Part shown: piece after piece, positions 1 through 64,000 of the stretch | Numbering within the stretch: position 1 is the stretch's first letter | Layout: every line of letters starts with the position of its first letter | Origin: Negativicoccus massiliensis | GTDB lineage: Bacteria; Bacillota; Negativicutes; Veillonellales; Negativicoccaceae | NCBI GenBank assembly: GCA_900155405.1 | Contig: LT700188.1 | Span: 806,001-870,000 of the forward strand | Reading direction: 5' to 3' | Length of the DNA stretch: 64,000 nt | Program-made: the position numbers and the translations under genes | Notes under the pieces: generated by a model | The model's database searches: none | Told to the model about the DNA's origin: nothing | The model's input: only the letters and a program-made list of their open reading frames with translations

Positions 1-111
1 TTCGTCTGTCAAAATGTACAGACAAAGCCGAGCGTTACGCGTCATTATTCTGTCTACCGCAATGGATGCGGCAACGCTCCGTGTGAAATTAATTCCAAAG
101 GAGTTTACCCA

Positions 112-645
112 ATGAACAAACTTACCACTACCCTCTTGGCGGCACTCATGCTTCTCTCCGCCGTCCCCTCCGCGTTCGCGCTGGAGCCGCCCGCCAACGA
201 TGCCACGCGCATACAACGGATCATGACGAAAGAAACGCGCACGGAAACGGTGACGCACACCGAAGAGCGCTCCAAAGAAACCCGACACGGTCACTCCGTT
301 CGCGTGCAGCCGCCGGCCGGCAAAGTGCAACTGGGTTTTGACGGTGTAGCCGAAACCGGCTTTGAAAAATGGACCAACGCCGCAATGTCGGTGTTCTCGA
401 TTTTCAAAAAATCTCCGACACCGAAAGCCAAGCAACCGCTTTTACCCGCGCTGAGAGAGCAGGATCTGCCCTATTTTGAAATCTCCAAGATGCACGGGCA
501 TAAACGCACCACCGGCGTCACGACAACGGTAACCAAGGAGCAGACAACTATCTATCCGGGTCTCCCCATGGATACGAAACCGCAGCAGGAAGATCCGTTC
601 GAACGAATGATCAGAAACTTCGGTCCGGAATCCGTCAAACGCTAA
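112..645 (+). CDS. Exported protein of unknown function
   Basis: The 177-residue product starts with a clear signal peptide: a short basic N-terminus, a Leu/Ala-rich core to about residue 21, and a likely SAFA cleavage site near residue 23. The mature part is hydrophilic and rich in Thr, Lys and Glu. It contains a charged stretch with repeated TET/TEE motifs around residues 43-60 and no membrane segment. I do not recognise a family. An AAGGAG ribosome site sits about 7 bases before the ATG. The gene stands alone, followed by a non-coding repeat region. In a diderm it would end up in the periplasm or at the cell surface; this is inference from the signal peptide only. Confidence 0.75.
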   Translation: MNKLTTTLLAALMLLSAVPSAFALEPPANDATRIQRIMTKETRTETVTHTEERSKETRHGHSVRVQPPAGKVQLGFDGVAETGFEKWTNAAMSVFSIFKKSPTPKAKQPLLPALREQDLPYFEISKMHGHKRTTGVTTTVTKEQTTIYPGLPMDTKPQQEDPFERMIRNFGPESVKR

Positions 646-1115
646 ATGACGGACTCTTTCCGTCGCACCGTAATGCAGCTTGATCGCATGACCATGCGAC
701 AGACGACAAGCGAAATTAAAACATTTTCATATTTCGCATTTGTCAATAAAATAAAAACAACACCGATGTGCTCGGTGTTACCGTCATCCATAAAAAGGAA
801 AAGCTGTTGATATGAAATATCGTTCGGTCACGGGATATACAACCCGTTCGTGCGAAGACACTCATATCAACAGCTTTTCTGCCATTAGTGTAGAGAAAAG
901 ATTGAAGAACGTCAAGTTCGAAGAGCAACTGCGAAAATCAAACTTTTTTCTATCAAAAGCACCGAGGGCTGGCTCAAACCGGCCGTCGGACAATCGTCCG
1001 CCGCATCCGATACCGAGCACCTCGGTGTTTCTGCCATCAGTTTAGAAGAAACGCCGAAACATGTCAAGGTCAAAAGAACAATCGCGAAATTAAAACATTT
1101 TCATATTGTATTCGC
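646..1115. repeat. Non-coding region with degenerate hairpin repeats
   Basis: This 470-bp stretch has no convincing gene. A 24-bp sequence beginning GCGAAATTAAAACATTTT is repeated exactly at 710-733 and 1084-1107, and a weaker copy (GCGAAAATCAAAC) lies at 931-943. Hairpins precede related tails. AACACCGA/TCGGTGTT pairs at 759-779, a 17-bp perfect inverted repeat pairs 799-815 with 862-878, and ACCGAG/CTCGGT pairs at 1012-1026. After the second and third hairpins comes a similar sequence (CTGCCATTAGT, CTGCCATCAGT). The pattern looks like three decayed copies of one unit of roughly 150-220 bp. Confidence 0.6.
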
Positions 1116-1120
1116 GCAAC

Positions 1121-1149
1121 AAAAAAGACTCGCCGAGCGAGTCTTTTTT
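1121..1149. terminator. Bidirectional rho-independent terminator
   Basis: Stem GACTCGC/GCGAGTC with a CGA loop is flanked by six A on the left and six T on the right, so it can work on both strands. It lies 11 bp past the stop of the minus-strand outer-membrane barrel gene. Confidence 0.8.
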
Positions 1150-1159
1150 ATGTTTAGAA

Positions 1160-1672
1160 TTAGAAGCGGTAGTTCAAGCCGACACCGACACCTTTACGGT
1201 TCAAGTCTTCGTCGCGATCCTGGTACGTGTAGTTAACGTCCAAGTCGAAATTCGGGTTCAGATCATACAAAGCACCGACTTTGTATTCTTTTTCTTCACT
1301 CGAAACTTTTACGCTGGCATAGCCGTCAAACTTTTCGGTCAGGTAGGTCATGCCTTCTACGCCCCCATAGATTTTGTTGCCGGCTACGTCGTAGTTGCGA
1401 TTACCGAGGGTCACATACACGTTATCGTTCAAACGATATTTACCGTACACATCAAATTCATTGCCCATGTTGACGAGGTCGCGATATTCCGCGCCGATCA
1501 CGACTTTATCGGCGATACCGTGTTCCACGTAGACCGCATGCGAACCGTCCTGCGCTCCGTTGTAACCGTAACCTACATTCGTGCCGCCTTCCGGAATATA
1601 CGTCACCGGCGCTGCCATGGCGGCGCCCGCCACCAAGCATGCACACGCTGTTAAAATAGCTAATTTACGCAT
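1160..1672 (-). CDS. Small outer-membrane beta-barrel protein
   Basis: The 170-residue product has a signal peptide (start MRKLAIL, cleavage near AMAA-PV at about residue 20). After it come alternating hydrophobic/polar strands with many Tyr, Gly, Asn and Asp, ending in LNYRF. A C-terminal Phe is the usual recognition signal for outer-membrane barrel assembly. About eight strands would fit the length. The start at 1672 was preferred over an upstream ATG because GGGAGGG lies just ahead of it. It supports a diderm cell envelope. The exact role (porin-like or structural) cannot be read from the sequence. The gene appears monocistronic, with its own terminator. Confidence 0.75.
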   Translation of the reverse strand: MRKLAILTACACLVAGAAMAAPVTYIPEGGTNVGYGYNGAQDGSHAVYVEHGIADKVVIGAEYRDLVNMGNEFDVYGKYRLNDNVYVTLGNRNYDVAGNKIYGGVEGMTYLTEKFDGYASVKVSSEEKEYKVGALYDLNPNFDLDVNYTYQDRDEDLNRKGVGVGLNYRF

Positions 1673-1834
1673 TTCTTTCCCTCCTTCACGTATATCGATT
1701 AGTTTTATTATAGAGGATACGTTCATTAATGTACAGTCAAAATTACCATTTCATAAATTTTAATCTGCCGGCGACGCTTGACGTAGCATTATATATAGGC
1801 GCATTATAAATATAATGAAATGAAAGGACCGTAT

Positions 1835-3379
1835 ATGTCATTTTTAAAAATTGAAACGCTGCGCAGTCGCTCTTTGCGAACCGATTCCACGCTGCTTTTG
1901 GAAGGTATTTTAGTCGGGTTGCTGGCGGGTGGCGCGGGCGTCATTTATCGCTTGCTGATCACCTGGTGCGAGGACAGTGTCAGCTATTTGGCGCAACTGG
2001 CCGCCTCGGACTGGTCGCGGTTGCCGCTGATTCTGATCGCCTTTTGCATCGGCGCGATTGCGCTGGGCGCGATCGTTCGTCGTGAACCGTATGCGGGCGG
2101 CAGCGGTATCCCGCAAGTCACCGCGGAAATCACCGGTCGGATTCAGACTTCTCCGCTTTCGGTCTTGCTCCATAAATACTTGGGCGGAACCATCGCCGCG
2201 CTTTGCGGCTTATCCCTCGGACGCGAAGGTCCGTCCATTCAGCTCGGCGCGATGTGCGGCAAACTCGTCGCGCAGGGTCTGAAGCATAATTACATTCGGG
2301 CGCAAAATTTGATGTCATGCGGCGCGGCGGCCGGCCTTTCGGTCGCGTTCAGCGCGCCGGTATCCGGCGTGCTGTTTTCGCTGGAAGAAATTCACAAAAC
2401 GATCACGAAGCGCTTGATCATCAGCTGCTTCGCCGCCGCCGTGACGGCGGATGTCGTCAGTCAATACGTATTCGGTCTGACGCCGATTTTTCATTTTCCG
2501 GAAATCGACAAGATGCCGGTCAGCATGTACCCGTGGGTCGTTCTGCTCGGCATCGTTTCGGGTTGCATGGGCGCCGTATATTTTTGGGGCCTGCGCGGCT
2601 GCTACTATGTGTACGGCAAATTGAACTTATATATTTTATTACGACCGCTGCCGGCCATTCTCTGTTCATTCGCGCTGATGCTCTTCTTTCCGATCGTCTT
2701 GGGCGGCGGACATCCGATCTTGGGCCAGCTGTTAAATGCGCCGCATGCGCTTTGGTGGTTATTGCTGCTGCTTGTGGTCAAAACCGGTTTTTCCTTGATT
2801 TCGTTTGCCTCCGGCGTACCGGGCGGCATCTTCCTGCCGATTTTGATTCAAGGCGCGATTCTCGGTTGTCTGTTCGGACAAATCGTCGCGCCGGAGTACG
2901 TCGTGCTCTTCATCGTGCTGGCGATGGCCGGCTATCTGACGGCGGTCGTGCGCAGCCCGCTCACGTCCCTGTTGCTTTTATTTGAAATGACGCAGCGCAT
3001 CTCCTACTTTTTACCGCTCGCCATTTGCTGTCTCTTAGCGTATTACACGGCGAACGCGCTCGGCACGCCGCCGATTTACGAATATCTGTTGCAAAATATT
3101 TTGCGTAAAGAAAAACCGCGTCCCGATTTTGATACGACGATGATGCAGGCGACCGCGGTTGTTTCCGAACACAGTCCGCTCGCCGGCACGGCTTTGCGCG
3201 ACATCGCGTTGCCGCCGCACGCGTTAGTGACCGCCATTGATCGGCAAGGCGTAGCCGTCGTGCCGCGCGGCGAAACGGAAATACAGGCCCACGATCAGCT
3301 GGTCTTCGTCTTGCCGCGTAATCAGATCGGCGCGCTCGAAACTCTACTCGATGAAACCACCGAATACGAACAACCGTAG
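1835..3379 (+). CDS. ClC-type chloride/proton antiporter with C-terminal TrkA-C domain
   Basis: The 514-residue membrane protein carries the three ClC signature loops: GSGIPQV at 89-95, GREGPS at 129-134 and GVPGGIFLP at 327-335. The gating Glu (E131) is present. The LEE motif at 182-184 matches the internal proton-pathway Glu of E. coli ClC, which points to an exchanger and not a channel. Residues from about 430 to 503 form a cytoplasmic TrkA-C-like domain, often found on regulated transporters. The start at 1835 has AAAGGA eight bases upstream; an ATG five codons earlier has no good ribosome site. It would move chloride against protons across the inner membrane, perhaps for acid resistance (inference). 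Confidence 0.9.
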   Translation: MSFLKIETLRSRSLRTDSTLLLEGILVGLLAGGAGVIYRLLITWCEDSVSYLAQLAASDWSRLPLILIAFCIGAIALGAIVRREPYAGGSGIPQVTAEITGRIQTSPLSVLLHKYLGGTIAALCGLSLGREGPSIQLGAMCGKLVAQGLKHNYIRAQNLMSCGAAAGLSVAFSAPVSGVLFSLEEIHKTITKRLIISCFAAAVTADVVSQYVFGLTPIFHFPEIDKMPVSMYPWVVLLGIVSGCMGAVYFWGLRGCYYVYGKLNLYILLRPLPAILCSFALMLFFPIVLGGGHPILGQLLNAPHALWWLLLLLVVKTGFSLISFASGVPGGIFLPILIQGAILGCLFGQIVAPEYVVLFIVLAMAGYLTAVVRSPLTSLLLLFEMTQRISYFLPLAICCLLAYYTANALGTPPIYEYLLQNILRKEKPRPDFDTTMMQATAVVSEHSPLAGTALRDIALPPHALVTAIDRQGVAVVPRGETEIQAHDQLVFVLPRNQIGALETLLDETTEYEQP

Positions 3380-3399
3380 CTTACTGCGGTTGTTTTTTT
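3369..3399 (+). terminator. Rho-independent terminator
   Basis: Stem ACAACCG/CGGTTGT followed by seven T. It begins inside the last codons of the chloride transporter gene. Confidence 0.75.
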
Positions 3400-3433
3400 G
3401 ATACGACAAGCTGCCGGCCGCGATATTTGCGGG

Positions 3434-3439
3434 TATAAT
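3434..3439 (+). promoter_or_regulatory. Probable -10 box of the dehydrogenase gene
   Basis: A perfect TATAAT lies 31 bp before the chosen start codon and just after the preceding terminator. No good -35 box is seen at the right distance. Confidence 0.45.
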
Positions 3440-3470
3440 AAAAGCAAAGAAATACAGAGGAGGAATGAAC

Positions 3471-4418
3471 ATGCCAAAACTGGTAGTACTCAACCATCTG
3501 ACACCGGAACGCTTGGAACGTTTGCAACAGGTTCGCCCCGACGCCACTGTCGAAGCGTACGCTAAAATGAGCGAGGCACTGCCGCATTTGGAAGATGCCG
3601 ATGCGGTGGCCTTGTGGGGCTCGATGGATCCGCTTCCCGTGCTGGAAGCCGCGCCGAAACTGCGCTGGCTGCACAGCATGAGCGCCGGGATTGAAAAACT
3701 GTTGCCGCCGCCCATGCAACAAAACGACATTGTCTTAACGCACACCGCCGCGATTCACGATGCACCGGTCGCGGAGCGGGCGTTGGCTCTGCTGCTCGCG
3801 TTGCGTCACCAATTGAAACACGCCGTGACGGCGCAAGCGGAAAAAAATTGGGATCCGCAGTCATTTACCTCGCTGGAAAATACGAAAGTGTTGATCGCCG
3901 GTTTCGGCGGCATCGGTAAAGAAATCGCCAGACGCTGCGCGGCCTTCGGCGCGGAAATTATAGCGGTGAAAAATCATCTTACGGAAGAAGCTTTGGCCGA
4001 CCGCGTCATCACGACCGACAAATTGATGAGCGTCTTGCCGGAGGCCGACGTCGTGATGTGCGCGCTGCCCGGCACACCGGAAACGGAAGGTTTTTTCGGC
4101 GCCGAAGAAATCGCCGCGATGAAAAAAGGCGTTTACTTCATCAATATCGCGCGCGGCACGATCGTGGACGAAGCCGCATTAATCGAGGCGCTGCAGTCGG
4201 GTCGCGTCGCGGGCGCAGGGCTCGATGTCACTGCGCGAGAACCGTTGCCGGAGGATTCACCGCTCTGGACGCTCGACAATGTCATTTTGACTCCGCATAC
4301 CGCGGCGCGAGTCTACGGCTACATGGACAAAGTCCTGGATGTATTAGCGGATAATTGGCAACGCTTTTTAAGCGATCAGGAACTGAAAAATATCATTGAC
4401 AAAAAACGCGGGTATTGA
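3471..4418 (+). CDS. D-isomer-specific 2-hydroxyacid dehydrogenase family protein
   Basis: The 315-residue enzyme has the family's Rossmann fold: GFGGIGKEIARR for NAD(P) binding around residue 145, then INIARGTIVDEAAL and LDVTAREPLPEDSPLW. The TPHTAA motif supplies the catalytic His. It reduces a 2-keto acid to a D-2-hydroxy acid or the reverse; the substrate is not evident. AGGAGG is only one base from the first ATG (3465) but seven from the second, so 3471 is the likely start. The gene is alone between two terminators and probably transcribed from the TATAAT at 3434. Confidence 0.88.
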   Translation: MPKLVVLNHLTPERLERLQQVRPDATVEAYAKMSEALPHLEDADAVALWGSMDPLPVLEAAPKLRWLHSMSAGIEKLLPPPMQQNDIVLTHTAAIHDAPVAERALALLLALRHQLKHAVTAQAEKNWDPQSFTSLENTKVLIAGFGGIGKEIARRCAAFGAEIIAVKNHLTEEALADRVITTDKLMSVLPEADVVMCALPGTPETEGFFGAEEIAAMKKGVYFINIARGTIVDEAALIEALQSGRVAGAGLDVTAREPLPEDSPLWTLDNVILTPHTAARVYGYMDKVLDVLADNWQRFLSDQELKNIIDKKRGY

Positions 4419-4431
4419 AAATAAAAATTGA

Positions 4432-4469
4432 GCAATAAAAAAGAACGCGATCGCGTTCTTTTTTATTGC
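4432..4469. terminator. Bidirectional terminator, perfect 38-bp palindrome
   Basis: All 38 bases form a perfect inverted repeat centred on GCGATCGC with A-rich and T-rich arms. It serves the converging dehydrogenase and phosphohexomutase genes. Confidence 0.85.
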
Positions 4470-4472
4470 CAA

Positions 4473-5843
4473 TTATTTTACGGTCGTTTCAATCAGCGCC
4501 AACACTTCGTCACGTTTGGTTTGCATCAACTCCCGATCGCCACGCGTTTCCAAATTGAAACGCACCAGCGGTTCGGTATTCGACTGCCGCAAATTGAATC
4601 GCCATGTGCCGAAATCCATGCTCAAGCCGTCCAAATGTTTTATTTCCCGCGCCTGATCGCGATACGCCGCTTCGACGACGGCTAAGGTTTCCTCCGTTGA
4701 TTTTACGACGCGATTGATCTCGCCGCTGCAGGGGAACTGCGCTTCCATATCCGCAATCAGTTGCGAGAGCGGTCTGCCTGTTTCGCAAATAATCTGCGCG
4801 ACCAAAAGCCAGGGGATCATGCCGCTGTCACAATAGGAAAAATCACGGAAGAAATGATGCGCGCTCATTTCCGCTCCGTACAAACCGTCCACGCGTCGCA
4901 TCGTTTCTTTCATAAAAGCGTGGCCACCCTTGGACTCCACCGCGGTGGCGCCGTAGCGTTCACAAATCGCCTGCGTGTTCCAATACAGGCGCGGATCGTG
5001 CACGATGGTCGCGTGCGGATCCAGCGTCAAAAAGTGTTCCGCGAGCAATCCCAAGACATAGTAGCCTTCAACAAAATTGCCTTTTTCATCCACGAAAAAG
5101 CAACGATCAAAATCGCCGTCCCAAGCCACGCCCAATTGCGCTTTTTCCGCTACGACCGCCCGACTCGTCACCAGCCGATTTTCTTCGATCATCGGGTTCG
5201 GTACGCCGTGGGGAAAGGTCGCGTCCGCGTCCATGTACAACTCATGCCAGGTGAACGGCAAATGCGTTTTCAAATCGTTAAACGCCAAACCCGCGCCGCC
5301 GTTGCCGGCATTGACCACGATGTGCATGGGCTTCAAATGGCTCAGATCCACGTATTGCAATAAAGTTTCGATATACTCTTTCTGTACGTCGAGCGTCCGG
5401 TAGACGCCTTTTGCTGTCGGCGTGGCGAAACGACCGGCGAAAACCCGCTCTTCGATTTCTTTCAAACCGGTATCCGCGCTAATCGGAATACCTTCTTCAC
5501 GTACCAGTTTCAAGCCGTTATAGTTGACCGGATTGTGACTGGCCGTCACCATGATGCCGCCGTCCAAACCGTGATGAAACGTCGCGAAATACACCATCTC
5601 GGTGCCGCAAACGCCGATATCATACACATCCACGCCGCCGTCCGTCAAACCGCGCGCCACCGCCTCCGAAAGGCGCGGCGAGCTTTCGCGGATATCCCGC
5701 CCGATCGCTACTTTGCGCGCCTTGTATTGGTCCGCATACGCGCGTCCGACACGGTAACTTACTTCTTCATCCACTTCCGTCGGCACGATGCCGCGAATAT
5801 CATACGCCTTAAAGCCGTTGCGACTCTTCTCCAGTGTTTCCAT
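4473..5843 (-). CDS. Phosphomannomutase/phosphoglucomutase
   Basis: The 456-residue product is full length for the alpha-D-phosphohexomutase family. It shows the phosphoserine loop TASHNP, the metal-binding loop DGDFDR, the sugar-binding loop GAEMSAHH and the C-terminal phosphate-binding RQSNTEP. It interconverts hexose 1- and 6-phosphates, feeding nucleotide-sugar and envelope polysaccharide synthesis; mannose versus glucose preference cannot be told. Its ATG directly follows the stop codon of the small TrpR-like gene upstream with no gap, so the two are likely one transcript. Confidence 0.92.
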   Translation of the reverse strand: METLEKSRNGFKAYDIRGIVPTEVDEEVSYRVGRAYADQYKARKVAIGRDIRESSPRLSEAVARGLTDGGVDVYDIGVCGTEMVYFATFHHGLDGGIMVTASHNPVNYNGLKLVREEGIPISADTGLKEIEERVFAGRFATPTAKGVYRTLDVQKEYIETLLQYVDLSHLKPMHIVVNAGNGGAGLAFNDLKTHLPFTWHELYMDADATFPHGVPNPMIEENRLVTSRAVVAEKAQLGVAWDGDFDRCFFVDEKGNFVEGYYVLGLLAEHFLTLDPHATIVHDPRLYWNTQAICERYGATAVESKGGHAFMKETMRRVDGLYGAEMSAHHFFRDFSYCDSGMIPWLLVAQIICETGRPLSQLIADMEAQFPCSGEINRVVKSTEETLAVVEAAYRDQAREIKHLDGLSMDFGTWRFNLRQSNTEPLVRFNLETRGDRELMQTKRDEVLALIETTVK

Positions 5844-6146
5844 TTACGTATCCTTTCCCTCTAACCGCTCCAGCATCGTTTGGTAACCGTCCGCGCCGTA
5901 ACGCAACGCGCGTTTGACACGACTGATCGTTGCGGAGCTCGCCCCCGTAAGCGATTCGATATCTTCATATTTTTGACCGCTGTGCAGCAACTGCGCCACC
6001 TGCCAGCGCATGCTTAAGTCTCGCAGCTCGGAAACGGTGCACAAATCTTCCAAAAGCGCATACCCTTCCTCGCGCGTTTCAAGTGCCAGCAACGCATCCA
6101 GCAGGCTGTCCATTGCCGGGCTGACCAATCTCGGATTTACGCTCAT
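5844..6146 (-). CDS. YerC/YecD-type TrpR-like DNA-binding protein
   Basis: The 100-residue protein matches the YerC family of TrpR-fold regulators. A helical N-terminus (LLDALLALETREEG) is followed by a helix-turn-helix with the family signature LTGASSATISRVKRALRYG near residues 60-80. The ligand of this family is not established. The start at 6146 follows a GGAGGG site; a longer frame reaching 6308 was rejected because it would run through promoter-like and non-coding sequence. It is directly joined to the phosphohexomutase gene. A TATAAT (minus strand, 6169-6174) lies 23 bp upstream, without a clear -35 box. Confidence 0.85.
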   Translation of the reverse strand: MSVNPRLVSPAMDSLLDALLALETREEGYALLEDLCTVSELRDLSMRWQVAQLLHSGQKYEDIESLTGASSATISRVKRALRYGADGYQTMLERLEGKDT

Positions 6147-6265
6147 CGTCTTCCCTCCTATATTCTTTATTATAGCACATAGTAAAACAATCGCGGACGT
6201 ATCGCAGCGGCAACAGACACCGCGTGATATCCGTGATGCCCCGTCAGAACGCATCATGATGCACA

Positions 6266-6298
6266 TAAAAAGAGATCCTGTAATACAGGATCTCTTTT
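6266..6298. terminator. Rho-independent terminator
   Basis: A 12-bp perfect stem (AGAGATCCTGTA and its complement) with A and T tails, just after the stop of the B3/B4-domain gene. Confidence 0.8.
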
Positions 6299-6309
6299 GT
6301 CGCAGCAAG

Positions 6310-7011
6310 TTAAAAAATAAATTCTGATTCGTCTTTTGTGATCAGGCCGATTTTCACCTGCGCATGAAATACTTCGGTCAGGTATTTTGCCAAAAGGTCG
6401 CGCCCGCGTTCCAGATCATTGCGGCGATCGGAAAACCCGTCCAAAAGGTAAAGAATATCTTTCGTTTCCGGCGTGATTTTACCGAGTTCGCTTTGCCTCC
6501 ATAAAAAGCGGCGCGTGCGCACGGTCGTACCGGATGCGTACACAATCTCTCCGAGGTCCGGCGCTTCCGCAACCGTCTCGCCGAAAGGCACGAAGGTATC
6601 ATTTTCTCGCGCGCGACGTACGCCGAGCGCGCCCTCCGCCAAAGAGTCGACGGCATGCGCTCCGATCGGCACGGACTCGAGCAATGATACGGCATTTCCC
6701 AAATCGACCAACGGTGTAATCGGGGCCAGCATTTTCCCTTTGGAAATACGCGTCAAGAGCGCTTCAATGGAGCTCGGGTATTTATTCGGATTGATACCGA
6801 CCGCACGAAACGCTTCGCGGTACGCGGCCAGTTCCGGTTGTTCCTTTACTTTCACGCCGCGGTATTTTTCCGCCGCTTGCGCCTGCGCTTTAGCAAATAA
6901 TTCCGCCACCGCTTGACTTTCCCGTAACGGCGCGATGTCGGTGGCGGCTACCACTCCCACCATATAGTGAGGCAACGCGACAAATACTTCTTCGCTGACA
7001 AAATATTTCAT
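6310..7011 (-). CDS. B3/B4 tRNA-binding domain protein
   Basis: The 233-residue product is a stand-alone copy of the B3/B4 domain that phenylalanyl-tRNA synthetase beta chains use for editing. Typical segments are YREAFRAVGINPNKYPSS, LVDLGNAVSLLESVPIGAH and TVRTRRFLWRQS. Stand-alone members may hydrolyse mischarged tRNA or free aminoacyl products, but few have been tested, so function is inferred. It has its own terminator and is separated from bofA by another, so it is a single-gene unit. Confidence 0.8.
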   Translation of the reverse strand: MKYFVSEEVFVALPHYMVGVVAATDIAPLRESQAVAELFAKAQAQAAEKYRGVKVKEQPELAAYREAFRAVGINPNKYPSSIEALLTRISKGKMLAPITPLVDLGNAVSLLESVPIGAHAVDSLAEGALGVRRARENDTFVPFGETVAEAPDLGEIVYASGTTVRTRRFLWRQSELGKITPETKDILYLLDGFSDRRNDLERGRDLLAKYLTEVFHAQVKIGLITKDESEFIF

Positions 7012-7056
7012 TCGGTCTCGTTTCCTTTACTCGCGTAAACGCGCAAATTCGGACAA

Positions 7057-7088
7057 TAAAAAAAGCAGCCGGAAAGCTGCTTCTTTTA
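7057..7088 (-). terminator. Rho-independent terminator of the dnaX-bofA unit
   Basis: Stem AAGCAGC/GCTGCTT with T-rich run on the minus strand, immediately after the bofA stop. Confidence 0.75.
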
Positions 7089-7331
7089 TTAAAACAAGGC
7101 GCGACAAATCGCAATCACGATCGTTCCCGGGATGCCGAATAAAGCGACGATAATGGCATCTAAAAAGGTCCAGGGAAGTTTCATGAGCATCGCATCGATC
7201 AGCCAATACAAGAGTCCGCCGGCAATAATATTACCGATAAACGGAGCTAACGCCCAGCCCAAGACGCGGAAAATCAAAATCGCGATGATCGCGACCACAA
7301 CAAAAGTAATCAGGGTATTCAATGCTACCAT
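7089..7331 (-). CDS. bofA: BofA family protein (pro-sigma-K processing inhibitor family)
   Basis: This 80-residue, very hydrophobic protein has two or three membrane segments and the family's closing motif FGIPGTIVIAI. In Bacillus subtilis bofA follows recR, and the same order dnaX-ebfC-recR-bofA holds here, which strengthens the call. BofA inhibits the SpoIVFB protease in the mother cell during sporulation. Whether this organism sporulates cannot be told; BofA-like proteins persist in many non-sporulating Firmicutes with unknown roles. GGAGG lies eight bases before the ATG, and the gene starts 13 bases after recR. Confidence 0.75.
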   Translation of the reverse strand: MVALNTLITFVVVAIIAILIFRVLGWALAPFIGNIIAGGLLYWLIDAMLMKLPWTFLDAIIVALFGIPGTIVIAICRALF

Positions 7332-7344
7332 GTTTCTCTCCTCC

Positions 7345-7935
7345 TTACATACTTTGACGGTGGGCGACTGCGCCGGCTAAGGTGACGCCGTCCACAAAAC
7401 CGATATCTCCACCGGCCGGTAAGCCTCGCGCAATGCGCGTGACCTTGATCCCGATGGGTTTGACCAAGCCCGCGATATAGAGAGCCGTCGCTTCCCCCTC
7501 CGCGTCCGGGTCGGTAGCCATGATGATCTCCTGCACCGTGTCATCCCGCAAACGTTCCAAAAGTTCACGAATATGGAGCTGCTCCGGCTGGATACCATCC
7601 AAAGGCGAAAGCGCGCCATGCAGCACATGGTACACGCCGTGATATTCATGGCAGCGTTCCATGGCTTGCACATCCGTAGGAGATTCGACCACGCAAATCA
7701 CACTGTGATCGCGCCGCGGATCGGCGCAAAATTCACAGGGATCCTGGGTAGAAAGATTGCCGCACACGGAGCAGTACTTGGTCTGCGCTTTCGCGGTCGT
7801 GATGGCCTCAATAAACGCGTCGACCGACTCCTGCGGCTCTTCCAGAATAAAGTACGCCAAGCGACGAGCGGTTTTCACGCCTACGCCGGGCAGGCGACGA
7901 AATTGTTCCGTCAGCCGCTCTAACGGTTCGTTCAT
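7345..7935 (-). CDS. recR: Recombination mediator RecR
   Basis: The 196-residue protein has the full RecR plan: an N-terminal helix-hairpin-helix (LPGVGVKTARRLAY), the four-Cys zinc site YCSVCGN...CEFC near residues 56-71, and a Toprim domain with ICVVESPTDV. It works with RecF and RecO to load RecA on gapped DNA. Its ATG overlaps the ebfC stop codon (TAATG), so translation is coupled. Confidence 0.95.
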   Translation of the reverse strand: MNEPLERLTEQFRRLPGVGVKTARRLAYFILEEPQESVDAFIEAITTAKAQTKYCSVCGNLSTQDPCEFCADPRRDHSVICVVESPTDVQAMERCHEYHGVYHVLHGALSPLDGIQPEQLHIRELLERLRDDTVQEIIMATDPDAEGEATALYIAGLVKPIGIKVTRIARGLPAGGDIGFVDGVTLAGAVAHRQSM

Positions 7936-8261
7936 TAAAACATTCCCGGAGGAAGACCCATTCCGCCGGTAATTCGGTTGACTTCCTGCGAAGCCATGTC
8001 GTCAATTTTGCGTCCCGCTTCATTGACGGCCGCCGTTACCAAGTCTTCCAGCATTTCGGCGTCCTGCGCTTCCAAGACCGCCGGATCAATTTTTAATTCC
8101 GTAATTTGCTTTTCACCGTTCATCACGAGGCGGATCGCACCGCCGCCCGCTGTTACTTCGGTTGTTTTTCGTTTCAGTTCCTCTTGCATTTTGGCCATGT
8201 CATCCTGCATTTTTTTGACCTTTTTCATCATGCCGGCCATTTGCGCTTTATTACCAAACAT
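7935..8261 (-). CDS. ebfC: YbaB/EbfC nucleoid-associated protein
   Basis: The 108-residue protein fits the YbaB/EbfC family. It has a Met/Lys-rich helical start (QMAGMMKKVKKMQDDM), the core KTTEVTAGGGAIRLVMNG, and a C-terminus ending GGMGLPPGMF. Family members bind DNA as dimers. It sits between dnaX and recR as in Bacillus. The start at 8261 follows a GAGGGGC site; upstream in-frame codons run into the dnaX-ebfC gap. Confidence 0.93.
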   Translation of the reverse strand: MFGNKAQMAGMMKKVKKMQDDMAKMQEELKRKTTEVTAGGGAIRLVMNGEKQITELKIDPAVLEAQDAEMLEDLVTAAVNEAGRKIDDMASQEVNRITGGMGLPPGMF

Positions 8262-8304
8262 TGATTGCCCCTCTTTCACGGTAGATAAATAGTCCAATAC
8301 TGTT

Positions 8305-10308
8305 TTATTCTTCCCATACATATATATCACAGTCATCGGCAAACTGCAAGGCGTTCGCGAGCACCGGATCATTTTGATCCGCGGGGTCAATATCCTCCCG
8401 GCGGATCTTGCGGCACTCCCCCGGCGATGTCACCGAAGATGCGGAAACCGCTGTTTTTTCAGATGACGGCGCTGCGCTTCCTCGTAACGTTTCGGCGCGA
8501 GCGCGCGCTTCGTCCGCCTGCGCGCTTTTGGAAAATACCGCTAAAAGCGTCAGCTCCGCGCCGGTGAGTTCCCGCAAAATAACGGTCACTTCCTGTCGGT
8601 ATTCCGGCCGGTTCGCCGCATCGACCAAAAACGTATGGTCGATCGCGATCACGGCATGAGCGCCGGCGATCAAAAGAAGTTTCGCATTGCGGTAGCAGGC
8701 CGCCTGCGCCATTTTTTTACGAGCGAAAAGCGTCTCGATAACTTTCTGCCAAATCCCGTCATATTGCTCAGGAAGTACAAAAAAGTCAACGTTCTCCGTC
8801 GCTTTTTCCGGCTTCTTCGCTGAAGGTCGCGCTACCTTTTCCCGATGCTGCGGCGCGGAAGAATTCCGCTGCGACGCGACAGGTTCAGACGGTAACGGTT
8901 TCGCCGGCGCGTTGGTCGACACGGCCGTTTGTTTCCGCGGTGATGTTGCCGTCACGCGTGTCTTCTCTGTCGGCGCCGCGGGTTCTTCTTCAGCGGCGAT
9001 GGGAGACGGCGCCACGTTCATTTCCCATTCCTCCGCGCTGACCGCCGCGTCTTCATCGTCCGGCAATGGCGGCGGATTCGGTTCGGTGCGCCGCGCTTTC
9101 GCCGTGGCGCCGAGTTGCACGGCTTCTTCCAGCGCGCTTACACGTTGCAGCAAGGCCGGTGAAACAGTCGTCTCTTTATTTTCCAACGCCGTGATGCGTT
9201 CTTCCCACTCGGCGGCATTCACTTCCCCGCCGCTGCGGCAAAGCGCCAACAAAGTAAGTTCCGTCGCCATGCGTACGGAGCCTGCAAACCGCGCTTCCCG
9301 TAAACCGTCCGCCGTACGCGTGGCAAGCGTAGCCAAACGACCGGCAGGTATGGTTTGCGCCATTTTTTGTAAGCGCGAAAACGCCCTACCGTAGATCGCA
9401 AGCTCCGGAAAATCGGGATCAATTTGACACAAAAGAGCATCGCGCAGCCATTGCAACAGCTGCTGCAATACAACGGCGGGTTCTTTGCCGGACGCCAAAA
9501 TGTCTTGAAAAATTTGCAACGTGCGCGCGCTGTCACGTGCCAAAACGGCTTCCGCCAAGCCCGTAATTTCCTCCTGATCCGGCAGTCCCAAGACCGTGGT
9601 CACCACGGCATCCGTAATCGCACCGCCGGTGCCGGCGCATTGATCCAACAGACTTAGAGCGTCACGCAAACCGCCTTCCGCGCGTACGGCGATCAACCGC
9701 GCCGCGCCTTCGCTCAATTCGATGCCCGAACCCTGCGCGACTTTCAACAGTTGCGCGGTGATCGCGGCCACGGAAATACGCCGAAATTCATAGCGCTGGC
9801 AACGTGAAATAATAGTAGCCGGCAAGCGTTCCGGTTCGGTTGTCGCCAAAATAAACACGACATGTTCCGGCGGCTCTTCCAGCGTTTTCAACAACGCGTT
9901 CGCCGCTTCCTTGGTGAGCATATGCGCTTCATCGATAATATACACTTTAGTCCGCGCAACGGTCGGCAACTGCGCGACGGTATCCCGCAACGCGCGCATC
10001 TCGTCAATGCCGCGATTGGACGCCGCGTCAATTTCACTCACATCAAAGGCTGTGCCTTGCGTAATTTCCCGACAACGTTCGCATGCGTTACACGGTTCCG
10101 CCGTGGGTCCGTGGATACAGTTAAGCGCTTTGGCTAAAATTTTCGCCATACTCGTCTTGCCCGTGCCGCGCGGACCGGAAAACAAATATGCATGCGCTAC
10201 TTTACCGCGGGCTACCGCTTGCGCAAGCGTATGCGCGATCGGATCCTGGCCGACGACGTCGGCGAACGTCTGCGGCCGCCATTTACGATACAATGCCAAG
10301 TACGCCAT
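8305..10308 (-). CDS. dnaX: DNA polymerase III subunit gamma/tau
   Basis: The 667-residue protein begins MAYLALYRKWRPQTF, the standard DnaX start. It carries Walker A GPRGTGKTS, a four-Cys zinc module (CIHGPTAEPC...CERC) and the DEAH box IIDEAHML. A long Ala/Pro/Glu-rich linker (about 430-560) precedes a tau-like C-terminal domain. It is the clamp-loader subunit of the replisome. An in-frame extension upstream to 10473 is not protein: that stretch is the SRP RNA gene. I saw no obvious frameshift signal, but did not exclude one. Confidence 0.95.
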   Translation of the reverse strand: MAYLALYRKWRPQTFADVVGQDPIAHTLAQAVARGKVAHAYLFSGPRGTGKTSMAKILAKALNCIHGPTAEPCNACERCREITQGTAFDVSEIDAASNRGIDEMRALRDTVAQLPTVARTKVYIIDEAHMLTKEAANALLKTLEEPPEHVVFILATTEPERLPATIISRCQRYEFRRISVAAITAQLLKVAQGSGIELSEGAARLIAVRAEGGLRDALSLLDQCAGTGGAITDAVVTTVLGLPDQEEITGLAEAVLARDSARTLQIFQDILASGKEPAVVLQQLLQWLRDALLCQIDPDFPELAIYGRAFSRLQKMAQTIPAGRLATLATRTADGLREARFAGSVRMATELTLLALCRSGGEVNAAEWEERITALENKETTVSPALLQRVSALEEAVQLGATAKARRTEPNPPPLPDDEDAAVSAEEWEMNVAPSPIAAEEEPAAPTEKTRVTATSPRKQTAVSTNAPAKPLPSEPVASQRNSSAPQHREKVARPSAKKPEKATENVDFFVLPEQYDGIWQKVIETLFARKKMAQAACYRNAKLLLIAGAHAVIAIDHTFLVDAANRPEYRQEVTVILRELTGAELTLLAVFSKSAQADEARARAETLRGSAAPSSEKTAVSASSVTSPGECRKIRREDIDPADQNDPVLANALQFADDCDIYVWEE

Positions 10309-10332
10309 GCCTTGCCTCTTTTCTGTACGAAA

Positions 10333-10357
10333 TAAAAAACGCAGCGGAACGCTGCGA
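10333..10357 (-). terminator. Terminator of the SRP RNA gene
   Basis: Stem CGCAGCG/CGCTGCG with a three-base loop, followed on the minus strand by six T. Confidence 0.8.
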
Positions 10358-10523
10358 TATCCGGTTACCGGCAGAAACCGTTTATGACAACCTCCCGAGT
10401 TACCTCGTGGCACATGAAAGGATTCGCTTACTGCTGCTTCCTCTCGGACCTGACAGGGTTCACGAACTTCCATTGCACAAGCCCCGAAAGGTTGCCATAA
10501 ACGACCTCTGCACAGTCGCCGGT
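10333..10523 (-). ncRNA. ffs: Signal recognition particle RNA (small bacterial type)
   Basis: On the minus strand the conserved domain IV core GTCAGGTCC...GAGGAAGCAGC is present (about 10435-10460). It is flanked by long arms that pair: GTTTATGGCAACCT (10502-10489) with AGGTTGTCATAAAC (10393-10380). Further outer pairing includes GCAGA/TCTGC. The RNA binds Ffh and directs membrane proteins to the translocon. A promoter (10530-10558) and a terminator (10333-10357) bound a transcript of about 190 nt. The gene next to dnaX is a common Firmicute arrangement. Ends are estimates. Confidence 0.9.
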
Positions 10524-10529
10524 TACTCT

Positions 10530-10558
10530 ATTATACAAAAAACGGTACGAAAGCGCAA
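10530..10558 (-). promoter_or_regulatory. Promoter of the SRP RNA gene
   Basis: The -10 box TATAAT (10530-10535) and -35 box TTGCGC (10553-10558) are separated by exactly 17 bases. The -35 box falls in the loop region of the folD terminator. Confidence 0.75.
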
Positions 10559-10572
10559 TACTTCCGTACCGT
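10536..10572 (-). terminator. Terminator of the folD operon
   Basis: Twelve-base arms (10542-10553 with 10561-10572, one mismatch) built on ACGGTACG/CGTACCGT, followed on the minus strand by a run of six T. It starts 7 bp past the folD stop. Confidence 0.8.
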
Positions 10573-10578
10573 CATTTC

Positions 10579-11418
10579 TTACGGATGATGCCGCAACGCC
10601 GCGGTCACCGCCGCGTCCAGCATGAGCGCGGTCGTTACCGAACCGATACCGCCCGGAACCGGTGTCGCCGCCTGCGCTTTCGCCAGTGCTTCCGGCGCGA
10701 CATCACCGACGGTTTTGCCGTCGACGCGATGGATGCCCACATCGACGACAACCGCATCCTCACTCACCATGTCCGACGTCACCATCATCGCTTTGCCGAC
10801 CGCCGCGACCAAAATATCTGCCGCGCGCGTGAAGTGCGGCAAGTTCTGCGTTTTGGAGTGGCAAATGGTCACCGTCGCGTTCGCCGCCAGCAATAATTGC
10901 GCAACGGGTTTACCGATGACATCGCTGCGACCGATCACCACCGCGTGTTTACCGGCGAGCGGAATGTCATAATGCCGCAGCGTGGCGAGCACCGACCGCG
11001 CGGTCGCCGGCACAAATGCGGTGCGGCCCGTCACAAGCCGGCCTACTTGTGTCGGCGTCAAACCGTCGATATCTTTGCCCGGCGCAATCGCTTCGACCAA
11101 CGAACTGCGATCCAGTCCCGGCGGCAACGGCATTAAAAGTAAAATGCCGTCAATCTGCGGATTCTGATTCAGCGTGTGAATCGTCGCCAAAGCATCCTCT
11201 TGCGTCAGATTTTCCTCGGGCTCGACCCGTTCGACATATAATCCTGCTTGCGTTGCTGACTTCGCTAAAAAGTCGCCGTACATCTGCGCCGCACGATCCG
11301 CGCTGAAACTCACAATGGCCAGCCCCGGAGTAACGCCCTTCGCCGCCAGCATGCGAATTTTTTTCGCCGTGGTTTCCTGCTGCGCGGCCGCTACCGGCGC
11401 CCCCTTAAGTTCTCGCAT
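10579..11418 (-). CDS. folD: FolD-family methylenetetrahydrofolate dehydrogenase/cyclohydrolase, catalytic residues altered
   Basis: The 279-residue protein has the FolD fold: PGKDIDGLTP, VVIGRSDVIGKP for NADP binding, and PVPGGIGSVTTA near the end. By eye against E. coli FolD, Tyr50 is kept (Y47), but the catalytic Lys54 aligns with Leu51 and Gln98 with Leu95. The usual PCTP motif reads PATA. In characterised FolD enzymes the Lys is essential for the cyclohydrolase step and less so for the dehydrogenase, so this copy may be a dehydrogenase only, or have another role. It is last in the operon, 9 bp after fhs, whose product makes 10-formyl-tetrahydrofolate. Confidence 0.85.
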   Translation of the reverse strand: MRELKGAPVAAAQQETTAKKIRMLAAKGVTPGLAIVSFSADRAAQMYGDFLAKSATQAGLYVERVEPEENLTQEDALATIHTLNQNPQIDGILLLMPLPPGLDRSSLVEAIAPGKDIDGLTPTQVGRLVTGRTAFVPATARSVLATLRHYDIPLAGKHAVVIGRSDVIGKPVAQLLLAANATVTICHSKTQNLPHFTRAADILVAAVGKAMMVTSDMVSEDAVVVDVGIHRVDGKTVGDVAPEALAKAQAATPVPGGIGSVTTALMLDAAVTAALRHHP

Positions 11419-11427
11419 GAATCCTCC

Positions 11428-13098
11428 TCAAAAAAGACCGACAATGTTTCCGTCCGCCGTCACGTCGATTTGTTCCGCGGCCGGCTTTTTCGGTAATCCC
11501 GGCATCGTCATGATGTTGCCGGTAAGAGCGACGATAAAGCCTGCGCCGGCGCTGATTTTAAGTTCGCGTACGTGTAGCGTAAAGCCGCTGGGGCGGCCCA
11601 GTTTGTTCGGATCATCGGAGAACGAATACTGCGTCTTGGCGATGCAGACCGGCAACGCCGCATACCCGCCCGCTTCAATATCGGCCAGCGTTTTTTGCGC
11701 CGCCGCTTCTAAAACAATATCGTCCGCGCCGTAAATTTCCCTCGCAATGGTACGGATTTTGTCGGGAATACTCAATTCGCTCGCATACAGCGGCTGAAAA
11801 TCAGCGGTGCCCTTGGCAATTTCCGCCAGCACGGCTTGCGCAAGTTCTTTGCCGCCTTCTCCGCCCTTGGCAAAAACATCGGACAACGCGACGGGTACGC
11901 CGCGTTCTTCGCAGTATGTCCGAATCGCCGCCATTTCTTCTGCCGTGTCGCTGGCGAACGCATTGATGGCAACGACTGCGGGAACATTATATTTGGCAAT
12001 ATTTTCTAAATGTTTGCCGAGGTTTTCCAGGCCTTTCTTTAGCGCGGCGACATCCGGTTCGGTGAGTTCGTTTTTCGCGCGTCCGCCGTGCATTTTGAGC
12101 GCGCGCACCGTCGCGACCAATACCGCCACTTCCGGTTTTAACTTGCCGTAGCGGCATTTAATATCAAAGAATTTTTCCGCGCCCAGATCCGCGCCGAAAC
12201 CGGCTTCCGTAACGACGTAGTCCGCCAGGTGCAACGCGGTTTTTGTGGCCACCAGCGAATTGCAACCGTGCGCGATATTCGCAAACGGACCGCCGTGCAC
12301 CAGCGCCGGCACATGTTCAATCGTCTGCACCAGGTTGGGCGAGATCGCGTCTTTCATTAATGCCGTCATCGCCCCCTGCGCATGCAGGTCGCCGGCCGTT
12401 ACCGCGTTACCGTCGTAATCGTAGGCGACGATAATGCGGCTGAACCGTTCTTTCATATCTTTGAGATCCTGCGCGAGACACAAAATCGCCATGACTTCGG
12501 ACGCGACGGTAATATCAAAGCCGTCTTCGCGCGGCACGCCGTTCACTTTGCCGCCCAGACCCACCACGATGTGGCGCAATGCCCGATCATTCATATCGAC
12601 CACGCGTTTCCACACGATCCGACGCGGATCAATGCGCAGCGCATTGCCCTGTTGCAGGTGGTTATCAAGCATGGCCGCCAATAAATTGTGCGCCGCGGTA
12701 ATGGCGTGCATGTCGCCGGTAAAATGCAAGTTGATATCTTCCATCGGCACCACTTGCGAATAACCGCCGCCGGCGGCGCCGCCTTTGATTCCCATGCACG
12801 GCCCGAGTGACGGTTCACGCAACGCCACCATCACTTTTTTACCGAGCTTGGCAAGACCCTGCGCCAAACCGACCGTAGTAGTCGACTTTCCTTCACCGGC
12901 AGGAGTCGGAGAAATCGCCGTAACCAAAATCAAATGTCCATTTTGGGCGCCGTCCAACTTGCGAATTAAATCGTAGCCGATCTTCGCCTTATAGCGTCCG
13001 TACGGTGCTAAATATTTTTCGTCAATACCTGCCGCCGCGGCAATTTCCGTAATCGGTTGCAGCTTCGCCGCCTGGGCGATTTCAATATCGGTTTGCAT
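11428..13098 (-). CDS. fhs: Formate-tetrahydrofolate ligase
   Basis: The 556-residue enzyme is full length. It shows the nucleotide-binding loop TPAGEGKST at 65-73 and the substrate region [18 protein letters not shown]. It joins formate to tetrahydrofolate using ATP, giving 10-formyl-tetrahydrofolate for purines and other one-carbon needs. It lies 13 bp after the PBP gene and 9 bp before folD, so it appears to be co-transcribed with both. Nothing unusual was seen in the active-site regions. Confidence 0.96.
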
Positions 13099-13111
13099 GT
13101 GATTTCCCCCT

Positions 13112-15100
13112 TTATTCTGCCAACTGTACCCGGATTTGTCGAGTATCTTCCAAAGTGAGTCCGGCGAGCGGAGTTTGCGTAATGACTACGCCTTCTCCCT
13201 CCGGAACCACGCCGACCTGGGCCTGATTAGCCCATTCCAACACATCGCGCAAACGTCGTCCCGTGAAGTCCGGCACAATAATTTTGCCCTCCTCCGTTCG
13301 CGTTAACGTCAGCGGCTCGAGAGCCGCTTTTTCCGCCGTGCCGGTATCCGCCACATCCGTCACATTGGGATGAATGCCGCGATAGCGCATAATTTCTCCC
13401 ATGACCTCGGCAAATACAGGAGCGGCGATCTGTCCTCCATAGTATACGCCTTCCGGATCATCAAGAACAACGAGGCAGACGGCTTCCGGCTGTTCAATCG
13501 GCCCGAAGCCGATAAAGGACGCGATGTAACGTCCATCCAAATAGCCGCCGTGTTCCGTGTCCAACTTCTGCGCCGTACCGGTTTTACCGGCGAGACGATA
13601 ACCGTTGACCTGCGCTTTGACCCCGCCGCCGCCGGAAACTACCTGCTCGAGCATGGGGACCAACGTGTGATCCACTTCGGGCGTAATCGGTTGTCCGACT
13701 TCTTCCGCCTTGCTCGCCTGATACGTTGTCCCGTCCGGATTGACAATGGACGCAATGACATGCGGTTTCATCATTTTTCCGCCATTGGCCAGCGCTCCGT
13801 ACGCCTGCAACATTTGCAACGGGGTGACGGCGATACTTTGCCCGATCGACATGGTCGCGATATCACTGTCGCGCATGTCGTCGGGGTTGAACAAAATACC
13901 CTCGCCTTCGCCCGGCAGTTCGATGCCCGTCGGTCGACCGAAGCCAAACCGTTTCGCATAATCCGTCAGCACGTCACCGCCGGTGCGCAAACCGACCATG
14001 GCAAAGCCCGTATTGATCGAGTATTTGATAATATCGACAAGGCGCACGTCACCGTAGCCTTCGCCGTTCCAGTTTTGAATGGTATGTCCCGATGCATACA
14101 CCTCGCCGGTATCATGCAAAACCGTCTCCGGTGTAATCGAACCCGATGCCAACGCCGCCGCCGCGATAATCGGTTTAAACGTGGACCCCGGTTCATACAG
14201 ATCCGTTACCGCGCGATTACGAAAATCTTCTTCCGTACCTTCCTCGAAGCGATTGGGATTATACGTCGGGCGATTGGCCATCGCCAAAATTTCACCGGTC
14301 CGCGGATCCATCACAATAATCGAGCCGCCGGCCGCACGCGTCGTCCCCATGGCGCGGTCAAGAGCGCGTTCCGCAAAAAATTGTATTTGCGCGTCAATCG
14401 TCAAGTAGACGCTGCGTTCTTCATCGGGAAAAAGTTGAGAAAGTGTCGATTTCAAAATCGGCGTTCCGTAGCGCGATGTAATAATCGTCTGCTGCTTGCT
14501 GTCGCCTTTGATTTCCTCATCAAGCACCATCTCGATACCGTCCAGACCTTTGTCATCGATGCCGACGAAACCCAGCACCTGCGCCAGCAAATTGCCGTTC
14601 GGATAGTAGCGTTTGCTCTCTTCAAGGAAATGCAAACCGGTAATCTTTTGCTGTTCGATCAACGCTTTGACCTGATCGGAAACCTCTTTATCCAGCATCC
14701 GCTCCAACCACACGAAGCGATTGGTCTGCGCGAGTTTTTCCGCGAGCTTTGCTTCCGACACGGACAATAGCGGCGCCAATGTCTGCGCCAAGACCTGCGG
14801 GTCCCGATTCAACTCTTGCGGATCCGCGTAAAGCGAAAGCGTGACCGCGCTCACGGCAAGTACTTTACCGTTGCGGTCATAAATCGTACCGCGCGGCGAC
14901 TGCAACGACCGCACTTCTTCCGCCTGCGCCAAATCGAGTTCCGCAAAGTAAGAGCCGCGCACCACCTGCAAATAAAAAAGCCTGCCGCAAATCAGGATGC
15001 CGAACACGGCCAATGCCATAAAGAGAAGCGCGACACGTAGCCGCTCCTGCTTTTTATGTTGCCTGGCTTTACTCCTCACTCGTTCCTTCGTCATGCGCAT
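13112..15100 (-). CDS. Class B penicillin-binding protein (FtsI/SpoVD type) with PASTA domain
   Basis: The 662-residue protein has a basic cytoplasmic tail, one membrane anchor (about 22-45), a dimerisation domain and a transpeptidase. The active Ser lies in STFK (306-309), followed by SIN and KTGTA motifs. The last 60 residues form a PASTA-like module ([19 protein letters not shown]). Such enzymes cross-link septal peptidoglycan; FtsI and SpoVD types cannot be told apart here. It starts inside the end of cca (32-bp overlap). A second ATG at 15094 is also possible. Confidence 0.9.
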
Positions 15101-16541
15101 CCCTTTCCTGCCTCAGTTGGTATCGCTCAGCGGCGAGTCTCAACGCTTCCGGCTCATTGGCCAAATTTCCGTCCTGCACCCGTTGGCGCAAAACTTTCAA
15201 CAATGTTGCTGTGTCTTTTCCGTAACGTTGCGGCAATGATGGATCGTACCGCAGGTCTCGCGTATGCACCGGCATCGTGGTAAGCTCGGCACGCACCGCG
15301 CCGCCGAACGCGCGATGACCGTCGGTAGCGCTGAGCGGCCGACCGCAGCCGATCACATCCGCCGCGCACAGATCATTTAGTTCGTCCATCGCCTCGGTCA
15401 GCTCGCCCGTGGTGCGAAATGCTCCCGAGCGGGCCAATTGGCGCAGCCAACGCCGCACATTCGCGTCCGCCGTGTTGGCGTATTGATGATATTTCATATG
15501 ATTGGCGACTAAAAATTCAACACGCCTTACCATCGTCGCCGGATATTGCAAACGAGTCAGCGCCGTTTTGGTCATTTCAGCGCTGCGCACATCATGCCCG
15601 TAATCGGTAATATCGCCTTTATGAAAGCCGCGGATACCGGGCAAGCCTTTCGCCACGTCATGGAAAAGCGCCGCATAGCGCGCCACCAATGTAGCCGGAC
15701 TGTGCTCCACGACGACCAGCGTATGCAGCCACGCGTCGTAGGCGTGAAAACGCCCCTGCGGCGTTTCGGGTAAATGACTCAGCTCCGGCAAAATCGCAAA
15801 CGTTTGATCAATCCCCTGTTCGCGAACCCGACACGATTGCTCCGCCAATCCCGAGCGAACGAAAAGATCCAAACCGCGGCCGGCATACGGCGCGACCAGC
15901 AGCCGATCGAGTTCGGCGCGCACGCGCTCCAGCGAAAGTCCCGCGACCCGCGCAAACGCCTGAGGCATCGCCGCGCACAATTCACGCGTCGGGCGAAAGC
16001 CGAGCTGCGCGATAAAGCGGCAGGCGCGGAACAAGCGCAAGGCGTCTTCTCGAAAACGTTCTTCGGGAACACCGACGGTTTGCAAGCGTTTTTTCTTCAA
16101 ATCCTTGCGACCGTCATAAGGGTCAATCAATGTGCCGTCGGAACGAAACGCCATGGCGTTGACGGTAAAATCACGCCGCGCCAGGTCATCCGCCAAATGC
16201 TTGGCGTAGTACACTTTTTCCGGACGGTGACTGTCCGCTCCGTATTCTTCCCCGCGGAATGTAGCGACCTCATAGGTTACGCCCGCCCATTCGACCAGGG
16301 ACACGCCGAACGCGCGTCCGACAGTGCCGACCACTCGAAACGGCGCAGCGGCAAACACCTGCTCCACTTCGTCCGGAGTGGCGGCCGTCGTGATATCCCA
16401 GTCGTGCGGCGCGCGCCCGAGCAATGTATCGCGCACGCATCCGCCCACGGCGTAAGCCTCAAATCCTGCCTGCTCCAATGCCCGCAGTAATGCTCGAACC
16501 CTTTCGGGTAATGGGTAGCGACGGGCAAAAAACGGTATCAC
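15069..16541 (-). CDS. cca: CCA-adding tRNA nucleotidyltransferase with HD domain
   Basis: The 490-residue enzyme has the class II nucleotidyltransferase signature GGCVRDTLLGR and the DWD catalytic motif within APHDWDITT. Then come the RRDFTVNAMAF motif, a tRNA-binding middle region and a C-terminal HD domain (LFHDVAKG). It adds or repairs the CCA tail of tRNAs. The start was set at a GTG whose last bases overlap the sdaAA stop (GTGA), typical of translational coupling; an upstream GTG at 16565 would add eight residues. All tRNA genes in this window already encode CCA, so repair may be its main job here (inference). Confidence 0.9.
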   Translation of the reverse strand: MIPFFARRYPLPERVRALLRALEQAGFEAYAVGGCVRDTLLGRAPHDWDITTAATPDEVEQVFAAAPFRVVGTVGRAFGVSLVEWAGVTYEVATFRGEEYGADSHRPEKVYYAKHLADDLARRDFTVNAMAFRSDGTLIDPYDGRKDLKKKRLQTVGVPEERFREDALRLFRACRFIAQLGFRPTRELCAAMPQAFARVAGLSLERVRAELDRLLVAPYAGRGLDLFVRSGLAEQSCRVREQGIDQTFAILPELSHLPETPQGRFHAYDAWLHTLVVVEHSPATLVARYAALFHDVAKGLPGIRGFHKGDITDYGHDVRSAEMTKTALTRLQYPATMVRRVEFLVANHMKYHQYANTADANVRRWLRQLARSGAFRTTGELTEAMDELNDLCAADVIGCGRPLSATDGHRAFGGAVRAELTTMPVHTRDLRYDPSLPQRYGKDTATLLKVLRQRVQDGNLANEPEALRLAAERYQLRQERDAHDEGTSEE

Positions 16542-17398
16542 TGTTCGCGAATCTTGCGCGCCCACGCTTTGCCCGTAGGCGTTGTCGCAAGCCCCGCTTC
16601 GCTGCGTTCACGCAATGACTTGGGCATCATGTGACCGATCTCCGCCATCGCGCTGATCACTTCATCCGCAGGTATCGCACTTTTCACACCGGCCAACGCC
16701 AACTCAATCGCCACCAACGCGTGCACCGCATGAAACGCGTTGCGTTTGACGCACGGCACTTCGACCAGGCCGCCGACCGGATCGCAAACCAGCCCCAATA
16801 CATTTTTTAGTCCCAACGCAACTGCGTTATCCATTTGCCCGGTCGTGCCATTGCATAATTCAATACCGGCCGCGCCGGCCATGGCGATCGCCGTTCCGCA
16901 TTCCGCCTGACAACCGCCGACAGCGCCGGCAATCATCGCGTTTTCCGCAATGACATCACCGACGCCCGCGGCCGTAAATAACGCGCGTAAAATGTCATCA
17001 TCGCTGCTGCCTAAACGTTCCGCCAACGTCAACACGACCGCCGGCAAAATGCCGCATGAGCCCGCGGTCGGGCACGCCACAATGCGGCGCATTTTCGCAT
17101 TGGCTTCCGCAATGCCCATGCCGAGCGTCGCCGCGCGCCAGGCATAGCCGTTCAAAAAATGCGGGGCCGCATCACGCATGCGCAAGGCATCCCCACCTGT
17201 CAAACCACTCGGCGAACTGCCGCCGTCACTGATACCGGTTTGAGCCGACTCGCGAAACGCGGCCAACATATCCTGCATTTTGTGACGCACCGCCACCAAG
17301 GGTTGTTCATTAGCCGCCGCTTCCTGCGCCGCGACAAAATCGCCGACACGTTGATCGGCCGCTGTCGCCTGTTCCCATAATTCCCGTAATGAGCTCAT
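16538..17398 (-). CDS. sdaAA: L-serine dehydratase, iron-sulfur-dependent, alpha subunit
   Basis: The 286-residue subunit carries the conserved cysteine motifs CPTAGSCGILPAV, GGCQAECG and LVCDPVGGLVEVPC that hold the [4Fe-4S] cluster. With SdaAB it converts L-serine to pyruvate and ammonia. AAGGAG precedes the ATG, and it follows sdaAB by 14 bp. The split two-subunit form is typical of Firmicutes. In an anaerobe this route can supply pyruvate from amino acids. Confidence 0.95.
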   Translation of the reverse strand: MSSLRELWEQATAADQRVGDFVAAQEAAANEQPLVAVRHKMQDMLAAFRESAQTGISDGGSSPSGLTGGDALRMRDAAPHFLNGYAWRAATLGMGIAEANAKMRRIVACPTAGSCGILPAVVLTLAERLGSSDDDILRALFTAAGVGDVIAENAMIAGAVGGCQAECGTAIAMAGAAGIELCNGTTGQMDNAVALGLKNVLGLVCDPVGGLVEVPCVKRNAFHAVHALVAIELALAGVKSAIPADEVISAMAEIGHMMPKSLRERSEAGLATTPTGKAWARKIREQ

Positions 17399-17412
17399 GT
17401 CGACTCCTTTCC

Positions 17413-18072
17413 TTACACCGGCGGAAACGTCCGCACAACTTCAATCGCCGGATGCGCCGCAATCTCCGCCAGCGTCGCGTTAGCGACCGGCGTATCCGTT
17501 TCAATAAACATCATCGCCAGGCGTTTGCGTTCCTGTCGAAACAGGCGCATCGCCGAAATATTAATATCCTGCGCCGCTAAAATTTGGGAAACAAAAGCCA
17601 CGATGCCCGGTCGATCGTTATGCCGCGTCAAAAGCGTGTGACTGGAACCGTCCAAGTCGACCGAGTAGCCGTCAAACTCACGCATGCGAATCCGGCCGCC
17701 GCCGGTGGACACGCCCATCAATTCGCGCACCTTCCCGCTGCCGCCGGTCAAGCGAAAGCGCACCGTATTCGGGTGTTCCGTTTCCGCCGCAGAGGCCGCA
17801 ATCGTCACCTGCAGTCCCAGCTCGGGGGCCATCGTCAACGCATCGCGCAAGCGCGGGTCATCCGGCGCCCAACCCAAGAGTCCGGCCACACAGGCGCGGT
17901 CCGTCCCGTGTCCCCGATACGTTTGCGCAAACGAACCGTAGAAAGTAATCTCCGCCTTGATCGGCGATTCGCCCAATAAGTATCGAGCCAAGCGTCCTAA
18001 ACGCGCCGCGCCCGCCGTATGCGAGCTCGACGGCCCAATCATCACCGGACCGATGATGTCAAAAACTCCCAC
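17413..18072 (-). CDS. sdaAB: L-serine dehydratase, iron-sulfur-dependent, beta subunit
   Basis: The 219-residue subunit starts with the typical GVFDIIGPVMIGPSSSHTAG and ends in an ACT domain (RPGIVAFVSQILAAQDINIS) that may sense serine. It pairs with SdaAA. The start is GTG with GGAGG seven bases ahead. It lies 18 bp after the membrane-anchored gene upstream, which suggests shared transcription. Confidence 0.94.
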   Translation of the reverse strand: MGVFDIIGPVMIGPSSSHTAGAARLGRLARYLLGESPIKAEITFYGSFAQTYRGHGTDRACVAGLLGWAPDDPRLRDALTMAPELGLQVTIAASAAETEHPNTVRFRLTGGSGKVRELMGVSTGGGRIRMREFDGYSVDLDGSSHTLLTRHNDRPGIVAFVSQILAAQDINISAMRLFRQERKRLAMMFIETDTPVANATLAEIAAHPAIEVVRTFPPV

Positions 18073-18090
18073 CCCGGTACCTCCATTTTC

Positions 18091-19518
18091 TTATAGCCAA
18101 CGTGACAGATCAAAATCTTCCTGAATTTCTTCTTTCAAATAAAGTTTGCCGATATACATGCCCAAGAGCGTCGGCGCGGAACGGCGCATCATACTGCTGT
18201 CCCACGCGTCGGCGAGCCGTGCCAGGGTCGGCGACACCGTCCGCAGCACTTTGGTCGCCGCGCTCCGTTCATATACGACAGGTCGCGATTGCATCAGCTC
18301 TGTCAGTTGGTTGCGCGTGGCTTCATCGGTAATATTGACTGTCCGGAAAAAGTCGGGCAGTTCGCCGGCATCGGTGACCGCCAGCTTATAGTAATCGCCG
18401 TACGCCGAGCGCACGAGGTATTGCGCCGGCAAACGTTCGCCGCCGAGCGCGGTCGCCAATTCTTCTTTAGTAAAACCCATGTAGCTGAAGAAGTACGGAT
18501 ACGATTCGCGCAACACCTGTCCGAGCGGCAAATCCTTGCGCGCCATGCTGGTGCAACGCAAATATTCGAGTTGCTGATAGTAGCTGTACTCCGTCGGCAA
18601 ATCCTGCAGTAACGGCTGCACATATTTTTTCGCGTAACGGCGAAATGCCGCCGCGCTGATATTATCCGCGTGACGCGAGTAATGGAACAAAAGCAGCAGC
18701 GCCAAGATGCGGTAATGCCCCTGCTCCAAATGCGTCATCGCCGCTAAAGCGTCATACGCCAATAAAGTCTGCGTTTCCGCTCGTTCCCCCAAAGCCACTT
18801 CGGCAAAGGCATCGGTGACCATTTCCAAAACGGTATCGTCCGGAGTCATAACATAGACGCGTTGCGCATTTTGCAACGCTTCCTGCACCATAATATGGGC
18901 GATCATATCTTGGATCTCGCTGTCGTCCACGTCACCCAACTTGGCAAACGCCAACGCCGTCACACGCTCCACATCGTCCGCCATATCCGGACTGATGGTC
19001 GCATACCGCACCAGAAAATGACGTACCTGCCGACGCAGTAACGACTGCGCGTCTTCCAATGTATCGGTAATTTCAGGCGCCGCTGCGAGCTGCTGCACGG
19101 GCTCTTTTTCACGTACCGCGCCCGCCGTCGCCGTCGCCGGTTCCGGCTTCGTCGCGCTTTGCACGAGTTCCTTTAAGTTTTCGCGATTGACAATTTGCGT
19201 TTGCGCCAATTCGTCCCGTTCCGGTTCACTTTCAGCGGTCGGGGAAAGGCGCGGCAATTCACGTGTTTCCTGCCCCGCTTTGACAACCGACGGTGCGTCC
19301 GCGGATTGAACCACGGTGGTATCGACTGTACTCGACGACCAAGCCGGTTCAGACTGCGTCTGCAGACGTTCGCGCACCACTTTTTCCTGCGCATGCCGGC
19401 GACGTGACGCTTGCGGTACATACGGAGCGCGTCTGCGCGGCTCGGGCTTGTAAAAGAAAAGACGACATACCAACAAAAAGGCCAAAGCGACCAAAAGAAT
19501 TACCAAATATGAAACCAT
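18091..19518 (-). CDS. Membrane-anchored protein of unknown function
   Basis: I do not recognise this 475-residue protein. It has one N-terminal membrane segment (about 2-22), a basic stretch (KPEPRRR), a polar Gln/Glu/Pro-rich linker to about residue 155, and a long, mainly helical C-terminal part without known motifs. The C-terminal part includes LTELMQSRPVVYERSAATK and a tail GMYIGKLYLKEEIQEDFD. It would face the cytoplasm or the periplasm depending on topology. It is the first gene of the operon that continues into sdaAB, sdaAA, cca, the PBP, fhs and folD. An extended -10 box (TGCTATAAT, 19568-19576) precedes it by about 50 bp. Confidence 0.7.
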   Translation of the reverse strand: MVSYLVILLVALAFLLVCRLFFYKPEPRRRAPYVPQASRRRHAQEKVVRERLQTQSEPAWSSSTVDTTVVQSADAPSVVKAGQETRELPRLSPTAESEPERDELAQTQIVNRENLKELVQSATKPEPATATAGAVREKEPVQQLAAAPEITDTLEDAQSLLRRQVRHFLVRYATISPDMADDVERVTALAFAKLGDVDDSEIQDMIAHIMVQEALQNAQRVYVMTPDDTVLEMVTDAFAEVALGERAETQTLLAYDALAAMTHLEQGHYRILALLLLFHYSRHADNISAAAFRRYAKKYVQPLLQDLPTEYSYYQQLEYLRCTSMARKDLPLGQVLRESYPYFFSYMGFTKEELATALGGERLPAQYLVRSAYGDYYKLAVTDAGELPDFFRTVNITDEATRNQLTELMQSRPVVYERSAATKVLRTVSPTLARLADAWDSSMMRRSAPTLLGMYIGKLYLKEEIQEDFDLSRWL

Positions 19519-19779
19519 GTTGCCACTCCCTCGGGATATTCCCTGTTTTCGTTATTTTTATTATTTCATTATAGCATAGATCCATCGCGCGGCCGCCCTT
19601 GCCGGCGGGATTTTCCGCACGATTTTTCACACCGTTTCACAAACCGGAATCCGCCTGAAAAATATTTTCAAACGGATGATGCGCAAAAAGCGTATGGGCG
19701 CGATAGCGAACACTCGCAACACCCGTTGCTGAAAAGACTTTCTGTCAACCCGCGCTCGTTGCGATGATTAGTATGATTC
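19519..19779. other. Intergenic region, divergent promoters
   Basis: No gene is seen. The left end holds the extended -10 box of the minus-strand operon (19568-19576); the right end leads into the dps promoter. A 9-base sequence GATTAGTAT occurs at 19765-19773 and again near 19845. Confidence 0.5.
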
Positions 19780-19816
19780 TTGCAAACATCTATAAATTGC
19801 GATACAATAATTATAG
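19780..19816 (+). promoter_or_regulatory. dps promoter with PerR-like operator
   Basis: -35 TTGCAA (19780-19785) and -10 TACAAT (19803-19808) are spaced by 17 bases. Overlapping the -10, 19802-19816 matches the Bacillus PerR box TTATAATNATTATAA at 11 of 14 fixed positions. PerR control of dps is common in Firmicutes; here it is inferred. Confidence 0.6.
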
Positions 19817-19871
19817 GACAAGAAAAGGACACAAAAGGGTGGCCTGATTAGTATTAAGGAGGAGTTATATA

Positions 19872-20309
19872 ATGAAAAACGCAAAATCTGTAAATCAGTA
19901 TTTGGCTGACTTGGCTCTTTGGAACATTAAACTTCACAACCTGCATTTCAACGTCGAAGGAATTCCGTTCAAAGCAATCCACGAATTCCTGGAAGAAATT
20001 TACGAAGAAGTATTTGAATACTATGATGCGGTTGCCGAACTCATGAAACAACAGGGCGAATTCCCGGTTGTTACCGTCAAAGAATATCTGAAGATCGCCA
20101 GCCTCAAAGAAATCGAATCGAAATCGTATGAAGTGAAAGACGCTCTCGAAATTCTTTTGGGTGACTTGGAACTCATGCGCGATGAAGCGTTGAAGATTCG
20201 TGAAGCAGCCGACAAAGAAGACAACTTCCTCTTGGCTAACATGATGGAAGATCATGTCGAATTCTACGAGCTGAAAATCTGGTTCACGCGCGCTTTCTTG
20301 GCAAAATAA
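19872..20309 (+). CDS. dps: Dps-family ferritin-like protein
   Basis: The 145-residue four-helix protein has the Dps start: WNIKLHNLHFNVEG supplies the ferroxidase His residues, and EEIYEEVFEYYDAVAE supplies the acidic ligands of the partner subunit. Such proteins oxidise and store iron and protect DNA from peroxide. AAGGAGG precedes the ATG. The gene is monocistronic with a strong terminator and a possible PerR site over its promoter. Its codon use is slightly AT-richer than its neighbours, as expected of a highly expressed gene. Confidence 0.9.
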   Translation: MKNAKSVNQYLADLALWNIKLHNLHFNVEGIPFKAIHEFLEEIYEEVFEYYDAVAELMKQQGEFPVVTVKEYLKIASLKEIESKSYEVKDALEILLGDLELMRDEALKIREAADKEDNFLLANMMEDHVEFYELKIWFTRAFLAK

Positions 20310-20321
20310 ATCTGCACCCGC

Positions 20322-20353
20322 ATAGCGGACCCTCGCGGGTCCGCTATTTTTTT
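20322..20353 (+). terminator. dps terminator
   Basis: Eleven-base stem ATAGCGGACCC/GGGTCCGCTAT with a TCGC loop and seven T. Confidence 0.85.
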
Positions 20354-20370
20354 GGAAAGGAGTCTGCGGC

Positions 20371-20850
20371 ATGACTACCCCACTGATTGTTTATTTTTCT
20401 AAAACGGGTCACTCCGAACAACTCGCCCGTCTCACTCAAGCATTGGTCGGCGGTGATCTTTGCGAGTTGAACTTAGTCGCCCGCTATCCGGAAAACTATA
20501 TTCTGAGCGTCATGCGTTCCGGCGCGAGCCTCATCTCGGGCGAATTGCCGAAACTGCGTCGGATTCCCGATATCAGCGCCTACCGTGAAATTCTTCTTTG
20601 CTATCCCTTGTGGTGGTGGGATCTGCCCACACCGGTCATGCGTTTTCTGCACGATGTCGACACGGCCGCCAAAACGATCTATCCGATTTGCTCCTGTGGC
20701 GGCGGCGGTCTCGGCAAATCCGTAAAACGCATTCGCAAATTGGCGCCGTATGCCGCCGTGCAAAAAGGGATCTTTATTCGCGAAGCGGATACGAACAACA
20801 AAACCGCAGAAGAGTCCCTCGCCGCATACCTTGCTCCGTTGCGAAGATAA
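20371..20850 (+). CDS. Flavodoxin-family protein
   Basis: The 159-residue protein begins with the FMN phosphate loop region IVYFSKTGHSEQLA. It also has the flavin-contact segment LLCYPLWWWDLPTPV and a Gly-rich loop SCGGGGLGKS. It is probably an electron carrier or an FMN-dependent reductase of the cytoplasm. The length fits flavodoxin-like proteins described as flavodoxin/nitric oxide synthase domain. It starts 61 bp after dps, beyond that gene's terminator, with a GGAAAGGAG site. Confidence 0.85.
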   Translation: MTTPLIVYFSKTGHSEQLARLTQALVGGDLCELNLVARYPENYILSVMRSGASLISGELPKLRRIPDISAYREILLCYPLWWWDLPTPVMRFLHDVDTAAKTIYPICSCGGGGLGKSVKRIRKLAPYAAVQKGIFIREADTNNKTAEESLAAYLAPLRR

Positions 20851-20855
20851 ACTGC

Positions 20856-20886
20856 AAAAAAGTCTCGTCATTGACGAGACTTTTTT
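20856..20886 (+). terminator. Rho-independent terminator
   Basis: Ten-base stem AGTCTCGTCA and complement with A and T tails. Confidence 0.8.
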
Positions 20887-20962
20887 ATTTGCCAATGCTT
20901 GCATTTGGAAATAAATATCCCTAAAATAGAAATAAATTTATATTAACGGAGGAAGTGTTATT

Positions 20963-22372
20963 TTGTCTATTTTCCGTACTAAAAATCTGCGCGGTTTGCT
21001 TGAGGAGATCGCCGCGCAAGGCGAAGATCGCAAATTGCGACGATCGCTGACGGCACTGGATATTACCCTATTGGGCTTAGGCGTTATGATCGGTACAGGC
21101 ATCTTTGTTTTGACGGGCATCGTCGCCGCCGAATACGCGGGCCCCGGCTTGATGCTCTCCTTCGTGCTCGCCGCCATCGTCTGCACGTTCGTCTGCCTCG
21201 CTTACTCGGAACTCGCGTCGTTCATTCCGGTCGCAGGCTCGTCGTACACCTACGCGTATGTCTCACTCGGTGAAATTTTCGGCTGGCTCGTCGGCTGGTC
21301 GCTTATCCTGGAGTACACTGTCGGCGCAAGCGCTGTGGCCGGCGGCTGGTCGGCGTATTTTACAAGTATCTTGGCGGACATCGGCATTCATTTGCCGAAA
21401 GCACTCACGACCGTTCCCGCCGAAGGCGGCCTGATGAACTTGCCCGCCATGTTGATCGTCGGCGTCGTTTTGTTTTTCCTGCTGCGAGGCATTCGGGAAA
21501 GCGCCGGCGCTAACCGCGTGCTGGTCTTTGTCAAGCTGGGTACGATTTTCCTCTTTCTGCTCTTGGCGGGACCGCATATTGATCCGCAAAACTGGACACC
21601 GTTCTTACCGTACGGTTGGGCGGGCGTATCCGCCGGTACGGCCGTGCTGTTTTTCTCGTACCTGGGCTTTGATTCGCTTTCCACCGCGGCGGAAGAAGCG
21701 CGCAATCCGGGCCGCGATATGCCGATCGGCATCATCGCCGCACTGACGCTGACCACGCTTTTGTACATCGCTGTCAGCGCCGTGATGACGGGTGTCGTTC
21801 CGTATCCGGAACTCGATACCGCCGCCCCCGCTTCCTTTGTCTTACAAAAAATCGGTCTGCGTCTCGGTTCGGCCATCATCGGAACCGGTGCCATTTGCGG
21901 CCTGTCGACTGTGCTGTTGGTCATGATCTACGCGCAAACCCGCGCCTTTTACGCGATGAGCCGCGACGGTCTGATTCCCGAATCATTGTGCCGTGTTCAC
22001 CCCGTGTACCGCACGCCGTATCGTATTACATTAATCGTCGGAACGGCAGTGGCTTTCATCGCCGGCTTCACACCGATTCATATCGTTGCCGAAATGTGCA
22101 GCGCCGGCACCATTTTCGCTTTTCTCTGCTCGTGCAGCGGCCTGTTGATTTTACGCAAACGCTATCCGGACGTACAACGGCGTTTCGTCTGTCCCGCTGT
22201 GTGGTTGATCGCGCCGCTCGGTTTTCTCTCCTGCCTCTACATATTTTCACAACTCTCCGCCCACACGCTGGAGCTTTTCACCGTCTGGTTCATCCTGGGC
22301 GTGATCATTTACTTCGCTTACGGTCGCAAACACAGTAATTTAAATGCGCTTGAAAATGAATCCGCGCAATAA
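20963..22372 (+). CDS. APC-family amino acid permease
   Basis: The 469-residue protein has about twelve membrane segments. The APC-superfamily substrate loop is seen in GVMIGTGIFVLTG, and further typical motifs are AYSELASFIPVAGSSYTYAY and FSYLGFDSLSTAAEEARNP. It resembles the cationic amino acid transporter (CAT/YfnA) branch; the substrate is not certain. The start is TTG with GGAGGA about nine bases upstream. No partner genes are attached. Confidence 0.88.
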   Translation: MSIFRTKNLRGLLEEIAAQGEDRKLRRSLTALDITLLGLGVMIGTGIFVLTGIVAAEYAGPGLMLSFVLAAIVCTFVCLAYSELASFIPVAGSSYTYAYVSLGEIFGWLVGWSLILEYTVGASAVAGGWSAYFTSILADIGIHLPKALTTVPAEGGLMNLPAMLIVGVVLFFLLRGIRESAGANRVLVFVKLGTIFLFLLLAGPHIDPQNWTPFLPYGWAGVSAGTAVLFFSYLGFDSLSTAAEEARNPGRDMPIGIIAALTLTTLLYIAVSAVMTGVVPYPELDTAAPASFVLQKIGLRLGSAIIGTGAICGLSTVLLVMIYAQTRAFYAMSRDGLIPESLCRVHPVYRTPYRITLIVGTAVAFIAGFTPIHIVAEMCSAGTIFAFLCSCSGLLILRKRYPDVQRRFVCPAVWLIAPLGFLSCLYIFSQLSAHTLELFTVWFILGVIIYFAYGRKHSNLNALENESAQ

Positions 22373-22401
22373 AAAAGAGCTCATCGAAGCTCTTTTTTAT
22401 T
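22369..22401. terminator. Rho-independent terminator of the permease gene
   Basis: AAAAAAGAGCT/AGCTCTTTTTT stem with six-base loop; it overlaps the permease stop codon. Confidence 0.8.
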
Positions 22402-22424
22402 GTCCATATTTTACAATATACGCA

Positions 22425-22450
22425 TAAAAAATCCGGGCAATGCCCGGTTC
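22425..22450 (-). terminator. Terminator of the tRNA operon
   Basis: Stem CCGGGCA/TGCCCGG followed on the minus strand by ATTTTTTA, just past tRNA-Leu(CAG). Confidence 0.8.
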
Positions 22451-22458
22451 TTGTTAAG

Positions 22459-22543
22459 TGGTGCGGTTGGAGAGACTCGAACTCTCACGGATTGCTCCAC
22501 TGCCGCCTGAAGACAGCGCGTCTGCCAGTTCCGCCACAACCGC
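22459..22543 (-). tRNA. tRNA-Leu (CAG)
   Basis: Acceptor GCGGTTG/CAACCGC, discriminator A and encoded CCA. The anticodon arm CTGTC-TTCAGGC-GGCAG places CAG at 34-36. The long variable arm is typical of leucine tRNA. It is last in the operon. Confidence 0.95.
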
Positions 22544-22559
22544 GTGGATAATATGTAGT

Positions 22560-22646
22560 TGGTGCGGCTGGTGAGACTTGAACTCACACGGAGTTACCTC
22601 CACTACCCCCTCAAGATAGCGCGTCTGCCTGTTCCGCCACAGCCGC
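22560..22646 (-). tRNA. tRNA-Leu (GAG)
   Basis: Acceptor GCGGCTG/CAGCCGC with encoded CCA; anticodon loop TTGAGGG gives GAG. Class II variable arm. Confidence 0.95.
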
Positions 22647-22660
22647 AAGCTGTGAAAAAA

Positions 22661-22736
<76 letters not shown>

Positions 22737-22747
22737 AAAAGAAAAAA

Positions 22748-22823
22748 TGGCGACCCGGATCGGATTTGAACCGACGATCTCCGCCGTGACAGGGCGGCAT
22801 GTTAACCACTACACCACCGGGCC
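22748..22823 (-). tRNA. tRNA-Asp (GTC)
   Basis: 76 nt with CCA; anticodon arm CCGCC-CTGTCAC-GGCGG gives GTC. Confidence 0.95.
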
Positions 22824-22828
22824 ATAGA

Positions 22829-22904
<76 letters not shown>

Positions 22905-22912
22905 ATATAAAA

Positions 22913-22987
22913 TGGTGACCCGTGGGGGATTCGAACCCCCGATACCGCCGTGAAAGGGCGGTGTCTTAACCACTTGACCAACGGGCC
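22913..22987 (-). tRNA. tRNA-Glu (TTC)
   Basis: 75 nt with CCA; anticodon arm CCGCC-CTTTCAC-GGCGG gives TTC. T stem GGGGG/CCCCC is perfect. Confidence 0.95.
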
Positions 22988-23022
22988 ATATATGAAATTG
23001 TTCCCCAAGGTTAAAACGAAGA

Positions 23023-23098
23023 TGGTGACCCGTGGGGGATTTGAACCCACCGATCCCGCCTTGAGAGGGCGGTGTCTTAACCACTTGACCAACGGGCC
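23023..23098 (-). tRNA. tRNA-Glu (CTC)
   Basis: Nearly a copy of the neighbouring tRNA-Glu(TTC), but the loop CTCTCAA gives CTC. It is one base longer in the variable loop and has a T-stem mismatch (GTGGG against CCCCC). Confidence 0.9.
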
Positions 23099-23108
23099 GG
23101 AAAAAAAG

Positions 23109-23184
23109 TGGTGATCCATCCGCGACTCGAACGCGGGACACCCTGATTAAAAGTCAGGTGCTCTACCGACTGAGCTAATGGATC
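23109..23184 (-). tRNA. tRNA-Lys (TTT)
   Basis: 76 nt with CCA; acceptor GATCCAT/ATGGATC; anticodon arm CCTGA-CTTTTAA-TCAGG gives TTT. Confidence 0.95.
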
Positions 23185-23187
23185 ACG

Positions 23188-23262
23188 TGGCAGGGGTGGA
23201 AGGATTCGAACCTGCGCATGGCGGAGTCAGAGTCCGCTGCCTTACCACTTGGCTACACCCCT
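23188..23262 (-). tRNA. tRNA-Gln (CTG)
   Basis: 75 nt with CCA; acceptor AGGGGTG/CACCCCT; anticodon arm GCGGA-CTCTGAC-TCCGC gives CTG. The T stem GCAGG/CCTTC holds one C-T mismatch. Confidence 0.92.
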
Positions 23263-23263
23263 A

Positions 23264-23339
23264 TGGCTCCCTGAGTAGGACTCGAACCTACGACCGATCG
23301 GTTAACAGCCGATTGCTCTACCAACTGAGCTATCAGGGA
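23264..23339 (-). tRNA. tRNA-Asn (GTT)
   Basis: 76 nt with CCA; acceptor TCCCTGA/TCAGGGA; anticodon loop CTGTTAA gives GTT. Confidence 0.95.
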
Positions 23340-23343
23340 ATAA

Positions 23344-23418
23344 TGGAGCGGGAAACGAGATTCGAACTCGCGACCCTCGCCTTGGCAAGGCGATGCTCTA
23401 CCACTGAGCTATTCCCGC
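23344..23418 (-). tRNA. tRNA-Gly (GCC)
   Basis: 75 nt with CCA; anticodon arm TCGCC-TTGCCAA-GGCGA gives GCC. First gene of the tRNA operon. Confidence 0.95.
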
Positions 23419-23433
23419 ATATCAACAGATGCC

Positions 23434-23462
23434 ATTGTAACACACCGATTTTGTCATGTCAA
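23434..23462 (-). promoter_or_regulatory. Promoter of the eleven-gene tRNA operon
   Basis: Perfect -35 TTGACA (23457-23462) and -10 TACAAT (23434-23439) with a 17-base spacer, 16 bp before tRNA-Gly. No other promoter or terminator is seen inside the array, so one transcript is likely. Confidence 0.85.
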
Positions 23463-23532
23463 CGACCGGTTAAGTTACTATATAAGAATAGCAAACGAGT
23501 ATTTTTTTGTCAAGAAGGTTTTCGTTTTGCCG

Positions 23533-23583
23533 AAAAATTTTTACGAGAAAGCGACGCGGCAAAACGCCGCCTTCTCGTAAAAC
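23533..23583 (-). terminator. Terminator after larC
   Basis: Long stem (TTTTACGAGAA...TTCTCGTAAAA, with inner GGCGGC/GCCGCG pairing) followed by TTTTT on the minus strand. It begins right at the larC stop, so nothing follows in the operon. Confidence 0.75.
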
Positions 23584-24357
23584 TCAAGGATTTTGGCCAA
23601 AAATGTAGGGCGCCGGCACTCGCCAACGCTTCACGGGCAGCAACTGACCGTAGTAGGCTCCCAATGTATTGGAAGCAGCAAGATCATACGTCCCCGCGCC
23701 GTAGCCGACCCGATCTATGACCAATTCGGACGGACGTTTTTCTACCGGTACGGCAAATGTCGCGAGCGCCGCCGCGCCGGTCGGCGTGGTAAGTTCATAG
23801 TCGGGCGTTCCGATAGTCGTCGGAAACCCCTGCAGCAAAAATCGCGTCGCGGGCGCGGGAATGGAAAGCTCGCCGTGCGCCGCGCGAATCGTACCCGAAC
23901 CGGTAGCCACCGGCCCCGCTAAGACAAGATCGATATTCAAATATTCCAAACCGAGCGCAATCGACGCGCAGTCGATGATGCAATCCACCGCGCCGACTTC
24001 ATGAAAATGCACGTCCTCGGGCGCGATCCCGTGGGCCTTACTTTCCGCCAACGCCAACGACCAGAAAACGGATGCCGCGCGTTGTTTCGCACTCCCCGGC
24101 CAATCGGCGCGCGCCAAAATGGTTAAAATATCCGGTAAATGGCGATGCGTGGTCGTTTCCTTCACGTCTACGTTAAAGTACGTTGCCGTAATGCCGCGCT
24201 TGTTCAACGTTTCAAAAATCAGTGCGTAGTCGTCAAGTCCGAGTTTTTGCAACTCATTGGTCAGCCAAATTTGCGGCACACCCAAATCAAGCAGCGCGCC
24301 GACAAACATATTACCGCTGATGCCACTCACGGGATCCAAGTACAATACCTGTTCCAT
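23584..24357 (-). CDS. larC: LarC N-terminal-half protein (nickel-pincer cofactor family)
   Basis: The 257-residue protein begins LYLDPVSGISGNMFVGALLD, the LarC/DUF111 start. It has the histidine-rich stretch TTTHRHL and the VHFHEVGAVDCIIDCAS motif. In Lactobacillus plantarum LarC is made from two overlapping frames (larC1 and larC2) joined by a programmed frameshift, and LarC inserts nickel into the lactate-racemase cofactor. Here only the first half exists, because a terminator follows the stop. No larA, larB or larE is nearby. Its ATG overlaps the upstream stop (TGATG), so it belongs with the CobT-like pair. A different metal or cofactor task is possible. Confidence 0.8.
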   Translation of the reverse strand: MEQVLYLDPVSGISGNMFVGALLDLGVPQIWLTNELQKLGLDDYALIFETLNKRGITATYFNVDVKETTTHRHLPDILTILARADWPGSAKQRAASVFWSLALAESKAHGIAPEDVHFHEVGAVDCIIDCASIALGLEYLNIDLVLAGPVATGSGTIRAAHGELSIPAPATRFLLQGFPTTIGTPDYELTTPTGAAALATFAVPVEKRPSELVIDRVGYGAGTYDLAASNTLGAYYGQLLPVKRWRVPAPYIFGQNP

Positions 24358-25403
24358 CAGAGCACTTCCTTTCGCTGCCTTCCTTTACCCGGGCCGTCTT
24401 CCGCCACCGTCACGCCGGCGGCGCCAAACGTCCGCATCTCATTCAACATGTCAAGCGATGCGTCGAGCAGGGACAATCCCAACGTCGATCCGAGTCCCTG
24501 CGCCAACGTGAAATCATAATGCAACGCTGCCGGTAGCCCCAATTTTTGCAATTGCAATTGGTGCAAGGGATCGGGATACGCCGCCGATGCGAACAAGTAA
24601 TCTTTGACCCGCGGTGCGATCACTGCCGCCGCCACGGCCGCCGCGCCGGTGACGCTGTTGTCAAATACGATCGCCATATGGCGCGCGGCCGCGCCTAAAA
24701 TAAGTCCCGTGAGCATCGCAATCGACGCGTTTCCGTAGCGTGCGAGCACCGTTTCCGGTTCCGTTTGCGCCAACGTCCACGCCTCGCTTTGCGCGGTAAA
24801 GCCCTGCGCCTGCATCGCTTCGAAAAGTTCCGGCCCTAAAAAAGCCGTCGTCACGGCAAGCGCCGCAAGCGCGCCGCGCGCGCCGATTTCACCGAGCGCC
24901 AATGCTTCGACACCGCTATGCGCCAATTCACCCGCCAACGCGCCGCCGAAGGCAATCGCTTCCGCGCACGCCTCCTGCGTCAGCGCGGCTCCCTTGGGCG
25001 AGAACTGACTGCCGTTTTGCATTTTATGCAGCATCACGCCCGCGACATGTTCGGTGTCCTGTTCCAAGCCGACATCCGCCACATACACCGGCGCCTGCAG
25101 TTCGCGCGCCAGCGCCGAAACGGGCGCTGATCCGCCGGCAATAAGCATCAGTTCCGCCAGACTCTGTTGCCCGTGATCCTGATTATCCGGACTGTCGACC
25201 GCAGTATCCGCGGCGGCAATGACAATCGCTTTTTGCAGACGCGCCGGTTTTTTACGGCAGGTAATTCCGGCGATTCGGATCGCCGTTTCTTCCAGTTGCG
25301 CCAATGATCCCAACGGTTTGGAAAGGTTGTCGACGTACTCGCGACATTGCTCCATCACTGAGGCGTCGAGCGGCGCGATTTGATCATTCCATGCTTCCAA
25401 CAT
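24357..25403 (-). CDS. CobT-family phosphoribosyltransferase paralogue lacking the catalytic Glu (ArsB-like)
   Basis: The 348-residue protein is a divergent relative of CobT, which attaches ribose phosphate to the lower base of cobamides. The usual GEMGIGNTT motif reads GEIGARGAL, and the catalytic Glu of the C-terminal LGEGTGA motif aligns with Gln302 in LAQGLGS. It overlaps a canonical CobT gene upstream by 20 bp. This matches the ArsA/ArsB heterodimer of Sporomusa ovata, which activates phenol and p-cresol and in which only one subunit has an active site. I infer that this is the non-catalytic partner. A degenerate duplicate without function is the alternative. Confidence 0.75.
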   Translation of the reverse strand: MLEAWNDQIAPLDASVMEQCREYVDNLSKPLGSLAQLEETAIRIAGITCRKKPARLQKAIVIAAADTAVDSPDNQDHGQQSLAELMLIAGGSAPVSALARELQAPVYVADVGLEQDTEHVAGVMLHKMQNGSQFSPKGAALTQEACAEAIAFGGALAGELAHSGVEALALGEIGARGALAALAVTTAFLGPELFEAMQAQGFTAQSEAWTLAQTEPETVLARYGNASIAMLTGLILGAAARHMAIVFDNSVTGAAAVAAAVIAPRVKDYLFASAAYPDPLHQLQLQKLGLPAALHYDFTLAQGLGSTLGLSLLDASLDMLNEMRTFGAAGVTVAEDGPGKGRQRKEVL

Positions 25404-26460
25404 CGGCGTTACCTCCCCGCATCATTTCTTCTTTTGTCAGGCAATCATTATAAATCGCCAGTGCATGTTCAAGCATGCGCATCTGCACCGACGCGCCAGA
25501 CGCTTCTCCGAGCCGCAGTCCCAAATCGACGTAGGCTTCCGTCTGCAAGGCCTTAAGCGCCATACAATGCGCCTTTTCCGCCGATAAATGCGACGCCATC
25601 ACATAGTGACGACTGGCGGGGGCGATCGCTTTAGCGATATGCGCGCAGGCGGTCGTATTGAAGCCGTCGACGATGACCAGTGCATGATGCGCGGCCGCCG
25701 CTAAAATAACGCCCGCGATCACGCCGAATTCAAAGCCGCCGACCTTCGCCAACACATCGATGCCGTCCGTTTTGTCCGGACGGTTCACCGCCAATGCTTT
25801 CGCGACGATTTTCTGTTTGCGCGCCAAACGTTCATCGGAAATGTTCGTGCCTCGTCCCGTCACCTGCAACGCATCCCAGCCGCCGAACGCGCCGATGATC
25901 GCCGCCGCCGATGTCGTATTGGAAATTCCCATTTCCCCGACGGAAAGCAATCGGTAACCGCGCGCAATGACATCACCGGCCACTTCGATACCCGTTTCGA
26001 TCGCTTGAATCGCCTGCGCTCTCGTCATCGCCGGACCTTCACTGAAATCCTGCGTACCGTAAGCGATTTTTCTGTCCAAGAGCCCCGGGACTCCGCTCAT
26101 ATCCGCATTGATACCCGCGTCAATCACCGTCATGTCCGCGCCGGCGTAATGCGCCATCGCGTTGGCTCCGGCGCCTTTGCTGATCAAATAGTTTTTCGTC
26201 ATCTCCACCGTCGTTTCCACCGGATACGCGGACAATTGATGACGCGCCACGCCGTGATCCGCCGCGGCTAAAATCATCATCTTCTTGGGCGGCGTCGGCA
26301 TGACTTCACCCACTACCGCCGCATATTGCACAACGATATCACGCAGCTTCCCCAAGTTTCCGTTACCGAGCACCAAATTGTCGGCGCGCGACGCGGCCGC
26401 CTCCGCAATACTCGGCGACGGCACTTCAATCTGCGCCACCGTTTTTTCCCACAGACTCAT
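25384..26460 (-). CDS. cobT: Nicotinate-nucleotide base phosphoribosyltransferase (CobT family; probably ArsA-like)
   Basis: The 358-residue enzyme keeps the CobT signatures. These are AADHGVARHQLSAYPVETT, the GEMGISNTTSAAAI loop and LGLRLGEASGAS with Glu319, matching catalytic Glu317 of Salmonella CobT. It makes the alpha-ribotide of the cobamide lower ligand from nicotinate mononucleotide. Because a CobT-like partner without the Glu overlaps its end, the substrate may be a phenolic base and not dimethylbenzimidazole. No cobalamin riboswitch was recognised upstream. TATAAT occurs on the minus strand near 26490. Confidence 0.88.
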   Translation of the reverse strand: MSLWEKTVAQIEVPSPSIAEAAASRADNLVLGNGNLGKLRDIVVQYAAVVGEVMPTPPKKMMILAAADHGVARHQLSAYPVETTVEMTKNYLISKGAGANAMAHYAGADMTVIDAGINADMSGVPGLLDRKIAYGTQDFSEGPAMTRAQAIQAIETGIEVAGDVIARGYRLLSVGEMGISNTTSAAAIIGAFGGWDALQVTGRGTNISDERLARKQKIVAKALAVNRPDKTDGIDVLAKVGGFEFGVIAGVILAAAAHHALVIVDGFNTTACAHIAKAIAPASRHYVMASHLSAEKAHCMALKALQTEAYVDLGLRLGEASGASVQMRMLEHALAIYNDCLTKEEMMRGGNADVGSME

Positions 26461-26523
26461 ATAGTCCCTCCCATCATAATGACTTCATTATAACACGGTC
26501 GTTTTGTCTTCTATTTTGCGCAA

Positions 26524-26550
26524 TAAAAAAAGCGGAAATTCCGCTTTTTA
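26524..26550. terminator. Rho-independent terminator
   Basis: AAAAAGCGGAA/TTCCGCTTTTT stem directly after the metallopeptidase stop codon. Confidence 0.75.
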
Positions 26551-26553
26551 TGT

Positions 26554-27393
26554 TTAAATTTGTAGACCCAAGGCGCCGAACGTATCGCCGTGACTGAAAT
26601 CATGGTACTGCATGCCGCGCCGGAACCACTCCGCACGCTGCACGCTGGTGCCGTGCGTAAATTCCTCCGGACGGATCTGCCCTTGCGTGATCTTCTGCAA
26701 ATGGTCATCGCCGACCGTCTTGGCGGCATTGATCGCCTCTTCGATATCGCCCGCGTCAAGGTAGCCTTTTTGCTGTACATAGTACGCGAATACCCCGGCT
26801 AAATAATCCGCGTGAAGCTCCAGCGCCACCGAGTATCTTTTCGCGTCCGCCTCGCTCATTTGTTGCTGCAACTTATGAACATGCATCAGAAGGCCCGACT
26901 GGTTTTGCACATGGTGACCGACTTCGTGCGCCAATACGTAGGCCATCGCGAAATCGCCGCCCTGACCGCTGAATTTTCGTTGTAAATCATTGGCAAATGT
27001 CACATCCATATAAATGATTTTATCGGCCGGGCAGTAAAACGGACCGGTCGATTTGCCCGCCACGCCGCAACCGGAACGGACCCGTTCTTCGAAAAACATC
27101 AGTTTCGGTTCTTCGTATCGTTCCCCGACTTCCGCGAACTTTTGGTGCCAAACGTCTTCCGTGTCCGCCAAGACGACGCTCAACATATCTTCGAGATTGC
27201 GGCGCGCCGGATCGCTCGCCTGCTGTTCCACCTGTTGCGTCTGTCCGGCGCCCACCATGTTAATTACATCGGAGACGTCACCGCCGAAAAACGAATAAAT
27301 CAAAGCGAAAATAATCAAACCCAAACCGCCGATTTTCGCCGGTCCGCCACCGCGCCCCGTGTTACCGCTCATCCGTCTGCCCCGCCATTGCAT
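26554..27393 (-). CDS. YpfJ-type neutral zinc metallopeptidase
   Basis: The 279-residue protein has an N-terminal Gly/Arg-rich cytoplasmic part, one membrane segment (about 22-37) and a zinc-peptidase domain with HEVGHHVQNQSG. The two family Cys residues (GCG and YCP) and the late segment ELHADYLAGVFA, which should hold the third ligand, are present. It would act outside the inner membrane; no substrate is known for the family. GGAGG is eight bases before the ATG. It is transcribed away from the aldehyde dehydrogenase gene, sharing an upstream region that contains a 20-bp direct repeat. Confidence 0.88.
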   Translation of the reverse strand: MQWRGRRMSGNTGRGGGPAKIGGLGLIIFALIYSFFGGDVSDVINMVGAGQTQQVEQQASDPARRNLEDMLSVVLADTEDVWHQKFAEVGERYEEPKLMFFEERVRSGCGVAGKSTGPFYCPADKIIYMDVTFANDLQRKFSGQGGDFAMAYVLAHEVGHHVQNQSGLLMHVHKLQQQMSEADAKRYSVALELHADYLAGVFAYYVQQKGYLDAGDIEEAINAAKTVGDDHLQKITQGQIRPEEFTHGTSVQRAEWFRRGMQYHDFSHGDTFGALGLQI

Positions 27394-27448
27394 TGCCGAA
27401 ACCTCCTCTGCATTACATCTGTTTTATTTTAATTTTAACATATCTTGT

Positions 27449-27489
27449 CTTGATGACAAATTTTCGCCTCTTGATGACAAATTTTCGCC
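27449..27489. repeat. Two tandem 20-bp direct repeats, possible operator
   Basis: CTTGATGACAAATTTTCGCC occurs at 27449-27468 and again at 27470-27489, a 21-bp period (two helical turns). They lie between two divergent genes and end 8 bp before the -35 box of the aldehyde dehydrogenase promoter. Confidence 0.65.
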
Positions 27490-27496
27490 GCCGACC

Positions 27497-27525
27497 TTGT
27501 TTCCTCTTTTATATGCAAGTACAAT
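27497..27525 (+). promoter_or_regulatory. Promoter of the aldehyde dehydrogenase gene
   Basis: -35 TTGTTT (27497-27502) and -10 TACAAT (27520-27525), spacer 17 bases, 37 bp before the start codon. Confidence 0.6.
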
Positions 27526-27562
27526 GAAATAAAGGAATCCATTGTTACGAAAGGAGTCTCCC

Positions 27563-28978
27563 ATGAATTTCGAACGTTTATATATCAACGGGGAATGGGT
27601 CACGCCCCAAAGCACCGAACGAATTAAAGTGGAAAATCCCGCGAGCATGTATCGGTTCGCCGCCGTTCCCGTCGCCACCGACGCGGAAGTCGACGCGGCC
27701 TGTCGGGCCGCCGCCGATGCCGCCTGGCGTTGGCAGGAATCACCGCTCGCCGCGCGGCTGACGATTTGCGAAAAAATGTTGGCGCAGCTGCTGACCCGCA
27801 AAGCGGAAATCGTCGATATTGAAATCAAAGAGCTCGGCGCACCGAGCCAAATGGCCGAAAAGGTTCATTTCGATTTCCAAGTGGAACGCATGCGCACCTT
27901 TATGCGTCTGGCGCAAGAAATCGAATTTCGGGAAGAGTTGGAGCATTCGACATTGTACCGCGAACCGGTCGGTGTAGTCGCGGCCATTACGCCGTGGAAC
28001 TATCCGCTCGGTCAGGTCGTGCAGAAAATCATGCCGGCCATTTTGATGGGCAATACCGTTGTGTTGAAACCGAGTCAGCACACGCCGCTTTCCGTATACT
28101 ACTTGGTCGACGCGTTCCATCAGGCGGGATTGCCCAAAGGCGTGTTGAATCTCGTCACGGGTCGCGGCGGCGATGTCGGCAACGTCTTGGCCTCGCATCC
28201 GCTGGTCGACATGGTTTCCTTCACCGGCTCCACTACCGGCGGTATTGAAGTCGGTAAGCACGGTTTGGATTCGGTGAAAAAAATCCATTTGGAGCTCGGC
28301 GGCAAATCGCCCTGCGTAATCCTGCCGGGCGCCGATATCGATCAGGCGATCCGAGCCTGCTTCAATTCACTCCTCTTGAATTGCGGCCAAACGTGCTCGG
28401 CGCTGTCCCGCCTTTTGATCCCGGAAGATCAGAAAGAAGCCATCGAAACGCGCTTAGTGGAAATTCTGCAAGAATATCCGGTCGGCGATCCGCGGGAAGA
28501 AGGTACGAAGATCGGACCATTGGCCAGTGAAAAACAATTCACCAAAGTGAAAAAGTATATCGAAACGGGTCTTGCGGAAGGCGCGCGCATGCTCACCGGC
28601 AACGTGCCCACCGAACCGATCGGCGGCTACTACGTCCAACCCGTGATTTTCACCGATGTCACCAACGATATGCAAATCGCGCAGGAAGAAATCTTCGGTC
28701 CCGTGCTGTGCGTCATTACGTACAAGGATCTGCCGGATGCGCTGCATATCGCCAACGATACGATTTACGGCCTGAACGCCGCGGTGCACGGTCCGTTTGA
28801 TGAGGCCGTCGCGTTCGCTCGCCGCATTAAATCGGGCAATGTGTATATCAACGACAGCGCGCGCGATGTGACTGCACCTTTCGGCGGTTACAAAATGAGC
28901 GGCATCGGCCGCGAAGGAGGCATCGAGGGTATCTTGGAATTTACCCAGAGCAAAGTCCTCTTTGATCATGACGCGTAA
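27563..28978 (+). CDS. NAD(P)-dependent aldehyde dehydrogenase
   Basis: The 471-residue enzyme has the family hallmarks: VAAITPWNYPLGQ, KPSQHTPLS, the SFTGSTTGG cofactor loop, general-base Glu in LELGGKSP and the catalytic Cys in NCGQTCSA. It oxidises an aldehyde to the acid; the substrate is unclear. AAGGAG lies six bases before the chosen ATG, and an upstream in-frame TTG was rejected. It has its own promoter and terminator, and a candidate operator upstream. Confidence 0.93.
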   Translation: MNFERLYINGEWVTPQSTERIKVENPASMYRFAAVPVATDAEVDAACRAAADAAWRWQESPLAARLTICEKMLAQLLTRKAEIVDIEIKELGAPSQMAEKVHFDFQVERMRTFMRLAQEIEFREELEHSTLYREPVGVVAAITPWNYPLGQVVQKIMPAILMGNTVVLKPSQHTPLSVYYLVDAFHQAGLPKGVLNLVTGRGGDVGNVLASHPLVDMVSFTGSTTGGIEVGKHGLDSVKKIHLELGGKSPCVILPGADIDQAIRACFNSLLLNCGQTCSALSRLLIPEDQKEAIETRLVEILQEYPVGDPREEGTKIGPLASEKQFTKVKKYIETGLAEGARMLTGNVPTEPIGGYYVQPVIFTDVTNDMQIAQEEIFGPVLCVITYKDLPDALHIANDTIYGLNAAVHGPFDEAVAFARRIKSGNVYINDSARDVTAPFGGYKMSGIGREGGIEGILEFTQSKVLFDHDA

Positions 28979-28987
28979 TTTACGCCA

Positions 28988-29022
28988 ATAAAAAAGAACC
29001 GCAGCTGCGGTTCTTTTTTTAT
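28988..29022. terminator. Bidirectional terminator
   Basis: Palindrome AAGAACCGCAGCTGCGGTTC with A-rich and T-rich arms between converging genes. Confidence 0.85.
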
Positions 29023-29023
29023 T

Positions 29024-30961
29024 TCATTTTTTATCTTTCGACGGGTTCTTGGCCGCCTGCGGCTCTTTGTTCGCGTCTTTATTTTCCTGGTCGCTGCCTG
29101 CTTCGGCATCGTTTTCCGTCACTTTTTCCCGCAGCTGCGCCATGATTTCTTTCACCGCATCGCGACGGCGACGATCGTCGGGCGCTACCACTTCAAACTC
29201 GAATTGGCCGTCGCCTTTAATAATGTACGGCATCGTGACGCGCGTTTTGGCTTTTTCGTCCTCATCACCGCCCGCCAACGTATCCGCGTCGGTCTTTTTG
29301 CCCTTGTGCAAATAGTCCGGCAGCGTCTCTTTCACCGGTTCCTGCAACTGGGCGTGACGCCCCGCGGACTCTTCGTCCGGCACCATGCTGACATTGTCTT
29401 CTAAAATTTCCACGATCAGCTCGTTATTTTTGTCTTCCCTTTGCAGCTTATTCAAAAAATCGTGAAAATCTTTATACGTTCGCAGTCGATCAATAATTTC
29501 ATCCGTCAAATTGAGTTGCTGCTTTTGGATCAGGTACGGTAACGGTACGACACCGCCGCCGCGCACTTCCAGCGTCATCGGCCCGAGCGGCCGGTCGGCG
29601 GGTACCGTAAAGGCGAGCGCTTTGGAAAAGACTTCGCCTCGGTACGGACGCAATTTGACATTGACATAGATGACGTCGCCCGGGCTGACAACGGCCGGTC
29701 GCGCTTTCGCGTCGATGATTTCCGCGACTTCTTTATCTTCCGTCAGCGAAAGTGACAAGTTGATGCCGCGCAACGCATATTTTTGAAACGGATTTTTCGC
29801 GAGCGCTTCCAGCACATTATACAGTTCATCGACAGAACGCTCGCTGACGCTCTTGGCCGAGTAGTACATATTATCACGTTTAAATGTCGGCAGTGACGTA
29901 TCCTGCGGCAAAAATTCATAGCTGAGTTTGACCGTGCCGCGACCGCCGCGATCAATCGTTTTTTTGACAAGATCGTACGCGGTCGTCGCCGCCAAAATCG
30001 GCGTCAAATCATGATCCTCGACCATGCGCACATTCGCCGTACGATCCGTTTGCGTATCGCGATCCGTCACGTTGACCTGCATCGCCACGGCTTTCGGCGC
30101 GCGCCCTTCGATGCCGGCGATCCCCGCGCCGCGATCCTGGTAAATTTTACCAATCTCGCTGCCGATGGAGCCGATCTTAAATGCGGAATTCACCGACGGC
30201 ACCACCGTGAAAATGTACGAATTGTGCATGAAATAATCCAATTCGCCGCGTTTCAAAAACGGATGTCCGAACGCCACGATACGATTTTCATCGGCGTACG
30301 TGACGGTACCGATTGCGCCCAATTTCAAATCACCGGTGACCAGCGTCACCGCGACCGCGCTGCCCGGTTGCAACGCATGCGGCGCGGCATCATAATTACC
30401 TGCGCCGGCTGTCGCTTGCGGCTGCAATCCGAACGGCTCCAATTTTTGCGTCAGATATTGCAACGACTCGGGCGTAAATCCCGCCGCCATCAACTGCGTT
30501 CCCATCGGAATCAGCGGCAGCTCTGCCGACGGCGTTTCGTCATGCGCCGCTTTATCCGGCAGCGCCCACAGTTTCAGCATGTCGCCGATCGGCGTCACCA
30601 TGCCCACCGTGCCGTCCGCAAAGCCCCAGCCGTACCCAATCGCGCCGACAAGTTTACCGTCAATATACACCGGACTGCCGCTCATACCTTGCGCAATGCC
30701 GCCGGTTTTTTCAATCACCGGTCCGCTGACTTTGACCAAAATCAAATCGCCGGAAGGACCGCGCTGTTGGAGTACGCCAAGCACATCGACGTCAAATTCT
30801 TCAATCGTGTCACCCTGCACCACCGTCTTGGCCACGCCGCGCATGCCTTCCCGCACATCCGACGGCGGCATGATGTCGACCGCATTGGCGAAGTAAGTTA
30901 CTAATGTAAATAGAAGCGTCAGCAACCATACTGATCGCCGACGCTCTTTGAATACATTCAT
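29024..30961 (-). CDS. SpoIVB-type S55 peptidase domain protein
   Basis: The 645-residue protein starts with a signal peptide or anchor (about 8-27). Next comes an S55 serine-peptidase domain: MRGVAKTVVQG, then the active-site motif GIAQGMSGSPVYIDGKLVGA at about residues 87-106. Further on is a region with AFGHPFLKRG, then a long C-terminal part with charged, Lys-rich tail. Sporulation SpoIVB is shorter and carries a PDZ domain, which I do not see here. The start at 30961 has AGGAG just upstream. It ends the murA operon and probably works outside the inner membrane, perhaps in envelope assembly (inference). Confidence 0.8.
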   Translation of the reverse strand: MNVFKERRRSVWLLTLLFTLVTYFANAVDIMPPSDVREGMRGVAKTVVQGDTIEEFDVDVLGVLQQRGPSGDLILVKVSGPVIEKTGGIAQGMSGSPVYIDGKLVGAIGYGWGFADGTVGMVTPIGDMLKLWALPDKAAHDETPSAELPLIPMGTQLMAAGFTPESLQYLTQKLEPFGLQPQATAGAGNYDAAPHALQPGSAVAVTLVTGDLKLGAIGTVTYADENRIVAFGHPFLKRGELDYFMHNSYIFTVVPSVNSAFKIGSIGSEIGKIYQDRGAGIAGIEGRAPKAVAMQVNVTDRDTQTDRTANVRMVEDHDLTPILAATTAYDLVKKTIDRGGRGTVKLSYEFLPQDTSLPTFKRDNMYYSAKSVSERSVDELYNVLEALAKNPFQKYALRGINLSLSLTEDKEVAEIIDAKARPAVVSPGDVIYVNVKLRPYRGEVFSKALAFTVPADRPLGPMTLEVRGGGVVPLPYLIQKQQLNLTDEIIDRLRTYKDFHDFLNKLQREDKNNELIVEILEDNVSMVPDEESAGRHAQLQEPVKETLPDYLHKGKKTDADTLAGGDEDEKAKTRVTMPYIIKGDGQFEFEVVAPDDRRRRDAVKEIMAQLREKVTENDAEAGSDQENKDANKEPQAAKNPSKDKK

Positions 30962-30968
30962 ATCGCTC

Positions 30969-31274
30969 CTATTTGGTTTCCACGATCGCGACTTCGTCGC
31001 CTTTGTTGATCGTTGCACCGACTTGCGTTTCCACTTTTGTCACTTTACCGTCTACCGTAGCCCGCGCTGCCGGCATCGAACCGGCCAACGATTCGACGGA
31101 GACAAGCGGCGTGCCTTCTTTGACGTCCGTACCTACCGGCACGACATCGGTTACTTTACCCGTTAATACGGTTGTATGAACCACGGCCTGCGCCATGACG
31201 CCGACCACGCCCAAAACAGCTAAAGCGGCGGCCAACAACAATGACGCGCGCATGCGTTTTTTGCTTTTTTTCAT
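30969..31274 (-). CDS. Exported lipoyl/biotinyl-like domain protein without attachment Lys
   Basis: The 101-residue product has a signal peptide or anchor (KKRMRASLLLAAALAVLGVV, to about residue 29) and a single barrel-sandwich domain. In carrier proteins the turn contains the Lys that receives biotin or lipoate (often EAMKM). Here the turn reads AGSMPAARATVDGKV, with no Lys at that place. It is therefore more like the structural lipoyl-like domains of membrane-fusion proteins. It lies 7 bp before the S55 peptidase gene. An extended -10 box (TGGTATAAT, near 31294-31302) lies 20 bp upstream and may give internal transcription. Confidence 0.7.
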   Translation of the reverse strand: MKKSKKRMRASLLLAAALAVLGVVGVMAQAVVHTTVLTGKVTDVVPVGTDVKEGTPLVSVESLAGSMPAARATVDGKVTKVETQVGATINKGDEVAIVETK

Positions 31275-31317
31275 AGTATCACCTCATACGTATATTATAC
31301 CATATTGCCGTCTGCGC

Positions 31318-32436
31318 TTACGCGGAGTGTGGATTTTCAAAGCCTAAAGAGTCACGCAACAAGGGCATTTCCCACAGCGCTTTGCCCGCGCCGATAGCCA
31401 CCGCATAGAGCGGATCTTCGCCGAGATACACCGGCACGCCGAGAAATTGTGTTAAGTAACGATCCAACCCGCGCAAAAGCGCGCCGCCACCGACCAGCAT
31501 AATGCCGTGCGACGAAATCCATTGACTGAGCTCGGGTCGCGTTTGATGCAATACTTCATGCAATGCCTGCGCGATCTGATGCGCATAGGGAACTAATGCC
31601 GGGCGCAACATAGCTGCCGTGATTTCCGTTTGCCGCGGCAAACCGGTTTGGCTGTCTTTACCCGCGCACAGCGATGTGGCCGTCGCCTTTTCATCCAAAT
31701 CGCAGAAGCGTTGCTTCAAGCGTTCACAGGTGAGGGGGCCGAGCAATAATCCCGTTTCCTGTAAGACGATTTTCGCAATCGCCCGATCGAGATCCATGCT
31801 GCCGAGCGGCAGCACCTCCGTATCCACCAAACCGTTAGCATCCACCACAGCCAAATCTGTTTTACCGGCGCCCAAATCGGCGACCAGCAGTCCCGCTGTT
31901 TTGGCTTTATCCAAATCGGCGCCGTAGGCCGCGGCAAGCGTTCCCGGCATGCGCACCGCTTTCCGCGCTCCCAGAGCCGCCGCCGTTCCCAACAGAGCCG
32001 CCGCGGCGACATCGCTTTGTCGCCCCGCCAGCGTCATCACCAGGCGCGGACGTTTCCATAAGCCCGAAACCTGTCGCCCAACAAGTTCATGTACCAGGTG
32101 CGCCGCTGCGGAAAAATCCGTAACGACACCGCGTTCCACCGGTCGCACCAAGACAAGTTCCTGCGGTACGCGTCCGGCCAAGGCCGCCGCTTTCGCGCCA
32201 AGCGCGACGACTTCACGCGTTTCCCGATCGACCGCCAGCACCGAAGGTTCCCGTACCACGACGCCTTCGCCACGTACATACACCACCGTATTGGCGGAAC
32301 CTAAATCGACAGCGATATCCGTCGCGCCGACACCGGAAAGCCAATCGAGCAGGGAATGCGAGCGACATTGCCGCGTCGCGGGCGGTGTTCTCCGCGCGCT
32401 TTTGCTCCGTACCGATGTACGTTTATTTCCGAACAA
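31318..32436 (-). CDS. Divergent MreB/Mbl-like actin-fold protein
   Basis: The 372-residue protein has the three nucleotide motifs of bacterial actins: [11 protein letters not shown] at 44-54, [14 protein letters not shown] at 185-198 and [18 protein letters not shown] near 310. The first 40 residues are a basic, Arg/Ser-rich extension not usual in MreB. Where MreB has EEPMAAAIG, with the catalytic Glu, this protein has [10 protein letters not shown], so hydrolysis may be impaired. The start is TTG with GGGAG ahead, overlapping the end of murA by 14 bp. An mbl gene near murA is also found in Bacillus. It may help organise wall synthesis without filament turnover (inference). Confidence 0.82.
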
Positions 32437-33673
32437 TGTCTGCTCCCAAACCGCTTAATTTTTCTACAAAACGGTCATAGCCGCGATCGATATGGTGCAG
32501 ATGTCCGACCGACGTTGTTCCGTCCGCGACCAAACCGGCCAGCACTAAAGCCGCGCCGGCGCGCAAATCGGTTGCTTCGACCGGACAACCTTCCAGGCGT
32601 TCCACGCCTTCGATCACGGCGCTGCCTCCTTCAATTTTAATTTTGGCGCCCATGCGGGTCAGCGCGTCCACATGCATGAACCGATTTTCAAATACGGTTT
32701 CTTTGACCACGCTCGTGCCCTCGGCGATCGTCGTAAGCGCCATAAACTGCGCCTGCATATCGGTCGGGAATCCGGGATACGGCAGTGTTTTCACATCGAC
32801 CGCCTGCAAGCGATCCGGCCCGACTACGCGAATACCGTTGATATCTTCCACCACGGCTGCACCCGCTTCTTTTAACTTCGCGACCAGCGGTTTGACGTGC
32901 TCCGCCAGCGCGTTTTCCACATATACATCCCCGCCCGTCATGGCCGCCGCCACCATAAAAGTACCGGCTTCGATGCGGTCGGGAATGACATTATGCACGA
33001 CACCGTGCAGTTCCTGCACGCCTTCGATGCGAATCACATTCGTACCCGCGCCGCGAATATTCGCACCCATGCTGTTCAAGAACATCACGAGATCGACAAT
33101 TTCGGGCTCTTCCGCCGCATTTTCGATGACCGTGCGCCCGTCGGCAAGGCATGCGGCCATCAGCGCGTTTTCAGTCGCGCCGACGCTCGGAAAATCGAGA
33201 TAAATCTGCGCGCCTTTCAAACCGTTCGGCACGACAGCTTCCACATATCCGTGCCCCAGATTAATTTCCGCGCCGAGCGCGGCGAATGCTTTCAAATGCA
33301 GATCAATCGGACGAGTACCGATCGCGCAGCCGCCCGGCAACGAAATTTTCGCCCGTCCCAGGCGCGCCAGAAGCGGTCCCATCACAAGAAACGATGCCCG
33401 CATTTTGCTGACCCATTCGTAGGGCGCCTCATAGGATGTCAACTGCGCCGCGTCAAAGCGCAGTTCATTGTCCGTTTGGGAAACGACGACGCCGAGCTGC
33501 TCCAACACTTTACAAATGGTCGTGACATCTTCCAAATGCGGAATCTCCGGCAGGGTGCTCGGAGTAATCGGCAACATCGTCGCCGCAATAATCGGCAACA
33601 CGGCGTTTTTAGCGCTCGATACGCGTACTTTGCCGGAAAGTCGGCGACCGCCTTTGATGAATAATTGTTCCAA
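32423..33673 (-). CDS. murA: UDP-N-acetylglucosamine 1-carboxyvinyltransferase
   Basis: The 416-residue enzyme has [13 protein letters not shown] near the start and the active-site loop [12 protein letters not shown] with Cys116, the target of fosfomycin. It transfers enolpyruvate to UDP-GlcNAc, the first committed step of peptidoglycan synthesis. It is the first gene of a unit continuing into the MreB-like, lipoyl-like and S55 peptidase genes. Confidence 0.96.
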
Positions 33674-33801
33674 CTGATTCCTCCACTATCGGGGTTATAT
33701 TGTATCGTAAATGGCAAAAATAAAATCGATATTTTTATCTGTATTCGAGATATTTATATAATAACAAGTATACCACGCTATTTCAATCGGCTTGAAAATG
33801 T

Positions 33802-33831
33802 AAAAAGAACACGGTTAACCGTGTTCTTTTT
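33802..33831. terminator. Rho-independent terminator
   Basis: GAACACGG/CCGTGTTC stem with TTAA loop and A/T tails, overlapping the end of the 33815-34180 gene. Confidence 0.75.
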
Positions 33832-34180
33832 CTGTTTCCCATTCGGAGCGCACCACATGTTCTCCGTTATCGCTGAGAAAATCACCGATCATGATATACA
33901 GTCGCTGCGTGTCTATTTCCAAAGGTTGTGTCAAATCATCCGCGCCTAACGGCTGGATCAATGTAATATCCCGATACACGGAAAACAGGTACGCTTCTCC
34001 GCTGTAAAAAGACGAGTCGTACTCGTAATCCAGCACCTCACTGATCGCCGTGCGAATCGCATTCCCCTGCGTGCGTACATCAACAGCAAACACATCGCTT
34101 AACAGTCCCAGAGGCGCGGCAAATATGTACATCATTTCCCGCCGTCCGTCCAACATGACCCGGCGCTTTTTATAATCCAT
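33815..34180 (-). CDS. Small cytoplasmic protein of unknown function
   Basis: This 121-residue protein is not recognised. It has no signal peptide or membrane span. It contains a hydrophobic stretch MMYIFAAPLGLLSDVFAVDV and an acidic C-terminus (SEWETEKEHG). GGAG is eight bases before the chosen ATG at 34180; an upstream codon seven residues earlier is less likely. It is a single-gene unit between murA and the AbgT transporter. Confidence 0.65.
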   Translation of the reverse strand: MDYKKRRVMLDGRREMMYIFAAPLGLLSDVFAVDVRTQGNAIRTAISEVLDYEYDSSFYSGEAYLFSVYRDITLIQPLGADDLTQPLEIDTQRLYIMIGDFLSDNGEHVVRSEWETEKEHG

Positions 34181-34460
34181 AGTCAGCACTCCAATTTGCA
34201 TTCATTGTAAACTACTTTTCATAAAATTACAATGAATTACAATCCGAAGCTACGCAAAGACCGTCCGGCGCACATCGGAAAACAAATTCTACAGAATCCG
34301 ATAGAGCCGTCGTTATGACGATTGCCAAATTCGTATACGTTGTCGTTGAATTTTTTAACATTTTTATTACTTTCCCGTAACACAAGCGCTTAGCGTGTTG
34401 CGCTCCGTGCATGAAAGCACCGTTGGGCGCGCGCGAAGGCCGCACGACGTAAGGTTTCTA
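34181..34460. other. Intergenic region without recognised gene
   Basis: No coding frame with a ribosome site and no known RNA motif was recognised in this stretch before the AbgT promoter. Confidence 0.5.
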
Positions 34461-34489
34461 TTGCGATTTATGTCGCATAATCTTATACT
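34461..34489 (+). promoter_or_regulatory. Promoter of the abgT-pepT operon
   Basis: -35 TTGCGA (34461-34466) and -10 TATACT (34484-34489), spacer 17 bases, 48 bp before the start codon. Confidence 0.6.
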
Positions 34490-34537
34490 AATGGACAATT
34501 GTATTTTTATTATTTCTTGTTTTAAGGATGGTGGATT

Positions 34538-36085
34538 ATGAAAACTGTTGTAGCACCAGAACGTCCCAAAGGAATTTTGGGCTGGATCGAGAGGGTGGGC
34601 AACCGCGTTCCCGATATCACGATTTTATTTATTGGCGCCTTTTTGATTGTCTGCGTCATCTCCGCTCTGATGTCGCCGATCAACTTCTCGTATATCAATC
34701 CGGTCACCAAAGAACCGATTCGTATTATCAGCATGCTGGCGCCGAGCCAACTTGTTAAATTGATGACGAAGATGGTCACGAATTACTCCGGTTTCCCGCC
34801 GCTCGGCATGGTCATCGTGGCGACATTGGGCATCGCCATCGCCGACGGCTCCGGCTATATCCGCGCGGGGCTGCGCAAGTTGCTCGCCGTCACGCCGAAA
34901 GCGGCGCTCTCGCCGATTATTATTTTAGCGGGTATGTTGAGCCATATCGGTCCGGATACCGGCTACGTGATCATTATCCCGATTGCCGCCTACATGTTTT
35001 ATGCGGTAGGTAAACATCCGCTCGCCGGTATCGCCGCATCATTCGCCGGTATCGCCGGCGCGTTTGCCGCCAACTATACACCGAGCGCGATTGACCCTGT
35101 CATCCAGGGCTTCACGCAAAGCGCGGCGCAGATTATCGATCCTTCGTATCAAGTCAACATTTTATGTAACTATTTCTACATGTTCGGCGCGACGTTCGCC
35201 GTCATCCCCGCCTGCTGGTACATCACCGAAAAGATCGTCGAACCGTGGTTGTGGAAAATGTATCCGCTTTCCACCGATGCGGATATCGAAGCAGAGACGA
35301 ACAAGCCTCTCACCGCGAAAGAAAATCGCGCGTTCTATGCCGCCAGCGCCTTCCTCATTTTATTCATGATCGGTCTGTTCTGGGCGCTGTCCACGCCGGA
35401 TTCCGTATGGCGCGCAGACGACGGTACGATCGCGAGCTTTAAAGCCCCGGTCATGCAGTCCCTGGTTTCGTTGATCTTCGTCATCGCCGGAGGCACCGGT
35501 TTGATCTACGGCATTATGTCGGGTAAATTCAAAAGTCCGAAAGATGTCACCGCGGCGATGGAAGACATGACGCATACGCTCGTGCAATTAATCGTATTCT
35601 ACTTCTTTGCGGCACAGTTCCTGTACGCGTTCAACGCATCGCAAATCGGCGTTTTGCTCGCCGTTTCCGGCGCGGACTTCCTGCGCTCACTGGCGATGCC
35701 GCCGCAGCTTACGATCGGCGGAATTATTATTTTCGTCGGTCTGTTGAATTTGATCATTACTTCGGCTTCGGCGAAATGGGCCATCCTGGCGCCGATCTTC
35801 GTTCCGATGCTGATGGGCGTCGGCATCGCTCCGGAGCTTACGCAGGTAGCGTTCCGCGTCAGCGACTCGGCCGTCAACGTCGTCACGCCGATGTTCGCGT
35901 TTTATCCTTTGATCATTACGTACTGCCAAAAATACGTTAAAGAAGCCGGCATCGGCACGTTGAGTTCCATGATGCTGCCCTATACGATCGGCTTGCTGGT
36001 GACATTGTCCATAGTCCTCTACGCATTCTGGGGGCTCGACCTGCCGCTCGGTCTGCAAGCTTCGTACTTATATCCGCGCCCGTAA
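34538..36085 (+). CDS. AbgT-family transporter
   Basis: The 515-residue protein has about ten to twelve membrane segments and the AbgT features GWIERVGNRVPDITILFI, GPDTGYVIIIPIAAYMF and NYTPSAIDPVIQGFTQ. E. coli AbgT imports p-aminobenzoyl-glutamate; other members export antimicrobial folate analogues. It is followed 27 bp later by a peptidase T gene, which suggests uptake of a small peptide or peptide-like compound that is then cut (inference). Confidence 0.9.
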   Translation: MKTVVAPERPKGILGWIERVGNRVPDITILFIGAFLIVCVISALMSPINFSYINPVTKEPIRIISMLAPSQLVKLMTKMVTNYSGFPPLGMVIVATLGIAIADGSGYIRAGLRKLLAVTPKAALSPIIILAGMLSHIGPDTGYVIIIPIAAYMFYAVGKHPLAGIAASFAGIAGAFAANYTPSAIDPVIQGFTQSAAQIIDPSYQVNILCNYFYMFGATFAVIPACWYITEKIVEPWLWKMYPLSTDADIEAETNKPLTAKENRAFYAASAFLILFMIGLFWALSTPDSVWRADDGTIASFKAPVMQSLVSLIFVIAGGTGLIYGIMSGKFKSPKDVTAAMEDMTHTLVQLIVFYFFAAQFLYAFNASQIGVLLAVSGADFLRSLAMPPQLTIGGIIIFVGLLNLIITSASAKWAILAPIFVPMLMGVGIAPELTQVAFRVSDSAVNVVTPMFAFYPLIITYCQKYVKEAGIGTLSSMMLPYTIGLLVTLSIVLYAFWGLDLPLGLQASYLYPRP

Positions 36086-36112
36086 GCGCTTAATCAGAGA
36101 GGAGTCCTGAAA

Positions 36113-37372
36113 TTGGAATACATGAGTCGTGAATCTTTACTGGAACGTTTCTTGCGTTATATCTCGATCCCCAGCCAAAGCGATCCGACCGTCAGCGAAG
36201 TCCCCAGCACGAAAATGCAGTGGGACATGGTACGCGAGTTGGAAACGGAATTAAAAGAACTGGGCTTGGAGGATATTCATGTGAGCGATCACGCGGTGCT
36301 GACCGCGCGTTTGGCCGCCACCGCCGACGCCCCGGAAGGCACGCCGGTCATCGGTTTTTGCACCCACGTCGATACGGTGGACGTGCAGCTCGATCCGGAA
36401 ATTTCGCCGCAAGTCGTGGAAAACTATGACGGCGGCGTCATTACGCTCAACAAAGAAAAAAATCTCGTGCTCGATCCGGAAACGGAAACCGCGTTGAAAA
36501 ATTACGTCAGCGACACGATTGTGACGACGACCGGCAACTCCGTGCTCGGTTCCGATGATAAAGCGGGCGTCGCCGCAGTCATGGGCGCGATCACCGAACT
36601 GGTGAAAAGCGGCGCGCCGCACGGCGAAATTTACCTGGCATTCGTGCCGGATGAAGAAACCGGTTTGCGCGGCAGCAAAAAAATGGAGCTCGATCGTTTT
36701 CCCGTCGACTTCGCGTACACGCTCGACTGCTGCGAGATCGGCGAAGTCGTTTACGAAACCTTTAACGCCGGCAGCGCCGTGATCAACATCCAAGGCGTCG
36801 CCGCGCACCCGATGTCCGCCAAAGGCAACATGGTCAATCCGGTATTGATCGCCTGCGATTTCGTGCAGTATTTCGATCGCCTGAAAACGCCGGAAAACAC
36901 GGACGGCACCGACGGCTACATCTGGGTGCAAGGCATTTCGGGCAACCAGTCGAACGCGAGCGTCGAGCTGAATATCCGCGATCATCATCGTGATCGTTAC
37001 CTCGGCTATAAAGATTACATCGAAAAAGCGGTCGCCTTCTTAAAAGAACGGTATCCGCGCGCGACGATCGAGCTTTCGATGGAAGATGTCTACGCCAATA
37101 TTAAAGACGCGAAAACGCTGGAAAACGAATTCGCTGTCGATCATATTTACACCGCGATGGAACGCCTCGGCATCACGCCGAAAACGCTTTCGATGCGCGG
37201 CGGCACCGACGGTTCGTACCTGTCTTCGCAAGGTATTTTCACACCGAACTTCTTCACCGGTGGTCATAATTTCCACTCGGTATATGAATATTTACCGCTT
37301 AATTCTTTAGTGAAATCGTCGGAAATGGTTCGCACCATTATCGATCTCGTTCAGGAAGACGCGAAAAAATAA
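36113..37372 (+). CDS. pepT: Peptidase T (tripeptide aminopeptidase)
   Basis: The 419-residue M20-family enzyme shows its metal-site motifs in order: FCTHVDTVDV, GSDDKAGVAAVMGAI and VPDEETGLRGSKKM with the catalytic Glu. LDCCEIGEVVYETFNAGSA and GGTDGSYLSSQG follow. It removes N-terminal residues from tripeptides using two zinc ions. The start is TTG, eight bases after AGGAG; the ATG three codons later is too far from that site. It is the second gene of the AbgT operon. Confidence 0.93.
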   Translation: MEYMSRESLLERFLRYISIPSQSDPTVSEVPSTKMQWDMVRELETELKELGLEDIHVSDHAVLTARLAATADAPEGTPVIGFCTHVDTVDVQLDPEISPQVVENYDGGVITLNKEKNLVLDPETETALKNYVSDTIVTTTGNSVLGSDDKAGVAAVMGAITELVKSGAPHGEIYLAFVPDEETGLRGSKKMELDRFPVDFAYTLDCCEIGEVVYETFNAGSAVINIQGVAAHPMSAKGNMVNPVLIACDFVQYFDRLKTPENTDGTDGYIWVQGISGNQSNASVELNIRDHHRDRYLGYKDYIEKAVAFLKERYPRATIELSMEDVYANIKDAKTLENEFAVDHIYTAMERLGITPKTLSMRGGTDGSYLSSQGIFTPNFFTGGHNFHSVYEYLPLNSLVKSSEMVRTIIDLVQEDAKK

Positions 37373-37379
37373 CGCAAGC

Positions 37380-37410
37380 AAAAAGCATCGCCATATGGCG
37401 ATGCTTTTTT
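37380..37410. terminator. Bidirectional terminator
   Basis: AAAAGCATCGCC/GGCGATGCTTTT stem between converging pepT and ECF genes. Confidence 0.85.
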
Positions 37411-37420
37411 ATGTCGTATA

Positions 37421-38140
37421 TTACGCTTGCCGGCGAGTCGGTTTGCGCGCGAGCAAATTCAACACGATCGGCGTGACAATCACGGCCGCGCCGCTGGCTT
37501 CCGGAATGCCGTTGAAAATGCAAATGCCAATGATAATATTAACTACCTGATCGAGCGGAACATGACGTATTTCCGCGAATTCTTTAGCGTACAAAATATA
37601 CGTCAGGCCCATGACCATGATCGTATTCATCATCGATGTCACCAATGCGGACACCGCGATTTTAACGACCTGCGCTCCCGGCATAGCGCGGTACACGAGG
37701 TACGCGATCAAACCGAGCAGCACACGCGGCAAGACCGAAATGAGCGGGTTCAAAAACACAATACTCATCAGCGTCGGCGCCACAATATTTTGGAATAAGC
37801 TGAAGCAACCGAAAATCAAACCGGTCATCATGCCGACGCGCGGTCCTTCCACAATGCCGCCGATAATCGTCGGAATATGCAGAATGGTCGCTTTCATATA
37901 AACGAGGTGAATAAAACCGTAGCCCGTCAAACCGAGCAACGCGGTAATACCGCCTAAAAGGCCGGTGATCACAAGCTGCCGCACCGTCATAAACGGACGC
38001 TTCGTCGGCGGCGCTACGTTCGACCGTTCGTTCGCGAGCCGCTCCGTCACTTGCGAATCCGCCTGCAAATCATTCACCGGTGATGTCACTTCCGTCGTGC
38101 GCGGCTTGTCCGCCGCCGGATCTTTTTGCCAATTTTCCAT
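37421..38140 (-). CDS. ECF transporter S component, substrate unknown
   Basis: The 239-residue protein has a polar 47-residue N-terminal tail and about six membrane segments. The S-component pattern includes KATILHIPTIIGGIVEGPRV and the Gly-rich turn GMMTGLIFGCFS. S components bind a vitamin or similar small solute and use a shared energising module. None of the T or A genes is adjacent, so it may share the module at 45-48 kb or one elsewhere. GGAGG precedes the ATG. The leader of about 85 nt contains a GCTTGC/GCAAGC hairpin but no riboswitch I recognise. Confidence 0.82.
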   Translation of the reverse strand: MENWQKDPAADKPRTTEVTSPVNDLQADSQVTERLANERSNVAPPTKRPFMTVRQLVITGLLGGITALLGLTGYGFIHLVYMKATILHIPTIIGGIVEGPRVGMMTGLIFGCFSLFQNIVAPTLMSIVFLNPLISVLPRVLLGLIAYLVYRAMPGAQVVKIAVSALVTSMMNTIMVMGLTYILYAKEFAEIRHVPLDQVVNIIIGICIFNGIPEASGAAVIVTPIVLNLLARKPTRRQA

Positions 38141-38233
38141 CTTGTTCCTCCGTTCTTATTCCTTTAGGGATATAAGTCGTTACCAGAACCGTACGATTGC
38201 GCTTGCCCATGCAAGCCGCCGTAAATCAAAAGC

Positions 38234-38262
38234 ATTATAGAGATAATCGCCTGCCTTGTCAA
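38234..38262 (-). promoter_or_regulatory. Consensus promoter of the S-component gene
   Basis: TTGACA (38257-38262) and TATAAT (38234-38239) on the minus strand, exactly 17 bases apart. Confidence 0.8.
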
Positions 38263-38381
38263 GACGGAGGCCTGCCGTTATAATCAAATTTATACGATAC
38301 GCGTCTTTCGGTATGACGGACGTTCCCATGTCGTTTACGCGCAATGCGCATGCAAATAAATGAATCACGGAAGGAGTCCGT

Positions 38382-39005
38382 ATGGATTGGCTTTATCTTT
38401 TCATGGAAGATTACGGCTACTGGGCGCTGTTTTTAACCATGGTCGCGGAAAACATGAATATTCCGATCCCGAGCGAAGTCATTTTAGGCTTCGCCGGTTA
38501 TCTCGTACACCGCGGCATTTTCACTTATACGCTCGCCTGCGTGGTCGGCGTCACGGCGGGATTAGTCGGGTCGCTTTTGTCGTACGCCATCGGTTACTAC
38601 GGCGGCCGTCCTTTTTTACAAAAATACAAGCATCTCTTTTTTCTCTCGCAATCGAAACTCTCCTCGGCGGATGATTGGTTTGCCCGTTACGGCGGCATTG
38701 CCGTTTTGACCGGCCGTCTGTTACCGGGCATACGCACATTTATTTCGCTGCCCGCGGGAATAGCGCGTTATCCGCTCAAACCGTTCATCTGGTATACCAT
38801 CATAGGCACCATTCCCTGGACGATGCTGCTCGTTTGGCTCGGGTTCCAACTGGGCGAACATTGGGAAGATCTTCTGACCTACGATATGGAATTGTTTATC
38901 GGTTCCGTCATCGTGGCCGCCCTCGCCTACGCCTATTACTACTACCTGCGCAAACGTCGCTCCCAAAATTCGGAAAACGCTACCCGCTCCCATGACGACA
39001 AATAA
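38382..39005 (+). CDS. DedA-family membrane protein
   Basis: The 207-residue protein has the DedA pattern: ENMNIPIPSEVILGFAGYLV near the start, GSLLSYAIGYYGGRPFL, and the re-entrant-loop motif GRLLPGIRTFISLPAG. DedA proteins are inner-membrane proteins linked to lipid-carrier recycling and membrane potential. It ends in a basic, polar tail. GGAAGGAG precedes the ATG. It is a single-gene unit. Confidence 0.9.
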   Translation: MDWLYLFMEDYGYWALFLTMVAENMNIPIPSEVILGFAGYLVHRGIFTYTLACVVGVTAGLVGSLLSYAIGYYGGRPFLQKYKHLFFLSQSKLSSADDWFARYGGIAVLTGRLLPGIRTFISLPAGIARYPLKPFIWYTIIGTIPWTMLLVWLGFQLGEHWEDLLTYDMELFIGSVIVAALAYAYYYYLRKRRSQNSENATRSHDDK

Positions 39006-39158
39006 AGGCTAGTTCCTCACTCATGTTGCCGGTTGCCGCATTTTCATGCATTGGCTTTGCGCAAGTATAACGATCCGCGAGATTTGCGAGAAAAATAATT
39101 GCCGACCGCCCGAAACACGGTCAACTTGACATCTCACGCCATTCTTTTATAAAAACAG

Positions 39159-39181
39159 CCGTCTCTTCGGAGACGGTTTTA
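39159..39181 (+). terminator. Weak terminator or leader hairpin
   Basis: Stem CCGTCTC/GAGACGG with a stable TTCG loop followed by TTTTA. It lies 150 bp after DedA and 70 bp before the DUF1934 gene. Confidence 0.5.
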
Positions 39182-39252
39182 TGATGCCGGCATCATAGAT
39201 TTTTTTCCTTATAAATGATAGAATTATATAGTTAATATTACGGAGGTGCGTG

Positions 39253-39680
39253 ATGAAGCCGGTCGTGATTACCGTGCGCACACTGCAGCGCGATGAAAAC
39301 GGGCAGGAAGAGAATATTGAATTGACCACAAAGGGCACGTACGAAAAACAAGGCGACGTGCAAATTTTGTGTTACGACGAATCCTCCCTGACCGGACTTA
39401 CGGGAACGCGGACAACGTTAAAATTGTTTCCGCATTCGCTCGTGCTGATGCGCGACGGTAAGATCACGCAACAACAGGAATTTTTGCCGGGAACGTCGCA
39501 AAAATCGCTGTATGAGACGCCGTTCGGCAACGTCACGCTGACGATGTACACGCATGAGCTGACGCATACGCTCGCGAACGGCGAGGGCGAAATCGCGCTC
39601 CGTTACGACGTCGCGTTGGAAGGCGTCCACGCGAATTATAATGAACTGATCATACGCTCACGAGAGGACGGAACGAACTG

Positions 39681-39681
<1 letters not shown>
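39253..39681 (+). CDS. DUF1934 (YwiB-like) beta-barrel protein
   Basis: The 142-residue protein matches the DUF1934/YwiB family, small calycin-like barrels of unknown role. Segments include VITVRTLQRDENGQEE and the C-terminal LRYDVALEGVHANYNELIIR. In Bacillus subtilis ywiB also lies directly upstream of argS, as here. GGAGG is six bases from the ATG at 39253; a GTG one codon earlier is too close. Its stop overlaps the argS ATG (TGATG). Confidence 0.8.
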
Positions 39682-42957
<3,276 letters not shown>

Positions 42958-42966
42958 AATCAGAAA

Positions 42967-42993
42967 ACACCGGAGATCTCCGGTGTTTTTTTT
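42967..42993 (+). terminator. Terminator of the argS-pyrG unit
   Basis: ACACCGGAGA/TCTCCGGTGT stem with eight T. Confidence 0.85.
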
Positions 42994-42997
42994 GCGT

Positions 42998-43026
42998 AAA
43001 AAAGAGCTGCCGCGGCAGCTCTTTTT
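42998..43026. terminator. Second terminator, for the opposing operon
   Basis: GAGCTGCCGCGGCAGCTC palindrome with A/T tails just past the YkvI-like gene. Confidence 0.8.
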
Positions 43027-43036
43027 CTTTTTTCGT

Positions 43037-44161
43037 TTACTCTTTCATTAACTCTGTTTTTCGTGTGCCGGCGCGTAAAAATACCACCGGAATCATGATG
43101 AGTCCAACCTGTCCCATCAACGGATACAGGATACCGATCAATTTACCGAAACCGATCTGCGCGCCGAAATACGCCACAATCCCCAAGACCAGCGTCACCG
43201 CGATCATCGGCGTACGACCAAGACCAAAGCCCTGAATACGATTCAACACAAGCCAAAACATCGGCGCGGCTGTGGAGTAAATCCCCAGCAAAAGCACCAC
43301 GGAGAAAATCATCGCGAGAATCGGCAGATGTTGTTCCGCCAGGAACAAATTCGGCACTTCGTAGGTCACGATCTGATCCGGATAGCAAAGCATCGCGAAG
43401 ACGATCATGATGACCGACAGCATCAAGAAAACGCCGCCCATCACGCCGCCCCAAATCGCTTCTTGGCGATTGCGCGCGCGCGTGCCGAGTCCGGCGAGGA
43501 AGGGAATCCCGCCCAAGACCATGCAGGCCGCGTATAATACGCCGCTGAACCAAGCGGTATCCAACCATTCATACGCCCCGAACCACCAGCCGGCCGTCGC
43601 GCGCAAATCGAAGAGAGCCTGCACTTGCGCCCCCGTCAAATCATTGCCGTAGTACGTGCTGGTCAACGCGGTCACAATACCGATTAAAATCGTAAACACG
43701 GTAATGACCGGTCCGATCGCGCCGATAATATCGACCAAACCGTTCAAACCGAGCAACACGGTCACGACGCAAAGAATCGCCATGCCGAGTTTGCCGATTT
43801 CAGAACTGATGCCGAAGTATTCGCCGGCCACGGCGCCGGATCCGGCGAACATAATGGAAACGACGCAGAAAAGGCAAATGATCGTGAAAATTTCCAAAAT
43901 ATAACCGACATATTTACCGCAATAGTAGCGGAAAATTTCCGTCTGCACGGTCAAATTCAATTCATGTCCTTTGACCATCAGGGCCGCGCCCATCGCGGCG
44001 AAAAGAAACATGCTGACGAGTGCGCCGATGTAGCCCGCCGGTCCGTACGATGTGAAAAATTGCAACACTTCCTGGCCGGTGGCAAATCCCGAACCGATCG
44101 TAAACGCGATGTAAGCCCCCGCCAGTTTCACGACGTTCCAAATGCTTACCTGTTGTTGCAT
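43037..44161 (-). CDS. YkvI-like membrane transporter
   Basis: The 374-residue protein has about ten membrane segments and resembles the uncharacterised YkvI family, part of the broader LeuT/APC fold. The unwound first helix is visible in AYIAFTIGSGFATGQEVLQF. The substrate is not known. It overlaps the end of the aminotransferase gene by 16 bp, so the two are co-expressed; transport of an amino acid or its keto acid would fit (inference). Confidence 0.78.
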   Translation of the reverse strand: MQQQVSIWNVVKLAGAYIAFTIGSGFATGQEVLQFFTSYGPAGYIGALVSMFLFAAMGAALMVKGHELNLTVQTEIFRYYCGKYVGYILEIFTIICLFCVVSIMFAGSGAVAGEYFGISSEIGKLGMAILCVVTVLLGLNGLVDIIGAIGPVITVFTILIGIVTALTSTYYGNDLTGAQVQALFDLRATAGWWFGAYEWLDTAWFSGVLYAACMVLGGIPFLAGLGTRARNRQEAIWGGVMGGVFLMLSVIMIVFAMLCYPDQIVTYEVPNLFLAEQHLPILAMIFSVVLLLGIYSTAAPMFWLVLNRIQGFGLGRTPMIAVTLVLGIVAYFGAQIGFGKLIGILYPLMGQVGLIMIPVVFLRAGTRKTELMKE

Positions 44162-45264
44162 GGCGCTCCCTCCACTTCTTTTTCCACGGCCGCCAAACGC
44201 GGCAGAAGTTCCGTCAAATCACGCGGCACACGCAAACGGATATGGCGTTTACCGATGCCGTCAAAATCTTCGCCGCGTTCGGTGATAATGCCGTGCCGCA
44301 GCATCACGTCAAATAAATTAAGATCGCGTTCCGTATACAAAAGCACGATCGGCACCGTATCTCCGGTAACGGATGCCTGCAATACGGAAAGCGCCTCCAA
44401 CACGCGCGCTTTATTCGCCGCGATCTGCGTTTGGGAGCGCGCGATGTGTTCGCGATCACGTAAGGCGATCGGCGTCAGTCGGGCGGCGGTTTCGGTGATG
44501 ACCATTTCCCCCGGCAACTTCCGCATGATCGGCATAAACGCTTGCGGCAATACCGCATAGCCTGTCCGCAAGCCGGCCAATCCGAATCCTTTCGAGAGCG
44601 TTTTGACGACGATCACATTCGGATACTTATTAACCAAAGCGACCGCCGAATTTTCCAGCGGCATAAAATCGCCGTACGCTTCATCGACGATCACCATCGT
44701 GTCCTGCGCCGCCGCTTTTTGCGCCAGCTGCTCGATGTCCGCCAGCGGAATCATTTGACCGGTCGGGTTATTCGGATTATCCAAATACACGAGCGTATGC
44801 TCCGGACGCAGCGCTTCGATAAAGCGCGCGATGGAAAAACGAAACTGCTCTTCTTCCCGCAACGCGACGACGGTGAGTTGCGCGCCCATCGCGCGCATAT
44901 CGGTAGTCGCGGAAGAAAACGTCGGTTCGCCGACGAGAACATGAGTCCCCTCATCAATAAAGAGCCGGTTCAGATCGATCAACATGCCCATCGATCCCGT
45001 GTGAATTGCAAGTTGTTCCGGCGCAATCTCCGCCGCCGGCGCGAGGTATTCGCAAATCGCCGCGCGCAATTCACGGTACGGATAGCTCGGATACGGCGAG
45101 ATGCCGCTGAATGTTTCCCGATACAATTCCTCCGTCAGTTGCGGCGTGTAGCCGAACGGATTGATCCCGAGCGAACAATCGATCGCGTCATCGGGAATCG
45201 TGTCACCGTGCACGTAACTTTGCACCTTATAATCTTCCAAGCTGTGTCGAATTCTGTATTTCAT
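44146..45264 (-). CDS. PLP-dependent class I/II aminotransferase (HisC/CobD-like)
   Basis: The 372-residue enzyme has SLGINPFGYTP near the start, then YLDNPNNPTGQMIP and IVDEAYGDFM. The PLP Lys lies in VKTLSKGFGLAGLRTGY. It resembles histidinol-phosphate aminotransferase and the threonine-phosphate decarboxylase CobD; which one cannot be settled by eye. CobD would fit the cobamide genes at 24-26 kb. The nearby tryptophan T-box would fit an aromatic aminotransferase. A separate promoter lies upstream. Confidence 0.82.
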   Translation of the reverse strand: MKYRIRHSLEDYKVQSYVHGDTIPDDAIDCSLGINPFGYTPQLTEELYRETFSGISPYPSYPYRELRAAICEYLAPAAEIAPEQLAIHTGSMGMLIDLNRLFIDEGTHVLVGEPTFSSATTDMRAMGAQLTVVALREEEQFRFSIARFIEALRPEHTLVYLDNPNNPTGQMIPLADIEQLAQKAAAQDTMVIVDEAYGDFMPLENSAVALVNKYPNVIVVKTLSKGFGLAGLRTGYAVLPQAFMPIMRKLPGEMVITETAARLTPIALRDREHIARSQTQIAANKARVLEALSVLQASVTGDTVPIVLLYTERDLNLFDVMLRHGIITERGEDFDGIGKRHIRLRVPRDLTELLPRLAAVEKEVEGAPCNNR

Positions 45265-45309
45265 ACTGCCCCTCCTACCACGCTGCGACTTTGTCGATTA
45301 ATTCTTACT

Positions 45310-45338
45310 ATTATAATATGATCCCCGCTGTTACGCAA
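45310..45338 (-). promoter_or_regulatory. Promoter of the aminotransferase-YkvI unit
   Basis: -35 TTGCGT (45333-45338), -10 TATAAT (45310-45315), spacer 17 bases. Confidence 0.65.
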
Positions 45339-45350
45339 TGCGCGATGTTT

Positions 45351-46034
45351 TCAGTAACCGTACGTCAAACGTAAATACATGCTGACCGCAACGCCCGTCG
45401 TCAGTAGTGCCATCACCAAGTAATCGCGACGTTGCGGCGTCACAGCGCGGGTAAAGCGCGTGGTACCGGCGCCGAAACCGCGAAGCTCCAGCGAAAGCGC
45501 CATCGTTTCCGAACGCGCGAGCGATTTCAAAACAAGGGGCTGTACCACGCCGAGATACGCTTTGCTGCGGCGCAGATAATGTCCGTTCTGCGGCACGCCG
45601 CGGCAAGCCTGCGCCTCGAGCACCGCTTTATTTTCCGCCAGAAAATCCGGCACGAAACGCAGCGCCGCCGTGAACATGAACGCGTATTCATACGGGATGT
45701 GCAACTGCGTCACGACCGCGGCCGTCAGATCCTGCAAGCGCGTCGTCGTCAACACCAAAAGGAAAACGCCCGCCAACGCCAACATCCGTAAACCCGCGAC
45801 ATACGCGGACTCCAGCGTGCCGCCGCCAAGGTATTGAATGACGCCCAAAAGAAGCGCGAAGAAAATAAATGCCAATAACGCTTTGCGGTTTTGTTGTAAC
45901 ACGCCGGCGGCGATAAAAATGACGATTTCCGCGAGAAACAGCGCAAAGAGCGCCGGCGGACTTTGTAAAAACAGAACGGCGAACGACACCGCGACAATCA
46001 TGAAAATTTTTGTTAAAGGAACCAAGCGCGTCAT
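45351..46034 (-). CDS. ECF transporter T component
   Basis: The 227-residue membrane protein has about five segments and two coupling-helix motifs near EAQACRGVPQ and SLELRGFG, the Ala/Glu-Arg-Gly signatures by which T components contact the ATPases. It forms the transmembrane scaffold of the ECF complex. Its ATG overlaps the stop of the ATPase gene by four bases. It is the third gene under the T-box. Confidence 0.88.
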   Translation of the reverse strand: MTRLVPLTKIFMIVAVSFAVLFLQSPPALFALFLAEIVIFIAAGVLQQNRKALLAFIFFALLLGVIQYLGGGTLESAYVAGLRMLALAGVFLLVLTTTRLQDLTAAVVTQLHIPYEYAFMFTAALRFVPDFLAENKAVLEAQACRGVPQNGHYLRRSKAYLGVVQPLVLKSLARSETMALSLELRGFGAGTTRFTRAVTPQRRDYLVMALLTTGVAVSMYLRLTYGY

Positions 46035-46762
46035 TGTGCACCTCCGTCATCGGTATAATGGGAAACGTCCCGCCCGTCGCGATACATGCTTGCTAAAAAT
46101 TTTTGCGGCTCGCCGTTATAAACGACGCGACCGTCGGCGAGCATCACGACGCGTTGCGCGTATCGTTGTACCACATCGGGCGCGTGCGTGACCAAAATAA
46201 TTCCCAATCCCGCGGCCGTCAATTTCGTTAAAATCTGCATCAGCTGGCGGATATCCGCCGGCGAAATGCCGCTCGTCGGTTCATCAAGGATGAGAATTTC
46301 CGCGCCGAGCGCCACCGCCGAAGCCAATGCGACGCGTTGCTTTTTCGCCCGCGAAAGAAGCGGCGGGTACGCGTCCCGTTTTTCTTCCAGTCCGCATAAT
46401 TTCAGCGCCGCCTCCGCTTTCTCGCGGATCTGCGCCTTGTCTCGTCCCTGCTCGAGCGGGCCGAATGCGATTTCATCGTACACCGTGGTGCAAAAAAGTT
46501 GTCGATCCGCTTGTTGAAATACGTACCCCAAAAAACGACTGCGTTCACTCGCGGATAATCTCGTCAGTTCCAGACCGTTCAGCTTGATGCGTCCGGAGGT
46601 CGGTCGTTCCAGTCCCATCAAAAGTCGCGTCAATGTCGTTTTACCGCTGCCGTTTTTGCCGACCAAAGCGGTGATTTCACCGGCCGCAAAAGCCAGCGAA
46701 AGATCATGAATCACTTCGCGACCGTCGGCGTACGCAAAACATAAATGCTCCGTTTTCAGCAT
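46031..46762 (-). CDS. ECF transporter ATPase with degenerate signature motif
   Basis: The 243-residue ABC ATPase has a good Walker A (GKNGSGKTT, 35-43), Walker B with Glu (ILILDE, 156-161) and switch His193. The ABC signature LSGGQ is replaced by LSRAK (136-140), and the D-loop reads SGIS in place of SALD. It pairs with the ATPase half of the S-A fusion protein, which has an intact signature. It overlaps that gene by seven bases. Confidence 0.88.
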   Translation of the reverse strand: MLKTEHLCFAYADGREVIHDLSLAFAAGEITALVGKNGSGKTTLTRLLMGLERPTSGRIKLNGLELTRLSASERSRFLGYVFQQADRQLFCTTVYDEIAFGPLEQGRDKAQIREKAEAALKLCGLEEKRDAYPPLLSRAKKQRVALASAVALGAEILILDEPTSGISPADIRQLMQILTKLTAAGLGIILVTHAPDVVQRYAQRVVMLADGRVVYNGEPQKFLASMYRDGRDVSHYTDDGGAQ

Positions 46763-48153
46763 GTGGCCCTCCCCGCGACGAACGCCGATGCCGTCGCTTC
46801 CTGATACCGATCGGGCAACAAATCACGGAATGTAGCGTCCGCCTGCATGCGGCCGACCACTTCATCGAACGCGCCCACCATGACCAAACGTCCTTCGTCC
46901 AACAGCGCGGCGCGCTTGGCGTACAGCGCGACTTCCGCCAACTGCGACTCGGTAACGACAACGGTCAGACCATCGCGCCGATTCAGCGTGCCGAGCAATT
47001 CGTAAAACGCTTGCGTGCCTTCCGGATCGAGCGCCGAGGTCGGCTCATCGATGACCAATATTCGCGGCTCCGTCGCGAGCACCGACGCGATGACCAAGCG
47101 CTGACGCTGACCGCCGGAAAGCGTCGACACATTACGTTCCTCCAAACCGCTCAACCCGACTTTCGCCAACGCCTCCGCGCTGCGGCGCGCAATTTCCGCG
47201 GCAGCGTAACCGCGATTTTCCAACGCGAATTCCATTTCTTCGGCGACGGTCAACGTCACCAACTGCGCATCGTAATCCGGTAAAATCGTGCCGACTTTAG
47301 TCGCGATCTCCGCGATGCTGTGCTGCGTAATCGCCAGATCTTCCACAAAAACCATGCCGCGCATAACGCCGCCGTAGTAATGCGGAACCGCTCCGCAGAG
47401 CGCGGACATCAGCGTCGTTTTACCGGCCCCCGCCGCGCCCGCCAACACCAGAAAGTCGCCGCGTTCGACCGTCAGATTAATATCTTGCAACGCGTCCGTT
47501 GTCGCCTGCGGATACCGATAACTCAAATGTTCGATGGAAAACGGCGCATCCTGTTGCGGCCGTAAAGTAAGTCCCGTGTGCGACACGGTGGCGACTTCCG
47601 CTTGCGCCGTCAGCGAAGCATGCAGCAGCCGTTGCGCCGGCGCGTACAGAACCGGCGTGATAACGCCGTTAATGACCGCGACCAAACCGACCGCCGGGAG
47701 CATCGCATACAAATATACATTGGTCGCAATCCCGAGCATGTATGTCATCAGCGATACAAAAACGAAACCGCTGATCAATGTGGCGACGCCGCCGCAGACC
47801 GCGCTCAGGATGCTTTTTTGCCGGACGTGCGGCAAAATCATGTGCGCGAAACACGCGGCCGTCATCGCGCCCAACGGTTCGCTGATCAGATTGCCGTAGG
47901 GAAAGCCCGATTTCGAGGTCAAAATTTCGATGCAGGCCGCCACCATGCCGATGCCGAAACATTGGCGATACGTGGGTTTCGTCAGTAAAATCGCCACGCA
48001 ATACGTCGCGATCATCCAATTCGGCGTAAACCCCGCGATGGAGGGGGACGCGATATGTAAAATCGTCCCGATGGAAAGCAACAAAGTCGAAACGGTCAAC
48101 CAGCGAAATTGCCCGCCGCGTGTTTTTTGAAATACCAATGTTTGTGTTTGCAT
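46756..48153 (-). CDS. Fused ECF S component and ATPase, probably for tryptophan
   Basis: The 465-residue protein joins a six-segment S domain (about 15-180, with SKSGFPYGNLISEPLGAMTA) to an ABC ATPase (205-465). The ATPase has Walker A GAAGAGKTT, signature LSGGQ (345-349), Walker B VIDE and D-loop SALD. The switch His is missing (TES at 401-403). S-A fusions are uncommon; usually the S protein is separate. The gene follows a T-box leader whose specifier is most likely UGG, so the cargo is inferred to be tryptophan or a precursor. The start at 48153 follows GGAAAGGAG. Confidence 0.85.
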   Translation of the reverse strand: MQTQTLVFQKTRGGQFRWLTVSTLLLSIGTILHIASPSIAGFTPNWMIATYCVAILLTKPTYRQCFGIGMVAACIEILTSKSGFPYGNLISEPLGAMTAACFAHMILPHVRQKSILSAVCGGVATLISGFVFVSLMTYMLGIATNVYLYAMLPAVGLVAVINGVITPVLYAPAQRLLHASLTAQAEVATVSHTGLTLRPQQDAPFSIEHLSYRYPQATTDALQDINLTVERGDFLVLAGAAGAGKTTLMSALCGAVPHYYGGVMRGMVFVEDLAITQHSIAEIATKVGTILPDYDAQLVTLTVAEEMEFALENRGYAAAEIARRSAEALAKVGLSGLEERNVSTLSGGQRQRLVIASVLATEPRILVIDEPTSALDPEGTQAFYELLGTLNRRDGLTVVVTESQLAEVALYAKRAALLDEGRLVMVGAFDEVVGRMQADATFRDLLPDRYQEATASAFVAGRATC

Positions 48154-48180
48154 GTTATCTCCTTTCCGATGCGGACAATA

Positions 48181-48475
48181 AAAAAGCCTCCCGTCCACAT
48201 CCATATCCAAATGATATGGGGACGAAAGGTATCCTTCCGCGGTGCCACCCCGCTTGACTGTCATCAGTCCGGCTTACTACGTACGGCGATTTGCGATACG
48301 CGCTTCGGGATAGCGGCCGAAGATGCCGTCGACGCCTACCCCGCGCAGCGGATCGGGTCGTATCTCCCGGGCCCATTCGCGTCGTCCTCCCGCGCCGATC
48401 TTCCACTGTCACCGGCTCGCTTTGGCGTTTGTTACGACGGTACTCTTCCCGTTCATCGATGATTTCATTTAATTA
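48181..48475 (-). promoter_or_regulatory. T-box riboswitch, probable tryptophan specifier
   Basis: On the minus strand the T-box GGTGGCACCGCGG lies at 48249-48237. Stem I pairs CGTCGT with ACGACG and CGGG with CCCG. Its internal loop has AGTA on one side (48444-48441) and GAATGGG on the other. After the conserved GAA the triplet is TGG (48375-48373), a tryptophan codon; reading ATG (Met) one base earlier is the alternative. A terminator (CGTCC/GGACG stem and CTTTTTT) ends the leader at about 48181-48230. Uncharged tRNA should release transcription of the ECF operon. Confidence 0.88.
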
Positions 48476-48480
48476 CAGGT

Positions 48481-48509
48481 AGAATAGCACAAAAAAATAG
48501 CAGTGTCAA
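48481..48509 (-). promoter_or_regulatory. Promoter of the T-box/ECF operon
   Basis: -35 TTGACA (48504-48509), -10 TATTCT (48481-48486), spacer 17 bases. Confidence 0.8.
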
Positions 48510-48582
48510 TTTTTCTCCAAAATATTTTTAACGCGCATCATGACTCTCATAACGAATCCGCGTGGGCGCGGTTTCCCGATGT

Positions 48583-48588
48583 TATAAT
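48583..48588 (+). promoter_or_regulatory. -10 box of the symporter gene
   Basis: TATAAT, 39 bp before the GTG start; no clear -35 box. Confidence 0.45.
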
Positions 48589-48626
48589 AAAAAAGAATGG
48601 ATTGTCTGTGGTATATAGGAGGCAAT

Positions 48627-48664
48627 GTGAGCTCATTTACCCTGTGGCATTGGGGCGGAATTTT
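48627..48664 (+). pseudogene. 5' fragment of the sodium:solute symporter gene
   Basis: AGGAGG lies four bases before a GTG that opens 12-13 codons (SSFTLWHWGGIL). This looks like the natural start of the symporter whose body resumes at 48911. The frame runs straight into adapter sequence at 48665, so the break is in the assembly and not necessarily in the organism. Confidence 0.65.
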
Positions 48665-48740
48665 AGATCGGAAGAGCGTCGTGTAGGGAAAGAGTGTAGA
48701 TCTCGGTGGTCGCCGTATCATTAAAAAAAAAAAAAAAAAA
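48665..48740 (+). other. Illumina universal adapter plus poly-A (sequencing artefact)
   Basis: 48665-48722 equals the complete reverse complement of the 58-nt TruSeq universal adapter, starting AGATCGGAAGAGCGTCGTGT. Eighteen A follow (48723-48740), as seen when reads run past the adapter. It is not genomic DNA. Confidence 0.98.
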
Positions 48741-48910
48741 TAGAGCTGTTCAACTGATAATTTGATTAAAACGTCAACTAAGTCTCTCCAAGAAAACATG
48801 ATTCTATAGTGGAACTGTATACTACATCAAAACTCAAAAGAAATCAGAAACAAAACTGCGAAATAGAAGTATTGCTTGTCACTAGGTATTATTGAATACG
48901 TCATCGAATT
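48741..48910. other. AT-rich segment of unknown origin
   Basis: This 170-bp stretch is clearly AT-richer than the rest of the window, has no coding frame continuing the symporter and joins the poly-A tract. A 12-base sequence GTATTGCTTGTC near its right end (48869-48880) is repeated exactly where the symporter resumes (48911-48922). It is probably a chimeric or contaminating read fragment. Confidence 0.7.
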
Positions 48911-50146
48911 GTATTGCTTGTCGGCACGATCGTCGGCGGCTCGGCCACCGTCGGTACCGCCCAAGGCGCCGTGAGCGCCGGTTTTTCCGCTTGGTGGTTT
49001 ACTTTCGGCTCAACGCTCGGCTTTATTTTGTTGGGCAAAGTGTACGCCGGGCCGTTGCGCGCAAGCGGCTTAAAAACCATCGCCGAGTATATGGCGGCGC
49101 GCTACGGCAAAATGGCGGGCGTAGCGACTTCCATCGTGTCCGTCTTGGGTATTTTCTTTTCGCTCGTCGCGAGCGGCTTGGCCGGCATTCATTTCATGCA
49201 AATTTTATTTCCCGTCTCGGAACTGACGGGCACTGTATTGCTGCTCGTCATTGTCGTGTTGTACGTTTTGGCCGGCGGCATTCGCGGTACGGCGGTGTCC
49301 GGCATCGTCAAAACGGTGTTGCTCTACGCCACGCTGATCATCGCGGGCGTTTACGCCTGGCGCGGCTTGGCGCAACTTCCCGCGGCCACGGTATGGCACG
49401 CCGACTGGCTTTGGCCGCAAGGGAGCAGCGGCTGGCGCATGTTCGCCACGAACTGTCTTTCCGTCATTATCGGCGTGGCTGTGACGCAATCGTATGCGCA
49501 GGCGCTGTACAGCGCGCGTGACGCCGAAACCGCGGCGCGCGGCAGTTACTTGGCGGCCGCGCTTTGCATGCCGGTCGGTTTGCCGCTGATTTTAATCGGC
49601 ATTCATACGCACTTTATGACGCCGTCGATCGACGCCGTCACCGCCTTGCCGATGTTTATGCGGATGCACTTGCCCGCGCTTTTGGCGGGGCTGGGAATCG
49701 GCGCGATTTTACTTTCCATCATCGGCTCGATCGCCGGACTGTCGTTGGGTGCCGCCACCTCGATCGCCGTCGATATCTTCGAGTCGGGTTTCGGCGTAAA
49801 GGGACAAAAGCGGCTGCTTTTCATTTTGCAAGCGGCGCTGATTATGCTTGTGCTCGCCGCCTTCGCGGTTTCGTTATACCGCTACCACTCCCAGATTCTC
49901 TACTGGAATTTCCTTTCCTTTTCGCTGCGCGGCGCGGGCGTTTTCTTACCTTTTCTACTCGCCATTTACGCCAAAGGACCGACCTCTGAAAAAAGCACGA
50001 CGGCGAATATTCTTTTCTCCACTTCGATCGCCGTGCTTTCCATCGGCAACGATACCTTCACGCTCAATCCTCTCTATGTGGGCATCGGCACGTCTGCCTG
50101 CTGGCTGCTTGTGGAAACCATTTGGCGGCGCATTGATCGTCATTAA
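48911..50146 (+). CDS. Sodium:solute symporter family protein, N-terminus lost to artefact
   Basis: About 411 residues of an SSS-family transporter are present, beginning inside the second membrane segment (LLVGTIVGGSATVGTAQGA). Later motifs include the sodium-site region around SIIGSIAGLSLGAATSIAVD. SSS proteins have roughly 50-60 residues before this point, so about 45 are missing apart from the 5' fragment at 48627. A TTG at 48914 is not a credible start. The substrate is unknown. The true gene is probably intact in the organism. Confidence 0.85.
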   Translation, partial: VLLVGTIVGGSATVGTAQGAVSAGFSAWWFTFGSTLGFILLGKVYAGPLRASGLKTIAEYMAARYGKMAGVATSIVSVLGIFFSLVASGLAGIHFMQILFPVSELTGTVLLLVIVVLYVLAGGIRGTAVSGIVKTVLLYATLIIAGVYAWRGLAQLPAATVWHADWLWPQGSSGWRMFATNCLSVIIGVAVTQSYAQALYSARDAETAARGSYLAAALCMPVGLPLILIGIHTHFMTPSIDAVTALPMFMRMHLPALLAGLGIGAILLSIIGSIAGLSLGAATSIAVDIFESGFGVKGQKRLLFILQAALIMLVLAAFAVSLYRYHSQILYWNFLSFSLRGAGVFLPFLLAIYAKGPTSEKSTTANILFSTSIAVLSIGNDTFTLNPLYVGIGTSACWLLVETIWRRIDRH

Positions 50147-50224
50147 ATGATCGAGTGTCATCATCGCAATGCTATAATAAAATCAATTTGAATTCGGTTA
50201 TGTGTTCAGAAACGGTTGTTCATT

Positions 50225-50791
50225 ATGAAAAAACACAATCTCCGCTGGTTCGCGCGCGTCAGTCTGCTCGCGGCCATTGCCGCCGTATTGATGCTGTGGC
50301 AATTTCCGCTGCCGCTGATGCCCACTTTTTTAACGCTGGATATCAGCGATGTGCCTGTCGTCGTCGGCGCGCTTTTGTTCGGCTGGCCCGCCGGCGCCGC
50401 CATCGCCATCTTAAAAAATTTATTGCATCTGCCCGTGTCATCCACTTTCGGGATCGGTGAAATCGCCAATGCGGCGTTGGCGATTACCTACATCACTGTT
50501 GTCGCGCTGCTGCGCCGTTGGGGATGGCTCGCGTATGTGGCGGCCACCTGCGCCATTGCCGCCGTCGCCGTATTTCTCAACTTTACTTTGCTGCTGCCGC
50601 TCTATCAATCCGCATTTGGTATTTCGACCGCGCAGCTGTTGGCCATGTCCGCGCGCGCCGGCTCCCGACTCATCACCGTCTGGGATTTCATGTGGTGGGT
50701 GATCGTGCCTTTCAATCTCATCAAAGGCGGCTTGATCACGCTCCTTGCCTTACCGATTTATCGCCGCCTGCGTACGATGCCGCGGCAATAA
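50225..50791 (+). CDS. ECF S component, RibU-like (riboflavin)
   Basis: The 188-residue membrane protein shows the RibU pattern: WQFPLPLMPTFLTLDISDVP, then GAAIAILKNLLHLPVSST and GIGEIANA. RibU binds riboflavin for uptake through a shared ECF module. No FMN riboswitch was seen in the short leader, and the ribosome site is weak. TATAAT at 50173-50178 is a likely -10 box. It ends at a bidirectional terminator. Confidence 0.8.
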   Translation: MKKHNLRWFARVSLLAAIAAVLMLWQFPLPLMPTFLTLDISDVPVVVGALLFGWPAGAAIAILKNLLHLPVSSTFGIGEIANAALAITYITVVALLRRWGWLAYVAATCAIAAVAVFLNFTLLLPLYQSAFGISTAQLLAMSARAGSRLITVWDFMWWVIVPFNLIKGGLITLLALPIYRRLRTMPRQ

Positions 50792-50822
50792 AAAAGTCCT
50801 CGCCAAGCGAGGACTTTTTTTA
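50787..50822. terminator. Bidirectional terminator
   Basis: AAGTCCTCGC/GCGAGGACTT stem with A and T tails between converging genes. Confidence 0.85.
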
Positions 50823-51548
50823 TTTGTGTAAACCGTAGCGAATAATCAATCGGCTGATTTCGTATAAAAGCAAAATGGGAATGGCCAGCAGCGTTTGCGA
50901 AACCAGGTCGGTCGTCGGTGTAATAATCGCCGCCGCGATAAACGCCAGCAAGATGACAAAGCGGCGTTGCGCTTTGAGCCATGCGGACGACACCACATCC
51001 ATTTCGGCAAGCGCCAAAAGAACCAGCGGCAAATTAAACACGAACCCGAACGGCAGGATCAGCATCAACGCGAAATCCAAATAACTTTCCATGGAGATCA
51101 GCGGTTGCACCGTGCTGTCGCCGAAGGAAAGAAAAAAGTGCAGCCCCTGCGGCAAGACAACGAAAAAGCCGAACGCCGTTCCCGCTAAAAAAAGCAGCAG
51201 CGAACCGGGCACCAACAGCGCCAGAATCGCGTGTTCTTTTTGCGTAAACGCCGGCACCAAAAACGCCCAGAATTCATAAAACAACACCGGCGCGGCAAAG
51301 ACAATACCCGCCACCATCGCCACTTTAACATAAATAAAAAATGCTTCCGCCGGTCGCAGATAATACAGCTGGCCCGCAGGCGCCGTGATGAACGCCACAA
51401 TGAAATCGATGAAACAGCCGCTCACCGCCATGCCGACCACGGCCGCCAGAATGGCGCGGATCAGCCTCCGTCGCAACTCCCCGAGATGATCGATCAGCGT
51501 CATCTCCCGCGGATCGGCGAAGCAGGCCGCGGAGGTCGCGCTTTTCAT
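50820..51548 (-). CDS. tatC: Twin-arginine translocase subunit TatC
   Basis: The 242-residue protein has six membrane segments and the TatC start [18 protein letters not shown]. The conserved segment [18 protein letters not shown] and the acidic residue region in [16 protein letters not shown] are present. It is the receptor for Tat signal peptides. Its ATG overlaps the tatA stop by four bases. Confidence 0.95.
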
Positions 51549-51745
51549 TCTTTCGGCGGTAACGACGAAGCGACGGTAACGTCTTTATGCGCTTCTGCGG
51601 TCGTATCGTTGCCGTTGATCGCGTCTTTAAATTCGTGCATGCTTTTGCCCATCGCCTTGCCGATTTCCGGCAGTTTACCCGGTCCGAACAGCACCAGGCC
51701 GATCACCAAAATTAAGATAAGTTCAGGAATGCCCAAGCCGAACAT
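51545..51745 (-). CDS. tatA: Twin-arginine translocase subunit TatA
   Basis: The 66-residue protein is typical: a short N-terminal membrane helix ([20 protein letters not shown]), the [16 protein letters not shown] hinge and amphipathic helix, and a polar tail. No TatB gene is present, as in most Firmicutes, so TatA is probably bifunctional. GGAGGG precedes the ATG. Confidence 0.95.
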
Positions 51746-51973
51746 AGTAAACCCTCCTCTGATTTATGGTATTTGGTTTCCTTTTGAGGATACAGAGGCA
51801 ATATCGTTTTACGGTGAAAAAATCTTTTAAATTTTGTAAAATTCAGTTTCAAAGAGTGATTTCTGTAATTTTGCGTGTTTTTACCGAAACCTAAACGAAT
51901 TATAAATAAACCTCCTTTATAGTTACGTTTATCCATGGACGAATCCATACAGGGTAACAAAGGAGGAATTACT

Positions 51974-53146
51974 ATGTCTACAGAAGAAATGCACGCAACG
52001 CCCGCGACAATGTCGCGCCGCGGCTTTTTGAAATTGGCCGCCGGCTCCGCGTTGGGCGCGGCCATGCTCTCCATGCCGTCCTTTGCGTTGGCGCGCGAAC
52101 TGGAAACGAAATCGCGTCAGCTGAAACCGATCATGTACGATGCAATTCCGCAAAACGCCATCGCATGCGGCCAACAGGCGCCGCTGATCAACGACTGCTA
52201 CCGTTCGATCCTGGGTTACGCGGAAAAAATTCGTGATGCGGGATTGCGGCGCGAAGTCACCGACCTCATCCGGAATCCGTCGCTGCGTTTCTTGCAGGAA
52301 TACAGTTCACCGGCGGCGCGTCATCGCATCTACACGCAGCTGGCCAACCAAGGCTTAGTCGATACCGCAAAAACCGATGAGGCGCATTTCTTCCCCGTCT
52401 CCGACGGCAAAATTCAGGAATTCCGTACGGCGCCGGGCAGCGGCTACGGCAGCCACCATCCGTACCCGGGCGGCTTGGCTACGCACGTCAATGCCAACAT
52501 GCACATCACGGAGGCCGTCTGCAATACATACCGGGATGTTTTCATGTATAACGTCAATCGCGACATCGCATTCGGCGCGGAACTTCTGCACGATATCGCG
52601 AAGCCGTTCGTTTTCGCCTGGCAGAAAAACGGCCGTTCGCTGCAGGAATATACGATTGCGGGCACCGGCGCTCACCACATTTTCTCCATCGCAGAAATTA
52701 TTTACCGCGGTTTCCCTGCGGATTTCGTCGTCGCCCAGGCTTGCGCACATGAAGCGCCGAACTCGGCGAAAGGCAATGAATCCGTCGCCGGCTGGCTGAA
52801 AGCCGCCGCAATGATCGCCGGTAAAGATCCGTTCGCGTACGGTTTGTTGAACAAAACCGGTGACGGCATTCGCGATCCGCACCGTCAGGAAGGCTACATC
52901 GTTCACTTGGGCGACCATGACTGGGTGCTCTCTTCGCCGGCCGCGCAAAAGAGCGTGGCGATTCTGAAAGAAATCGCCAAACGCGATTACGGCATGAGCG
53001 CTGCCGATCTCGAAGGGGCGCGTTTTAACCACTTCCGCAACTACGTCGGCTCGCAACTTTCCTACATGTTCCTCAACATGCTCGCTGCGGAACCGAACGG
53101 CGAAAAACTCATCGCGGCACAGGTTCACAAAGTCATTTTGAAATAA
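51974..53146 (+). CDS. Tat-exported HD-domain-like protein
   Basis: The 390-residue protein has a clear Tat signal: SRRGFLKLAAGSALGAAM at 14-31 with an ALA cleavage site at 38-40. The mature part has a His/Asp pattern like HD metal hydrolases: HH at 161-162 and H171 (GGLATHV), the HD pair at 206-207 (LLHDIAKP), HH at 234-235 (GTGAHHIFSIAE), H259 (ACAHEAP) and HLGDHD at 311-316. HD enzymes are normally cytoplasmic phosphohydrolases; an exported one is unusual. It faces tatA-tatC across a 228-bp divergent region. AAGGAGG precedes the ATG. Function is inferred from motifs only. Confidence 0.75.
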   Translation: MSTEEMHATPATMSRRGFLKLAAGSALGAAMLSMPSFALARELETKSRQLKPIMYDAIPQNAIACGQQAPLINDCYRSILGYAEKIRDAGLRREVTDLIRNPSLRFLQEYSSPAARHRIYTQLANQGLVDTAKTDEAHFFPVSDGKIQEFRTAPGSGYGSHHPYPGGLATHVNANMHITEAVCNTYRDVFMYNVNRDIAFGAELLHDIAKPFVFAWQKNGRSLQEYTIAGTGAHHIFSIAEIIYRGFPADFVVAQACAHEAPNSAKGNESVAGWLKAAAMIAGKDPFAYGLLNKTGDGIRDPHRQEGYIVHLGDHDWVLSSPAAQKSVAILKEIAKRDYGMSAADLEGARFNHFRNYVGSQLSYMFLNMLAAEPNGEKLIAAQVHKVILK

Positions 53147-53175
53147 ATGCAAAGCGTCGCGGCGCTTACCTCCAC

Positions 53176-53204
53176 TTGGTAGAGGACGGTAAATATGCTA
53201 TAAT
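53176..53204 (+). promoter_or_regulatory. Promoter of tRNA-Gly
   Basis: -35 TTGGTA (53176-53181), -10 TATAAT (53199-53204), spacer 17 bases, 12 bp before the tRNA. Confidence 0.7.
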
Positions 53205-53216
53205 ATGTACCGTCAA

Positions 53217-53291
53217 GCGGGTGTAGTTCATCGGTAGAACGTCAGCTTCCCAAGCTGAATGTAGAGGGTTCGATTCCCTTCACCCGCTCCA
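53217..53291 (+). tRNA. tRNA-Gly (CCC)
   Basis: 75 nt with encoded CCA; acceptor GCGGGTG/CACCCGC; anticodon arm CAGCT-TCCCA-AGCTG with loop TTCCCAA gives CCC. Confidence 0.92.
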
Positions 53292-53317
53292 ATTTTATGT
53301 TGATTTCGATGACGTTC

Positions 53318-53344
53318 AAAGCTCCCGATTCCGGGAGCTTTTTT
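53318..53344 (+). terminator. tRNA-Gly terminator
   Basis: AGCTCCCG/CGGGAGCT stem followed by T6. Confidence 0.8.
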
Positions 53345-53519
53345 GTTGCGCAAGCGTATCGTGTTTTGTTGGCAGTACTGCCAGAGACTTGATTCCTCAT
53401 TCCCTCGAGCCTTGTTTCGCCCCGTTTGGCCGTGAGAATGCGTTTTCAGTGGTATAATAACCGTAAGAATTATTTGTTTTAATTGGCGCGTAAAGGATTC
53501 GGCAAAAGGCGGTACCATA

Positions 53520-54908
53520 TTGACTACATTAAAATTTTTCAGTTGGCTGAAACAACCGCGCAATACCATTTGGTGGCAACCCGCCAAAGGCGCACTGTTT
53601 GTTATCCTATATGTCATCGCGGTACTCGTCAGCACGCGTTATCTTCCAACCAACCTGTTCCCGGATATTCCGTCGCGCACGATCGATGGTCTGTTGACCA
53701 TTTTGGCGTCGAGCATGCTGGCGGTCACTACTTTTTCTCTTTCCATTATGGAGAATGCGTTTTCTTCCGCGTCACGCGGTGCGACCCCGCGTTCCGTCGA
53801 ACTCGTCATGGCGGACGACAGCACCCGACTCGCCATCGCCAGTTTCATTTCGACATTTATTTATGCCATTATCACAAAGATCGCCTTGGGAAGCGGTTCC
53901 TTCGCGCAAAACGGCCGCTTCCTCTTTTTCCTCAGCACGATTGTCGTCATCGCCTACCTGATTGTTGTACTGATCCGCTGGGTGCAGGTACTATCGACAC
54001 TCGGACACTTGGGCGACACGATGGATAAGGTATATGCCAAAGCGGCAGAGACCATGCGCCGTTATCGCAGCCTCCCCAAACTCGGCGCCAGATGGGTGCC
54101 GACCAAAGACGCGCTGCCGGATGCGCATTTCATTTGCGCCGAGACGGGTCAGTTCGCGCTGATTCATTTGGACCTTTTACAGGAGTGGGCGGAAAAACAT
54201 GACGTGCATGTTTTCATTCGCTTACATCCGGGTGACTTTCTGTATCGCGGCGAACCGCTGGCGGATATTTACCAAAATGACGGTTCGGACTCGTTGACGG
54301 AAGAAGATCTGTCGCTTTTACGCAGTTTCTTTGTCGTTAAGCCAACGCGCAGTTATGAACAAGATCCTCGTTTCGGTTTTATCGTCTTAAAAGAAATCGC
54401 GCAACGCTCGATTTCCCCCTCGATGAACGATCCCGGTTCGGTGATAGCGGTGATGAATCTGATGGCGAAATTGTTGCTGGACGCTACCGCGCCGCGCGAC
54501 AACATGACCGTCTACGATCGCATCGGCATGCAACCTCTGCAGGAAACGGATTTCATCTATCGTTCCTTTGACGGCATCATTCGCGACAGCGACCAAAATG
54601 CAGGTATATCCATGCAGGCGTTGCACATTATGTATGCGGTTTCGCGCCATGCGCCCGAGGAAACGATTCGCAAAGCGGCGCGTATTCAGGCGCGCTTGAT
54701 TTTGGAACACGCACGCCGAGCATTCAGCACCCGTCAGGATTTGTTTCGCGTGGAAAGCGCCTATGTCCAATATTTTCCGGATGATACGCCGATCGAAGCC
54801 TCCGCGTATTTTCCCGATGACGAAGCGGCGGAACGTCAACAATCATTGGCGGATGCCGACCTGACGGCTCTCTTTGAAGAGCTGCGTGACGAAAACGATC
54901 GACAGTAA
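53520..54908 (+). CDS. DUF2254 membrane protein
   Basis: The 462-residue protein fits DUF2254. Four N-terminal membrane segments (to about residue 150) include the family region TTFSLSIMENAFSSASRGATP. A cytoplasmic domain follows with EWAEKHDVHVFIRLHPGDF and ISPSMNDPGSVIAVMN. The function of the family is unknown. The start is TTG after a weak AAGGCGG site. An extended -10 box (TGGTATAAT, ending 53458) lies about 60 bp upstream. The next gene starts 20 bp after its stop. Confidence 0.82.
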   Translation: MTTLKFFSWLKQPRNTIWWQPAKGALFVILYVIAVLVSTRYLPTNLFPDIPSRTIDGLLTILASSMLAVTTFSLSIMENAFSSASRGATPRSVELVMADDSTRLAIASFISTFIYAIITKIALGSGSFAQNGRFLFFLSTIVVIAYLIVVLIRWVQVLSTLGHLGDTMDKVYAKAAETMRRYRSLPKLGARWVPTKDALPDAHFICAETGQFALIHLDLLQEWAEKHDVHVFIRLHPGDFLYRGEPLADIYQNDGSDSLTEEDLSLLRSFFVVKPTRSYEQDPRFGFIVLKEIAQRSISPSMNDPGSVIAVMNLMAKLLLDATAPRDNMTVYDRIGMQPLQETDFIYRSFDGIIRDSDQNAGISMQALHIMYAVSRHAPEETIRKAARIQARLILEHARRAFSTRQDLFRVESAYVQYFPDDTPIEASAYFPDDEAAERQQSLADADLTALFEELRDENDRQ

Positions 54909-54928
54909 AATAAAACAAAGGAAATGAT

Positions 54929-56581
54929 ATGAACCGAACTTCTTCTCACTTGCATTGGTGGCGTCGCTACGGCGGATGGTTGCTGCTTGGCGCCGCGTTT
55001 ATCTACATGTTCGCTCTGAACAACTGGACGCCCTGGCACCGCGATGATTATGAGTACGCGCTGATTTGGCAAACGCTGGTGCCGATCGAAAGTTTTCATG
55101 ACGTCATGACGTCTCTCGCGCGTCACTACCAAATGCACGGCGGACGCATGGTCGCTTTTTTTGTGTTGGATAATTTTTTGCGCTGGCCCAAGATTTGGTT
55201 CAATATCGCTAACGCGCTTTGCTTCATTTTGATGGCGCTCGGTCTCAGCTGGCACAGCGCGGGACGTATTGAAAAATTCCCCGTGCCGGTGCGCATCGCC
55301 GCCGTACTGCTCGCGCTTTGGTATACGCTGCCGCACTTCGGTGAGGTGGCGGTGTGGATGTGCGGCTCGACCGTATATTTGTGGACGATGACCATCATGG
55401 TCTGGTTTCTTTTACCGTACCATTTTTCTCTGCGCCCGACACGAACACTTGCCGACAGTTATTGGGCGGCAGGCGCTATGTTTTTACTCGGCATTCTCGC
55501 CGGTTGGGGCGAAGAAAATGCTTCGCTCGCGACCATCGTCGCGGCGACCGCGGTGACGCTGTACAGTTGGCATAAAGGTCAACGGTACCGCTGGCAGATC
55601 GCAGGTGTCGTCGGGAGCGTACTCGGTTTCATCGCGCTGGTCGCCGCGCCCGGTAATTTTGTCCGCGTGGCGGAGGTGTCCGCTTCCATCGGTCGAAGGA
55701 TCGGCAATCAGTTCGCGGGAAACGGCGAGATGATGCTCTATATTTTGCCGCTGATTTTCATGTGGATGTTAGCCTATCGACAAATCGCGATATCGCGTTA
55801 CGGACACGACGCGACAGCGCCATCCGGATCGAAACGTCCGCTGTATATCGCCGGCGCCCTCGCGGCGGTACTCGCGGTGTCATATGCCACCGACGGTTTT
55901 GTCGGGCGTTGGTTTGGCGACGGCTTAATCGCAATCGTTCACGCGCTCGGTTTGCTCAAGCCGAAAACGGTACGCCTCCTGCAAAACATCGGCTCCGGTG
56001 TCGAAGAGATGGGTCTTTACCTCTTGCTCATCTGGCTCGTATATCGCCTTTTGCGCCGCCGCCTCATGCTCACGCCCGCGGTAACGAAAACCGCCGGCTG
56101 GCGGCTGACATTCCGCACGCTTTGGAATCAATATCCCCCCGTGCGCTTTTTACTGATTACCGCAGCGCTTGCCGCCATCAGCAATCTCGCGATGCTCGGC
56201 GCGCCGACGTTTCCCGCTCGCGCATCGATGTTCGCCGTGTTGTGTCTGATTGCCGGCACGATCGGTTTGTATGACGTGCCCGTGATTCGGCGCGCCTTCG
56301 CGCGGGAACAACGTTTTATTGTCGGTATTGTTTTGTTGATTACGCTGCCGTTTTTGCTCGGCACATTGTATTTTACCGTGAGAATTTACGAAATCGATCA
56401 GGCGCGCATGGCCTATATCCGCGACGCGCGGGCGCAAGGCTATACCGCCGTCGAACTCGAGCCGCTTCCCTTTACGCAGCGCATGCTGCGCCATATCTTC
56501 TACGTGGAACTCGATAACGGCGTCTCCCAATACGGTTTGAAGCGCTACTACGGTTTGGAGGAGTTGACGATCCGCAAATAA
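54929..56581 (+). CDS. Polytopic membrane protein, DUF6056/GT-C-like
   Basis: The 550-residue protein has about twelve membrane segments. After the first segment comes WHRDDYEYALIW, an acidic DD motif in a first outer loop as in GT-C glycosyltransferases and DUF6056 proteins. Further on is a conserved WGEEN. It could transfer a lipid-linked sugar on the outer face of the membrane (inference). It follows the DUF2254 gene by 20 bp, with AAGGAAATGAT ahead of the ATG. Confidence 0.65.
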   Translation: MNRTSSHLHWWRRYGGWLLLGAAFIYMFALNNWTPWHRDDYEYALIWQTLVPIESFHDVMTSLARHYQMHGGRMVAFFVLDNFLRWPKIWFNIANALCFILMALGLSWHSAGRIEKFPVPVRIAAVLLALWYTLPHFGEVAVWMCGSTVYLWTMTIMVWFLLPYHFSLRPTRTLADSYWAAGAMFLLGILAGWGEENASLATIVAATAVTLYSWHKGQRYRWQIAGVVGSVLGFIALVAAPGNFVRVAEVSASIGRRIGNQFAGNGEMMLYILPLIFMWMLAYRQIAISRYGHDATAPSGSKRPLYIAGALAAVLAVSYATDGFVGRWFGDGLIAIVHALGLLKPKTVRLLQNIGSGVEEMGLYLLLIWLVYRLLRRRLMLTPAVTKTAGWRLTFRTLWNQYPPVRFLLITAALAAISNLAMLGAPTFPARASMFAVLCLIAGTIGLYDVPVIRRAFAREQRFIVGIVLLITLPFLLGTLYFTVRIYEIDQARMAYIRDARAQGYTAVELEPLPFTQRMLRHIFYVELDNGVSQYGLKRYYGLEELTIRK

Positions 56582-56641
56582 AAAGAAAAGCAACATGCTA
56601 TAATGGAAAAAAATGATCTTTATTTCGAAAGGAGTGGTCAC

Positions 56642-57862
56642 ATGTTCCCTACATTTCGTAAATATACCGCAGCGGTCCTTGCCGCTTGTTTCTTAACGAT
56701 GCCGCTGGCAGTACCGGTGGAAGCCTCGTGGGGCGGTATCGGCGCCTCCGTACTTAAAGGCGCGGTAGAAATGGGCATGATTCGCGAACAGTTGCGCGAA
56801 CTTGACGAAAACGGCCAGGAAGAAGTGCTCGCCAACGCCAAAGAGCAAAGCGGTTACTATGATAATGCCGCCTATCAGGAACGCGCCAAACGCATTTTGG
56901 ATTCCCTTGTGAAAAGCGGCGTGCCCAAGCGGAAGTATGTCATTTTTGTGAACCCTTCCGATGATATCAACGCGTATTGTACGCTCGCCGGCGTGCTTTC
57001 CGTCAACAAAGGCACATTGGACGTGCTGGACGATCAACAGCTGGCGTTTGTCCTCGCCCATGAAGTCAGTCACGGCGAAAATCGCGACATCGTCAACGGC
57101 GTAACCAAAAAGCTCAGCCTTGCCGTCGCCGGCTCCGCCGTTCTTTCCGGTGGCGACGCGTCCGCCGCGCAAACGCTGCTGATGAATTTGGGCCTGAACT
57201 ATATCAACAACGAAGTATTCACGATGGGTCAGGAAAAAGCGGCGGATGAACTCGGCTTCACGATCCTGGAGCACACCGATTACAATCTCGGCGGCGCTCC
57301 GGCCGCGATGCACGCCTTATTGAAAAAGTACGGTCCCGGTTTCAATGACGGTATCGCGCGCGTTATTGCGCCGAACTCGCATCCGCGTAACGAATCGCGT
57401 GTCACGGAAGCGGTCAACCGCATGCAGGCGTATTCCGGCAACCGCGTCACCGTCAAAGGCGCCGATGTGATCGTCAACGACAAGACCGTATTGACACCGA
57501 TCAACGTCGGAAATTATGATGCCGAAACGCGCGCTTACTACGTTTCGGGTCGTCTGGCTCGTCTCTTCCATGATCATAAAATGCAACCGTCGCGATTAAG
57601 CGGCGGCGCGATTTACGTGGGCAACCAATCGTTGTACACCCTTTCCTCCACGGAAGACGGCCAAGCGATCGTCAATCGCTTGAACGCCGCCCTTACCCCC
57701 GAAGCGAAAGTCAAAGAAGAAAAAATTGACAAAACATCCAATGAAATGAAAAAGCCGGACGCAACCAAACCGGCGCAAGACGTCAAAAAGGCCGCGCCGA
57801 AAAAGAATTCGGAAGGCAACATTAAAGATCGCGTCAACGCGATTCTCGGCCGCAAAAACTGA
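56642..57862 (+). CDS. Exported M48-family zinc metalloprotease
   Basis: The 406-residue protein has a signal peptide (cleavage near VEA-SW, about residue 28) and an M48 domain with the zinc motif HEVSH at 140-144. A downstream EKAADELGF provides the third ligand. The C-terminal 60 residues are Lys/Pro-rich and end in a short basic helix. Exported M48 proteases in diderms are often linked to outer-membrane quality control (BepA-like); that is inference. AAGGAG lies seven bases before the ATG. Confidence 0.88.
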   Translation: MFPTFRKYTAAVLAACFLTMPLAVPVEASWGGIGASVLKGAVEMGMIREQLRELDENGQEEVLANAKEQSGYYDNAAYQERAKRILDSLVKSGVPKRKYVIFVNPSDDINAYCTLAGVLSVNKGTLDVLDDQQLAFVLAHEVSHGENRDIVNGVTKKLSLAVAGSAVLSGGDASAAQTLLMNLGLNYINNEVFTMGQEKAADELGFTILEHTDYNLGGAPAAMHALLKKYGPGFNDGIARVIAPNSHPRNESRVTEAVNRMQAYSGNRVTVKGADVIVNDKTVLTPINVGNYDAETRAYYVSGRLARLFHDHKMQPSRLSGGAIYVGNQSLYTLSSTEDGQAIVNRLNAALTPEAKVKEEKIDKTSNEMKKPDATKPAQDVKKAAPKKNSEGNIKDRVNAILGRKN

Positions 57863-57866
57863 TCAC

Positions 57867-57897
57867 AAAAAAGCGCTTACCGTGGTAAGCGCTTTTT
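57867..57897. terminator. Bidirectional terminator
   Basis: AAGCGCTTACC/GGTAAGCGCTT stem with A and T tails between converging genes. Confidence 0.85.
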
Positions 57898-57905
57898 GCT
57901 TGCTC

Positions 57906-58754
57906 TCATTCGTCTTCCGTCCATTTTTTTACCGTCGCCTGCAACGCGCCGCGAAGAACCAAGCTGTTGCCTGCGTTACTTTTCTGCGCTTGCGTTTCGC
58001 GCAGTGCGAATTCAATAAATCGCGCCGCTGTCTTCACCGAGTCCGCGAGCAATTCACCGCGCAGCAACGCCGCGAGCAGTACCGCGTTGAAATAATCGCC
58101 GCTGCCGCTGAAATTCGGCGCCAGGCGCGCAAAATCGACAGCGCCCGTGTGACCGTCCGCCGACCGATAATAAATAGTTCCGACGTTCGCGTCAGGATTT
58201 CCCACGCCTGTGATTACGCAGGCTCGCGTCCCCAACGCGCATAAGCGTTCGAGCCATTGCGGCGCGACGCGTTGCTCACACGCGGGATCTTCCCCCAAAA
58301 GCAACGCCGCTTCCGTCCAGTTCGGCGTAATGATATCCGCCACCGGCAAAAGAGTGCGCATTTCCGTGACGAGTTCCTGCGGCAATGTAGGATATAAGGC
58401 GCCGTTATCCCCCATCACGGGATCCACCAGAATAAACGAACCTTGCGCGCGCCATTTCGGTAATGCTTCTCGCAGCAACGCAAATTGTTCCAAACTGCCG
58501 AGGCTGTCGATAAAACCGGTCGCCACCGCGGCAAACGTGAAGCCCTGTTTGTCCCACAGCGGCAAGGTCCGCCGCAGATGCTCCGTCAGCGGAAAATAGT
58601 CATAATCCCCGTACTCGAAACTGTGGCTCATCACCGCTGTCAACAATCCCGACACGGGATAACCGAGCGCGCGCAAAATCGGCTCCAGCACATTCATATT
58701 CGATGTGCCGTGCTCGATATAGTCATTAATTAAAAGAACGGGCCATGGCGTCAT
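57906..58754 (-). CDS. Pyridoxal/pyridoxamine kinase (PdxK/PdxY family)
   Basis: The 282-residue ribokinase-fold enzyme has LVDPVMGDNGALYPTLP, DIITPNWTEAALLLGE and the anion-hole motif FSGSGDYFNAVLLAALL with catalytic Asp (usual form GTGD). It phosphorylates vitamin B6 forms. Its start overlaps the YfbR-like gene's stop by four bases (ATGA). It is the last gene of a six-gene operon. Confidence 0.85.
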   Translation of the reverse strand: MTPWPVLLINDYIEHGTSNMNVLEPILRALGYPVSGLLTAVMSHSFEYGDYDYFPLTEHLRRTLPLWDKQGFTFAAVATGFIDSLGSLEQFALLREALPKWRAQGSFILVDPVMGDNGALYPTLPQELVTEMRTLLPVADIITPNWTEAALLLGEDPACEQRVAPQWLERLCALGTRACVITGVGNPDANVGTIYYRSADGHTGAVDFARLAPNFSGSGDYFNAVLLAALLRGELLADSVKTAARFIEFALRETQAQKSNAGNSLVLRGALQATVKKWTEDE

Positions 58755-59350
58755 TTTTCTTCCTTCACATTTGCATTGAGCGCGTCCAGCGTCAGCGTAA
58801 AGCTCGGCGCAAAGATCGCGAGAAAATCATGCACTTCCGGTACGGGCGACGCTTCCAATTTTTTACGAATCGTCGCGTACGCTTCATCAAACTCCGGATT
58901 GCCCGCGGTGCGTTCCTCGACGCATTTCAAATAGGCGCTGAGCGTATCCGCCGCTTTCGCCAATTCCCACAGGGGATCTTCTTCCGGCGTCAAAATATAC
59001 GCCCGATACGCATCACGCAGGTCAGCGGGCAACGTGGCGAATAATTTTTCCACAGCCGCCTGCTCGATCGTGCCGTACATCGCGCGAATATCCTCATTAA
59101 AATATTTGACCGGCGTCGGCATATCGCCGGTGAATACTTCACTGACATCATGGTACATGCCGAGAACGGCCGCCCGTTCCGGATCGACGTGGCCGCCGTA
59201 ACGGACATTGCGAAGTACCGCCAACATATGCGCGATCATGGCCGTCTGCAAACTGTGTTCCTGAATATTTTCCGGCATCGTATTTTTCATCAGGCCCCAA
59301 CGCTTGATGAATTTCATGCGTGCCAAATACGCAAAAAAGTGACTGTGCAA
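58751..59350 (-). CDS. YfbR-like 5'-deoxynucleotidase, HD domain
   Basis: The 199-residue protein matches YfbR: FIKRWGLMKNTMPENIQEHS at the start, then the HD pair in LGMYHDVSEVFTGDMPTPVKY and a later AKAADTLSAYLKC. YfbR removes phosphate from deoxynucleoside monophosphates. The start is TTG after GGGAGA, one base from the SixA stop. Confidence 0.9.
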   Translation of the reverse strand: MHSHFFAYLARMKFIKRWGLMKNTMPENIQEHSLQTAMIAHMLAVLRNVRYGGHVDPERAAVLGMYHDVSEVFTGDMPTPVKYFNEDIRAMYGTIEQAAVEKLFATLPADLRDAYRAYILTPEEDPLWELAKAADTLSAYLKCVEERTAGNPEFDEAYATIRKKLEASPVPEVHDFLAIFAPSFTLTLDALNANVKEEK

Positions 59351-59351
59351 T

Positions 59352-59843
59352 TTATTTCTCCCACAATGACGGCGTCAAATACGCCGCCAGTTTTGATTTT
59401 TTGCCGCGGCGCAAATCGACGACCGCGATACTGCTTTGTTTGAAGGAAAGGCTGACTCCGGTCAGTCCGTACAACCACGCTTCCAAAAACGGCTGGTGAC
59501 TGACGAAGAAGACATGCTCCGGACCGCCGGAGGCCGCCAAGTTGATCAGATGATTATCGAGCGGCTCCCAGTTGTCACGCGCCAACGCGTACAACGTCCC
59601 GCTCGTCACGTCGGCGGCCGCGCGACCTTCGCGCAAAGTCCGCGCCAAGATCTCACCGGTCTGTTGCGTGCGCACCAGCGGGCTCAAATAAATTCCGACC
59701 GCCTGATCCGACAATATTTCCTTAAGATGACGTCCCATCTTTTCCGTTTCCGCGACGCCCGCATCCGTCAGCGTGCGATGAAAATTGTCCAGCGTCGCCC
59801 GTTCCTTGACGGCATGACCGTGGCGCATCAAGTACAAACGCAT
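59352..59843 (-). CDS. SixA-like phosphohistidine phosphatase
   Basis: The 163-residue protein has the histidine-phosphatase motif LYLMRHGHA at its start, with SPLVRTQQTGEIL and a second His in FVSHQPFLEAW. SixA removes phosphate from His-containing phosphotransfer proteins; the target here is unknown. It lies 2 bp after the ArsR-type gene. Confidence 0.88.
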   Translation of the reverse strand: MRLYLMRHGHAVKERATLDNFHRTLTDAGVAETEKMGRHLKEILSDQAVGIYLSPLVRTQQTGEILARTLREGRAAADVTSGTLYALARDNWEPLDNHLINLAASGGPEHVFFVSHQPFLEAWLYGLTGVSLSFKQSSIAVVDLRRGKKSKLAAYLTPSLWEK

Positions 59844-59845
59844 GG

Positions 59846-60214
59846 CTACTCCTCTCCCCGATGCGCGGCATGGTTAAGGCCCTGCTCAAGCAAGTGCACC
59901 ACGTGCGCGTCATCCAAAAAATAGCAGGCATTTTTACCGATTTTACGAAAATCCACCAAATGCGCCTGGCGAAGAATGCGCAGCTGGTGACTGACCGCGG
60001 ACGCTTCCATATCAATGGCTTCCGCCAGTTCGTTCACGCAACATTCACCTTGCCAAAGCACACGCAAAATTTTCAGCCGCGTCGGCTCGCCGAGCACTTT
60101 AAAAATATCCGCCAACCGCAATAGCAGGCGGCGTTTCTCTTCCGTATCCAACGTGCCCGCCAACCAAGCCGCGGCCTCGTGCGACAATCCGTCCGTACTT
60201 GTATTCACTTTCAC
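59846..60214 (-). CDS. ArsR/SmtB-family metal-responsive repressor
   Basis: The 122-residue protein has the winged-helix core VLGEPTRLKILRVLW and the DNA-reading helix MEASAVSHQLRILRQ. Its last helix holds DAHVVHLLEQGLNHAAH, which matches the CzrA-type zinc site D-x-H-(10)-H-x2-H. A CC pair in GECCVNEL lies where ArsR has its Cys site. The start is a GTG overlapping the upstream stop (GTGA). No metal pump is in the operon. Confidence 0.88.
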   Translation of the reverse strand: MKVNTSTDGLSHEAAAWLAGTLDTEEKRRLLLRLADIFKVLGEPTRLKILRVLWQGECCVNELAEAIDMEASAVSHQLRILRQAHLVDFRKIGKNACYFLDDAHVVHLLEQGLNHAAHRGEE

Positions 60215-60960
60215 GCTTTCTTTGCTCCTTCTGTTGTCGGCGTAATTTCGACGGTCGCCGGCGCCGCGCTTGTCTGATACCAACCGGAAAGCGGATGTCC
60301 GTCCACATACACTTCCGTGATCACGCCGTGACCGTCCGCCAATTTAAATTCCGCGATGATTTGATGCCGCGGCACGGAAATCGGCTCAGCGACGGCTTTA
60401 TGTCGGGCGATTTCCGCGCGCATATCCGCCGCTTCCGGCGACGGTTCCGCGCGTGCCAGCTCCGCTTCTTTTTGCTCCACCTGTTCCGGTGTCAACGGGT
60501 CAAGCGCCATGAATTCATCCCACGGCAGATCCTGTAATTGGTAACCGGGTAAATAGAAACGCATAAACGGAATGGGGAAGGATACCACGCCATTGTCGAC
60601 GCCCCAAGCGATCGTTTTAATATAATCACCTTGCGCCGGTTTTTTCAGATCCGCGCCCTTCACCATCAGCATGCCGTTTTTATCATGCGCCACGGCGACG
60701 TAAATCGTTTCCCGATCCTCCGGTAAGTTTTCACCGAGCCATTTGGCTCTGCTTAACGGTTCCGCCACAAAGGGATCCATATTTTCCCGTAAACGAATAT
60801 GGACATAATCATCCCGCGTGCCGGCGATAATCGCGGGCGATTGGTACACAGTCCCGCTGTTCAATACTTCTTCAAATTGACTGCGCTCGCTGAAGATAAC
60901 CCCCAATTGCACCAGCGCGAGGACGAGAAACGCGAGCAGGTATTTCCATTTAGTCGCCAT
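60211..60960 (-). CDS. GDYXXLXY domain protein
   Basis: The 249-residue protein has one N-terminal membrane segment and an outer domain with PAQGDYIKTIAWGVDNG and SGTVYQSPAIIAGTRDDYV. It fits the GDYXXLXY family, which is commonly encoded next to DUF2157 proteins, as here. Function is unknown. It starts directly after the DUF2157 stop codon. Confidence 0.82.
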   Translation of the reverse strand: MATKWKYLLAFLVLALVQLGVIFSERSQFEEVLNSGTVYQSPAIIAGTRDDYVHIRLRENMDPFVAEPLSRAKWLGENLPEDRETIYVAVAHDKNGMLMVKGADLKKPAQGDYIKTIAWGVDNGVVSFPIPFMRFYLPGYQLQDLPWDEFMALDPLTPEQVEQKEAELARAEPSPEAADMRAEIARHKAVAEPISVPRHQIIAEFKLADGHGVITEVYVDGHPLSGWYQTSAAPATVEITPTTEGAKKA

Positions 60961-62496
60961 TTATTTATCCTCCTCTTGCTTGTCGCGGTGCCAGGTCGGT
61001 CGCGGCGGTAATGACGGCATTTGCGGCGGACGCCGCGGCGGTAACTCCGCCTGCGAAGTCCGTTCTTTCGTTGCCGCCTGCTCGTCAGCTGCCGGCGGCG
61101 TCATCGAGCCGCGCATGCGTGGCGGCCGTGCTGATACGGCCGAATGATCCTGCGCCGGCGCGCTGCGTCGAGCCGCTTCCTGCCGACGAGCGCGACGTAC
61201 GCGTTGATTCGTGTGTTCCCGCTGCTTGCGTTGCCATGTGGCCATCGCCAAATGCCCCGCCAAAATCAGCACGCCCATCACGATGAATGCCGTGCCGCGT
61301 TGCAGCAAGGTGAACGACTCATCACCGAGCCGCACCACAATAAAGAGCGCGAGCAAAAGCAGCGCGCCATCCGTCCGCCAAAGAGAACTGCGGCGCAAGC
61401 CGTTGACCAGTAACGCGATGACCCCGCCCAAGTAGTAAATCATAAAGACAATGGCCAAAAAGGTGTAGCCGTAACCGAGCGCCGCAATAAAAGTCGCCAG
61501 CGTCACGCACAACGGCACGGCCGCGACCGTGACCAACATATACTCGCGACGCAACATCAGGCGCCAGCAAAGCACACCGGTGGCAAACAGCAGCAATACC
61601 AACACAACGATGGGCAACACCTGCGGTATCGCGCTGGATATGTCCACCCACAACGAGCGTTGCGTGGCCAGCAGCACGCATACCGCCAGCGCGCCGCCGC
61701 CCAATACGCGAAACGGCATGCTCCAGCGGGTTTGTTTGCCGACCATCGCCCCGACGAGAAACGTAAACGCGGCAATGATCGTGGCAAGCGCCAAACTGAC
61801 AACCGCGACATCCGCCAACGCCACCAGCGCGGCGTAGAAAATCGTCAACGCGTAAATCCAGCTGAAAATCAGCAACGAAAGTTCCCGGAAACCGTCACGA
61901 TACAAAATGTAAAAATACGGTGCGGCGAGCGCCAGCCAAATCCATACCTGCTGCGCGCCGAGCCACGCGTTCGTGACGCCGAAAGAGCTCACAAACACGC
62001 CCGTCAAAATCAGATAGATCGACGCCAACGCCGTCGAGCGCACAATGTACACCGCGGGCAAGAGCAGCGCAAGCGACCAAATCGCCCACGCGATCTGATT
62101 CCACTCCGATAATTGGTAAATATCTCCCGCGAGCTGCAGCGCTCCGGGAATCGCAATCCCCAAAAACGCGCCGGCCGCCTCGCGCCAAGCGATCGCTTTC
62201 GGTTCGAGCACCAACACGGCCGCCACCGCCAACTGCGCCGCCACCGCCAGTGCGACTACCCAGTTAAAGCGCACGCTGTGCGCAAGCGCATACCATTGAT
62301 CCGATAAAATCAACAGCGCGCCGAACGCGACCAATATCGCCGCGAGCACCAGCCATATGATCCGCCCCCAGCGCAGACCCGGCGCCCCTACTTCACCGTA
62401 GCGGGCGCGCAAACGATCGGCCGCCTCCGGTGTCAAAATTCCTTCGCTTACCCATTTGGAAAGCTCTTCATATAGCCAGCGAATACGTTGCTCCAT
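60961..62496 (-). CDS. DUF2157 polytopic membrane protein
   Basis: The 511-residue protein starts with the short soluble DUF2157 region (WLYEELSKWVSEGILTPEAA), then about twelve to fourteen membrane segments and a basic, Arg/Pro-rich cytoplasmic tail of about 80 residues. Its role is unknown. It is the first gene of the six-gene operon. The start at 62496 follows GGGGG; an ATG four codons earlier is less likely. Confidence 0.83.
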   Translation of the reverse strand: MEQRIRWLYEELSKWVSEGILTPEAADRLRARYGEVGAPGLRWGRIIWLVLAAILVAFGALLILSDQWYALAHSVRFNWVVALAVAAQLAVAAVLVLEPKAIAWREAAGAFLGIAIPGALQLAGDIYQLSEWNQIAWAIWSLALLLPAVYIVRSTALASIYLILTGVFVSSFGVTNAWLGAQQVWIWLALAAPYFYILYRDGFRELSLLIFSWIYALTIFYAALVALADVAVVSLALATIIAAFTFLVGAMVGKQTRWSMPFRVLGGGALAVCVLLATQRSLWVDISSAIPQVLPIVVLVLLLFATGVLCWRLMLRREYMLVTVAAVPLCVTLATFIAALGYGYTFLAIVFMIYYLGGVIALLVNGLRRSSLWRTDGALLLLALFIVVRLGDESFTLLQRGTAFIVMGVLILAGHLAMATWQRKQREHTNQRVRRARRQEAARRSAPAQDHSAVSARPPRMRGSMTPPAADEQAATKERTSQAELPPRRPPQMPSLPPRPTWHRDKQEEDK

Positions 62497-62522
62497 AGCA
62501 TCCCCCAAGTATTCTTTCTACT

Positions 62523-62555
62523 AAAAAAGCGGACGGTCGCCCGTCCGCTTTTTTA
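62523..62555 (-). terminator. Terminator after the first stress protein gene
   Basis: AAGCGGACGG/CCGTCCGCTT stem with A and T tails. Confidence 0.85.
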
Positions 62556-62999
62556 TTTTACAATCAAAACCGGGCATTTCGCGTGGCTGACGATGTAACT
62601 CGAAACCGAGCCCATGAAAATGCCTTTCAGCGGTCCCAAACCGCGGCTTCCCATGACGATCAAGTCCACGTTGTATTTTTCGGCGATCGCGGACAAAGTC
62701 GGTCCGGGAGAACCTACTTCAAAAATGGTCTTGACAGGAATATCCGCCGGCACCATACGAACCAATTTTTCCAGAATCTCTTTCCCCTTGTTTTCCAGAT
62801 CTTCGGCCATCTGTTCACTGACATACCCGGAGCCGCTGGGAATTTGATCAAATCCTGAAATCACCGATACCACATTCGCCACATGGCAAATCAAGAGTGT
62901 ACCGCCGGACAATTTCACCAGCTCGATGGCGTGCTGTAACGCGCGCACGCCGTTTTCCGAGCCGTCAGCCGGCAACAGCACTTCATTAAAATGGATCAT
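62553..62999 (-). CDS. Universal stress protein A-family
   Basis: The 148-residue protein has the UspA core: LLPADGSENGVRALQHA, and the ATP-binding motif VMGSRGLGPLKGIFMGSVSS (G-x2-G-x9-G-S). Family members bind ATP and help survival under stress. The ATG at 62999 is preceded by GGAAGGGG. It is the last of three tandem paralogues. Confidence 0.9.
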   Translation of the reverse strand: MIHFNEVLLPADGSENGVRALQHAIELVKLSGGTLLICHVANVVSVISGFDQIPSGSGYVSEQMAEDLENKGKEILEKLVRMVPADIPVKTIFEVGSPGPTLSAIAEKYNVDLIVMGSRGLGPLKGIFMGSVSSYIVSHAKCPVLIVK

Positions 63000-63073
63000 A
63001 GTCCGCACCCCTTCCACCGCTTTATGAGTTGATTAGTTTTCCTCATTATAACACAGCTCACGGTGGCCGGCGT

Positions 63074-63571
63074 TTATTTTACTACCAAAACGGGACGCGT
63101 GGCATGCTGCAATACGTATTGCGATGCCGACCCCAAAACCAAACCTTTGACGGATCCCAAACCGCGACTGCCGATCACGATCAAATCGGCGTCCAGTTCA
63201 TCCGCCACCGTTAAAATCGTTTCCCGTACATCGCCGACGGCGAAAAACATGCGCAACTTGACATCCTGCTTAAGCGTTGCCGCTTCACGGCGCAAACCTT
63301 CGCGAACCTGCGCCATTTGATGCTCCGGTAACCCCGGGGCGACGCGTTCTTCCGCATCCGGCGTGCGGCTTACTTCGACCACGCCCGAATACAAACGCTC
63401 TCCGGCGCCCCGGCCGATCAGATTACCCGCGTACAACCGGTCTTCCAGCACAGTCAATAATTGCAGCTCCGCGCCGAATTTCATCGCTAACTGCGCAGCT
63501 TCGTGGAGTGCCCGACGGGCGTTTTCAGAACCGTCCGTTGGCACAAGAATACGTTGCCAAGAACTTTTCAT
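63074..63571 (-). CDS. Universal stress protein A-family
   Basis: The 165-residue paralogue has ILVPTDGSENARRALHEAA and IGSRGLGSVKGLVLGSASQY. A longer middle insert (about 50-100) distinguishes it from its neighbours. GGAGGG is seven bases before the chosen ATG. Confidence 0.9.
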   Translation of the reverse strand: MKSSWQRILVPTDGSENARRALHEAAQLAMKFGAELQLLTVLEDRLYAGNLIGRGAGERLYSGVVEVSRTPDAEERVAPGLPEHQMAQVREGLRREAATLKQDVKLRMFFAVGDVRETILTVADELDADLIVIGSRGLGSVKGLVLGSASQYVLQHATRPVLVVK

Positions 63572-63584
63572 TGTCATCCCTCCG

Positions 63585-64000
63585 TCACTGTTTGATAACT
63601 AATACCGGCACCTTCGCGTGTTTCACCACGTAGGAAGAAACCGAACCGACCAACATGCTCGCCAATGTTCCCATGCCGCGGCTACCCATAACGATCAGGT
63701 CCGCATTATATGTGTCCGCCATTTTGAGAAGATCTTCCCGTGGTGAGCCGACCGTATACGCGATTTCATAATCGATTCCCGCCGGTACATGATCTTTCGC
63801 CGCCGCCAAAATCCGGCGTCCGAATTCCCGCTGGTAATCCGTCGTTTCTTTCAATTTGGCTTCCGTATCCGGCTTGTAGTCGACGCGATCATCCGCTTCC
63901 TTGCGATTGCGCGGCGGTTCAAACCAAGCCGTCGTGAAGTACTGGATATCCATGATGTGTGTAAGAATCAACCGACTGCCGAATTTTTCCGCCAGGTCCA
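63585..64000 (-). CDS. Universal stress protein A-family, 5' end beyond the window
   Basis: The frame stays open to the window edge (upstream codons read DLAEKFGSR), so the N-terminal part is cut. The visible 138 residues end with VMGSRGMGTLASMLVGSVSS, the ATP-binding motif, and VPVLVIKQ. It is 13 bp before the next paralogue, so the genes are probably co-transcribed. Confidence 0.9.
   Translation of the reverse strand, partial: DLAEKFGSRLILTHIMDIQYFTTAWFEPPRNRKEADDRVDYKPDTEAKLKETTDYQREFGRRILAAAKDHVPAGIDYEIAYTVGSPREDLLKMADTYNADLIVMGSRGMGTLASMLVGSVSSYVVKHAKVPVLVIKQ

Follow-up and report, generated by a model that had tools for sequence, protein, structure and literature searches.

Clostridium perfringens reportedly has a FolD that is devoid of cyclohydrolase activity. 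FolD, FchA and Fhs are separate proteins in that organism, according to Aluri et al. (2016, doi 10.1099/mic.0.000209) as relayed in PMC7219735, and the genome described here has the same three; here, fchA is unlinked to folD and both FolD residues in question are hydrophobic. In the acetogens Clostridium formicoaceticum and Acetobacterium woodii, the two steps are carried out by two proteins, both purified, according to work cited in PMC7793690, as is predicted here; the acetogen enzymes serve the Wood-Ljungdahl pathway, whereas the present host has a 1.36 Mb genome and is, judging from its relatives, a fermenter. Yeast MTD1 (PDB 1edz/1ee9), according to work cited in PMC11064299, is a FolD-fold dehydrogenase without cyclohydrolase activity, like the FolD predicted here, but the two proteins are very distant (E-value of 1e-6, versus 1e-56 for E. 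coli FolD).

Structural papers assign the active-site Lys of FolD the role of general acid/base and the Gln that of positioning this Lys (PMC3338484; PMC3368264). In E. coli FolD, K54N renders cyclohydrolase activity undetectable and leaves ~19% of the dehydrogenase activity, while Q98H leaves ~1% and ~8%, respectively (PMC5688156); spontaneous ring opening is possible and is thought to keep the slow-growing K54N strains alive (PMC5688156). A disagreeing study found that silkworm MTHFD K53A and Q97A, altered at the same positions, retain cyclohydrolase activity (PMC6443876). The E. coli variants are changed at the same two positions as the FolD described here, with cyclohydrolase lost and dehydrogenase partly kept, but each is a single change selected in the laboratory, in an enzyme that is bifunctional and has no FchA partner. 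Monofunctional FolD with a separate FchA is already known from C. perfringens and the acetogens, and the Veillonella-like order would add a member; we found no statement in the open-access literature of an order-wide loss of Lys54 and Gln98 or of a rule relating these residues to FchA.

The folD gene and its active-site residues

The window, the whole 64,000-nucleotide stretch of DNA analysed here, covers positions 806001–870000 of a genome that consists of one contig of 1,360,589 bases and is 99.96% complete. The features under discussion are as follows.

10579 to 11418, minus strand: folD, predicted monofunctional 5,10-methylene-tetrahydrofolate (THF) dehydrogenase, 279 aa (PF00763 and PF02882, alignment, dN/dS)
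11278 to 11280, minus strand: codon of Tyr47 (E. coli Tyr50), kept (invariant in 53/53 genomes of the order)
11266 to 11268, minus strand: codon of Leu51, in the place of the E. coli catalytic Lys54 (alignment)
11134 to 11136, minus strand: codon of Leu95, in the place of E. coli Gln98 (alignment)
11065 to 11067, minus strand: codon of Asp118 (E. coli Asp121, pterin-binding), kept (invariant in 53/53 genomes of the order)
10999 to 11010, minus strand: PATA, residues 137–140, in the place of E. coli PCTP (alignment)
11428 to 13098, minus strand: fhs, formate–tetrahydrofolate ligase (NCBIfam NF010030, 1.7e-283, above cut-off; PF01268, 5e-276)

The folD open reading frame is intact and complete, and both FolD Pfam domains are matched end to end in its product (PF00763, 2.8e-26; PF02882, 7.7e-56). 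Residues were numbered through a MAFFT alignment with E. coli FolD (NP_415062.1, K-12 record), in which E. coli Y50, K54, Q98 and D121 correspond to Tyr47, Leu51, Leu95 and Asp118. Specifically, the YxxxK stretch aligns without gaps (YVASK in E. coli, YGDFL in the window) and the second motif aligns unambiguously (GILVQLPLP in E. coli, GILLLMPLP in the window), so that Leu51 and Leu95 sit where a preliminary description of this DNA, aligned by eye, had placed them. Its further readings, a retained Tyr50 and DxDG region and PATA for PCTP, agree with the alignment, in which Thr142 is kept and Cys141 and Pro143 are both Ala. The alignment could have overturned that description, and it places no Lys at the catalytic position; misalignment or a shifted Lys is ruled out, since no gap interrupts the YxxxK stretch and the sole nearby Lys (window Lys53) pairs with E. 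coli Lys56. The window FolD thus has neither of the two residues, Lys54 and Gln98, that mark a bifunctional FolD. It also scores at best 265.9 bits against the NCBIfam bifunctional-FolD families, below the cut-off of 411, which is weak evidence because these cut-offs are tuned to narrow groups and are missed even by an intact FolD from Rhodobacterales.

The FolD of a sister species (G024) is 97% identical to the window protein and has identical active-site residues. The two genes differ by 29 silent and 7 replacement codon changes (dN 0.011, dS 0.147), and the resulting dN/dS of ~0.08 indicates that folD is under purifying selection and is a working gene. Chance, sequencing error and a pseudogene are ruled out as the source of the altered residues by their presence in the sister species, by the dN/dS and by the lack of Lys54 and Gln98 throughout the order.

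Folate genes in the complete genome

The content of the genome was assessed by protein family searches. As the preliminary description noted, folD lies next to fhs; fhs is 9 bp upstream, and the two genes probably share one transcript. The gene order around them is sdaAB-sdaAA-cca-PBP-fhs-folD-dnaX-ybaB-recR, with ybaB assigned by inspection. The two-subunit L-serine dehydratase encoded by sdaAA and sdaAB (16538–18072, minus strand) lies a few genes upstream of fhs-folD; serine also usually provides the one-carbon units carried by folate. A TrpR-like DNA-binding protein (PF01371) is encoded at 5844–6308 on the minus strand, with recR and a B3/4-domain protein upstream of it.

The preliminary description expected another cyclohydrolase elsewhere and proposed a genome search for a second folD or fchA. 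The complete genome holds no second FolD, leaving the window copy as the only one, but it does hold one stand-alone FchA-type gene at genome positions 1,277,187–1,277,702 (G000:C1), about 460 kb from folD, which is the predicted second cyclohydrolase. The encoded protein (201 aa, beginning MNQPTQMTLAEF) matches PF04961 (FTCD_C) at about 5.8e-51 to 9e-51, and its sole NCBIfam match is FchA (NF045657; 141.9 bits, under the cut-off of 275). Its best match among solved structures is the methenyl-THF cyclohydrolase 7vg4 (1e-30), followed by the formimino-THF cyclodeaminase (FTCD) structure 1tt9 (8e-18), and it has in common with its relatives the PGGG loop and the Asp of the SD/TD motif. None of its neighbours, which encode CBS-domain, DJ-1/PfpI and OmpH-like proteins, has a link to folate. 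The genome has no glutamate formiminotransferase domain (FTCD_N, PF07837) and no histidine ammonia-lyase (PF00221), so that a cyclodeaminase of histidine breakdown was rejected as an unlikely identity for this protein.

Among the enzymes that use 10-formyl-THF, the PurN and Fmt formyltransferases were found in the genome and PurU was not. Pyruvate formate-lyase, as a formate source for Fhs, was not found in the genome either, and one might guess from this that Fhs runs towards formate and ATP.

Residue state and FchA in the order and the phylum

Veillonellaceae and Megasphaera supply the nearest named records. Each of the 53 genomes of this Veillonella-like order contains exactly one FolD and one PF04961 protein. 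Lys54 is absent from all 53 FolDs (Met in 45, Leu in 7, Val in 1), as is Gln98 (Leu in 34, Met in 18, Phe in 1), while Tyr50, Pro100, Asp121, Gly122 and Thr142 are invariant; Cys141 is replaced by Ala in only 4/53. The fhs-folD adjacency is found in two families. In the other families, folD stays beside the penicillin-binding-protein gene, and fhs adjoins fchA in all 10 loci that were looked at. Across the order, folD, fchA and fhs are shuffled in position but always all present.

The phylum sample comprises 116 genomes with a readable FolD, a FolD being counted as intact if it has Y-K-Q-D at positions 50/54/98/121. All 45 genomes without an intact FolD encode a PF04961 protein; of the 71 with an intact FolD, 48 lack PF04961 and 23 have both. 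The altered states include Y-K-E-D (23 genomes), Y-A-F-D, Y-L-L-D, Y-Q-Q-D and others. Furthermore, a PF04961 gene is located no more than 1.6 kb from folD in 29/45 altered-FolD genomes, versus 1/23 intact-FolD genomes with PF04961, and this one exception (G126) also has an altered FolD, whose gene is the one that PF04961 adjoins. Where the gene adjoins folD, that folD is thus an altered one and never an intact one, as a dedicated cyclohydrolase partner predicts. Counted by family, 29 have an altered FolD with FTCD_C and none has an altered FolD without it.

A Fisher test of altered FolD against PF04961 gives p = 3e-15, a value that we reject as strong statistical proof, since only ~4 changes between intact and altered states appear on the tree. 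In the FolD tree (139 rows, columns 54 and 98 left out), the states need only 4 changes, a count that is rough given the many long or weak branches; a test that pairs independent branches has 2 to 4 such pairs to work with and is without power. The association between FolD state and FchA therefore rests on few independent events. Separately from the Veillonella-like clade, G130 and G161 within the Y-K-E-D clade also appear to have lost Lys54.

A large Bacillota clade (including G055, G056, G066, G090 and G121) keeps Lys54, with Gln98 replaced by Glu and PCTP by Pro-Ala-Thr-Pro, and its folD is nearly always beside fchA. The clade represents a second and distinct route to a FolD that is likely monofunctional.

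Outside the sample, PF04961 is present in 20 of 30 named genomes, among them a Chloroflexi MAG whose FolD lacks Lys54, and the rule mostly holds. Neither PF04961 nor a second FolD was found in two MAGs of unestablished completeness, G190 (L042, K54R) and G193 (L052, K54L), whose FolDs keep Gln98; these two may break the rule or may simply be incompletely assembled. In three Christensenella-like MAGs, a K54R FolD is accompanied by a second, intact one.

Proposed function of the window FolD and its alternatives

Taken together, the residues and the separate FchA-type gene strongly support the suggestion in the preliminary description of a dehydrogenase without cyclohydrolase activity; the window FolD is very probably a monofunctional methylene-THF dehydrogenase that works with FchA and Fhs. 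In the proposed scheme, Lys54 with Gln98 would handle the proton and water chemistry of ring opening, and a FolD without Lys54 would stop at 5,10-methenyl-THF. FchA would hydrolyse this intermediate to 10-formyl-THF, which Fhs would interconvert with formate, THF and ATP and which PurN and Fmt would consume. The points that count against a monofunctional FolD are the silkworm mutants, the FchA score below cut-off, the lack of linkage between fchA and folD, the small number of clades, and G190 and G193.

It is unlikely that the window FolD is still bifunctional, with other residues or an ordered water replacing Lys54 and Gln98 and with FchA as an extra. The silkworm variants do keep cyclohydrolase activity in vitro (PMC6443876), and a computational study of MTHFD2 reached no firm conclusion on what the Lys does in catalysis (PMC9173628), but either single change abolishes or nearly abolishes the E. 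coli activity (PMC5688156), the two residues are lost together and always to hydrophobic residues in 53/53 genomes of the order, and FchA is found in every altered-FolD genome of the phylum sample. Somewhat less probable again is a dehydrogenase-only FolD followed by spontaneous ring opening, with the PF04961 protein acting as a formimino-THF cyclodeaminase or in another role. Non-enzymatic hydrolysis does occur, being credited with the survival of the slow-growing E. coli K54N strains (PMC5688156), and 1tt9 is the second-best solved match; against this, the FchA match is the better of the two (1e-30 versus 8e-18), the genome lacks both the formiminotransferase domain and histidine ammonia-lyase, and relatives carry fchA-type genes next to folD or fhs.

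That FolD has decayed and retains neither activity is scarcely credible: a full-length protein with dN/dS of ~0.08, the sole FolD of its genome, whose Tyr50, Asp121 and nucleotide-binding domain are kept throughout the order, outweighs the loss of two active-site residues and the observation that the E. coli single mutants lose much of their dehydrogenase activity too.

Extending the monofunctional assignment beyond the window, we tentatively suggest, as a possibility with the balance somewhat against it, that FolD positions 54 and 98 form a readable code across Bacillota, such that any genome whose sole FolD has lost Lys54 or Gln98 would leave the second step to FchA. The Veillonella-like order would have gone furthest, its two hydrophobic residues possibly re-tuning the dehydrogenase site and preventing carolacton, a FolD inhibitor, from binding, as in E. 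coli K54N. If so, hundreds of genes annotated as bifunctional FolD would be monofunctional. Genes like the window folD are called bifunctional by automatic annotation, and the two residues, read together with whether FchA is present, give a simple and testable rule for annotating them. If the window FolD is indeed monofunctional, the cyclohydrolase step should be assigned to FchA in metabolic models of Veillonella, Megasphaera, Dialister and their kin; FchA would then be essential for making purines and formyl-Met-tRNA from serine carbon, and inhibitors of FolD that rely on Lys54 should fail to bind.

A different departure from the intact state was observed in a tandem arrangement, where an intact Y-K-Q-D FolD is accompanied by a paralogue that reads Y-Q-Q-E (Lys54 to Gln, Asp121 to Glu) and lacks the catalytic Lys as well as the pterin-binding Asp. 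The tandem recurs in Rhodobacterales and several Bacillota (L010, 2090–3876, and similarly in L011–L081; G078, G106, G118, G145 and G153), and in L010 it adjoins fhs.

Follow-up and report, generated by a model that had tools for sequence, protein, structure and literature searches.

Illumina TruSeq adapter sequence with a probable read-through tail inside a sodium:solute symporter gene of a single-contig Negativicoccus massiliensis assembly

Runs of A are typical of the base calls made by Illumina instruments beyond the end of an adapter. Exact scans were made with the 58-nt oligonucleotide of the Illumina TruSeq universal adapter, and at least 120 stretches carrying it were detected in genome contigs and 57 in viral contigs. 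In 182 adapter copies from other loci, many of them non-independent samples of a single study, the adapter is mostly followed by 10–14 A and then by a unique sequence that could not be placed and is often A-rich. The copies are nearly always positioned at a contig end, and at least 200 bases extend beyond the adapter in only 6 of the 182. Of the 398 phylum genomes sampled, one besides the present genome carries the adapter (its first 32 bases), likewise at a contig end. The identity of the oligonucleotide is supported by six papers in which the 38-nt 3' part of the adapter appears together with the name TruSeq Universal Adapter, and the adapter followed by AAAAAA is listed as one sequence to be trimmed (PMC9958793).

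The window, which is the whole 64,000-nucleotide stretch of contig LT700188.1 analyzed here, contains a single copy of the reverse complement of this adapter at 48665–48722. The initial annotation had described this segment as the full 58-nt reverse complement of the TruSeq universal adapter, and the identity is 58/58 with no mismatch. An exact match of 58 bases cannot be the product of chance. The reverse complement of the segment is AATGATACGGCGACCACCGAGATCTACACTCTTTCCCTACACGACGCTCTTCCGATCT. The 18 A reported to follow the adapter are present directly on its 3' side at 48723–48740, and they form the sole A run of at least 15 in the 1,360,589-base single-contig genome. Within the genome, the first 13 bases of the adapter occur at this site alone. 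No other TruSeq-type adapter start or long A run was found in the 1.36-Mb genome, and this adapter is apparently the sole one that it holds. The features of the locus are collected in Table 1.

Table 1. Features at the interrupted symporter gene, in window coordinates
Feature	Position	Strand	Basis
Authentic symporter 5' end (12 codons + 2 bases, opening with GTG)	48627..48664	+	Aligns with G001 to 48664
TruSeq universal adapter, reverse complement (58 nt, exact)	48665..48722	+	Sequence match; papers naming the oligonucleotide
18-A run	48723..48740	+	Same order in public contigs; adapter followed by AAAAAA trimmed in PMC9958793
Tail of 175 bases, 31% GC, most likely read-through noise	48741..48915	+	No open frame; no match in the collections searched
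Remainder of the symporter gene, SSF (PF00474)	48916..50146	+	Homology to G001 restarts at 48916; Pfam E = 2.2e-23

A genome of the same genus (G001), the nearest relative among the genomes compared, was used as the reference. The alignment of the window with G001 stops at the base before the adapter and restarts at 48916, so that both edges of the foreign insert are directly visible. The insert spans 251 bases and stands in place of 111 (37 codons) in G001, a net change in length of +140 bases. The artefact had originally been placed at 48665–48740; the left edge, the adapter and the A run stand as described, but the extent does not, since the foreign sequence continues to 48915 and measures 251 bases instead of 76. 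Likewise, the alignment replaces the proposed beginning of the gene body at 48911 with 48916 and the estimate of about 45 missing codons with 37. Nowhere else in the aligned part of the window (approximately 58 kb, from about 4.9 to 63.4 kb) do foreign bases replace genome sequence relative to G001. Two other structural differences were detected in this part, and both consist of extra DNA in G001.

An exact oligonucleotide (58/58), a poly-A run after the adapter (18 A) and the absence of both from the same gene in G001 together mark a read-through artefact. The segment 48665–48915 is, with a probability of approximately 95%, a technical artefact in which an untrimmed read-through formed a ragged contig end that was fused to the next contig. 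The earlier statement that the assembly is wrong here is supported by the exact adapter, by the intact gene in G001, by homology that stops at the adapter and by the contig-end anatomy of the copies found elsewhere.

The adapter had also been proposed to interrupt a sodium:solute symporter gene starting at 48627. The orthologue in G001 is intact, and the same GTG opens an ORF of 459 aa. The truncated ORF of the window matches the Pfam family SSF (PF00474) with 83.2 bits against a gathering cut-off of 22.8, and the proposal is upheld by these two results. None of the NCBIfam cut-offs was reached by the symporter scores, including those of the intact orthologue. No stop codon occurs within the match of any relative to the symporter gene. 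The open frame is incomplete in this assembly, where the start and the remainder of the gene stand in different frames and the 37 codons are absent. The net gain of 140 bases shifts the frame, and stops then arise in the frame of the GTG. The broken frame is attributed to the assembly error, and the symporter gene is probably intact in the strain itself. The split gene should not be taken as evidence of a pseudogene.

The missing 111 bases were sought elsewhere in the same genome as a possible misplacement, and only chance matches were obtained. Their absence is expected for a misassembly and equally for a deletion, and it would thus agree with a genuine indel or mobile-element insertion in the symporter gene of this strain, with the adapter lying on a real breakpoint. 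Such an event is nevertheless very improbable. The homology breaks exactly at the first base of the adapter, which would not happen in a natural event, the tail contains no mobile-element genes, and the right flank retains 95% identity to G001 with the frame open through to the stop.

Searches with the 175-base tail in the rest of the same genome, in 397 further genomes from the phylum, in 20,395 E. coli records and in phages and plasmids gave no match. Among the matches listed for the phage and plasmid searches, only the adapter and the A run are covered, and never the tail. An open frame is present in 0 of the 6 frames, whereas 90% of the 175-base stretches of the window do have one. These results argue against the tail being real DNA of another organism that was joined to the adapter artefact as a chimeric or cross-contaminating fragment. 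This origin would account for a GC content of 31% versus 54% for the window, and for a composition that is not plainly A- or C-rich, unlike that of many noise tails in adapter copies elsewhere. Tails of mixed composition are common among the other adapter copies too, however, and a foreign source is unlikely. The tail is most likely read-through noise.

A 12-base direct repeat, GTATTGCTTGTC, occurs in the tail at 48869–48880 and across the right junction at 48911–48922. The last seven bases of the second copy are common to G001 and are therefore genuine genome sequence. The repeat is rarer than expected by chance (39 of 20,000 shuffles), and the artefact account offers no explanation for it. 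Elsewhere in the window, the segment 51740–51970 is an AT-rich intergenic stretch (about 33% GC) that is collinear with G001 and is therefore natural, unlike the tail of the adapter.

The artefact is most simply accounted for by the following sequence of events. One or more untrimmed Illumina reads from a short genomic insert would have passed through the TruSeq universal adapter and then off the template. Past the template end, 18 A would have been called, followed by noise calls, and the read-through read would have become a ragged contig end. During genome closure, finishing or gap closing, this noisy end would have been joined to the contig beginning at 48916, and the symporter gene would thereby have lost about 111 bases (37 codons). 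The presence of noise in the consensus would be accounted for by a gap closer working from single reads, which is assumed here. Alternatively, a single adapter-dimer read could make up the whole insert, because its 251 bases exactly fit the MiSeq read length (251 cycles). An adapter-dimer read, however, would contain no genomic bases by which it could be placed through overlap, and the length is matched equally well by a read of 301 cycles from a 50-base insert. That the chromosome truly carries the adapter and the tail, for example through laboratory cloning or the uptake of library DNA, is scarcely credible, and nothing points in that direction.

The reading frames over the adapter had been described as translating to familiar artefact peptides, and RSEERRVGKECRSRWSPYH on the plus strand and LMIRRPPRSTLFPYTTLFRS on the minus strand are indeed present. 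Neither peptide was found in a search of the literature. The two "adapter peptides" are not new proteins, and the ORFs that run over the adapter (48503–48724 on the plus strand and 48506–48799 on the minus strand) should be kept out of protein databases. The insert is an ordinary assembly or database error and not biology; it is a matter for curation only, and the record needs masking. A genome that is estimated to be 99.96% complete in one contig may still hold such a join.

Several neighboring features were also observed. A T-box leader (RF00230, 96.8 bits) is located at 48215–48465 on the minus strand, upstream of a minus-strand protein (46756–48264 as listed) whose single chain carries both an ECF-type ATPase domain and a TrpP-like domain. 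Because this ORF as listed runs into the T-box leader, its true start is probably the ATG near 48155. The sequence suggests that an ECF-like transporter may be controlled by an amino acid, perhaps tryptophan, through the T-box leader. The first region of extra DNA in G001 (approximately 1.9 kb; G001:C3:84926–86869, L217 about 10927–12870) corresponds to 50814–50824 of the window. It directly follows the terminator of an ECF S-component gene, contains two ORFs of 192 and 329 aa, the former presumably LemA-like, and appears as a strain-variable cassette adjoining the terminator. The second region, of several kb (G001:C3 about 53758–58590), corresponds to about 24341–24642 of the window and adjoins a tRNA cluster (22459–23418). 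Approximately 300 bases of the window match both edges of this second region, a pattern resembling that of an indel bounded by repeats.

With the SSF family (PF00474), the locus has in common the Pfam match and the intact 459-aa orthologue in G001. It differs from members of the family in that 37 codons are gone, the two parts stand in different frames and the score is below every NCBIfam cut-off. With TruSeq read-through contamination in public assemblies, it has in common the exact adapter, the poly-A run and the unplaceable sequence. The public cases nearly always lie at contig ends, whereas the present one lies inside a single-contig genome and within a gene.
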